Notes under the pieces: model-generated
The model's database searches: none
Told to the model about the DNA's origin: nothing
What the model saw: only the letters and a program-made list of their open reading frames with translations
Origin: Armatimonadota bacterium
GTDB lineage: Bacteria; Armatimonadota; SYMT01; JACQGL01
Direction: 5' to 3'
Assembly (NCBI GenBank): GCA_016199525.1
Contig: JACQGL010000187.1
Location: 1-32,686, forward strand
Length of the DNA stretch: 32,686 bases
Program-made: the position numbers and the translations under genes
In this document: piece by piece, positions 1 to 32,686 of the stretch
Position numbering within the stretch: position 1 is the first letter of the stretch
How the letters are laid out: the number at the start of each line of letters is the position of its first letter

Positions 1-78
1 GAGCAGTTGCAGCCCACCGAGTTCGCCGACCTACTAGCCTTGCAGCCGCCCTCCTCTGTTCGCGGTCCCGTGATGTGA
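1..78 (+). CDS. C-terminal tail of a truncated gene, possibly a cytochrome c/haem-binding dehydrogenase-type protein
   Basis: Frame 1 is open from the window edge to a TGA at 76-78 and encodes 25 residues starting EQLQPTEFADLLAL. The stretch LQPTEFADLLAL resembles the LTPQEFADLVAYL type of ending common at the C-terminus of c-type cytochrome or membrane-bound dehydrogenase proteins. That resemblance is from memory and the piece is too short to prove it. The gene runs toward the minus-strand gene at 244-417, and a strong stem-loop sits between them. The rest of the gene is outside the window. Confidence 0.4.
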   Translation, partial: EQLQPTEFADLLALQPPSSVRGPVM

Positions 79-188
79 GGATCTGTGTAGCCCTCGCAAC
101 TGTGCGTGGGTCCCCCTGTCTTCGCTTCCGCGCTCGGTTTGGCATCCTCGATACCGCTGGTGATCGGGTGAGACGAAGGACTAAGGCA

Positions 189-218
189 GCGGGGCCGCGG
201 CAACTGCCGCGGCCCCGC
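189..218. terminator. GC-rich stem-loop between convergent genes
   Basis: GCGGGGCCGCGGCA and TGCCGCGGCCCCGC form a perfect 14-bp inverted repeat with a two-base centre, so the real loop is probably four bases. It lies between the end of the plus-strand partial gene and the end of the minus-strand CxxC protein gene, so it could serve both. Neither side has a clear T-run, so it is a stem-loop candidate and not a textbook intrinsic terminator. Confidence 0.5.
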
Positions 219-243
219 GCGTCAATCCGTGCTGAACGCGTCT

Positions 244-417
244 TTAGACCGCCACTCCGGCTCGCTCGCAGCAGAGGCGAACCATGTGCTTCCGGCCGTC
301 CGGCGGGACGCGCAGCACGACCTCGGCCTTGTGGCCGCAGAACCTGCACAGCGCCGCCTGCGCCTTTTCCTGCGCGCGCGCCTGCACGTTGGTCTTGCTG
401 GTCTTTTCCTTCGCCAT
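244..417 (-). CDS. Small basic protein with CxxC and CC cysteines, probable zinc-ribbon-like
   Basis: This gene encodes 57 aa starting MAKEKTSKTNVQARAQEKAQ. I chose the internal ATG at 417 over the ORF-track start because AAAGGA lies just before it. The N-terminal 20 residues are Lys/Arg/Gln rich. They are followed by CRFC (Cys24, Cys27) and a C-terminal LCCE (Cys49, Cys50), a pattern that could bind one zinc ion. The size and charge recall small ribosome-associated proteins such as L33, but the sequence does not match L33 as I remember it. It stands alone, about 125 nt from the lipase-like gene stop, and may share that transcript. The function is unknown. The good ribosome site and ordered cysteines make a real gene likely. 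Confidence 0.6.
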   Translation of the reverse strand: MAKEKTSKTNVQARAQEKAQAALCRFCGHKAEVVLRVPPDGRKHMVRLCCERAGVAV

Positions 418-543
418 GTTTCCTTTACCTATCGGGTCAGCGAACCCCACAAGGAGGCCGCCGCGCGCGCCGTGGCCTGGCGGCGCGCCGCGCGCCCCGA
501 GCGTCGCCCCAGGATGGAGACGACCGCATAAATATACCCGATC

Positions 544-2196
544 TTACCGCGATTGTGAAGCCCGATTTTCGCCGGTTTGAGGCTGCGCGAGGGGCGAGGT
601 GCGCTCCTGTTCCGCCTCCTGGAAGCTGCGCGCTACCTCGTAAAGCACCGCGTTCTCCTCGCCGGGGGGAGGCTGGCCCGTGGCGGCATCCACCCACTCG
701 ATCAGCGTGCGGTCGTGGGGTGCCTGCCGCCCTGGCTTGATGTAGCACCGACGGAATGGGGACCGGGTGCTGGCGTAGCGCAGGTAGTCTCCTTCTTGCA
801 CCAGGGTCTCCGGGAAGTCCAGCGCGCTATGTGTGGGCACAAAAGTAGGCAGATGCGGCCAATCTATGCGGGCGTCCACACGCAGTATGCCAAACAGGTA
901 GCGATGCTCCCGGTAGCTGCGCTGGAGGTCGCTGGGCGGCTGGTCGCCGGGATAGTGGTCGTAGCGGAACCGGCTGCGCACACGGTGCAGCGTGAACCAG
1001 ATCGGCAGACCCAGCAGGCTGACGCGCACCCGGTTGATGAGGCGGCCGGATCGGGGCCGGATGCGGGCAGTTCCATCCCCAAGATTCCCAAAGTTGCTGC
1101 TGGCGAAGCCGATGTGAATCACGCGCGGATCGTAGCCGTCTTTGCCGCGGGAGCGCAGGTCTGCCATGAAGTCGTCGAACTGGAGGCCGCGTTGTATCGT
1201 TTGCTGCGCCGCAGGGCTGGTGAGGATCTCGTAACTCTCGGAGCCAGGTTCAGGGCCGGAGACGAGGCTATGTGGGTCCTCGAACGCGGGATGCGCCTGG
1301 AGCAGGAAGTTCCAGAGGTGCTCGTTGACCACCACCCCGCGGTGGGGGGCCGCCAGAGTGAGAAGCGTGCGCACCCCGTGGCGTAGGCCGGAGTCGTAGG
1401 CCTCTGCCAATCCAAAGCGTGCCGCAACCCCGGCGGTGCTGAGGGCTACGACCACGGTCCGGCCGTAGCCACCGCTGCGGTGGTCGATGGCGCGCGCCAG
1501 TTCAACGAACTCGCGGCCCTGCTCTCGCAGATCGGCGCCTCCCCAGCCCCAATCCACCACCCAGGGATCCAGGTCGTACCGTTCCATTCCCAGGCGGAGC
1601 AGGCGAGCGAAGTCGGGCTGGTCCATCCAGGATGGGTCGTTGAATTCCGTGTCGCCAGTAGGGTCGAACCCTTCCAGGATGAGGACGGGACGGACGTAGC
1701 GGCCCAGGCTCCCGCGGCGGACGGCCACGGAGCGCCGCCGATAGAGCGCTTCGCAAACGGCCCGCCCGCCGAAGGGGACGCGCGTCCCCCGAACGCGCAG
1801 GAGCAGGAGGATGGGACCAGGGCAGCTCCAGCGGACCTCTCGTTCCCGCGGCGCGGGCGGGCCGCCCCGCCAGCCGCCGATACGCTCCCAGGGGGCAGAG
1901 GGGTCCCAAGCAGGACGGGCGAGGATTTCACAGCGCGTCCTGGCGTTGGGCAATCGAATGCGGAACGTCACGGTCTGGGCGAAGTTAGGATAGGCGCGCT
2001 TCTCCTTCCAGACGTGCCGGCGGGTATCCACCCGCGTGCGGCGCGTGTACTCCGGCCCGCCATAAATGGCCTCCGCCGCGGGCGGCATCAAGCGTACTGC
2101 CTCGGGGGTGTCCCCGGCGGCAGGCGAACTCAGGGTCATCGCGCTTATGGCAACACCCAGCCACACGGCGCTCCGGATCGAACTGCGGAAGCGCAT
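544..2196 (-). CDS. Exported alpha/beta-hydrolase, lipase-like
   Basis: The protein has 550 aa when started at the ATG at 2196, which is preceded by GGGAGTGGG. This start gives a clear signal peptide: a basic n-region (RFRSSIRS), a hydrophobic core (AVWLGVAISAMTL) and SPAAG before the likely cleavage. The mature part has a hydrolase-like middle: VLILEGFDP, then ALSTAG as the probable nucleophile elbow (G-x-S-x-G variant), LTLAAPHRGV (compare the APHRG/TPHRG segment of lipases), GDGTARIR (compare the acid loop GDGT of LCAT-type lipases) and FVPTHSALDF near the C-terminus. These suggest a Ser-Asp-His lipase or esterase acting outside the cytoplasm. The substrate is unknown. It lies downstream of the ABC/FtsX pair on the same strand with a 98-nt gap. 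Confidence 0.7.
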   Translation of the reverse strand: MRFRSSIRSAVWLGVAISAMTLSSPAAGDTPEAVRLMPPAAEAIYGGPEYTRRTRVDTRRHVWKEKRAYPNFAQTVTFRIRLPNARTRCEILARPAWDPSAPWERIGGWRGGPPAPREREVRWSCPGPILLLLRVRGTRVPFGGRAVCEALYRRRSVAVRRGSLGRYVRPVLILEGFDPTGDTEFNDPSWMDQPDFARLLRLGMERYDLDPWVVDWGWGGADLREQGREFVELARAIDHRSGGYGRTVVVALSTAGVAARFGLAEAYDSGLRHGVRTLLTLAAPHRGVVVNEHLWNFLLQAHPAFEDPHSLVSGPEPGSESYEILTSPAAQQTIQRGLQFDDFMADLRSRGKDGYDPRVIHIGFASSNFGNLGDGTARIRPRSGRLINRVRVSLLGLPIWFTLHRVRSRFRYDHYPGDQPPSDLQRSYREHRYLFGILRVDARIDWPHLPTFVPTHSALDFPETLVQEGDYLRYASTRSPFRRCYIKPGRQAPHDRTLIEWVDAATGQPPPGEENAVLYEVARSFQEAEQERTSPLAQPQTGENRASQSR

Positions 2197-2294
2197 CCCA
2201 CTCCCACCCGGCGACAGGTGACTACCAGTGCGTCTGCCCAGAGAACAGCCTAGCCCCGGCATCGCACGGCGGCTCGCCCCACGCCGCCGGCGCT

Positions 2295-3008
2295 TTACCC
2301 GCCCGCTGACGCGCCCGCGGGGATCTGACGCGCTGCCCCTGCCGGGGTCTGGCGCACATCGCTGGCGAGCGCGCCATGTTCCAGACGCAGGCGGCGATGG
2401 GCGCGTCCGGCTACTGACTCGTCGTGGGTGACGACCACAAGGGTATGCCCGGCGGCGTGCAGCGTATCGAAGAGATCGAGGACGATCTCTTCGTTGGCGG
2501 CGTCCAGGTTGCCGGTGGGCTCATCCGCCAGGAGCAACGGAGGATGGTTAATCAGCGCGCGGGCAATGCAGACGCGCTGCAGCTCCCCGCCGGACAGCTG
2601 GGAGGGAAGCCGCCGCGCCAGGTAACCCAGCCCCACCTTCTCCAGCGCCGTCTGGGCTTCCACCGCGTCCGGCATACTGTGGTAGTACTGGGCAAGCATG
2701 ACGTTCTCCAGCACTGTCAGATAGGGGATGACGTGGTACTGCTGGAACACCAGACCCACAGTTTCGCGGCGGTAGCGAGCGCGCTCCCGCGGGCCGAGGG
2801 CGCCCAGGTCCAGCCCTGCCACACAGAGCGCGCCGGAGGTGGGGCGGTCCATCGCTGCCAGCAGATGAAGCAGGGTGCTCTTGCCGGAGCCGGACGGGCC
2901 GGTGATGGCCACCCACTCGCCCTCCTCCACCACCAGCATCAGGTCCGCCAGGGCGACCACGCTCCCAGGGTACACCTTGCGCAGGTTCTCGATCTCTACA
3001 AGCGCCAT
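2295..3008 (-). CDS. ABC transporter ATP-binding protein, LolD/MacB-like
   Basis: This 237-aa ATPase has every core motif: Walker A GPSGSGKS (37-44), a Q-loop at VFQQY (about 88-91), signature LSGGE (138-142), Walker B LLLADE (158-163) followed by PTGNLDA, and the switch His in VVTHD (about 195). The PTGNLD and SGGELQR forms are typical of the MacB/LolD/FtsE group, which drives FtsX-type permeases in mechanotransmission rather than classical import. The partner is the FtsX-like permease encoded just upstream. About 25 C-terminal residues (QTPAGAARQIPAGASAGG) are a low-complexity extension. A TATACT box 15 nt before the ATG suggests an own promoter with a very short leader. Confidence 0.93.
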   Translation of the reverse strand: MALVEIENLRKVYPGSVVALADLMLVVEEGEWVAITGPSGSGKSTLLHLLAAMDRPTSGALCVAGLDLGALGPRERARYRRETVGLVFQQYHVIPYLTVLENVMLAQYYHSMPDAVEAQTALEKVGLGYLARRLPSQLSGGELQRVCIARALINHPPLLLADEPTGNLDAANEEIVLDLFDTLHAAGHTLVVVTHDESVAGRAHRRLRLEHGALASDVRQTPAGAARQIPAGASAGG

Positions 3009-3021
3009 CAGCGATCTGTTT

Positions 3022-3027
3022 CAGTAT
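3022..3027 (-). promoter_or_regulatory. Possible -10 box (TATACT) before the ABC ATPase gene
   Basis: Read on the minus strand, CTATACTGA lies 13-21 nt before the ATG at 3008. The same nine bases precede the FtsX gene. No convincing TTGACA-like -35 is visible 16-18 nt upstream, so the call rests on the -10 match and on its repetition before the partner gene. Confidence 0.35.
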
Positions 3028-3164
3028 AGAACACGGGAACACGGGGAGTAAGGGAAGAGCAGGGTGATTGGGTGATAATCCAGCCTACTACACGCCTGCA
3101 CACCCCCACACCTATGCTCTGCAACCCAAAACCCAGCAATCCCCCATTCTGCACGGTTATTGCT

Positions 3165-4289
3165 TCACTCGCTGCGTAGGGCAGTGGACGGTTCCAGGCG
3201 CGCCACACGGCACGCAGGTAACCAGGCGGCCACCGCTGCCGCGCAGATACCGAGGGCCAGGCTAAGCGGCACGACCAGCGGCCGGAACGTGGCATCCAGC
3301 CCAAACAGGCCGTGCATCAGCGCCTGCGCTCCCAGGAGCCCTAGCCCCGCGCCGAGCAGGCCAGCAACCACTCCCAGGAGCACCGCCTCCACCGCGAACA
3401 GCCGCGCTACGGCCCCGTCCTCGGCGCCAAGCGCCTTCATCAGCGCCATCTCCCGCTGCCGGTCCAGCACGGCGCCGGCCAGGGTAGAAGCAGCCGTCAG
3501 GCCGGCGATGGCAAAGACCAGGACGCAGACGGCGAGCATCAAACCACGCAGGCGGGGCAGCAGCGCCGCTTCCGCCGCCGCCAGCGGCCGCGCAGGCTCC
3601 GCGCGTACCCCGGGCAGCGCCGCCTCCACTTCACGGGCCAGACCCTCCACCGCGCGCGCATCCCCGTGGACGGTCGCCAGAACCACGGTTACCTCATTGC
3701 CCGCCGCTAGCCGCTGCGCCGCCTCCAGGGCCACAAACACCTGTCCATCCGCGGCATCTCCTGCCCGCAGGATTGCGGCGACGCGAAACTGCTGGTTCCC
3801 TGCGGGCCCCTTCAGCTTCAGGCGACTGCCCACCTGGCTGCGGAGCGCGGCGGCGGCACGCGTGCCGAGGGCGCACTCGTCGGGCTGGGTCGGCCAGCCC
3901 CCGCTGTCCCAGCGCCAGTAGGGGAACAGCCGGGGGGCGGCGCGCCAGTCGATGCCCCCCAGGGCCACCGGCTGTTCCCCCGCGCGGGCAACCAGGTAGC
4001 GTGCTCCGGAGCTGGCCTGCAGTCGCGGCCCGGCCAGGCGGCGGAACGCCGCCACTTCGGCGCCGGTCAGCCCCGCTGCGGGCAGCGCGCCCGCGGTCGG
4101 TGCAGCGCGGGGAACCAGCGTGAGGTTGGCGCCGTAGGCACGCAGCTCGTGGCGGGCCTTCGCCTCGCTGTCCGCTGCCACGTGCACCATAGCCCCCGCC
4201 AGCGCGCAGGCGGTGGTCAGCGACGCCAGGCAGAGCAGCGCACGGTCCTTCCGGCGGATGAGCGATCCCAGGAGTAGACGCAGAAACAT
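3165..4289 (-). CDS. FtsX-like ABC transporter permease (MacB family)
   Basis: The protein has 374 aa when started at the ATG at 4289 (MFLRLLLGSLIRRKDRALL). The longer ORF-track start adds 31 residues with no homology-like features and would run through the putative -10 box. The topology is that of the FtsX/MacB family: one N-terminal membrane helix (about residues 17-37), a large extracytoplasmic domain of about 210 residues, and three C-terminal helices (segments beginning LMLAVCVLVFAIAGL, AVEAVLLGVVAGLLG and LVVPLSLALGICAAA). REMALMKALGAEDG just after the second helix is the characteristic FtsX cytoplasmic loop. It pairs with the ATPase downstream, separated by 156 nt. The substrate is not deducible; lipoprotein or lipid handling, or peptide export, are the family precedents. 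Confidence 0.9.
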   Translation of the reverse strand: MFLRLLLGSLIRRKDRALLCLASLTTACALAGAMVHVAADSEAKARHELRAYGANLTLVPRAAPTAGALPAAGLTGAEVAAFRRLAGPRLQASSGARYLVARAGEQPVALGGIDWRAAPRLFPYWRWDSGGWPTQPDECALGTRAAAALRSQVGSRLKLKGPAGNQQFRVAAILRAGDAADGQVFVALEAAQRLAAGNEVTVVLATVHGDARAVEGLAREVEAALPGVRAEPARPLAAAEAALLPRLRGLMLAVCVLVFAIAGLTAASTLAGAVLDRQREMALMKALGAEDGAVARLFAVEAVLLGVVAGLLGAGLGLLGAQALMHGLFGLDATFRPLVVPLSLALGICAAAVAAWLPACRVARLEPSTALRSE

Positions 4290-4321
4290 GGGTAATCGCC
4301 GGCCACGCAGGGGAGCCATTC

Positions 4322-4327
4322 TCAGTA
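4322..4327 (-). promoter_or_regulatory. Possible -10 box (TATACT) before the FtsX-like permease gene
   Basis: On the minus strand CTATACTGAGA precedes an unused in-frame ATG by only a few bases and lies 32 nt before the chosen ATG at 4289. That spacing allows a normal short leader and so supports the internal start. No clear -35 is seen. Confidence 0.35.
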
Positions 4328-4382
4328 TAGGTCGATTGGTGGTCGGCAGCGAGGTAACGTATAGCGCAGGCATACGATACAA

Positions 4383-4402
4383 GCCCCGAAAGCTTTCGGG
4401 GC
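4383..4402. repeat. Perfect 20-nt palindrome GCCCCGAAAGCTTTCGGGGC, copy 1
   Basis: A perfect self-complementary 20-mer lies between the CrtI-like gene (ends 4419) and the FtsX gene start. Copies recur at 10963-10982 (one mismatch) and 12653-12672 (perfect), always outside genes. Here it sits 17 nt after a minus-strand stop codon, so it may act as a transcription terminator hairpin; no T-run follows. Confidence 0.75.
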
Positions 4403-4418
4403 GCTACCGGGAAATTGA

Positions 4419-5927
4419 TTATCCCCTTTCCAGGTACTTCAGCGCCGCCTCTGCGGCAAACCGACCGCTCATCATCGCGGGCGGGATGTTACCGCCCGGG
4501 AAGGTCCAGTGGCCCGCCAGGAACAAGCTGCGGATGGGGGTCTCCGGCCCAGGACGATAGGGGCCACACTGCTGGGGCAGGTTCGCCCAGCCAAACGCCG
4601 CGCCCGCGGTGTTGAAGGTATAGCGCTCCATCGTGAGCGGCGTTGCTACCCGCCGGGCGAGGGTGCGCTGGCGGAGGCCGGGGATCAGCCGCTCCGCGGC
4701 TTCCACCAACCGATCGCCGAACGCCTCCTTCTGCGTCTGGTATTCGGGCAGCGTGCGGTAGAGGGGCCCGCGGCGGGCATCCCAGGGGGCGTGCCACCGA
4801 TCCTCGCGCATATAGGGCTGGAGCGCCATCAGCGAGACCATCGTCTTGCCGGGGGCGCGCTCGGGATCCCCGTGGGTCAAAATCGAGCAGACGAACGCCC
4901 CAAACATTGGCTCCGCCCGCATCAGGCCAGACCAGGCATCCTCCAGGGCGTTTGTATCGCACATCAGGGTGGTGCGGGCGGGAAGTTCCGCGGGCAGATC
5001 GGTCAGCAGGTGCACCTGCATGGCCGAGATGGAAGTAACGAACTGAAGCGGCGCGTAGCGGATGGCAGGACCGGCGTTTCCGCCCAGCATCCGTTCAAAC
5101 GTTTCGTGCGGACTGACGTTCGAGATGACAGCGCGACACGAGACCCGCGTGCCGTCCTCCAGCTCCACACCGACAGCACGCCCGCGCTCGCGCAAGATTC
5201 GGGTCACGCGCGCGCGCAGGGCCACGCTGCCCCCGTGTTCCGTGATCACCTCGGCCAGCGCCTGGCTGAGCGCTTTGACGCCTGTCCGCGCCGCGCATGG
5301 GCCTCCCTGCTGGTGGTAGAGGTGGAAGTTGAGCGCGAACTGGAGCGCTGAAAGCTGCGTGGGCGGCAGGCCGCCAAACTGCCACGTGGCTGCCAGGATG
5401 GCGCGCAGGCGCTCGTTCCGCACAGTGTCGTTCAGCAAGTCGGCTGCCGTCCGGTCGTAGTAGCGCGCCGCGGGACCTTCGGTCGGTGGGCCGTGCCGCA
5501 GAGCGAGGAACTCGCGCCCGATGCGGTTCACATCCGTAAAGAAGCGCCGGATTCCCTCCGCCTCCGCAGGGAAAGCGGCAGACAGCTCGGCGCGGAACCG
5601 CTCTCCATCCGCGGGAACAAGCACGTCGTCCTGGGGCAGGAGGATGCGGAAGGCAGGCTCCAGAGGAATCAGCTCCACGCGGCGCAGCGCGCCGATCTCG
5701 GCGAGCAGGTCGTGAAACCAGCTGCCGGGGCCGCAGCCAGGGATGAGGTGCGTATCCGAGTCCCAGGTCGGCTCGGTGCCAAAATACTGCATGTAGCCGC
5801 CGAGCTTGCTGTGTTTCTCGTACAGCGCCACACGCAGCCCGGCGCGGGCGAGATAGCCACCCGCGGTCAGGCCGCCCACACCCGAGCCGATGACCACCAC
5901 GTCCGGGGCGCCAACCGTTTCACTCAC
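4419..5927 (-). CDS. CrtI/phytoene desaturase-like FAD-dependent oxidoreductase
   Basis: This 502-aa protein begins with a Rossmann dinucleotide motif, VVVIGSGVGGLTAGGYLARAG, followed by LYEKHSKLGGYMQYF, which is the CrtI/CrtISO/retinol saturase signature. A second FAD contact is expected at the C-terminal LFLAGHWTFPGGNIPPAMMSG, again typical of this superfamily. The start is GTG at 5927 with GGGAGGA six bases upstream. The family acts on polyenes (carotenoid desaturation, isomerisation, retinol saturation), but the usual partners crtB and crtE are not adjacent, so the substrate is open. The divergent neighbour is queG. The gene precedes the FtsX/ABC pair on the same strand but is separated from it by a palindrome and a putative promoter, so it is probably a separate transcript. 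Confidence 0.85.
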   Translation of the reverse strand: MSETVGAPDVVVIGSGVGGLTAGGYLARAGLRVALYEKHSKLGGYMQYFGTEPTWDSDTHLIPGCGPGSWFHDLLAEIGALRRVELIPLEPAFRILLPQDDVLVPADGERFRAELSAAFPAEAEGIRRFFTDVNRIGREFLALRHGPPTEGPAARYYDRTAADLLNDTVRNERLRAILAATWQFGGLPPTQLSALQFALNFHLYHQQGGPCAARTGVKALSQALAEVITEHGGSVALRARVTRILRERGRAVGVELEDGTRVSCRAVISNVSPHETFERMLGGNAGPAIRYAPLQFVTSISAMQVHLLTDLPAELPARTTLMCDTNALEDAWSGLMRAEPMFGAFVCSILTHGDPERAPGKTMVSLMALQPYMREDRWHAPWDARRGPLYRTLPEYQTQKEAFGDRLVEAAERLIPGLRQRTLARRVATPLTMERYTFNTAGAAFGWANLPQQCGPYRPGPETPIRSLFLAGHWTFPGGNIPPAMMSGRFAAEAALKYLERG

Positions 5928-6200
5928 AACGCTCCTCCCTGATCCTGATCGCGATCGGAACGGCCGCAGATTAGTTTACTCCCATAAAGGTAGGTAAGGA
6001 CCAGGGCGTTTGCAAAGTCCTGGAGTCGCGCCGGCCGAACCGCGGCTCACAGCCCGTACGGACCGGATGCAGGCTTGGGCCCGCGGTCATCAAAGCGCAG
6101 TCGCAGCCCTGGATCCTCATCCAGGGCGACTCTGAAAGGCCCTCCGTCTTTCTTCCTTCGTATTGCCAGTCGCGGGCTGCGCGGGTAGCATGGGACTGCG
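5928..6200. other. Divergent intergenic region with stem-loop before queG
   Basis: This 273-nt region lies between divergent genes and must carry both promoters. The clearest structure is GCCCTGGAT-cctc-ATCCAGGGC (6106-6127), a perfect 9-bp stem with a four-base loop, flanked by GTC/GAC that can extend it past a bulge. It lies 73 nt before the queG ATG and would be in its leader. A pyrimidine-rich run (TCCGTCTTTCTTCC) follows about 19 nt later. I do not see a preQ1 riboswitch. No gene is seen here. Confidence 0.4.
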
Positions 6201-7346
6201 ATGGACCTGAAAGCCGCGCTCCGAGAGCGCGCCTACAGCCTGGGATTCGAGCTCTTCGGGGTGGCGGCGGCGACGCCGGCGGAGACGCGCGCCGCCTACG
6301 AGGAATGGCTGGCCGCGGGCTACGCGGGCGAGATGGCTTACCTGGGGCGCGATCCGGCGCGCCGCGCCGATCCCCGCCGGGCCTGGCCCGATACCGCTGC
6401 CATTCTCGTCGTCGGCCTGAACTACCGGCCCGTGGAAGAGGAGAGCCAGGCGCGCTCCGACCCGACGCGGGGCCGGTTCGCACGCTATGCGCTGGGAGAC
6501 GACTACCACGAGGTGCTGGCAACGCGGCTGCGGGCGCTGCTCGCCACGGCGCGGGAGCTGGGTGGCCCTGAGGTGGAGGGCCGCGTCTATGTGGATACCG
6601 GCCCGCTCCTGGAGCGGGATCTGGCGGCGCGGGCAGGGCTCGGCTGGTTTGGCAAGAACACCATGCTGCTCAACCGCCGGTACGGCTCCTACTTCTTTCT
6701 GGGCGCGCTCCTGCTCAACGTCCCGCTGACGCCGGATGGGCCGGTCTCCGCCCACTGCGGCACCTGCACCCGCTGCCTGAATGCCTGCCCCACGGGCGCG
6801 TTTGTCGCGCCCTACGTGCTGGATGCACGGCGCTGCATTTCCTATCTAACGATCGAGCTGAAGGGACCGATTCCGCGCCCTCTGCGCCCGCTGGTGGGCA
6901 ACTGGGTGTTCGGCTGCGACATCTGCCAGGAAGTCTGCCCCTGGAATCGCAAAGCGCCGCCGGGAGACGAGCCCGCTTTCTCGGCCCGCCAGGGTCTACC
7001 CGCGCCCGAGCTGGTGGCGCTGCTGGCGCTTACGCCCGAAGCGTTCCGCGAGCGGTTCCGGCGCTCTCCCGTGAAGCGGGCCCGGCGCCGCGGGTTGCTG
7101 CGCAACGTCTGCGTCGCCCTGGGCAACAGCGGGGATCGTGCCGTGGTGCCTCACCTAGCGCGCGCCCTCCACGATGAGGAGGCGCTGGTACGGGGCCACG
7201 CCGCCTGGGCACTCGGCCGTTTGGGAGGAGAGGAAGCGGCCGTCGTGCTGCACGCCGCCCTCGCCACCGAGGAAGATCCCTGGGTGCGGGAGGAGATCGA
7301 AGCAGCATGGCGGGAGACACAGCAGAACGTAGTGCGCGCGACGTAA
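6201..7346 (+). CDS. queG: Epoxyqueuosine reductase QueG
   Basis: QueG reduces epoxyqueuosine to queuosine in the tRNA wobble base, using cobalamin and two [4Fe-4S] clusters. This 381-aa protein has the expected layout: the cobalamin-binding N-terminal domain with VDTGPLLERDLA, whose Asp132 is the presumed catalytic acid; ferredoxin-like clusters CGTCTRCLNACP (Cys186, 189, 192, 196) and CDICQEVCPW (Cys239, 242, 246) plus Cys212; and C-terminal HEAT-like repeats (about 295-375, RNVCVALGNSGDRAVVPHLA and a second repeat). The length matches the longer, HEAT-bearing form of the family. It starts at the ATG at 6201, with no strong ribosome site. It stands alone on its strand. Confidence 0.96.
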   Translation: MDLKAALRERAYSLGFELFGVAAATPAETRAAYEEWLAAGYAGEMAYLGRDPARRADPRRAWPDTAAILVVGLNYRPVEEESQARSDPTRGRFARYALGDDYHEVLATRLRALLATARELGGPEVEGRVYVDTGPLLERDLAARAGLGWFGKNTMLLNRRYGSYFFLGALLLNVPLTPDGPVSAHCGTCTRCLNACPTGAFVAPYVLDARRCISYLTIELKGPIPRPLRPLVGNWVFGCDICQEVCPWNRKAPPGDEPAFSARQGLPAPELVALLALTPEAFRERFRRSPVKRARRRGLLRNVCVALGNSGDRAVVPHLARALHDEEALVRGHAAWALGRLGGEEAAVVLHAALATEEDPWVREEIEAAWRETQQNVVRAT

Positions 7347-7523
7347 AGATCAGTAGCGACAGATGTCCCGGTTAGCCTTTGCCCCGCCCCCTTCACGTTT
7401 TGCGTCGCATGCCTGCCGGCGCAAGGGACACCGAGCTGCCAAGAGATAGATCGGCGCTTCGGCGCGCGGCAGAGTTATCCACCTTCTGTCATCGATCTTC
7501 AACACCCAATGCCGAATGCCCCT
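7347..7523. other. Convergent intergenic region after queG and the lipoprotein gene
   Basis: This 177-nt region lies between convergent genes. It contains a small GCGC-TTCG-GCGC hairpin (7454-7465, a stable UUCG-type loop) and TTGCG...CGCAA arms around 7400-7425. Neither is followed by a T-run. No gene is seen. Confidence 0.35.
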
Positions 7524-8195
7524 TCACGCCCCCTTCTTGATGCTCCCCAGGTAGGTGTCGAAGCTCTGCTCCCACTTCCCTACCGTGCGCTGCGGTCCCA
7601 GCAGCTTGAACACGTACGGGCCGTCGGGCGCCTCGACGAACGCCACCAGCATGCGCCAGCCCGGCTCGTGGGCAGTCTCGCCCATCATCGGGCCTTTAGG
7701 ACCGACATAGGTGCCGGACAAGTCCGCGCGCGTGGCCTTCATGCCGTCTACGGTGAGGGTGCGGACTTTCGGTTCCACTCCGGAAGAGCCGCCGCCCGCC
7801 GGTTCGAACATGCCACGCCAGCGCTCGATGTTCGCCTCCACGCTCCCCACGCCGCCCGCAAACGCGGTCACAACCAGCTCTGCATCCACCTTGTCGGGAG
7901 CAACACGCGGGAGCTGGTAGACGGCCACACGGAACTGCCCATCCGCCTGGCCCACCTTCCAGCCTCTGGGGACAGTCACCATCAGGCTGCCAAGGTGCTG
8001 CTGATCGCTCGATTCAACCTTGCTGCGGGAGGGAGGCGCCTCCGGGGGAGCCTGGTTGTGGACATGCCCGGCATCCGTGGATGGCTGGCCTGGCTGGAAG
8101 TCCGCAGGCGCGGAGGGCATACTGCAGCCTGCCAGCGTCCAGATACTCAGGCCCGCTGCGGCCAGCGCAATTCCAAGAGCCTTCGGGCAGATCAT
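7524..8195 (-). CDS. Hypothetical lipoprotein with a VPRGW / ANIERWRG domain
   Basis: The protein has 223 aa when started at the ATG at 8195, which follows AAAGGAG. The longer ORF-track start adds a non-signal sequence. A lipoprotein signal peptide is evident: ICPK, then hydrophobic LGIALAAAGLSIWT, then lipobox LAGC with Cys24 as the acylated residue. A Pro/Ser/Ala/Asp-rich linker follows (about 25-65). The globular part has MVTVPRGWKV, VEANIERWRG and PDGPYVFKLLGP. Exported proteins of planctomycete type with an AN-x-x-RWR segment look similar to me, but their function is not known. It should be anchored on the outer face of a membrane. It is monocistronic, with a 185-nt gap to the aminotransferase. 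Confidence 0.75.
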   Translation of the reverse strand: MICPKALGIALAAAGLSIWTLAGCSMPSAPADFQPGQPSTDAGHVHNQAPPEAPPSRSKVESSDQQHLGSLMVTVPRGWKVGQADGQFRVAVYQLPRVAPDKVDAELVVTAFAGGVGSVEANIERWRGMFEPAGGGSSGVEPKVRTLTVDGMKATRADLSGTYVGPKGPMMGETAHEPGWRMLVAFVEAPDGPYVFKLLGPQRTVGKWEQSFDTYLGSIKKGA

Positions 8196-8353
8196 AATCG
8201 GTGGCGCTCCTTTCCCAGCAACCGGAGGGAGTATGGGAGTGTAGGTGAAAGGATGGGCGGGCGGAAACACCCCACATCCCATTCCCCTATTTTTCATCTC
8301 TCCGTCTCTCTGTGGTGATCCATTCGTATTCCGTCCTAATCATACGCAATTTG

Positions 8354-8373
8354 CGGGGGCGGCGGCGCCCCCG
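8354..8373 (-). terminator. GC-rich hairpin after the aminotransferase gene
   Basis: CGGGGGCG-gcgg-CGCCCCCG gives an 8-bp stem with a four-base loop, 7 nt beyond the stop codon of the minus-strand aminotransferase gene. The sequence after it on the minus strand (GCAAATTGCG) lacks a real T-run, so termination may depend on the stem alone or on Rho. Confidence 0.45.
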
Positions 8374-8380
8374 GGACCGG

Positions 8381-9598
8381 CTACGCGGAGACCGCCGCGC
8401 GCAGGGCCTCTTCTAGAGCGGCGGCAGCGGTGGCCAGCTCCGCCGTGGTGATGTTCAGCGGCGGCGCCAGGCGGATCACCCGGTTGCTGTGTAGCGTCCA
8501 ACCGAGGATCACGCCGCGATCCAGCGCCGCGCGCGCGAACCGTTCGGTGAGCTCGGCGCTCTCGAACTCTATGCCGATTAGCAGGCCCATACCGCGCACC
8601 TCGTGAATACCGCCGTACCGCACGCCCAGCGCGCCCAGGGACGACCGCATCTCCTCCCCCAGCCGTGCGGCGCGCGCGGGCAGATCCTCCGCGAGCAGTA
8701 CCTCCAGCGCTGCCAGCCCTGCCGCACAGCAAACAGGGTGGCCGCCAAACGTAGTAACGTGCGATAGCGGCGGATCACGGCGCAGCTGCACCATCAGCGC
8801 GGGTCGCCCCGCGAAGCCGCCCAGCGGCATCCCGCCTCCCAGCGCCTTGGCCATCACCAGCACGTCCGGCACCACACCCCAGTGCTCCAGGGCGAACAGC
8901 GCTCCCGTCCGCCCGAAGCCGGTCTGAACTTCGTCGAAGATCAGCAGCGCGCCCGTCTCGTCGCACCGGCGACGCAGCTCTGGCAGGAAGCGGGGGACGG
9001 GCACACGCACGCCGCCCTCGCCCTGGATCGGCTCGGTAATTACCGCCGCCACGGTGTTGTCGATTCGCGCCAGCGCCGCCAGATCATCCCACGGCAGGAA
9101 ATCCACCTCCGGCAGCAGGGGCAGGAATGGCCGGCGGTAGACCTCCCTCCCTGTGATCGATAGGGAGCCGTGCGTGTCACCGTGGTAGCTTCCCTCGAAG
9201 GCGACCAGTCGCCGGCGGCCGGTGGCCTTCTTCGCTAGCTTGAGTGCGCCTTCGTTCGCTTCCGTACCGCTGTTGGTGAAGTAGATGACCGAGAGCGGAT
9301 CGGGGAGCAGCTCCGCCAGGCGCGCGGCAAGCCGGACCTGCGGTTCCAGCACATACTCCCCGTAGACCATCGCGTGCAGGTAACGATCTGCCTGTTCCTG
9401 GATCGCCGCCACCACCGCCGGATGCGCGTGGCCGACGTTGTTGACGCCAATCCCCGCCATCAAGTCGATGTAGCGGCGGCCATCGGTGGTGTGCAGCGTA
9501 GCCCCGCGCGCGTGGGCGATCTCCAGGCCGAGCGGCGCATCAGAGGTCTGGCACACGTGCTGGAGGAAGGCGCGGCGGAGGTCGGTGGCGTTGGGCAT
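8381..9598 (-). CDS. Class III pyridoxal-phosphate aminotransferase (acetylornithine/GABA aminotransferase-like)
   Basis: This 405-aa protein belongs to the ArgD/GabT/HemL fold group. FTNSGTEANEGALKLAKK is the phosphate-binding segment, LIFDEVQTGFGRTG (about 219-232) holds the PLP-binding Asp222, and VMAKALGGGMP (Lys251) is the Schiff-base lysine. The N-terminus (FLQHVCQTSDAPLGLEI, and further on YLHAMVYGEYV) resembles an argD-like subgroup often annotated only as aspartate aminotransferase family. Ornithine, lysine or GABA-type donors with 2-oxoglutarate are therefore all possible. No arg or lys genes are adjacent. The ATG at 9598 has no good ribosome site. Upstream lies a structured intergenic region (9643-9726). 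Confidence 0.88.
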   Translation of the reverse strand: MPNATDLRRAFLQHVCQTSDAPLGLEIAHARGATLHTTDGRRYIDLMAGIGVNNVGHAHPAVVAAIQEQADRYLHAMVYGEYVLEPQVRLAARLAELLPDPLSVIYFTNSGTEANEGALKLAKKATGRRRLVAFEGSYHGDTHGSLSITGREVYRRPFLPLLPEVDFLPWDDLAALARIDNTVAAVITEPIQGEGGVRVPVPRFLPELRRRCDETGALLIFDEVQTGFGRTGALFALEHWGVVPDVLVMAKALGGGMPLGGFAGRPALMVQLRRDPPLSHVTTFGGHPVCCAAGLAALEVLLAEDLPARAARLGEEMRSSLGALGVRYGGIHEVRGMGLLIGIEFESAELTERFARAALDRGVILGWTLHSNRVIRLAPPLNITTAELATAAAALEEALRAAVSA

Positions 9599-9642
9599 TG
9601 CGTGTTGGGCTTTGGGTGTCGAATAGAGCGCTGGCGTCCCCT

Positions 9643-9726
9643 ATGGGCCGGACGGCCTATCGATAAAGCTCAGTCGCCGGGCCGGCTGCAAAGACTTTAC
9701 CTCGAAAAGCCGTAATGCCGGCCCGG
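9643..9726. other. Structured intergenic element before the aminotransferase gene
   Basis: CCGGGCCGGC (9677-9686) and GCCGGCCCGG (9717-9726) are perfect 10-bp inverted arms around a 30-nt loop. The loop contains CTTT...AAAG, and CGGCT/AGCCG can form a competing pairing. A second hairpin, ATGGGCC-ggac-GGCCTAT (one G-U on the plus strand), sits at 9643-9660. The region lies between the LolA-like gene stop and the aminotransferase ATG. I could not match it to a known riboswitch class. It may be a terminator for the upstream gene or a leader RNA. Confidence 0.4.
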
Positions 9727-9787
9727 TCAACTGCAGCGCGTGGTTCGGCCATGCTAGTTGCAGCCCTGGAAATCAGTTCTGCGCCGG

Positions 9788-10540
9788 CTAGGGCTTCGCG
9801 AACACCTTCGCATCCAGCTTCTCGAAGAACTCCACCTCGGTCACCCTGGCATCGATCACCTTCTTGCCATCGCGAAGGGCAACGATCTTCTTGTAATGTT
9901 TGAGGCCGTCCATTTCTTGGTAGTTACTAAGGATGACGTCTTGCCGAACCTCCTTGCTCGACGATGGGTCCAGCACCCGCTGCTCTCGCTTCACCAGCAA
10001 TCCACTCGCCTTGTCGAAGTAAAGCTTCACATCCCGGTGCCCCTTGGACTTCACGAGCACGCCAACCGCAGGCTTTCCCTCGACCTTGATCTCATCGAGC
10101 ACGGAGAACTCGATGCCCTTCTCGCTCAAGAAGCCCAAGCGGTCCAGGTCCTCAGCATATTTCTGCTCTTTCATCTCGGCCAGGGCATCCTTGGGCATGT
10201 CTTGCACTTGGCCATCGGTCTGGATCCAACCCTTGTCGCCGTCGATGACCTGAGTCTGGGTGAACTTCTTGCCCATGAGCTGAAAAGTGGACTCGGTCTT
10301 GTATCGGTTGGGCATTTGCCAGGTGTCTTCAATGGTGAACGGGAGGTTGGGTTGGCCGGGGACCAAGTCAGTCGTGCCCTCGACCTTGATTCGCATCGTC
10401 CGGAGTTTGGCGATCTTCGCCTCCCCACCTTGGGCCTGGATGGCCTTTTCGACGATAGCGCGTGCCCCGTCTTGGGCAAAGGCGGCCGACGCGGCTACGA
10501 GCGGCCCACAAAGTACAAACGCCATGTGCATCTTCCGCAT
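9788..10540 (-). CDS. LolA-fold exported protein (outer-membrane lipoprotein-sorting-like)
   Basis: This 250-aa protein begins MRKMHMAFVLCGPLVAASAAFAQDG, a Sec signal peptide with AFA-QD as the likely cleavage site. AIVEKAIQAQGGEAKIAKLRTMRIKVEG is the start seen in many LolA/LppX-fold periplasmic proteins, followed by strand-rich segments such as VIDGDKGWIQTDG and VKLYFDKASGLLVKREQR. The fold usually binds lipoproteins or lipids between membranes, but the exact ligand is unknown here. GGGGAAG lies 6 nt before the ATG. GC content is low for the window (about 50-60% in sampled lines versus 73% in the neighbouring aminotransferase), with many AAG and TTC codons. That suggests transfer from another lineage. 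It is probably co-transcribed with the DUF4177-like gene 46 nt upstream. Confidence 0.72.
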   Translation of the reverse strand: MRKMHMAFVLCGPLVAASAAFAQDGARAIVEKAIQAQGGEAKIAKLRTMRIKVEGTTDLVPGQPNLPFTIEDTWQMPNRYKTESTFQLMGKKFTQTQVIDGDKGWIQTDGQVQDMPKDALAEMKEQKYAEDLDRLGFLSEKGIEFSVLDEIKVEGKPAVGVLVKSKGHRDVKLYFDKASGLLVKREQRVLDPSSSKEVRQDVILSNYQEMDGLKHYKKIVALRDGKKVIDARVTEVEFFEKLDAKVFAKP

Positions 10541-10586
10541 CGCATCTTCCCCACGATTGGCCGAACGAGCAAGTTAGGCGGCCGAC

Positions 10587-10808
10587 CTACTGCTGACGAG
10601 GTCGGCGAAGAACGAAGGTGACAACCGGCTCCTGGCTTCCGCAGCCGACCACCAGGAGCCCGTAGGAACTCGCATTCGATGAAACGACTTCCCACCCTTC
10701 GGCAACCAGTTCATTGACCGATTTCTCAACGGCAGACCAGTCGATCGACTGACCACCTCTGGTCATCTTTGGCACGCCCGAGAAGATCTTGTACCCGAAT
10801 TGCGCCAT
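10587..10808 (-). CDS. DUF4177-like small protein
   Basis: The protein has 73 aa when started at the ATG at 10808, preceded by GGGGGTGA. The ORF-track start is 26 codons further up and has no ribosome site. FGYKIFSG, VEKSVNELVAEGWEVVSSN and PVVTFVLRRP match the pattern of DUF4177 proteins (a tyrosine-containing first strand, a helix with N-E-L-x-x-E-G-W-E, and a last strand ending in F-V-L-x-R). Those are small cytoplasmic proteins of unknown function. It shares the reduced GC and the strand of the LolA-like gene directly downstream, so the two probably form one unit and arrived together. Confidence 0.7.
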   Translation of the reverse strand: MAQFGYKIFSGVPKMTRGGQSIDWSAVEKSVNELVAEGWEVVSSNASSYGLLVVGCGSQEPVVTFVLRRPRQQ

Positions 10809-11188
10809 CTTCGTCACCCCCACCGTCGCCGCCGAACTACTTATTTTGCCTCTACGGCCGTCGCGAGTGAGTGGTCCATTCGGCAAGTATCATGTGCACA
10901 CTCGGGGGTTTTTGGCCGCCGGATGTCGTCGGCTCTACCGCGACCAGCACTGCCACCAGCCTGCCCCGAAAGCCTTCGGGGCCTGGCGTCCGCCGATTGC
11001 CAAAGGCTCCCCAACCTTACCGGATGCACCGTTAGATAGGCGACAGCCACCCTGCCGAGTGCTCTTTATCCTCTCTTACTATTTCTCTGAGGTCCCAGCC
11101 ATTTGAGGAGGACACAGGAGGGGCAAGATGCTGCACGGCAGTCGGTGATCTGGCCGGCCTGATAGTGGTCCCCAGCTGGAAAAACAGA
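10809..11188. other. Intergenic region with palindrome, no gene seen
   Basis: This 380-nt stretch lies upstream of the DUF4177-like gene and downstream of the 94-aa protein gene, both on the minus strand. The ORF-track entries here have no recognisable protein features. The identifiable contents are copy 2 of the window-wide palindrome (10963-10982) and a strong plus-strand ribosome site (AGGAGGGG near 11127) serving only a six-codon ORF, which I take as chance. Confidence 0.5.
10963..10982. repeat. 20-nt palindrome, copy 2 (one mismatch)
   Basis: GCCCCGAAAGCCTTCGGGGC differs by one base from the perfect palindrome at 4383-4402 and 12653-12672. It lies in a 380-nt non-coding stretch about 155 nt before the DUF4177-like gene start. 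Confidence 0.7.
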
Positions 11189-11473
11189 TTACCGGCGCGT
11201 GGGAGGAGCGGCGGGCGGCGGGATGACTTCTCCGAACGATTCATCCGCGACCTCCTGCGCCGTTGCCACGAGTCGGGCTACCAGCTCGTCCCTGGCTGCC
11301 TCACCCTCGGGGAAATAGACCGCCAGCCGGCCCTCTCGCAGATAGACGGGGAAGGTGGCCACCACCCCGACATAGCCGACGATCGATCCCTCCGTGGGAT
11401 GCGCCACAGCAGCGGGCATGGACTGCCCGCCGGTGACGTCAATCAGTCGCGTTCGCTCGGCGTCGTTAGCCAA
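11189..11473 (-). CDS. Hypothetical 94-aa protein with TTG start
   Basis: The ORF track gives 140 aa, but the first 46 residues look like translated leader. An in-frame TTG at 11473 is preceded by AAAGGAGG at 9-nt spacing, the best ribosome site in this part of the window. The product then reads MANDAERTRLIDVTGGQSMP. It continues as a strand-rich centre (GSIVGYVGVVATFPVYLREGRLAVYFPEG), an amphipathic helix (ARDELVARLVATAQEVADESF) and a Pro/Ala tail. I recognise no family. It is divergent from the methyltransferase at 11843 and stands alone on its strand. Confidence 0.55.
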   Translation of the reverse strand: MANDAERTRLIDVTGGQSMPAAVAHPTEGSIVGYVGVVATFPVYLREGRLAVYFPEGEAARDELVARLVATAQEVADESFGEVIPPPAAPPTRR

Positions 11474-11842
11474 AACCGGTTCCCTCCTTTGCGAGCCGAA
11501 CGCGATCTGGCCGGAGAGGCAAATCACGCGTCCGGGCGATGCCGCGCCGCAGGCGCGCGGGCCGTGGGTGCCCGCGGAACGACGCTCGCCGCCCACAGGC
11601 TGTCCGGGCAAGGGCGGCAGGTCAGCCCATTATAGGGGCCGTCGCCGGATAGCGTCAACCGCGCCTCGCGCTCTGGAGTCTGCACCTGGATTTCAGACAG
11701 GAACTACTCTGTTCTCCGGAAAGGGCAGACCTTGAGGCGCCTGGTCTCCGCCACCCGAAGGAGGACCACGTCGCCGTTGCCGCGTACTGCATGGGTGAGC
11801 AGCGTTCGCCCGCGCCGGGCGCCACGACGGCTCCTGCTGACT
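11474..11842. other. Divergent intergenic region, no gene seen
   Basis: This 369-nt stretch lies between divergent starts and should carry the promoters of the 94-aa protein and the methyltransferase genes. Open frames run through it on both strands, but their translations are Arg/Pro-rich with no features, as expected for shadows in high-GC DNA. CCCATTATAGGGG near 11630 is the most AT-rich spot. I see no convincing promoter pair. Confidence 0.4.
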
Positions 11843-12595
11843 ATGCCGACCTGGGATCCTGATCTCCTGGAATTTGAAGCCCGCATGGCGCGCCGTTACC
11901 GTTGGCTGTTCGCGAACTGGGAGCAGGCTGTTGCAAACGAGGGCCGCCGCCTGGACGCGCTCCTCCGTTCGCGAGGGGTAAGACGGGTGCTCGATGCTGC
12001 CTGCGGTGCGGGCAGGCAGGCGATTGCTCTGGCGGAGCACGGCTTCCCGGTGGTGGTAAGCGACATCTCGGTGGCGATGCTGGCGGCCACCCGTGCTGAA
12101 GCAGCCCGACGCGGACTGCGGATCGACTACTGTGCCGCCGATTTCCGCGCCCTGCCGTTCTTTGGCGCCGCGTTTGATGCGGCGCTCTGCTGCGGGAACT
12201 CTCTGGCCCACTGCCTTACGAACGAGCAGCTCCGCGCCGCCCTGGTAGGCTTCCGACGAGCTGTGCACTGCGGGGGTATCCTGGTAGCGGACCTCCGCAA
12301 CTACGAGCCGATCCTGCGGAACCGCCCGCGCTTTCACTTCCGCCAGATGCACGAGCGTCCCGAGGGGCGCCTGCTGGTATTCGACGTGTGGGATTACCAC
12401 GCCGATGGGACACTGACGTTCAACGTCTTTTTCGTCGAAGAGGGCCCAGAGGGATGGACCACGGAATGCCTGTCCACGCTCCAGGCCCCGCACCTGCCGG
12501 AAGCGTTTGCATCCGCGCTGCGCGAAGCGGGTTTTGAACCGGAGGATCTACGTGTCACCAACGCGTGGGTAGAGGTGGTAGCAGTGGCGGTGTGA
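11843..12595 (+). CDS. Class I SAM-dependent methyltransferase
   Basis: This 250-aa protein has the Rossmann methyltransferase motifs. Motif I is VLDAACGAGRQAIALAEHG, followed by VVVSDISVAMLAAT (acidic residue at the end of strand 2), IDYCAADFRALPF (motif II/III) and AALCCGNSLAHC (motif IV). The C-NSL-H-C segment and the later VFDVWDYHADGTLTFNVFFVEE resemble the glycine/sarcosine N-methyltransferase-like group, but the substrate cannot be set from sequence. I chose the ATG at 11843 (MPTWDPDLLEFEARM) because upstream codons read as featureless Arg/Pro-rich sequence; its ribosome site is weak. The next gene on the strand is a membrane protein after 147 nt. Confidence 0.85.
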   Translation: MPTWDPDLLEFEARMARRYRWLFANWEQAVANEGRRLDALLRSRGVRRVLDAACGAGRQAIALAEHGFPVVVSDISVAMLAATRAEAARRGLRIDYCAADFRALPFFGAAFDAALCCGNSLAHCLTNEQLRAALVGFRRAVHCGGILVADLRNYEPILRNRPRFHFRQMHERPEGRLLVFDVWDYHADGTLTFNVFFVEEGPEGWTTECLSTLQAPHLPEAFASALREAGFEPEDLRVTNAWVEVVAVAV

Positions 12596-12652
12596 GAAGG
12601 TGGTGTCGGGCACCTTACCCGGGCCATCGCAGGCCAGGGGGCATTCCGATTC

Positions 12653-12672
12653 GCCCCGAAAGCTTTCGGGGC
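12653..12672. repeat. Perfect 20-nt palindrome, copy 3
   Basis: GCCCCGAAAGCTTTCGGGGC is identical to copy 1 and extends to 22 nt with flanking C and G. It lies between the methyltransferase gene (58 nt after its stop) and the next plus-strand gene. Confidence 0.75.
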
Positions 12673-12742
12673 GGCCCTGCGGCGCGCACCTTTTTGAGAG
12701 CGCGGTGGGCGCTTTTGCCATCCAGACCACCGGGGAGCGGCG

Positions 12743-13282
12743 ATGTCTGAACGAAGCCCCGAATGGGGGACCAACGTGCGACTTGCACTGGCGCTGATCG
12801 CCAGTGCTCTTACCTATGGCGGCGCGTCCATTGTGGCGATGAAGCTGGCCGCCGCAATGGACCTGCTGGAGTTCGTTGCTGTGCCCATCCGGTGGCTGGC
12901 AGAGCACCGGCTCATCACTGCCATCACGATGGCGGGCTTCTGGTTGCTGGCCGGGATCCTGCTGGCGACCAGCCGGCTGGGGAAGGCAACGCGGCACGGC
13001 CGGCGTGTGCGATTTGCCTCGCTGCTGTGGGCAAACATCGTCGCCGGCCTGGCAGTCGGGCTGGCGGAGGCAGGCGCGCTATCTCTCCTGCGGCTGGGCC
13101 GCGGTATCGCCGATCCGACCCCCGCGGAGATCGTCTACTTTCCGCAGGAAATCCTCAGCGGCACTGTCGGGTGGTTCCTGGGATCGCTCCCTGTGTTGTT
13201 GCCCTGGTGTGTGCTGCTGGGGATCGTCAATGCGCACCTGTTGGACCCGATGCAGTCGGGATGGCGGCTATGGAGGCGCTGA
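12743..13282 (+). CDS. Hypothetical four-helix membrane protein
   Basis: This 179-aa protein starts at an ATG preceded by GGGGAGCGGCG. Four hydrophobic segments are visible: LALALIASALTYGGASIVAM, AITMAGFWLLAGILLA, LLWANIVAGLAVGLAEAGAL and GWFLGSLPVLLPWCVLLGIV. Basic residues between helices 2 and 3 (RLGKATRHGRRVR) suggest a cytoplasmic loop. I recognise no family. The adjacent GT-C-like gene lies 114 nt downstream on the same strand, so a shared envelope role is possible but unproven. A 25-codon ORF overlaps the stop (TGATG), but I do not count it as a gene. Confidence 0.65.
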   Translation: MSERSPEWGTNVRLALALIASALTYGGASIVAMKLAAAMDLLEFVAVPIRWLAEHRLITAITMAGFWLLAGILLATSRLGKATRHGRRVRFASLLWANIVAGLAVGLAEAGALSLLRLGRGIADPTPAEIVYFPQEILSGTVGWFLGSLPVLLPWCVLLGIVNAHLLDPMQSGWRLWRR

Positions 13283-13396
13283 TGGCGGCGGCGCTGCATT
13301 ACCGCGGAATGCATCTTTACCGTCGCCGGCGGCCGCTCTTTCTCGGCCTCATCCCATAGAACCGGTCCAATCAGGGTAAGAGGCGGGACCAGGACG

Positions 13397-15094
13397 GTGC
13401 TTCCTAAACCGGTGTCTATCGCCACGCCTCGCAAGACCCTTCGCAGGCCCTCCGCGCGCGCACGGGCGCTACGATATCGCCGCAGGGTGTGGGTGGCGCT
13501 CGTGGTGGCCGCGTGCCTGGCGTGCACCACGGTCCCCTATCTCTACGGCTGGTCGGTAACGCCACCGGGCAGGGTGTTCACCTGGACCCCCACCCTGAAC
13601 GGCGCGGACGCCTGCACCTACCTGGCGCACATCGCCCAGGTAGTCGCCGGCCGGGTGCTGGTGGATGACCCGTTCACTTCCGAGCCTCATCCACCCCGGC
13701 TGCTGATGCCGCAGGTCCTGGCGCTGGGCTGGCTGGCGCGGGGGACGGGGATCGGCCCCGTGGCCGCCTACCAGATCGGCCGGCTGGCGAGCGGAACGCT
13801 GCTGCTGCTTGCTGGCTACTGGCTCGCCTGCTGTCTGCTGCCTACGGGACGGCAGCGGCGGCTGGCTCTCCTGCTGCTCGCCTTCTCGGGCGGCCTGTCA
13901 TTTTACCTGGAGGGGGGCGCGGACCTGGGCTTGCTGCCACACAGACTTCGGGAGACGGCGGATGCCGTTATCCCGGAGAGCAACACGTTCCATAGCATTC
14001 ACAACCTGCCGCACCTGTCCCTCTCCGCAGCGCTAATGACGGGGATCTTCGCCTGCTTCCTGGAGCACCGTCGGCGCCCCGCTCGTGGCTGGCTCGGGCT
14101 GATCGCGGTGCAGGCCCTGCTCCTGGTCCTCACCCATCCGTGGGACCTCGTGCCGATCGTGGCGGTAGCGGCGGCAATGGTGGCGCTTGAAGGGATAAGA
14201 AGGGGTCTGCCGACGCGCCCCCTGGCCGCTCTGGGGGCGGTGCTGGCCGGAGCGGCCCCCGGGGGCGTGTACTATGCGTGGGTGACAGCGACAGAGCCGG
14301 TGTACCGCGCCCTCACCCGCGACGCGCTGGCGGTGCGGCCCGCGTGGGTGTACGGGGGCGGCTTTGCGCCGCTGTTGCTCCTGGCGACGGGGCTGGTGGC
14401 CGTGCCGGGCCGGCAGCGGCGTTTGGGTCGGCTGGCGCTGCCGCTGCTCTGGGTGGTAGCCGTGGCCTTCTTCCTCACCGACGCTGTGGATATCAACGGC
14501 AAGCAGAACCGGCTGGTGGGCGGGGTGCACGTGGCCTTAGCGATCCTGGCGGCAGCGGGGCTGGATGCGGCACTACGATCCAGACCCTGCCGCCGCCTGC
14601 TGGCGTGCTTTCCGCGGCCTGGGGTGGCGCGCGCCGTGCTGGCGGGGCTGGCGGTGCTGCTGGCATCCCCGAGCAGCTACGCCCTCATCGCACGGCAGAT
14701 TACCTGGTACGACAGCGGCGCCTGGGTTGCGCATTACCACCCGCGCGCCCTGCACGCCGCCGCCGCCTGGCTGCGTGGCCACGCGGGAGATGGGGACCTG
14801 GTCCTGGCAGGTCCGCAGGCGGGGGCCTGGCTGCCGGTCCTCTCGCTGAACCGCACCTACTACGGGCACTGGCACTTCACCCTGGACCGCGCGCGCAAAG
14901 AGCGAGCGCTAGCACGGTTCTTCTTCGCCCCGTGGGCGATGGGAGCAAGGAAGGATTGGCTTCGCCGCCAGGGGATTCGCTATGTCCTCTGGTGGCCCGG
15001 AGAGTGGCCCCTTCCACCCCCGCCTCTGAGCGAGCCAGGGCTGAGCGAGCGCTGGCGATCCGCAGAGATGGTGCTCTACGAAGTGGGGGAGTGA
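13397..15094 (+). CDS. Large multi-pass membrane protein, GT-C glycosyltransferase-like topology
   Basis: This 565-aa protein starts at GTG (13397) after GGGACCAGGA. A basic N-terminus leads into the first membrane helix (VWVALVVAACLACTTVPYLYG). The loop PPGRVFTWTPTLNGADACTYLAHI follows, then many hydrophobic helices up to about residue 440, and a soluble C-terminal part (HYHPRALHAAAAWLRGHAGDGDLVLAGPQ). The Asp in the first loop and the overall plan recall GT-C enzymes using polyprenyl-phosphate sugars, and I have the impression of similar uncharacterised proteins in Chloroflexota and Armatimonadota. No defining catalytic motif is evident, so the enzymatic role is inferred from topology. It is convergent with ispDF, with 25 nt between the stops. 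Confidence 0.7.
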   Translation: MLPKPVSIATPRKTLRRPSARARALRYRRRVWVALVVAACLACTTVPYLYGWSVTPPGRVFTWTPTLNGADACTYLAHIAQVVAGRVLVDDPFTSEPHPPRLLMPQVLALGWLARGTGIGPVAAYQIGRLASGTLLLLAGYWLACCLLPTGRQRRLALLLLAFSGGLSFYLEGGADLGLLPHRLRETADAVIPESNTFHSIHNLPHLSLSAALMTGIFACFLEHRRRPARGWLGLIAVQALLLVLTHPWDLVPIVAVAAAMVALEGIRRGLPTRPLAALGAVLAGAAPGGVYYAWVTATEPVYRALTRDALAVRPAWVYGGGFAPLLLLATGLVAVPGRQRRLGRLALPLLWVVAVAFFLTDAVDINGKQNRLVGGVHVALAILAAAGLDAALRSRPCRRLLACFPRPGVARAVLAGLAVLLASPSSYALIARQITWYDSGAWVAHYHPRALHAAAAWLRGHAGDGDLVLAGPQAGAWLPVLSLNRTYYGHWHFTLDRARKERALARFFFAPWAMGARKDWLRRQGIRYVLWWPGEWPLPPPPLSEPGLSERWRSAEMVLYEVGE

Positions 15095-15104
15095 CCGCGC
15101 GGTT

Positions 15105-15116
15105 GCCCCTCGGGGC
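15105..15116. terminator. Small hairpin between convergent genes
   Basis: GCCCC-TC-GGGGC lies in the 25-nt gap between the GT-C-like gene stop and the ispDF stop. It could end transcription in both directions, though it has no T-run and a very tight loop. Confidence 0.4.
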
Positions 15117-15119
15117 CTC

Positions 15120-16295
15120 TCACTGCCTTACGCGCCGTACCGTGGCCGTGGCGCAGGCGGCGATCCCCTCCCCGCGCCCTACGAAGCCCAGGCCCTCGTT
15201 CGTGGTCGCCTTGATACTCACTCGCCCGGCGTCGATGCCCAGGGCGGCGGTGATTCGCTCCCGCATCGAGTCCACATAGGGGCGGATTTTCGGCGACTCT
15301 GCCAGCAGCATCGCGTCCACGTTGACCACCCCCCAGCCGCTCTGTGCCAGCTTGCCGCCCACGTCGCGGAGCAGCTCGATGCTGGCGATGCCCGCGTAGC
15401 GCGGGTCCGTATTCGGGTAGTGCAAGCCGATGTCTCCCAGAGCGGCGGCGCCCAGGAGGGCGTCGCAGATGGCGTGCAAGAGCACGTCCGCGTCCGAGTG
15501 ACCCACCAGACCGCGAGGATGGGGAATCGGCACGCCGCCCAGGAAGAGGAGCCGCCCCTCGGCGAAGCGGTGTGCATCGTAGCCGAAGCCGGTGCGCATC
15601 TCGCCGGCGGCTCTCAAGAGAATTTCAGATGCCCGCGTCAGGTCTTCGGGGACAGTCACTTTCAGATTATCCGGATCCCCGGGCACCAGACGCACGGGAT
15701 AGCCCAGCCGTCGGACCAGCGTGGCATCGTCGGTAACTGGCCCGGTGTAGGAATCGAACCGCGCGTAGGCATCCAGGATCCACTCTCTCCGGAAGACCTG
15801 CGGGGTCTGGACGGTATAGAGGGAAGTACGATCCACCCAGTCGCCCACGCAGGCATCCTGTGCCCGCACGATGGTGTCGGAGATGGGCAGGGCGGGGATC
15901 GCGGCGCCGCTCTCCCGCGCGGCGGAGAGCAGCCTCTCCACCAGGGCGAGGGTAAGTAGCGGGCGAGCTCCATCATGGATGGCCACCAGCTCGGCGGCAG
16001 CGTCCACCTGGGCCAGGCCGGCGCGAACGCTGTCGTAGCGTTCCACGCCTCCCTCGCAGACCCGCCACTCCCGGCCCGGTTGGGGTGTCAGCACCTCCTC
16101 CGCCAGTGCCCGGGCGCGCTCCAGGTCTGCCTGTGCGGCAACGAGGACAAACTGAGTGATGTGGGAACAGGCGCCGAGGGCACCTAGGGACCACTCGAGG
16201 ACCGACCGACCAGCGAGGCGGGCGAATACCTTGTTTTCGCCGCCGCCAAAGCGTCTCGCCTGTCCGGCAGCGACAATGACCGCCGCGACGCTCAT
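15120..16295 (-). CDS. ispDF: Bifunctional IspD/IspF (MEP pathway)
   Basis: The IspD half (about 1-228) couples CTP with methylerythritol phosphate. It shows the nucleotidyltransferase loop [21 protein letters not shown] with Arg14/15 and Lys22, then [19 protein letters not shown] and the TDD motif (about 188-190). The IspF half (from [12 protein letters not shown] at 233) makes the cyclodiphosphate and carries the zinc ligands Asp240, His242 and His274 (in [12 protein letters not shown]), plus [15 protein letters not shown] and the C-terminal [11 protein letters not shown]. The total of 391 aa matches known IspDF fusions. Separate ispD and ispF are the commoner arrangement. The ATG overlaps the stop of the PIN/TRAM gene (TGATG), indicating translational coupling. 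Confidence 0.97.
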
Positions 16296-17632
16296 CAGGT
16301 GGGGGTGCGGCCACGGCGGGCGCGCGCGGCCGGGGAATAGGCGTGCAGGTTGCGATCCATCAGATCCTGTTCCGCTTCGGCCAGGTCGCGAAGAGCGCCA
16401 AAGATCATCTTACCGGCCACCGTCTGGATGACACTGCCCACGGCGACGGTTACCGTCTCGCCGATGAAACGCTTGCCATTTTCGATGACCACCATGGTGC
16501 CGTCATCCAGATAGGCGATCCCCTGGTTCGGTTCCCGCCCCTCCTTGATCACCCGCACCTCGAACTCCTCACCGGGCATCACCACGGGCTTCAAGGCGTT
16601 TGCCAGCTCGTTGACGTTGAGGACGGCCACCCCTTGCAGTTCGGAGACCTTGTTCAGATTATAGTCGTTAGTAACAATCTGGCCACCCAGTGCTTTCGCC
16701 AGCCGCACCAGGCGCGCGTCCACCAACTCGCCCGGCTGCTCAACGGCCATATGATCGAGGCTGCGTACGACGAGCGGCAGCTCTTTCTGCATCTGGTTGA
16801 GGATATCCAGCCCTCGCCGGCCGCGGGCGCGCTTGAGCTGCTCCGCAGAGTCGGCGATTTGCTGGAGCTCGTCCAGGACGAAGCCCGGCACGTAGATTGT
16901 GCCCTGGATAAAACCGGCCCGGCAGATGTCGGCGATGCGCCCGTCGATGATAACGTTGGTATCAAGAAGCTTGCTGTTCGCCATATCGGGCCCTTGATCT
17001 ACCTGGGCAGGGGCTCCGTAGGGCGGTAGGAGGCGGCGCAGCTCTGTCTTCATGCTGAGCGCCCCCTGGGTGGAGAGGTAGAGAAGGACGAACCCAGTTA
17101 CCACCACCAGGACCGAGCCGATCCACGGCTCCGGGTTCAGCTGATTGATCACCGGGGTAACCAGCGCGGTGAACACGATACCCAGCAGAGCCCCAAAGAA
17201 CAGCGCCATCTTATCGTCGGAGGGCATCTGCTCCAGGCTCTCGGTGAACACCACCAGTTGGGTGAACACGAACTTGAAGGCCATCACTCCGGCGAGCATG
17301 CCGATGACCGTGAAGCCCAGCTTGCTGAGATCGTCCAGTGGCCCCGGCAAATCTACCGGTCCGCGACCTGGAGCCCGCCCTCCTCCAGACTCTGAACCAT
17401 CGGAAGGGAGACGCTCGCCTGCCCCCTGATCGCTGCCAGGCATAGGCACAGAAGCCGATCCGTCTGTCGCAGTGGGTCTATCAAAGCGGACGAGGACGAG
17501 GCGGACATACTCCTCGCCGACTTTGTAACCGAGAAAGCCGCCAATAGTAACCAATGCGATAAGCAGTACGGCGCGCAACACGGTCACCACTCCTGCTGCT
17601 CCTGACCGGGTCTGTTTCAGATCTGTAGACAC
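16295..17632 (-). CDS. Membrane-anchored PIN/TRAM-domain protein, YacL-like
   Basis: This 445-aa protein starts at GTG after AAAAGGGG. Membrane helices lie at about 17-36, 104-130, 142-162 and 171-187, with a Gly/Ser/Pro-rich linker (about 52-98) between the first two. The PIN nuclease domain begins [16 protein letters not shown] (Asp224, Asp230) and has [10 protein letters not shown] and [11 protein letters not shown] (Asp323), giving the acidic residues expected to bind metal. A TRAM-like RNA-binding segment follows ([29 protein letters not shown], about 364-392). Bacillus YacL has the same plan and is also next to ispD and ispF. An RNase or RNA-associated membrane role is expected but has not been shown. 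The poorly conserved linker between helices 1 and 2 looks longer than I would expect for YacL. Confidence 0.92.
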
Positions 17633-17927
17633 GGGAGGGACCCCTTTTCCGCGCCTCCGGAGGGTTCATTGGCTCGTGGAGGGCTGGTCTTCGGCCTATC
17701 GGGTAGAGCCGCACGGGTCTTGCCCGCCATCGCGATCACGAGAAGAGGACCGGCGCTGCACCGCGACCGACTGACGTCTCGTCGGTACTATACTATTTAG
17801 TATTCCGAAAGACCCAGGAGGTTCCTCCAGCTGACTAACGGCAAGACACCACAGAGAGACTCGCTCGCCCGCCGAGGTGGGCAGAGGGCGCATCGGCAGG
17901 CCAGAGGCGCTCAGCCCGGGAATCTGG
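17633..17927. other. Intergenic region before the PIN/TRAM gene with AT-rich palindrome
   Basis: This 295-nt stretch holds ATACTA-TT-TAGTAT (17790-17803), a rare AT-rich palindrome that includes or abuts possible -10 boxes (TATAGT on the minus strand), and GGAGG-TT-CCTCC (17818-17829), a short stem that could end the nuo transcript. No gene is seen. The region should carry the promoter of the PIN/TRAM-ispDF unit. Confidence 0.4.
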
Positions 17928-19100
17928 CTACCGATCAACCTCGCCCAGGACGATGTCGATGCTCCCCAGGATGGCCACCGTATCGGCCACCTTCCAGCCC
18001 CTTACCATATGCGGGAGCGCCTGGAGGTGGATGAATGAGGGCGGGCGGATCTTGAACCGGTAAGGGTTAGCCGTGCCATCACTCACCAGGAAGCCTCCCA
18101 GAGCGCCGCGCGGGCTCTCGATCCACGTAAAGGCCTCACCTTTCGGAGGCCGGATCGTTTTCGGGGTTTTCCCTACGATCTCCCCTTCGGGCAGCTGGTC
18201 AAGCGCCTGACGCACGATGCGGACGCTCTGCCGAATCTCTTCCACCCGCACCAGATAACGACCCAGGCAATCGCACTTGTCCGAAGTGGGGATATCGAAT
18301 TCGAACCGGTCATAAACAGAATACGGATTTGCCTGCCGGATATCCAGCGGAATTCCGGAACCGCGGAGGATGGGACCGGTGCACCCGTAATCGACGGCAA
18401 CCTCAGGCTCCAGGATGCCCACCCCCTGTGTTCGGAGCAGAAAGATCTCGTTTCCGGTGAGCAGGATGTCGTTCTCGCCCGTAGTGCGCAACACGTCGTC
18501 CAGCACGCTGCGGCACCGCTCCACCCAGCCGGGGGGAAGGTCGTAGCCCACCCCTCCAATCCGCATGTAAGAGTAGGTCAAGCGCGCGCCGCAGAGCATC
18601 TCGAACAGGTCGAGAATCTTCTCCCGCTCGCGGAAGCAGTAGAGGAAGACCGTCATTGCGCCCACATCGAGGCCGAACGCGCCCCACCACAGCAGGTGGC
18701 TGGCAATCCGGTTCAACTCCAGGACGATCACGCGCAGGTAATCTGCCCGTGCAGGAATCTCCAGGCCCATCATCTTCTCAACGCACTGGCACCAGATCTG
18801 GTTGTTGCCCATCGCGTTGAGATAATCCCAGCGGTCGGTCTGCGTGATGTACTGGGGGTAGGTGTGGCGCTCCGCCAGCTTCTCGGAGGCGCGGTGCAGG
18901 TAGCCAATGTGCGGCACCACGTCCTTAACGATCTCACCGTCCAGGGTCAGCATCAGGCGCAACACCCCGTGCGTGGAGGGGTGCTGCGGACCCATGTTGA
19001 TCCGGACGTCTTCCGTCCGCAGGGTGGTGGGCTCGCTCTCTTCGTCCAGTGCCGTTTGGAGGTGGGGCGGTAGCGGTTCGTGCTCGAGCTTGATGGACAT
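17928..19100 (-). CDS. nuoD: NADH-quinone oxidoreductase subunit D
   Basis: NuoD is the 49-kDa-type peripheral subunit that shapes the quinone site of Complex I. This 390-aa protein has the family hallmarks: INMGPQHPSTHGVLR, the loop that reaches the quinone head group; HIGYLHRASEKLAE; a central helix region FLYCFREREKILDLFEML; and the C-terminal ILGSIDIVLGEVDR. The length is normal for a stand-alone NuoD. An N-terminal extension of about 30 residues rich in Glu/Pro precedes the conserved start. It is last in the nuoABCD set, 98 nt after nuoC. No nuoE or nuoF follows; the next gene downstream is the PIN/TRAM protein. Confidence 0.97.
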   Translation of the reverse strand: MSIKLEHEPLPPHLQTALDEESEPTTLRTEDVRINMGPQHPSTHGVLRLMLTLDGEIVKDVVPHIGYLHRASEKLAERHTYPQYITQTDRWDYLNAMGNNQIWCQCVEKMMGLEIPARADYLRVIVLELNRIASHLLWWGAFGLDVGAMTVFLYCFREREKILDLFEMLCGARLTYSYMRIGGVGYDLPPGWVERCRSVLDDVLRTTGENDILLTGNEIFLLRTQGVGILEPEVAVDYGCTGPILRGSGIPLDIRQANPYSVYDRFEFDIPTSDKCDCLGRYLVRVEEIRQSVRIVRQALDQLPEGEIVGKTPKTIRPPKGEAFTWIESPRGALGGFLVSDGTANPYRFKIRPPSFIHLQALPHMVRGWKVADTVAILGSIDIVLGEVDR

Positions 19101-19198
19101 CGGATGCTCCGCGTTATCTGGCGGCCAGCCGTCAGCCTGCAGCCTTCAGCGTTCGGTCATCCATCTTGCCCTGGCTGCCAATTGCTGTACGCTTGCCT

Positions 19199-19660
19199 TC
19201 AGTCGATGGCGGTGTAGTCCTTCCGCAACGGGTGGCCCTCCCAGTCGTCCGGCAGGAGGATGCGTCGCAGGTCGGGATGGCCTTCGAAGAAGATCCCCAT
19301 CAGATCGAACGCCTCCCGCTCGTGCCAATCCATCCCCCTCCAGACGGCGGTGGCCGACGCGACGTGAGGATCGTCGCGCGGCAGGCTCGTTTTGACGGCC
19401 AGGAACTCCCGCGTGGCCGTATTATAGGCGTGCCACACCACTTCCATCTGGTTGAGGCGATCCACGGCGCTGCACAGAACGGGCAGGTTGAATCCCAGCT
19501 CTTCTTTGGCGAACCGGCACACGGGAAGCACCTGGGCCGCATCCACGGTAAACGTGGGCGTATCCACGGCCAGGACGGAAGCGGTGACCGCATCCGGGAA
19601 GGCGGACCGGATGCGGTCTTCATAAGGGAGGCTCTGCGGGGCAGCAGACGTTTCACTCAT
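19199..19660 (-). CDS. nuoC: NADH-quinone oxidoreductase subunit C
   Basis: This 153-aa protein is a stand-alone NuoC, not fused to NuoD. The C-terminal family signature is complete: [37 protein letters not shown], split here as [11 protein letters not shown] and [14 protein letters not shown]. NuoC is a peripheral arm subunit that packs against NuoD and NuoB. The ATG overlaps the nuoB stop by 4 nt (ATGA), so translation is coupled. The 98-nt gap before nuoD contains repeated GGCTG words but no clear terminator. Confidence 0.96.
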
Positions 19661-20250
19661 ACTGTCTGACCTTCCGCCACCTGTGGGGCCAGCTGCGGCT
19701 CGCGCGCTGGCGCCAGGCCTCTAGAAAGGTGGCGTTCCTGCATAATCTTCTGCTGCAATTGGAGGAACCCATAAATCAGGGCCTCCGGCCGGGGCGGGCA
19801 GCCCGGGACGTAGACATCCACGGGGATAATCTTATCCACGCCTTTGACCACGCTGTAGGCGTCCCCGTAGATGCCGCCAGAATTGGCGCAGCTGCCCATA
19901 GAGATCACCCATTTGGGCTCGGGCATCTGCTCGTAGAGCACCTTGATGCGCTCGCCCATCTTCTTGGTGACGGTGCCCGCCACAATCATCACGTCTGCCT
20001 GCCGGGGGGTGGCGCGGAATACGCCCGCACCCAGGCGGTCCAGATCAAACCGGGCGGCGCCTGTAGCCATCATCTCGATGGCACAGCAGGCCAGGCCAAA
20101 GGTCATCGGCCACAGCGAGCTGGCACGCGCCCAGTTAAACAGACGATCCACCCAGCCGAGCGTGTAGTTGAGCGGGCCGCCCCCGCCCGCGGCGGCGAAC
20201 CGGTGGCTCTCTTTGATTGCGTTGAAGAAGCGTGTCGGCAGGTCGAACAT
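19657..20250 (-). CDS. nuoB: NADH-quinone oxidoreductase subunit B
   Basis: NuoB carries the terminal iron-sulfur cluster N2, which passes electrons to quinone. The 197-aa sequence has the unusual adjacent cysteine pair in [10 protein letters not shown], a third ligand in [10 protein letters not shown] and the fourth in [14 protein letters not shown]. The N-terminal 30-40 residues before [16 protein letters not shown] are an extension, and a basic/polar C-terminal tail ([16 protein letters not shown]) exceeds the core family by about 20 residues. It lies 54 nt after nuoA and overlaps nuoC. Confidence 0.97.
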
Positions 20251-20304
20251 CAGCGCTGCTCTCTTCTCCCCGGCGCGCTGGCCGTCTCTGCACGGCCGGA
20301 GCGC

Positions 20305-20694
20305 TCAGACCCACTTCAGCACGCCCTTTCGCCAGGCGTAGACCAAACCCAGGACTAATATGCCCAGGAATACGAGCATCTCCACGAACATGAACGGGCC
20401 GATCCCGAGATCGGCGAAGTTCCGGAGTCGCACCGCCCAGGGATAGATGAAAATCGTCTCAATATCGAACACCACGAATACCAGCGCAAAGATGTAGTAG
20501 CGCACGTTGAACTGCGACCACGCCTGGCCAATGGGCCGCTCCCCGCACTCGTAGGTGGTGAGCTTCTCGGGTTTGGGCCGGTGCGGCTGAATCAGCCTGC
20601 TGAGCCCTAGCGCCACTACCACGAACAGGATGGCGAGGATAGCAAACCAGGCGATGGCCTGGAAATCGGTTACTCCTGGAGGTCCCTCAGGCAT
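20305..20694 (-). CDS. nuoA: NADH-quinone oxidoreductase subunit A
   Basis: NuoA is a small membrane subunit of Complex I with three helices. Starting at the ATG at 20694, which follows AGGGAG, gives 129 aa; the ORF-track start 13 codons earlier has no ribosome site and would begin inside the putative leader. TYECGERPIGQAWSQFNVRYY holds the conserved loop cysteine and Glu. The helices are AIAWFAILAILFVVVALGLS, YIFALVFVVFDIETIFIYPW and FVEMLVFLGILVLGLVYAW. It is first in the nuoABCD unit. Confidence 0.97.
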   Translation of the reverse strand: MPEGPPGVTDFQAIAWFAILAILFVVVALGLSRLIQPHRPKPEKLTTYECGERPIGQAWSQFNVRYYIFALVFVVFDIETIFIYPWAVRLRNFADLGIGPFMFVEMLVFLGILVLGLVYAWRKGVLKWV

Positions 20695-20723
20695 GCAGTA
20701 TTCTCCCTGAAAATCGCCACCAG

Positions 20724-20732
20724 ATTGTATCA
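20724..20732 (-). promoter_or_regulatory. Extended -10 promoter of nuoA
   Basis: Read on the minus strand, TGATACAAT fits the extended -10 pattern TGnTATAAT with one change. It lies about 30 nt before the nuoA ATG, giving a leader of about 22 nt. No strong -35 is visible, which is tolerated for extended -10 promoters. Confidence 0.45.
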
Positions 20733-20821
20733 CGCGCGCGGGGGGCGCTGCTGCGAACGCCCGCGCCGATACGACCCGCAGGCGGCGGATAACCCCACAC
20801 CGGAGGCATTCGCTGTGCCCA

Positions 20822-21226
20822 TCAGCGCACCACCAGAACGGAGCACGAGGCCTCGTCGATCACGCGCTTGGCGACGCTCCCCAGCAGCAGCTGCGCCAGG
20901 CCGCCGCGCCCCCGATGGCCTACAACCAGCAGGTCCGCGCCTTGCTCCGCCGCCTGCTGAACGATCACATCCGCCGGATCGCCGTATTCCACGCGGGCAG
21001 TAGGGTCGATCCCCGCTGCCAGGAGGCGCTCCTCCGCTTCACGAGCCCGCGCTTCGTAGACTTCAGGGTGCTCGCGAGGTTGGACGGCCCCGAAGTCGCT
21101 GCCGAGCAGTTCCCCAACGACGAGCACCTCCACCTGGCTGCCGAGCGCGCGCGCCAGTTCCGCGGCCCGATCCGCCGCGTGCCGGGCGGGCTCGGACCCA
21201 TCGTAAGCCAGCAGGATCTTGCGCAT
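20822..21226 (-). CDS. UspA-family universal stress protein
   Basis: This 134-aa single-domain protein starts MRKILLAYDGSEPARHAADRAAELA, the usual Usp opening with the Asp that contacts adenine. The ATP-binding motif G-2x-G-9x-G-S is present as GHRGRGGLAQLLLGSVAKRV, followed by the final strand CSVLVVR. It is therefore likely an ATP-binding, dimeric cytoplasmic Usp protein. The client process is unknown. It lies upstream of nuoA on the same strand, but nuoA has its own promoter candidate in the 127-nt gap. Confidence 0.93.
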   Translation of the reverse strand: MRKILLAYDGSEPARHAADRAAELARALGSQVEVLVVGELLGSDFGAVQPREHPEVYEARAREAEERLLAAGIDPTARVEYGDPADVIVQQAAEQGADLLVVGHRGRGGLAQLLLGSVAKRVIDEASCSVLVVR

Positions 21227-21811
21227 TGGCTTTCCCTGAACGCCGGTCTCATAGATCTACGAGGAGGCGGCTGGCATTGGGCTCTGCCAGCACGCGGAGG
21301 CTACGGAAGCCGAGCGAATCGCCGGAACCACATCCGCCCGGCCGGAAATAGCCGTATCCAATCCGCACAAACCCGAGCGACCCCCGTAGCCATCGGCCGG
21401 CGCTGATCTGAAACCATCACACCCACCCCCAGCATACCCGCCCGGGCGGCCAGCGAGACTGTAGCCGCCCCGGCGGCCCTATCCAGCGCTTGGGCCGTAG
21501 AGACGCGTGTCGGTAGGCTGAACGACTGCCCCGAGAACAGAGCTGAATGGACCCGTGCCGTGCCCGATGCGTGGGCAGGCATCCATAGGGCGGCAATCGG
21601 ACCTCCCACGGCGACGGAGAGCGCCAGAGAGTCGGCGATGCCAGAGCGAGGGCGGGGTGAGTGACGTTCCTTCCGGAGAGAGGTTCCCGGAAGAGCGGGC
21701 GAGGGGTAGGTCAGGAACACAAATAATCCCTGTTCGCTCTCGAATTCAGGCCTGGCGGCGTTCGAGAGCGGCACGTGCTGGCAAGATGGATTGGAGAGCA
21801 ACGAAGCGGGT
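21227..21811. other. 585-nt gap between infC and uspA, no convincing gene
   Basis: A 166-aa minus-strand ORF covers most of this stretch (21301-21801), but it has no ribosome site, no family match that I can see and a composition typical of shadows. The usual infC followers rpmI and rplT are absent. A stem-loop at 21735-21770 follows infC. Nothing else identifiable is seen; it may contain decayed sequence. Confidence 0.5.
21735..21770 (-). terminator. Candidate terminator after infC
   Basis: CGCTCTCGAA and TTCGAGAGCG are perfect 10-bp arms with a 16-nt loop, 42 nt beyond the infC stop. On the minus strand the stem is followed by CAGGGATTATTTGTGTTCC, moderately T-rich. The long loop makes it less than ideal. 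Confidence 0.4.
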
Positions 21812-22360
21812 TTACTTAGGCGCCAGCATCATAGTCATCCGGCGCCCCTCGATGAACGGCTCCCGTTCCACAACTGCTAGTTCGCGAGTGCTCTCTGCCA
21901 AACGGTCCAACTGCTTGCGGGCAACCTCGGGGTGACTCGCCTCACGGCCCCTGAAGATCAGGGTTACCTGGACCTTATGCCCCATCTGCAAGAAGCGCAG
22001 CGCGTCCGCCAGCTTATGCTGGAAATCGTGGACGTCCGTGCCGGCGCGCAGACGAATACCCTTCACGTCCTGGCTGCGCCGGACTTCGCGGGCCTTGCCG
22101 CGCGTCTCGCGCTGCTTCTTGGCTTCTTCGTACTTGAACTTCCCATAGTCCAGGATACGGCAGACAGGCGGCTGCGCGTTAGGCGCTACCTCTACCAGAT
22201 CAAACCCCTGCTCTTGCGCGAGGCGAAAAGCCTCGCGGGTGGGCATCACTCCCAACTGGTTGCCATTCGGATCGATCACGCGCACCTCAGGCACGCGGAT
22301 TCGCTGGTTCACACGCGGACCAAGGTCGCGGAAGCTGCGACGATCGGTATCTCGGTTAAT
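21812..22360 (-). CDS. infC: Translation initiation factor IF-3, ATT start codon
   Basis: The ORF track starts at a GTG (MNQRIRVPEVRVIDPNG), but in frame and 16 codons upstream lies ATT AAC CGA at 22360, preceded by AAAGGAGG with 9-nt spacing. This gives 182 aa. IF3 genes classically use ATT, which IF3 itself discriminates against, so this start implies autoregulation. The protein has both domains: N-terminal RLAQEQGFDLVEVAPNAQPPVCRILDYGKFKYE, a linker (EAKKQRETRGKAREVRRSQ) and C-terminal KGIRLRAGTDVHDFQHKLADALRFL and VTLIFRGREASHPE. It keeps the 30S decoding role of the family. rpmI and rplT do not follow. Confidence 0.95.
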   Translation of the reverse strand: MNRDTDRRSFRDLGPRVNQRIRVPEVRVIDPNGNQLGVMPTREAFRLAQEQGFDLVEVAPNAQPPVCRILDYGKFKYEEAKKQRETRGKAREVRRSQDVKGIRLRAGTDVHDFQHKLADALRFLQMGHKVQVTLIFRGREASHPEVARKQLDRLAESTRELAVVEREPFIEGRRMTMMLAPK

Positions 22361-22376
22361 GGCGGTTCTCCTCCTT
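22352..22376 (-). promoter_or_regulatory. Ribosome-binding site and ATT start of infC
   Basis: On the minus strand AAAGGAGGAGAACCGCC directly precedes ATTAAC. This long anti-anti-SD match identifies the ATT as the start, since the downstream GTG has no such site. Confidence 0.8.
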
Positions 22377-22436
22377 TATATCAGTCACGCAGCGAATTCC
22401 CGATACCGGACTCTCATTCCCCGGTTCGGACGCGAG

Positions 22437-22466
22437 AGTATACCGGTCCGATAGGCTGGCTGTCAA
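22437..22466 (-). promoter_or_regulatory. Near-consensus sigma-70-type promoter of infC with inverted repeat over the -35
   Basis: TTGACA (22461-22466) and TATACT (22437-22442) are separated by 18 nt on the minus strand. Transcription should begin near 22430, giving a leader of about 70 nt. GGCTGTC-AAC-GACAGCC (22458-22474), a perfect 7-bp inverted repeat, overlaps the -35 box and could be an operator. Confidence 0.75.
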
Positions 22467-22474
22467 CGACAGCC

Positions 22475-22922
22475 GGTCGCTCCGTGAGCAACAGTTATGG
22501 TACATTCCGACGTTGGCCCGGCGATTCCTCGCCGATCTGTTCATCGCCCGCGGCTACATTTGCCGACGCAGGTAACGAGATCAGCAAAGGTAGCATTCCG
22601 GCAGGGCGCGGGGCCGTGCCGGGCAGAAACGCCGGCTGCATCGCGGGGCGTGGGCGCCGCGCCGTTACGAAGTAGCAAGCCCGGCGGGAGATTGCCGGGC
22701 GATTGATCCGTTCCCCGTTCCGTGGGCTTGCGGTTCCTGCTCCTACCAGTGATGCGTACCGGCAGGTGATAGGAGAAAACAAATACTGTATGATATACCG
22801 CGATGCCGAGTAAGGCCTGGAGAGGAATCGTGCCCCGGCCGGCGAACTGAAGGGTGATCAGGCAGTCAGAGGCCTGCGGAGGCCACCCGCGTCTGCGGGT
22901 CCGACGTCCCTGGAAGCGGCCA
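22475..22922. other. Intergenic region upstream of the FHA gene
   Basis: This 448-nt stretch lies between the divergent infC and FHA genes. Open frames within it are shadows or extensions without protein features. A TATGATATACC segment (22789-22799) is the best plus-strand -10 candidate for the FHA-kinase-VWA unit; no matching -35 is seen. Confidence 0.4.
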
Positions 22923-23690
22923 ATGTGGCACCATTCTCCTGCCAACCCGTGGCCGGGGTCACCCAACCCGGCGCCATCCGATTCCCCGGACCAGCGGCGC
23001 GAACAGGACCAGGACTCTAGCTGGCCGCAAGCGGCAGACGCAGGCGTGGAGGGGCCACCTGCCGAGAGCGAGGGTCCCGCGGCGGAGCCACACGATGCCT
23101 GGCCCGCCGCCCCGGGAACGGACCAGGATGCCGCCGCCGCGTGGGGAGTGGCCCCACAGCCGCCCGCCGTTCCAGGCGGGCTCACGCCATCGCCGACTGC
23201 GGCCCCTGTCGCCAGTTTTTTCGACCCGATTGCGCCGCCCCCGAAGGCAGCCGATCCACCCCAGCCGCCGGGTGCGGCCGGGGTGGTCGCTGAAGCGGGC
23301 GCTCCCTGCCCCGGCGGCTGGGACCTGGGTTTCGACGCTCCCCCGGCGTCGCCCGCTCCTGCCGCGCCTGCGCCGCAGTGGGTGCTGGACGTCTCGGTCG
23401 GGTCGCGCCATTCCCAGTACACCCTTGCGGAGGGGACAATTCTGGTGGGACGGCCGGATCCGAAGCGAGGCGTCCAGCCGCAGATTGATCTTCGACCGGA
23501 CGACACTGTTTCCCGTCGCCACGCGCAAATTGTAGGCCGCGGCGGGCGTTATTACGTAGTGGACCTCGGAAGCACGAACGGCTCCTTCGTCAACCAGCAG
23601 GCCATATCGCCGCACGTGGAAGTGGAGATTCGCCCGGGGGACGAGATCACTCTGGGCGAACTGGCTCGTATTCGCGTTCGCCTGGCGTAA
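22923..23690 (+). CDS. FHA-domain protein with long disordered N-terminus
   Basis: FHA domains read phosphothreonine. Starting at the ATG at 22923 (GGAAG upstream) gives 255 aa; an upstream GTG at 22854 would add 23 mostly basic residues. Residues about 1-140 are Pro/Ala/Asp/Glu-rich and probably disordered. The FHA domain occupies the C-terminal 110 residues: VLDVSVG, ILVGRPDPKRG (Gly176-Arg177), DDTVSRRHAQI (Ser197, His200) and VDLGSTNGSFVN (Asn219), so all the phosphate-binding residues are kept. It is followed on the same strand by a Ser/Thr kinase and a VWA protein. The kinase is the likely source of its phosphothreonine ligand. That link is inferred from context. Confidence 0.9.
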   Translation: MWHHSPANPWPGSPNPAPSDSPDQRREQDQDSSWPQAADAGVEGPPAESEGPAAEPHDAWPAAPGTDQDAAAAWGVAPQPPAVPGGLTPSPTAAPVASFFDPIAPPPKAADPPQPPGAAGVVAEAGAPCPGGWDLGFDAPPASPAPAAPAPQWVLDVSVGSRHSQYTLAEGTILVGRPDPKRGVQPQIDLRPDDTVSRRHAQIVGRGGRYYVVDLGSTNGSFVNQQAISPHVEVEIRPGDEITLGELARIRVRLA

Positions 23691-23706
23691 GTATCCCGGC
23701 CGCACG

Positions 23707-23764
23707 ATTGTTACCCTGCGTCTTACCTCTCTTACCCCGGAACCCCAGCCATTCGAGTAACAAT
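23707..23764. repeat. 8-bp inverted repeat between FHA and kinase genes
   Basis: ATTGTTAC (23707-23714) and GTAACAAT (23757-23764) are perfect inverted arms 42 nt apart, with three TTACC words between them. CTATACGG follows directly. This may be an operator pair or a folded leader for a kinase-gene promoter. Confidence 0.4.
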
Positions 23765-23829
23765 AAGCTATACGGCCCGCACGGGAAGCAAGCGGCAGAG
23801 ATGGTGCGGGTTCATTTGGATCAGGTTCT

Positions 23830-25353
23830 ATGCAGAAGCGTCGCCGTGTGGGTGAAGAGTACCAGCTGGCTCCCGGGGAGCAATTGACCGGCCAGCGTAC
23901 CTATCAGGTGATCCGCTGCCTGGGTGGGGGAGCGTTCGCGCTGGCCTACCAGGTGGCCACGGAATCGGGGCAGGTCTACTTCGCCAAAGAGATGCGCGAG
24001 CCGGAGAGACCCGGCGATGCCGAGGAGGCGTTGCGCATCTATCAGCGCGAGTGTGACGTGCTGCGGCGCCTGGGCAACTACGAGCTGATCCCCCAGATGC
24101 ACGATGCCTTCGAGGACTCCGGCTGCCGCTACATCATCCAGGACTACATCGCGGGCGTCGACCTCGATACGCTGCTGCAATCCGGCCAGATCCCCGATCA
24201 GCGCACGGTAACGCGCTGGTGCGTCTGCCTCTGCCACATTCTGGCGTTCTTGCACAGCCGCAGCGTCGTCCATCACGATCTGAAGCCGTCCAATATCCGC
24301 CTGAACGAGGACGGCGATCCCGTGCTGTTCGACTTCGGTGCGGCGCAGTGGTACCGTCGTCGGGACGAGAAGGTAGATACCCTCTACGGGACGGAAGGCT
24401 ACCTGGCCCCTGAGTATGCCGAGCAGTCTGCGGAGGATCTGGCCGCGGGCATGCGGATGGACGTGTTCGCTATGGGCCGCATCCTGGTAGAGTTAATGGC
24501 CGGGAAGCGGCTTAGCCAGGAAGACATCGACCGCCGCACCCAGCAGCTTTATGGTTCTATCCTGCATAGCCAGCGGCTGGACGATCACTTCGTGCGCGCA
24601 GTGTTTCGTTCGGTGGACTACAATCCAGAGCGGCGCTACCCGAACGGGATGGAGATGGAGCAGGACGTGATGGCGAGTGCGCCGCCGATGGGGCGCGTCC
24701 GTCCGCGTGAGCTGGTCCTCTATGACGAGGGACAGCGCGCACCCGAGGCCAGCCTCACCGTGTACAACGTGGGGGGAGGCACGCTGCACGGTTCCGTACA
24801 CGTGGATGCCAGTTGGCTGGATATTCTCCTCGCCTCCACGGAGAGAGCTCGCGAGCAGACGATCCAGCGCAACCGCGCGACGGTGCGGCTGGCGGCCGAG
24901 GCCACGAAGGTGCCCGCCGGCCAACCGGCGCAGGGGAAGATCATTTTCCAGTTCTCGCACCAGGAGCCGGTGATCGTGCCGGTGCGGCTGGAACGCTCCG
25001 CCGAGGCACCGCGTGTTCAGGTGTCGCCCGCCGAGCTGCGGCTGGTGGCAAAACCGGGCGCGTGGGGGCGAGATAGCCTCACGTTTCGCAACCAGGGGGC
25101 AGGCGAGGGGCGGGTCGAGCTGGTGCTCCCTGCCGATCTGCCCGTGAGCGTGGCGCCGGCGGCGTTCACTCTCGCCCACGGGCAGCAGCAGATAGTGACC
25201 GTGTCCGTACACGCCGGCGACTTGAGGGACGCCGATACGGAGCTGGCGCTCGCCTGGCGCGTGAACGAGAACGAGCGGGACCCCATTCCCCTGCGGGTTC
25301 AGGTTCGCAGTCCTGGCCTGCTGGCGGCGGTGAAGCTGCCGTTCCGCCGCTGA
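23830..25353 (+). CDS. Ser/Thr protein kinase with tandem Ig-like C-terminal domains
   Basis: This 507-aa protein has no signal peptide or membrane helix. The kinase domain (about 25-275) shows the glycine loop LGGGAFALAY (31-40), Lys53 in YFAKEM, the C-helix Glu74, HHDLKPSN (148-155) with the catalytic Asp150 and Asn155, LFDFG (Asp168) and LAPEYA (193-195). It should be active. HHD replaces the usual HRD, so it is not an RD-type kinase. Two beta-rich repeats follow (about 283-400 and 405-500): LTVYNVGGGTLHGSVHVDASWLDI and LTFRNQGAGEGRVELVLPADLP. The first resembles Ig-like repeats seen next to chaperones and kinases in filamentous or deep-branching bacteria. It lies between the FHA and VWA genes. 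Confidence 0.9.
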   Translation: MQKRRRVGEEYQLAPGEQLTGQRTYQVIRCLGGGAFALAYQVATESGQVYFAKEMREPERPGDAEEALRIYQRECDVLRRLGNYELIPQMHDAFEDSGCRYIIQDYIAGVDLDTLLQSGQIPDQRTVTRWCVCLCHILAFLHSRSVVHHDLKPSNIRLNEDGDPVLFDFGAAQWYRRRDEKVDTLYGTEGYLAPEYAEQSAEDLAAGMRMDVFAMGRILVELMAGKRLSQEDIDRRTQQLYGSILHSQRLDDHFVRAVFRSVDYNPERRYPNGMEMEQDVMASAPPMGRVRPRELVLYDEGQRAPEASLTVYNVGGGTLHGSVHVDASWLDILLASTERAREQTIQRNRATVRLAAEATKVPAGQPAQGKIIFQFSHQEPVIVPVRLERSAEAPRVQVSPAELRLVAKPGAWGRDSLTFRNQGAGEGRVELVLPADLPVSVAPAAFTLAHGQQQIVTVSVHAGDLRDADTELALAWRVNENERDPIPLRVQVRSPGLLAAVKLPFRR

Positions 25354-25374
25354 AGATTCTGCGCCTAAACCTAG

Positions 25375-26796
25375 ATGGAAGTGCCACTTTCCATCTCTGC
25401 CACGTTAAGCCATACAGCTGCCCTGGCGGGAACGGAGCCGGAGGAGCCGCTCTACGCCCTCATTCGGCTCCAGCCGGCGCCAGCGCCGCAACGGCCACGC
25501 CTGGAATTCGCCTGCCTCCTGGACGCCAGCGCCAGTATGTACCAGTTCCGGCTTGACCCGCAGGAGCGAGAGCGCTGGCGCCGGCTGGCAGAAGAGCGAG
25601 GTGACATCCGGCGCCAGATAGCGGACGGCCGCGAGGCAATCATCTGGACGGGCCGGACGCTCCAGGAGATGCAGCGCCAGATCAGCACGCCGATGCTGAG
25701 CGCTGCGCGGGCGCTGTGGCGCGGTCTGCAAGCGCTGGATCCCAACGATGCGGTGGCGGTGCTCGCGTTCAACGAACGGGTGCGCGTAATCCTGGACGAT
25801 CCAGGCGGGTCCGAACGCACTCCGACGGCGCGCGCCGCCACGGCAAGGGAGGCGCTCGCTCTGCTCGGGCAGCCGCTTTCCCAGGCAGGCCTGGAACAGG
25901 AAACGCGTCTGGAAGAGGCTTTGCGCGCCGTCATCGCCCGCTGGCAGGACGTCTCCCCGCCGCGTACCGCCCGCCGCCTGCTGCTCATTAGCGATGGTGT
26001 GGTGGTCGATCGTGACGCCTGCCTCTCGCTGGTGGAATCGTTCCCGGACTGCGGCATTGTGGTGAGCACAGTGGGCGTAGGGGGGGAATTCGACGAAGAA
26101 CTCCTGATGCGGGTGGCGGATATCACCCGTGGCAACTACACCTATGCCCCCACGGCCCTGGACCTGGAGCGCGCCCTCGCCGAGGAGTTCGCGCAGATGC
26201 TGCGCGTCGTCGCCCGCCAGGTCCGATTTAGCTTCCACCTGTCCGCTCAAGCCTTGCTGCGGAGTTTCCACCAGGTCTCCCCCCAGATCGCCGCCTTCCC
26301 GCTGATGTGGGCGGACGCAGGCGTGCGTGAGTTTCACCTCGGCGAGGTGCGCGCGGAGGAAGCGGTGGAGCTGCTGGCGGAACTCGCTCCTGCCGCCGCG
26401 TCCGAGGGGAACGTGGAGATTGCACGCGTGGTGGCCCGTGGCCAATCCCTGGACGAGAACGAGGCATTCACTGTGGAGCACCCGCTTAGCCTGCTGGCCG
26501 TCACGGATCCGGCACTGGCGCACGCCCGGGACGAGTCGGTGATCGATGCCGTCGCCCGTACCGCCGTCTACCTTGAGGAGCGCCGCGCGCAGGAGGCGCT
26601 GGATCGAGGCCAGGGAGATGCGGCCACCCGCCATTTGCAGGTGGCCACGCGGATGCTGCGCAAGATGGGAGCGGAGACCCTGGCTGCGGACATGGAAGCG
26701 GCGGCGGCGGAGATCCAGGCGGGCACGCGCAGCCTGAGCCGCACCAAGCGCATCAAGGCGGGCACCCGTCGCCTGGGAACCCCAGGGAATGAGTGA
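25375..26796 (+). CDS. VWA-domain protein, cytoplasmic, with helical insertion
   Basis: This 473-aa protein lies 21 nt after the kinase gene. The von Willebrand A domain has an intact MIDAS: DASAS (50-54), LLISDGVVVD (Asp207) and NDAVAVLAFNERV as the central strand. A charged helical insertion of about 40 residues (57-97, ERERWRRLAEERGDIRRQI) sits between the MIDAS strand and the first helix; I do not know it from ordinary VWA domains. The C-terminal part (about 285-400) is beta-rich, followed by helices EERRAQEALDRG and MLRKMGAETLAADMEAAAAEI. There is no signal peptide. It is probably a metal-dependent binding scaffold whose partners include the kinase and FHA protein, judging by gene order only. 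Confidence 0.88.
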   Translation: MEVPLSISATLSHTAALAGTEPEEPLYALIRLQPAPAPQRPRLEFACLLDASASMYQFRLDPQERERWRRLAEERGDIRRQIADGREAIIWTGRTLQEMQRQISTPMLSAARALWRGLQALDPNDAVAVLAFNERVRVILDDPGGSERTPTARAATAREALALLGQPLSQAGLEQETRLEEALRAVIARWQDVSPPRTARRLLLISDGVVVDRDACLSLVESFPDCGIVVSTVGVGGEFDEELLMRVADITRGNYTYAPTALDLERALAEEFAQMLRVVARQVRFSFHLSAQALLRSFHQVSPQIAAFPLMWADAGVREFHLGEVRAEEAVELLAELAPAAASEGNVEIARVVARGQSLDENEAFTVEHPLSLLAVTDPALAHARDESVIDAVARTAVYLEERRAQEALDRGQGDAATRHLQVATRMLRKMGAETLAADMEAAAAEIQAGTRSLSRTKRIKAGTRRLGTPGNE

Positions 26797-26815
26797 GGCG
26801 GGGAGCGCCGGGATG

Positions 26816-26873
26816 TAGCGCAGGCATCCTGCCTGCAAGGACTTCCCTAGCGCAGGCTGGCAGCCTGCGCTAC
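26816..26873. repeat. TAGCGCAGGCTG inverted-repeat element
   Basis: TAGCGCAGGCTG-g-CAGCCTGCGCTA (26848-26872) is a 12-bp inverted repeat, preceded by a related TAGCGCAGGCA-tcc-TGCCTGC unit (26816-26836). Similar AGCCTGCGCTAC elements are dispersed in several bacterial genomes as I recall. It ends 12 nt before the adenosyltransferase ATG, so it would be in that gene's leader or promoter region. Confidence 0.7.
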
Positions 26874-26884
26874 TGGTGAAAGCT

Positions 26885-27454
26885 ATGCGTATCTACACCC
26901 GCACCGGCGACCGTGGTGAAACCGGCTTGTTCGGAGGGCGGCGCGTCCCGAAAGACCACCCCCGCGTGGCTGCCGGTGGGGACGTGGACGAGCTGAACGC
27001 CCACCTGGGCCTGGCATTGAGCCACGAGGCGTTTGGCGACCTGCGGGAGATTCTCATCCGCCTCCAGGAGAACTTGCTCATCCTGGGCGCGGACCTGGCC
27101 ACGCCGCCCGAGGCGGGGGAGCGGGTGGGCCAGAAGCGCGTGCCCCGAGTTACCGCCGACATGGTGGCGTACCTGGAAGACCTCATCGACAGGCAGGAGG
27201 CGAATCTATCCGCGCTGACGCACTTTATCCTGCCAGGCGGCGTGACGGCGGGCGCCTGCCTGCACCTGGCCCGTGCGGCCTGCCGGCGGGCAGAGCGGTC
27301 GGTGGTCACGCTGGCCCACGCGGAGACGGTGAACGAACAGGCCCTGGCCTACCTGAACCGGCTTTCCGACCTCCTCTTCGTGCTGGCGCGGGCCGCCAAC
27401 CAGCACACCGGCCAGGCGGAACGGCCCTGGATTCCGAACCGCGAGGACCCATGA
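26885..27454 (+). CDS. pduO: PduO-type cob(I)alamin adenosyltransferase
   Basis: This enzyme transfers the adenosyl group of ATP to cob(I)alamin to make adenosylcobalamin. The 189-aa sequence opens MRIYTRTGDRGETGLFGGRRV, with KDHPRVAAGGDVDELNA next, the complete ATP-binding signature of the PduO/MMAB family, and ends with the usual helical bundle (LNRLSDLLFVLARAANQH). I chose the ATG at 26885 with GGTGA upstream; the GTG three codons earlier in the ORF track is less likely. The MOSC gene overlaps its stop by 4 nt. No cobalamin riboswitch is visible; instead an inverted-repeat element lies just upstream. Confidence 0.95.
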   Translation: MRIYTRTGDRGETGLFGGRRVPKDHPRVAAGGDVDELNAHLGLALSHEAFGDLREILIRLQENLLILGADLATPPEAGERVGQKRVPRVTADMVAYLEDLIDRQEANLSALTHFILPGGVTAGACLHLARAACRRAERSVVTLAHAETVNEQALAYLNRLSDLLFVLARAANQHTGQAERPWIPNREDP

Positions 27455-27903
27455 GCGATTCCACGGGCGTTATTGAAGCGATCCTTGTCTATCCGACCCC
27501 ACGCTGCGTGCCGGTGCCGCTGGCAGAGGCCACAGCGGTGGCGAATGTCGGCCTGCGTGAAGACCGGAATCGCCCGGCCGAGCGGCAGGTCACGCTCCTC
27601 TCCCGCGAGGACTGGCAGCGAGCCACCGCCGCGCTGGACCGCGAGCTGCCGCCCGAGACCCGCCGCGCTAACCTGGTGGTGGGCGGGATCCCGCTGGCGG
27701 AAACGATCGACCGCCGCCTGTGCCTGGGAGAAGCAGTGGTGCACGTTCGCGGCGAGATGAAGCCGTGCGCGCGCATGGACGAAGCCACCCCCGGCCTGCG
27801 CGCCTGCCTGCAGCCGGATCGCCGCGCGGGGGTGTATAGCGTGGTGGAATCCGGCGGCCGGATCGCCGTGGGGGATGCCGTGCGCGTGCTCTCCGAGGAG
27901 TAA
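27451..27903 (+). CDS. MOSC-domain protein
   Basis: This 150-aa stand-alone MOSC domain (molybdenum cofactor sulfurase C-terminal fold) has the central Cys106 in KPCARMDEATPGL, plus NLVVGGI and the final strand RIAVGDAVRVL. The family binds Mo-pterin or persulfide sulfur. Related small proteins such as YiiM reduce N-hydroxylated compounds. Its ATG overlaps the adenosyltransferase stop (ATGA), so translation is coupled. The link between cobalamin and MOSC chemistry is unexplained. The stop is only 6 nt from the end of the convergent alcohol dehydrogenase gene. Confidence 0.9.
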   Translation: MSDSTGVIEAILVYPTPRCVPVPLAEATAVANVGLREDRNRPAERQVTLLSREDWQRATAALDRELPPETRRANLVVGGIPLAETIDRRLCLGEAVVHVRGEMKPCARMDEATPGLRACLQPDRRAGVYSVVESGGRIAVGDAVRVLSEE

Positions 27904-27909
27904 CTTCGG

Positions 27910-28911
27910 TCACGAGACCCGCAGCACCGCAGCGCCGTTGATCTGGTCCTGCTTCAACCTCTGGAGCGCTTCGTTGGCTGCCTCCAGGGGGAATTCCTGC
28001 GTCCGTGTCCGCAAGGGGACCTCCGCCGCCAGTTGAAGCAGCGCCTGGCCATCGCGCCGCGTGCTGGCGGTAACGCTGCGCAGGTTCCGCTCGTAGTAGA
28101 GATGCCGCTGGTAATCCAAGGCAGGGATGGGCGTCATGTAGATGCCTGCCAGCGCCAGGGTGCCGCCTTTGTCCAGCGCTTCGAGCGCCACCGGAACCAG
28201 TTCGCCGGCGGGCGCAAAGAGGATGGCGCTGCGCAGCCTTTCCGGCGGGCGAGCGTGGGAAGACCCCACCCAGGTGGCTCCCATCTGCCGCGCCAGTTCC
28301 TGGTGTCGCTCTCCCCGGGTGCAAACGTACACCTCGCACCCCCAGTGCCTGGCTATCTGGAGGACGATATGGGCGGCAGCGCCGAAACCGTAGAGCCCGA
28401 TCGGTTCGCCTTTCTGGATGTCGCTGCGGCGTAGCGCCCGGTAGCCGATGATGCCCGCGCACATGAACGGAGCCGCTTCCCGGGACGAGACGCCCGCAGG
28501 AATCGGATAGATGAACGCCTCGGGCGCCACTATATACTCGGCATAGCCACCGTTCACGTCGTAACCGGTGAAACGCGGTGCATCGCAGAGGTTCTCGTCG
28601 TCCCGGCGACAGTAGGGGCAAACAGCGCAGGAGGCGTAGAGCCAGGCCGCGCCCACACGGTCGCCGACCTGGAAGCGGGTCGCCTCGGCGCTCAGGCGTT
28701 CCACCCGGCCAATCACTTCGTGGCCGGGCACCACGTTCTGCCGGTGGGGCGGCAGTTCGCCTTCCACGATGTGCAGGTCGGTCCGGCAAACGCCACATAC
28801 CTCGACGCGAATGAGCACTTCCCCGGGGGCCGGCTCGGGCACGGGCAGGTCCACCAGCTGCAGGGGAGACGTTTCGACCGGCCCGGGCGCCGGCAGGACC
28901 ATCGCCTTCAA
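27910..28911 (-). CDS. Zinc-dependent alcohol dehydrogenase
   Basis: The protein has 333 aa when started at TTG (28911), which AAGGAGG precedes at 8-nt spacing. The ORF track runs much further upstream, and an ATG six codons earlier has no ribosome site. The product reads MKAMVLPAPGPVETSPLQL. Catalytic zinc ligands are in CGVCRTDLH and PGHEVIG. The structural zinc loop is CAVCPYCRRDDENLC, and the nucleotide fold has GLYGFGAAAHIVLQIARHWG. GYDVNGGYAEYIV matches the AdhP/zinc-binding ADH subgroup. Substrates are likely short or medium-chain alcohols and aldehydes. An HD-domain-like remnant ORF ends inside its ribosome-site region. Confidence 0.93.
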   Translation of the reverse strand: MKAMVLPAPGPVETSPLQLVDLPVPEPAPGEVLIRVEVCGVCRTDLHIVEGELPPHRQNVVPGHEVIGRVERLSAEATRFQVGDRVGAAWLYASCAVCPYCRRDDENLCDAPRFTGYDVNGGYAEYIVAPEAFIYPIPAGVSSREAAPFMCAGIIGYRALRRSDIQKGEPIGLYGFGAAAHIVLQIARHWGCEVYVCTRGERHQELARQMGATWVGSSHARPPERLRSAILFAPAGELVPVALEALDKGGTLALAGIYMTPIPALDYQRHLYYERNLRSVTASTRRDGQALLQLAAEVPLRTRTQEFPLEAANEALQRLKQDQINGAAVLRVS

Positions 28912-28915
28912 TGGA

Positions 28916-29065
28916 TCACCCTCCTTCATCGCGGCGCACCGACCGAGAGGAAGCCGGTGGGCCCATGGAATCCCGCTTCTGCCCTGCGTGCAGGCGGGCG
29001 ACGTAATCCAGGGCCTCCCGAAGTCGGTGCGTGAGCAGTGCCGATTGAGAGCCGCTGCATTCCAT
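28916..29065 (-). pseudogene. Remnant of an HD-domain (phosphohydrolase-type) gene, 49 codons
   Basis: The ATG at 29065 follows AGGGGAAG and opens a 49-codon ORF ending at TGA 28916. Residues LLTHRLREALDYVARLHAGQKRDS resemble the opening of bacterial HD-family proteins (ALVYAAELHAGQ-RKGTGIPYISHLL as I recall it). The similarity stops where IPY..H with the metal His should begin; the remaining residues (MGPPASSRSVRRDEGG) are unlike it. I infer a 3'-truncated gene whose tail was replaced by the alcohol dehydrogenase, with the stop falling inside the latter's ribosome site. It could also be a chance ORF or a small coupled leader peptide. Confidence 0.4.
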
Positions 29066-29250
29066 TGGACATTCTTCCCCTGACAGCACACGGGAGGTAG
29101 GGCCGGACTTGGCCCCGGTGGAAGTAGCACAAAGGAACAAGAGGTGGACGGGCGCACGAGGCCAGGCCGCCGGATCGCTCCCTCGCCAGAAGGCCAGCCG
29201 GCGACCCGGGCCTCTACTGAACAAGGTTTATCATACTTCAGGTGCCCTCC
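29066..29250. other. Intergenic region between the HD remnant and yggS, divergent
   Basis: Upstream frames on the minus strand are extensions of the alcohol dehydrogenase ORF without features. TATCAT near 29230 is a possible -10 for yggS, 20 nt before its ATG, with no -35 seen. If the remnant is not a gene, this non-coding stretch is 339 nt long. Confidence 0.35.
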
Positions 29251-29937
29251 ATGAGCCCGATTGCCGAGAATGTAGAACGAGTCCGAAAGCGTATCGCCGC
29301 GGCCGCCCGGCGCGCGGGTCGCAAGCCGGAGGCCATCCGTCTGGTTGCCGCTACCAAAGGCGTGGAGGCGGAGCGGGTGCGGCTCGTCGTGGCGGCGGGA
29401 GCCCACGAGATCGGCGAGAACTACGTGCAGGAGGCAGCGGCGAAGTTTGCCGCCCTGGCCGACCTATCCACTACTCGCCACCTGATCGGCCACCTCCAGC
29501 GGAACAAGGCAGGTCGCGCGGCCGAGCTGTTCGACTGTGTGCAGTCGGTGGATAGCGAGCCACTGGCTCATGCGCTGGGCCGTCGTGCGGTGGCGCTGGG
29601 GCGCACAGTGGAGGCGCTGCTGGAGGTCAATATCGCGGGCGAGGCGTCGAAGTGGGGCGTGGCGCCAGAAGAGGCCCCCAGACTGGCCGAGGCGGTGGCG
29701 TCGATCCCCGGATTGAGCCTGGTGGGCCTGATGGGTATGGGTCCCCTGGGCGCCGACGAAGCGGCGGTGCGCGCCTGCTTTCGACAGCTCGCCGGACTCT
29801 TCGAGCGCCTGCCGCTCCCGCAGCGGCGTGTGCTCTCCATGGGAATGAGCGGCGACTTTGAGATCGCCATTGAAGAAGGCAGCACGATGGTGCGGATCGG
29901 GACCGCCCTATTCGGCCAGAGGAGGGTTACCGGATGA
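29251..29937 (+). CDS. yggS: PLP homeostasis protein, YggS/YlmE family
   Basis: This 228-aa, single-domain PLP-binding TIM barrel carries the cofactor on Lys36 (LVAATKGV). Other family segments are GENYVQEAAAKF, HLIGHLQRNK, LLEVNIAGEASKWGV, GLMGMGPLG, SMGMSGDFEIAIEEGSTMVRIGTALFG. The protein buffers PLP and affects amino-acid balance, with no established enzyme reaction. The ATG at 29251 with AGGTG upstream is preferred over the GTG three codons earlier. It overlaps sepF by 4 nt (ATGA), the same order as in the division-associated ylm cluster of Gram-positives and cyanobacteria. Confidence 0.96.
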   Translation: MSPIAENVERVRKRIAAAARRAGRKPEAIRLVAATKGVEAERVRLVVAAGAHEIGENYVQEAAAKFAALADLSTTRHLIGHLQRNKAGRAAELFDCVQSVDSEPLAHALGRRAVALGRTVEALLEVNIAGEASKWGVAPEEAPRLAEAVASIPGLSLVGLMGMGPLGADEAAVRACFRQLAGLFERLPLPQRRVLSMGMSGDFEIAIEEGSTMVRIGTALFGQRRVTG

Positions 29938-30422
29938 GCAAGAGGGTCTCCGCCGACGACTATGAAGAGCAGGACGGCTGGATTGCCCGCCTGCGCGACC
30001 GCTGGTTCGGCGAGCACGAAGAGGATGAAGAATCGGAGGAGTTCGGAGCTAACGGGCAGGGATCCGTCGCCAGCCGGAACCGGCGGGGTGCCGGCAGCGC
30101 GCCGCTGCTGCAAGTGCACTCCCACCGCGGCAGCCAGATTACCAAGCGCGTGCCGCACTCCCTGGCGGACGCCCAGAGGGCAGCGGAGGATCTGAAGGAC
30201 CGGCGCCCCGTGATCGTCAACCTGGAGAGCACGGACGACGAGCTGGCGCGTCGGGTCATCGACTTCATCAGCGGCGTTACCTACGCCCTAAACGGCTTCT
30301 ACGAGAAGGTCGGGGATAAGGTGTTCCTATTCACCCCGGCGAATATCATCATCGCTGATGAGGACGAAATCGAGCCGGGGGGCAAGGGCCCCTTCCTGGA
30401 AGAGCAGCGGCACGCGCAGTAA
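29934..30422 (+). CDS. sepF: Cell division protein SepF
   Basis: SepF anchors FtsZ to the membrane in bacteria lacking FtsA or alongside it. This 162-aa form begins MSKRVSADDYEEQDGWIARLRDRWF, an amphipathic membrane-binding start that here is preceded by charged residues. A disordered acidic linker follows, then the SepF core (about 75-150): HSLADAQRAAEDLKDRRPVIVNLE, DELARRVIDFISGVTYALNG and KVFLFTPANIII. The length and core match the family. Its presence argues against Proteobacteria. Coupled to yggS upstream and followed by proC after 153 nt. Confidence 0.96.
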   Translation: MSKRVSADDYEEQDGWIARLRDRWFGEHEEDEESEEFGANGQGSVASRNRRGAGSAPLLQVHSHRGSQITKRVPHSLADAQRAAEDLKDRRPVIVNLESTDDELARRVIDFISGVTYALNGFYEKVGDKVFLFTPANIIIADEDEIEPGGKGPFLEEQRHAQ

Positions 30423-30484
30423 GAGGTAGGGCGGTCCTGCAGGCACCCTCAGAAACAGGGGACAGATCTCGCGCCTGGCAATCA

Positions 30485-30505
30485 GGAGGCTGTCCTCCGT
30501 TTCTT
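30485..30505 (+). terminator. Weak terminator candidate after sepF
   Basis: GGAGG-CTGT-CCTCC followed by GTTTCTT gives a short stem with a partial T-run, 62 nt past the sepF stop. It may partly separate proC from sepF, or may be chance. Confidence 0.3.
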
Positions 30506-30575
30506 AGCGCGTGCCGTTCTGCCTGCCACGCCCTCCCCTGCCCCTCCCGGCATCTTTCCCCGGCTGGGAGGGACC

Positions 30576-31397
30576 ATGCCGATCTCGGAACAGATAGCCT
30601 TTGTGGGCGGCGGCAAGATGGCGGAAGCTATCCTGCGCGCCCTGTTGGCCAGTCCCGATCTCATCGGGACGCCGTGCCAGATCACCGTTTGCGAGCCGGT
30701 TGCCACGCGGCGGCAGGCGCTGGCCGCTCTGGGAGTTACTACCACCCCCGATAACCGCGCCGCCCTCGCCGCGGACGTGCTGCTCCTCTGCGTGCAACCG
30801 GGCGTTATGCCTGACATGCTGGGCGAGATCGGAGGGCATCTCGGCGCCCGCCATCTTCTCGTTTCCATTGCCGCCGGCGTGCCGCTGGCGCGCATCCGCG
30901 CCCTCATCCACCCGGAGGCGCGCCTGGTGCGCGTGATGCCGAACCTCCTGCTTACGGTGCGCGCGGGCGCGGCGGCCATCGCGCGCGGCCCGAACGCGAG
31001 CGATGCTGATATCGCCCTCGTGCGCGCGATCTTCGAGGCGGGCGGGCGCGTCGTTGAGCTGCCGGAGAGCGCCCTGGACGCGGTAACGGGGCTCAGTGGC
31101 AGCGGGCCCGCATTCATCTTCGTCCTCATCGAGGCGCTCGCGGACGGGGGCGTGAAGGTCGGTCTGCCGCGGGATGTCGCCCTGCTGCTGGCGGCGCAGA
31201 CGGTCCTGGGATCTGCGCAGCTCCTCCTGGAAACCGGGGAGCACCCCGCCGTGTGGAAGGACCGCGTGGCCACGCCCGGCGGCACCACCATCGCCGGGCT
31301 GGCGGAGCTGGAAGCGGGCGGCCTGCGGAGCGCCCTGATACGGGCCGTCGAAGCCGCCACGCTTCGAGCCAGGGATCTCTCCCAGGGCAGTCGGTGA
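30576..31397 (+). CDS. proC: Pyrroline-5-carboxylate reductase
   Basis: ProC performs the last step of proline synthesis, reducing pyrroline-5-carboxylate with NAD(P)H. The 273-aa protein starts at an ATG after GGGAGGGACC. The Rossmann motif IAFVGGGKMAEAILRALL is followed by VLLLCVQPGVM, the middle segment RVMPNLLLTVRAGAAAI and the family signature in the dimer domain, ALDAVTGLSGSGPAFIFVLIEALADGGVKVGLPRDVA and TPGGTTIAGLAELE. All hallmarks are intact. It is third in the yggS-sepF-proC order, an arrangement also known from cyanobacteria, where proC often lies with sepF. Confidence 0.97.
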   Translation: MPISEQIAFVGGGKMAEAILRALLASPDLIGTPCQITVCEPVATRRQALAALGVTTTPDNRAALAADVLLLCVQPGVMPDMLGEIGGHLGARHLLVSIAAGVPLARIRALIHPEARLVRVMPNLLLTVRAGAAAIARGPNASDADIALVRAIFEAGGRVVELPESALDAVTGLSGSGPAFIFVLIEALADGGVKVGLPRDVALLLAAQTVLGSAQLLLETGEHPAVWKDRVATPGGTTIAGLAELEAGGLRSALIRAVEAATLRARDLSQGSR

Positions 31398-31583
31398 TCG
31401 GGGCCGAGCAGGGAATCGGCGCAGCCCTGGGGATACGACGGGTAGGACGCTTCAATATCGCCACGACGGCTCAACCCGATCCGCTTCCCGAGGGTTCAGA
31501 CTCTCCCAAGGCGCTCGAACGCACCCCCTGCCGCTATCAAACCGGATCGTCTGCCGCCTATCCTCCCGCGGGCGCTGCCTTAT

Positions 31584-32453
31584 CTACCCGGGTAGCTGGC
31601 CGTTCGCGCGCAACGTCCCGAGGTAATCAGCCAGCGCCGCGCGCCAGTCTCGCGGCGGAGGCCACCCCAGCTGCTCCCACACGAACCGTCGCAGCGTCGA
31701 GTGCTTTGGCCGGCGCGCGGGCGTCGGCCACTCCTCGCTGCGAATCGCCTCTACCGGCACATCGCCCCGTCCGGCGAGGTGAAGCGTCTCCCGCGCCCAC
31801 TCCCAGCGCGAGCACTCCCCATCGTTGTTGAAGTGCAAAACGCCCCGCAACGGCAGGTCCAGGAGCCGCGCCACCTGTTCCGCCAGGTCCGCCGAATAGG
31901 TGGGCGCGCCGACCTGGTCAGCAACCACACGCAGGGAGCCGCCACCGCGCAAGCTTTCGGCGCGGAGGATCGCCACCGGAAAGTCGCCCCCACCGCCACC
32001 GTAGAGCCACTGGGTCCGCACCACCAGCGCGTCGGCGCCGCTCTGGAACACGGCGCGCTCCCCGGCCAGTTTCGTCGCCCCGTAGCGGTTGATCGGCCGG
32101 GTGGGATGGAATTCAGTGTACGGCGCGCCAGCCTCCCCGTCGAAGACGAAGTCCGTGCTGAAGTGGATCAACCGGATGCCCAGGCGCGCGCAGCAAGAAG
32201 CCACTACCGCGGCTCCCCAGGCGTTGGCCCGCTCGGCGTAGTCCGGCTCCCGCTCGCAGCGATCCACATCGGTGGCGGCGGCGCAGTTGAGGAGCAGATC
32301 GGGCCGCTCCTCCTGGAGGACGGAGCGCACCGCCGCCAAGTCGGCAATGTTCAGCTCTGGGTGAGAGAACGCCAGACACTCGTGGTGGGGAGTTAGCACG
32401 CGGCGCAGGTCTCTCCCCAACCGTCCCCCCGCGCCCGTGATCAGGATGCGCAT
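31584..32453 (-). CDS. rfbD: dTDP-4-dehydrorhamnose reductase
   Basis: RfbD/RmlD reduces dTDP-4-dehydrorhamnose in dTDP-rhamnose synthesis. This 289-aa extended SDR has the nucleotide motif ITGAGGRLGRDL, LLNCAAATDVDRCE, FSTDFVFDGE, the catalytic YGATKLAGE (Tyr-x-x-x-Lys), RTQWLYGGG and PTYSADLAEQVARLL. The C-terminal RPKHSTL... segment matches the substrate-binding part of the family. rfbA, rfbB and rfbC are not in the window, so the rhamnose pathway is split or continues beyond it. It is convergent with proC across 186 nt, in which no gene or clear terminator is seen. Confidence 0.94.
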   Translation of the reverse strand: MRILITGAGGRLGRDLRRVLTPHHECLAFSHPELNIADLAAVRSVLQEERPDLLLNCAAATDVDRCEREPDYAERANAWGAAVVASCCARLGIRLIHFSTDFVFDGEAGAPYTEFHPTRPINRYGATKLAGERAVFQSGADALVVRTQWLYGGGGGDFPVAILRAESLRGGGSLRVVADQVGAPTYSADLAEQVARLLDLPLRGVLHFNNDGECSRWEWARETLHLAGRGDVPVEAIRSEEWPTPARRPKHSTLRRFVWEQLGWPPPRDWRAALADYLGTLRANGQLPG

Positions 32454-32587
32454 CTCCGGCCTCTTCGGCGTCCCGCGCCTTCACCTCTCGCCAGCGGCAA
32501 TCACTCCACTGCTATTATCGGGTGCCCTGGTCGCTCCCTCACGGCCAGGCTTCCCTGTCCGAGTAACTCCATAAGCGGCGCGCTCCC

Positions 32588-32686
32588 TCAGTCCCGCAGC
32601 GTGCTGGTCCCGATGGCCCAGCCCCAGGTGTCGGCCTCTCCGTCCGGGCGGCGCACGTGGAACAGCAAGACATCGGCGCTCTTCCC
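32588..32686 (-). CDS. C-terminal end of a gene truncated by the window edge
   Basis: On the minus strand an open frame enters from the edge and ends at TGA 32588-32590, encoding 32 residues that begin GKSADVLLFHVRRPDGEADT and end WAIGTSTLRD. The composition is coding-like, but I recognise no family. It lies 134 nt upstream of rfbD on the same strand. The gene body is outside the window. Confidence 0.4.
   Translation of the reverse strand, partial: GKSADVLLFHVRRPDGEADTWGWAIGTSTLRD

Follow-up and report, generated by a model that had tools for sequence, protein, structure and literature searches.

A conserved FHA–kinase–VWA gene triad in Armatimonadota with an ArnB-like VWA protein and an invariant C-terminal threonine

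The window analysed here is a stretch of 32,686 nucleotides from an Armatimonadota bacterium (assembly GCA_016199525.1, contig JACQGL010000187.1). Between positions 22,923 and 26,796, three genes lie side by side on the plus strand. Their products are an FHA protein, a Ser/Thr kinase with an HHD (non-RD) catalytic loop, and a VWA protein (Table 1). A first-pass annotation, made from the sequence alone, had described this arrangement, and our analysis bore it out. The Pfam scan of the neighbours found housekeeping genes on the flanks (cobalamin adenosyltransferase, MOSC, and IF-3). As the start of the FHA gene we prefer the ATG at 22923, with the SD-like GGAAG upstream, to the alternative in-frame GTG at 22854. 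A consensus scan of the region found two promoter-like sites, against 0.5 expected. The maximal 19-residue mean hydropathies of the three proteins are 0.78, 1.57, and 1.45, respectively, and none is typical of a membrane helix; judged by hydropathy, the earlier statement that the proteins have no membrane helix is correct.

Table 1. Features of the triad locus in the window
Feature	Positions	Strand	Remarks
Promoter-like site 5' of the FHA gene	22766..22794	+	GTGATA-17-TATGAT, 9/12; consensus match only
FHA protein	22923..23690	+	Disordered Pro/Ala-rich arm and C-terminal FHA domain; Pfam FHA, E 4.9e-17
FHA domain proper	23343..23687	+	Form specific to the clade, with lengthened loop (RPDPKRGVQPQIDL), from the alignment
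Ser/Thr kinase	23830..25353	+	HHD loop, C-terminal Ig-like/HYDIN-type beta-sandwich domains; Pfam Pkinase, E 1.9e-34
VWA protein	25375..26796	+	ArnB-like build: VWA, beta-sandwich, and C-terminal four-helix region; from MIDAS, Foldseek, and model
VWA C-terminal helix motif	26740..26775	+	RTKRIKAGTRRL, with T457 and T464; proposed kinase target/FHA docking site

Profiles built from orthologs were run against 291 genomes of the phylum, with cut-offs of E<1e-180 for the VWA protein and E<1e-60 for the full-length kinase. VWA orthologs were found in 13 genomes, and full-length kinase orthologs in exactly the same 13. All 13 also have an FHA ortholog, and eight further genomes gave weaker FHA matches. 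The order FHA-kinase-VWA is kept in six genomes, namely the window genome (G000) and five genomes from three other families: G001 and G002 (f2, of the same taxonomic order as the window genome), G054 (f27), and G009 and G089 (f9). The families f27 and f9, as well as f22, share only the phylum with the window genome. In two of the six ordered triads the FHA genes are doubled in tandem. In seven genomes of f22, the three genes stand at three separate loci, and none of the seven has lost any of them. The first-pass annotation had named conserved adjacency as the check to be made, and rare co-occurrence or shuffling as the contrary outcome. The adjacency was found in six genomes and co-retention is complete (13/13), also where the genes are dispersed in f22. 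These observations support reading the three genes as one module. Common descent may account for some of the co-occurrence in the 13 genomes, but less readily for co-retention after dispersal.

The N-terminal arm of the FHA protein comprises 160 residues, 78% of which are P, A, G, S, D, E, or Q; this composition agrees with the long disordered arm noted earlier. In the alignment, the phosphothreonine-binding residues GR, SRRH, and STNG are kept in the window FHA domain. The FHA domains of the triads and of the f22 genomes form one clade (SH-aLRT 90). Where the FHA ortholog stands unlinked, in f22, the next gene is also conserved and encodes about 304 residues (L109:3395-4309, with equivalents in L110-L114).

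In the kinase, the Gly loop is at residue 32, and K53, E74, HHD (148-150), DFG (168-170), and APE (193-195) follow; the HHD in place of HRD had been read correctly in the first pass. K53, E74, D150, N155, and D168 are invariant in the six triad kinases, so that the active Hanks-type residue set is complete in the alignment. In the G002 and G001 triad kinases (L028:8319-9851 and L029:5805-7334), DFG reads DFS or DYS, with the catalytic Asp kept. Pfam recognised one HYDIN-type Ig domain in the C-terminal part (residues 415-483, E 9.1e-6), where two Ig-like repeats had been claimed; the beta-strands of the AlphaFold model fall into two stretches, at about 288-389 and 396-492, and this fits two repeats.

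The triad kinases form one clade (SH-aLRT 99). When the motifs were read over the kinase tree, an HHD kinase was present within the clade of the orthologs in each of the 13 genomes. In the kinases outside this clade that were gathered from the loci, the loop reads HRD or YRD, except for one HGD; in a few the motif could not be read. As read from these sequences, HHD is thus restricted to the clade of the triad kinase. G108 has one extra, divergent copy in this clade, without a readable motif. A second kinase gene lies just 5' of the triad FHA gene in both f9 genomes (L031:4811-6091 and L035:6089-7378), and the L035 copy bears TPR repeats.

The window VWA protein is below the Pfam threshold by itself (VWA_3, 24.7 bits against a cut-off of 27), and a scan of the contigs with this single protein found one weak relative only (L027). 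Among its orthologs, 10 of 10 matched the VWA family, the best at 6e-18. The MIDAS residues D50, S52, S54, T177, and D207 are conserved in all 21 homologs aligned, in agreement with the intact MIDAS noted at first. Key catalytic and binding residues are present in all three proteins, kinase, MIDAS, and FHA, as the first reading had it.

For the AlphaFold model of the VWA protein (mean pLDDT 85.8), the best PDB matches by Foldseek were the Catenulispora VWA protein 4FX5 (5e-25), ArnAB 8S05_A (6e-21), and vWA2/ArnE 5A8J (4.5e-20), over more than 480 alignment columns and with TM scores of 0.63-0.74 by target. A profile search of the PDB sequences gave the same top three (4FX5, 8S05, and 5A8J). 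The protein has the domain order of ArnB, with VWA set into a beta-sandwich, and in the model it ends in four helices (387-410, 414-431, 434-449, and 454-468). Sec23/24 of the COPII coat is also among the structural matches, a likeness that has been published for ArnAB too.

In four f22 genomes, a TPR gene lies directly 3' of the VWA ortholog (L034:8910-9653, L036:8183-8902, L100:7918-8637, and L101:8611-9354); the one of the four that was scanned with Pfam has a DivIVA match. G054 has a TPR-DivIVA-PilZ gene at L032:11157-12896. The product of these genes is a possible output partner.

The last helix of the VWA protein has the sequence RTKRIKAGTRRL. T464 is invariant in the 20 homologs with readable tails; no other Ser/Thr column is invariant except for the MIDAS residues and S206, which stands beside the MIDAS Asp. 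T464 is part of TRRL in the window protein, and the T-x-x-L spacing presumably suits FHA domains whose +3 preference is hydrophobic. T457 occurs in all but one of the six linked triads and in each of the eight more distant homologs; the six f22 tails that are readable have another residue there. As the f22 proteins keep the tail threonine though their genes are unlinked, the tail and the linkage are separable. In the model, T464 sits in a predicted helix, which would need to unfold for the threonine to bind an FHA domain.

A module of similar build is known from Sulfolobus. The Arn module consists of ArnA (zinc finger and FHA domain), ArnB (vWA, beta-sandwich, and helix bundle), the kinases ArnC and ArnD, and the phosphatase PP2A (PMC6509490, PMC12852372; PDB 8S05, 5A8I, and 5A8J). 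Phosphopeptides from the C-terminal bundle of ArnB were found in vivo (RMELIETTRR, ISESIETTRR, and IGTVEQTR), and truncation of the bundle abolished phosphorylation by ArnC and strongly reduced ArnA binding (PMC6509490). FHA binding is promoted when ArnC phosphorylates the alpha8-alpha9 threonines early on (PMC12852372). The same problem of a masked helix exists in ArnB, for which unmasking has been reported. Phosphorylation of the ArnB tail is the closest precedent for what we propose for the tail of the window VWA protein.

The triad shares with the Arn module an FHA protein, a VWA protein, and a Hanks-type kinase as separate proteins, the tripartite VWA protein, and a basic, threonine-containing C-terminal helix with a TRR motif. 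It differs in that it is bacterial, the kinase gene belongs to the cluster itself and its product has an HHD loop and Ig-like domains, the tail has one or two conserved threonines where ArnB has many, and there is no archaellum as output. The ArnA-type zinc finger was not found in the window FHA protein, which has the Pro/Ala-rich arm instead, and Pfam gave no match to ArnB_C in any of 10 VWA orthologs at E values up to 1. We thus call the triad Arn-like and not a member of the Arn module. Zinc-ribbon-like FHA N-termini (CxxC..CxxC) occur in G009, as a sub-threshold match, and in G089, as CxxC pairs. The Arn module is the closest relative of the triad in build and probably in working too. We found no description of a bacterial module of this kind in the open-access literature.

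We favor, with somewhat better than even confidence, the reading that the triad acts in the cytoplasm as a phospho-switch, similar in its working to ArnA/ArnB/ArnC of archaea. It builds on the gene order and co-retention, the intact catalytic, MIDAS, and FHA-binding residues, the ArnB-like fold, and the invariant tail threonine. The HHD kinase would phosphorylate the threonines of the last VWA helix, T464 and, where present, T457 (motif T-x-[RK]-[LI]). T464 may need to be unmasked first, as reported for ArnB. The FHA domain would next dock on the tail phosphothreonine and tighten the complex, and the VWA/beta-sandwich body may hold a further partner via its MIDAS. This order of events, from the kinase to the tail phosphothreonine to FHA docking, is likely, as we infer. 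The first-pass annotation had already proposed that the kinase phosphorylates the VWA protein, or itself, and that the FHA protein assembles the complex; the invariant C-terminal threonine and the match to the ArnB fold strengthen the version with the VWA protein as target.

In bacteria, FHA domains commonly read autophosphorylated kinases, and the three proteins could form one signalling unit in this manner. The VWA protein would then be a scaffold or effector that is bound independently of phosphorylation, and its basic tail would bind the membrane, nucleic acid, or a docking site of the kinase. Indeed, the tail is strongly basic; K458, K461, and R465 were conserved as much as T464 in the first alignment; and the tail persists in f22 despite the unlinked genes. 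However, a threonine that is invariant in 20 of 20 homologs on an otherwise variable surface, together with the ArnB precedent, points to a phosphosite in the tail. We give this alternative something under one chance in four.

The first-pass annotation had likened the triad to TerY-P, in which a TerY-like VWA protein and a kinase go with a PP2C phosphatase, and had suggested that the FHA protein takes the place of the phosphatase. A TerY-P triad that lost its phosphatase and recruited the FHA protein is, in our judgment, improbable. Known TerY-P systems have PP2C, a kinase with a zinc ribbon or OB fold, and a defence or tellurite context (PMC11090510), and they share with the triad the pair of a VWA protein and a Ser/Thr kinase. 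The VWA gene does adjoin the kinase gene, and the genome has a paralogous cluster with PP2C (see below). On the other side, the kinase C-terminus is Ig-like, without a zinc ribbon or OB fold in Pfam or the model; in structure, the VWA protein goes with the ArnB/4FX5 group; and no defence or tellurite genes were found among the flanking genes scanned. The triad VWA protein matched no TerY model in NCBIfam or PADLOC, and neither it nor the FHA protein matched any PADLOC model. With no PP2C at the locus, no zinc ribbon in the kinase, and no TerY match, ArnA/ArnB/ArnC is the better fit. The kinase did match PADLOC models (mad6 and PD-T4-6), but these are generic kinase-domain matches and its partners match none; we rejected a defence system as a candidate.

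The statement that no phosphatase is present at the locus was itself confirmed: the Pfam scan of the genes around the window triad found no PP2C. SpoIIE-type PP2Cs exist in all 13 genomes, including the triad-bearing G009 and G089, none of them at the triad; PP2C_2 had no match anywhere in G009 and G089. A complete paralogous VWA-FHA-FHA-PP2C-kinase cluster lies elsewhere in the window genome (G000:C240:26158-30306, L107), and similar clusters occur in relatives. Like the triad, it keeps FHA, VWA, and kinase genes together; PP2C, tandem FHA domains, and an HRD loop in the kinase set it apart. As VWA, two FHA domains, PP2C, and kinase stand together there, it is misleading to say that the FHA protein replaces the phosphatase. 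The missing adjacent phosphatase is thus a lineage-specific state and not a new principle.

The VWA protein of the paralogous cluster has its own threonine-containing tail (EKTLIGAIVDLDQGK). Its profile match begins at residue 107 and so covers neither the TRRL tail nor the insertion near 56-105. VWA relatives that match profile residues 107-450 are widespread in the phylum, with tails of the form EKTL[IVM]G[TA]xxx[LI]D. A third cluster in the same genome (G000:C207, L043:3569-7801) encodes a zinc-ribbon FHA protein, a VWA protein with a Thr-rich tail, and a kinase with an HGD loop.

It is still less probable that the triad is a cytoplasmic relative of the threonine-phosphorylation pathway of T6SS (kinase PpkA, Fha, and PppA). 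The parts (kinase, FHA, and VWA), the phosphothreonine logic between kinase and FHA, and a weak TagH match of the window FHA protein (7e-10, far below the cut-off) are in its favor. However, that pathway has VWA fused to the kinase, includes a phosphatase, and is tied to T6SS (PMC3953482, PMC5995506), whereas in the triad the ArnB-like VWA protein has a gene of its own, PppA is missing from the locus, and no T6SS gene was identified among the Pfam-scanned, housekeeping flanks. A chance or housekeeping neighbourhood of three common domain families, which the commonness of the folds and the housekeeping flanks might suggest, is refuted by the same gene order in five other genomes and the complete co-occurrence, and has almost no probability left.

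It is possible, though we hold it only tentatively, that the triad is a bacterial switch of the Arn type of independent evolutionary depth, in which a clade of HHD kinases is dedicated to one VWA tail across several families of the phylum, even after dispersal of the genes. The combination of FHA protein, ArnB-like VWA protein, and kinase would then be an ancient inter-domain signalling design and not a peculiarity of archaeal motility. As far as we found, phospho-switching between FHA and VWA proteins has been worked out for the Arn network of archaea, with its many redundant tail sites. In the triad, linked genes encode what we presume to be kinase, substrate, and reader, and the tail has one invariant threonine and one that varies between lineages, which makes it a small, testable system.
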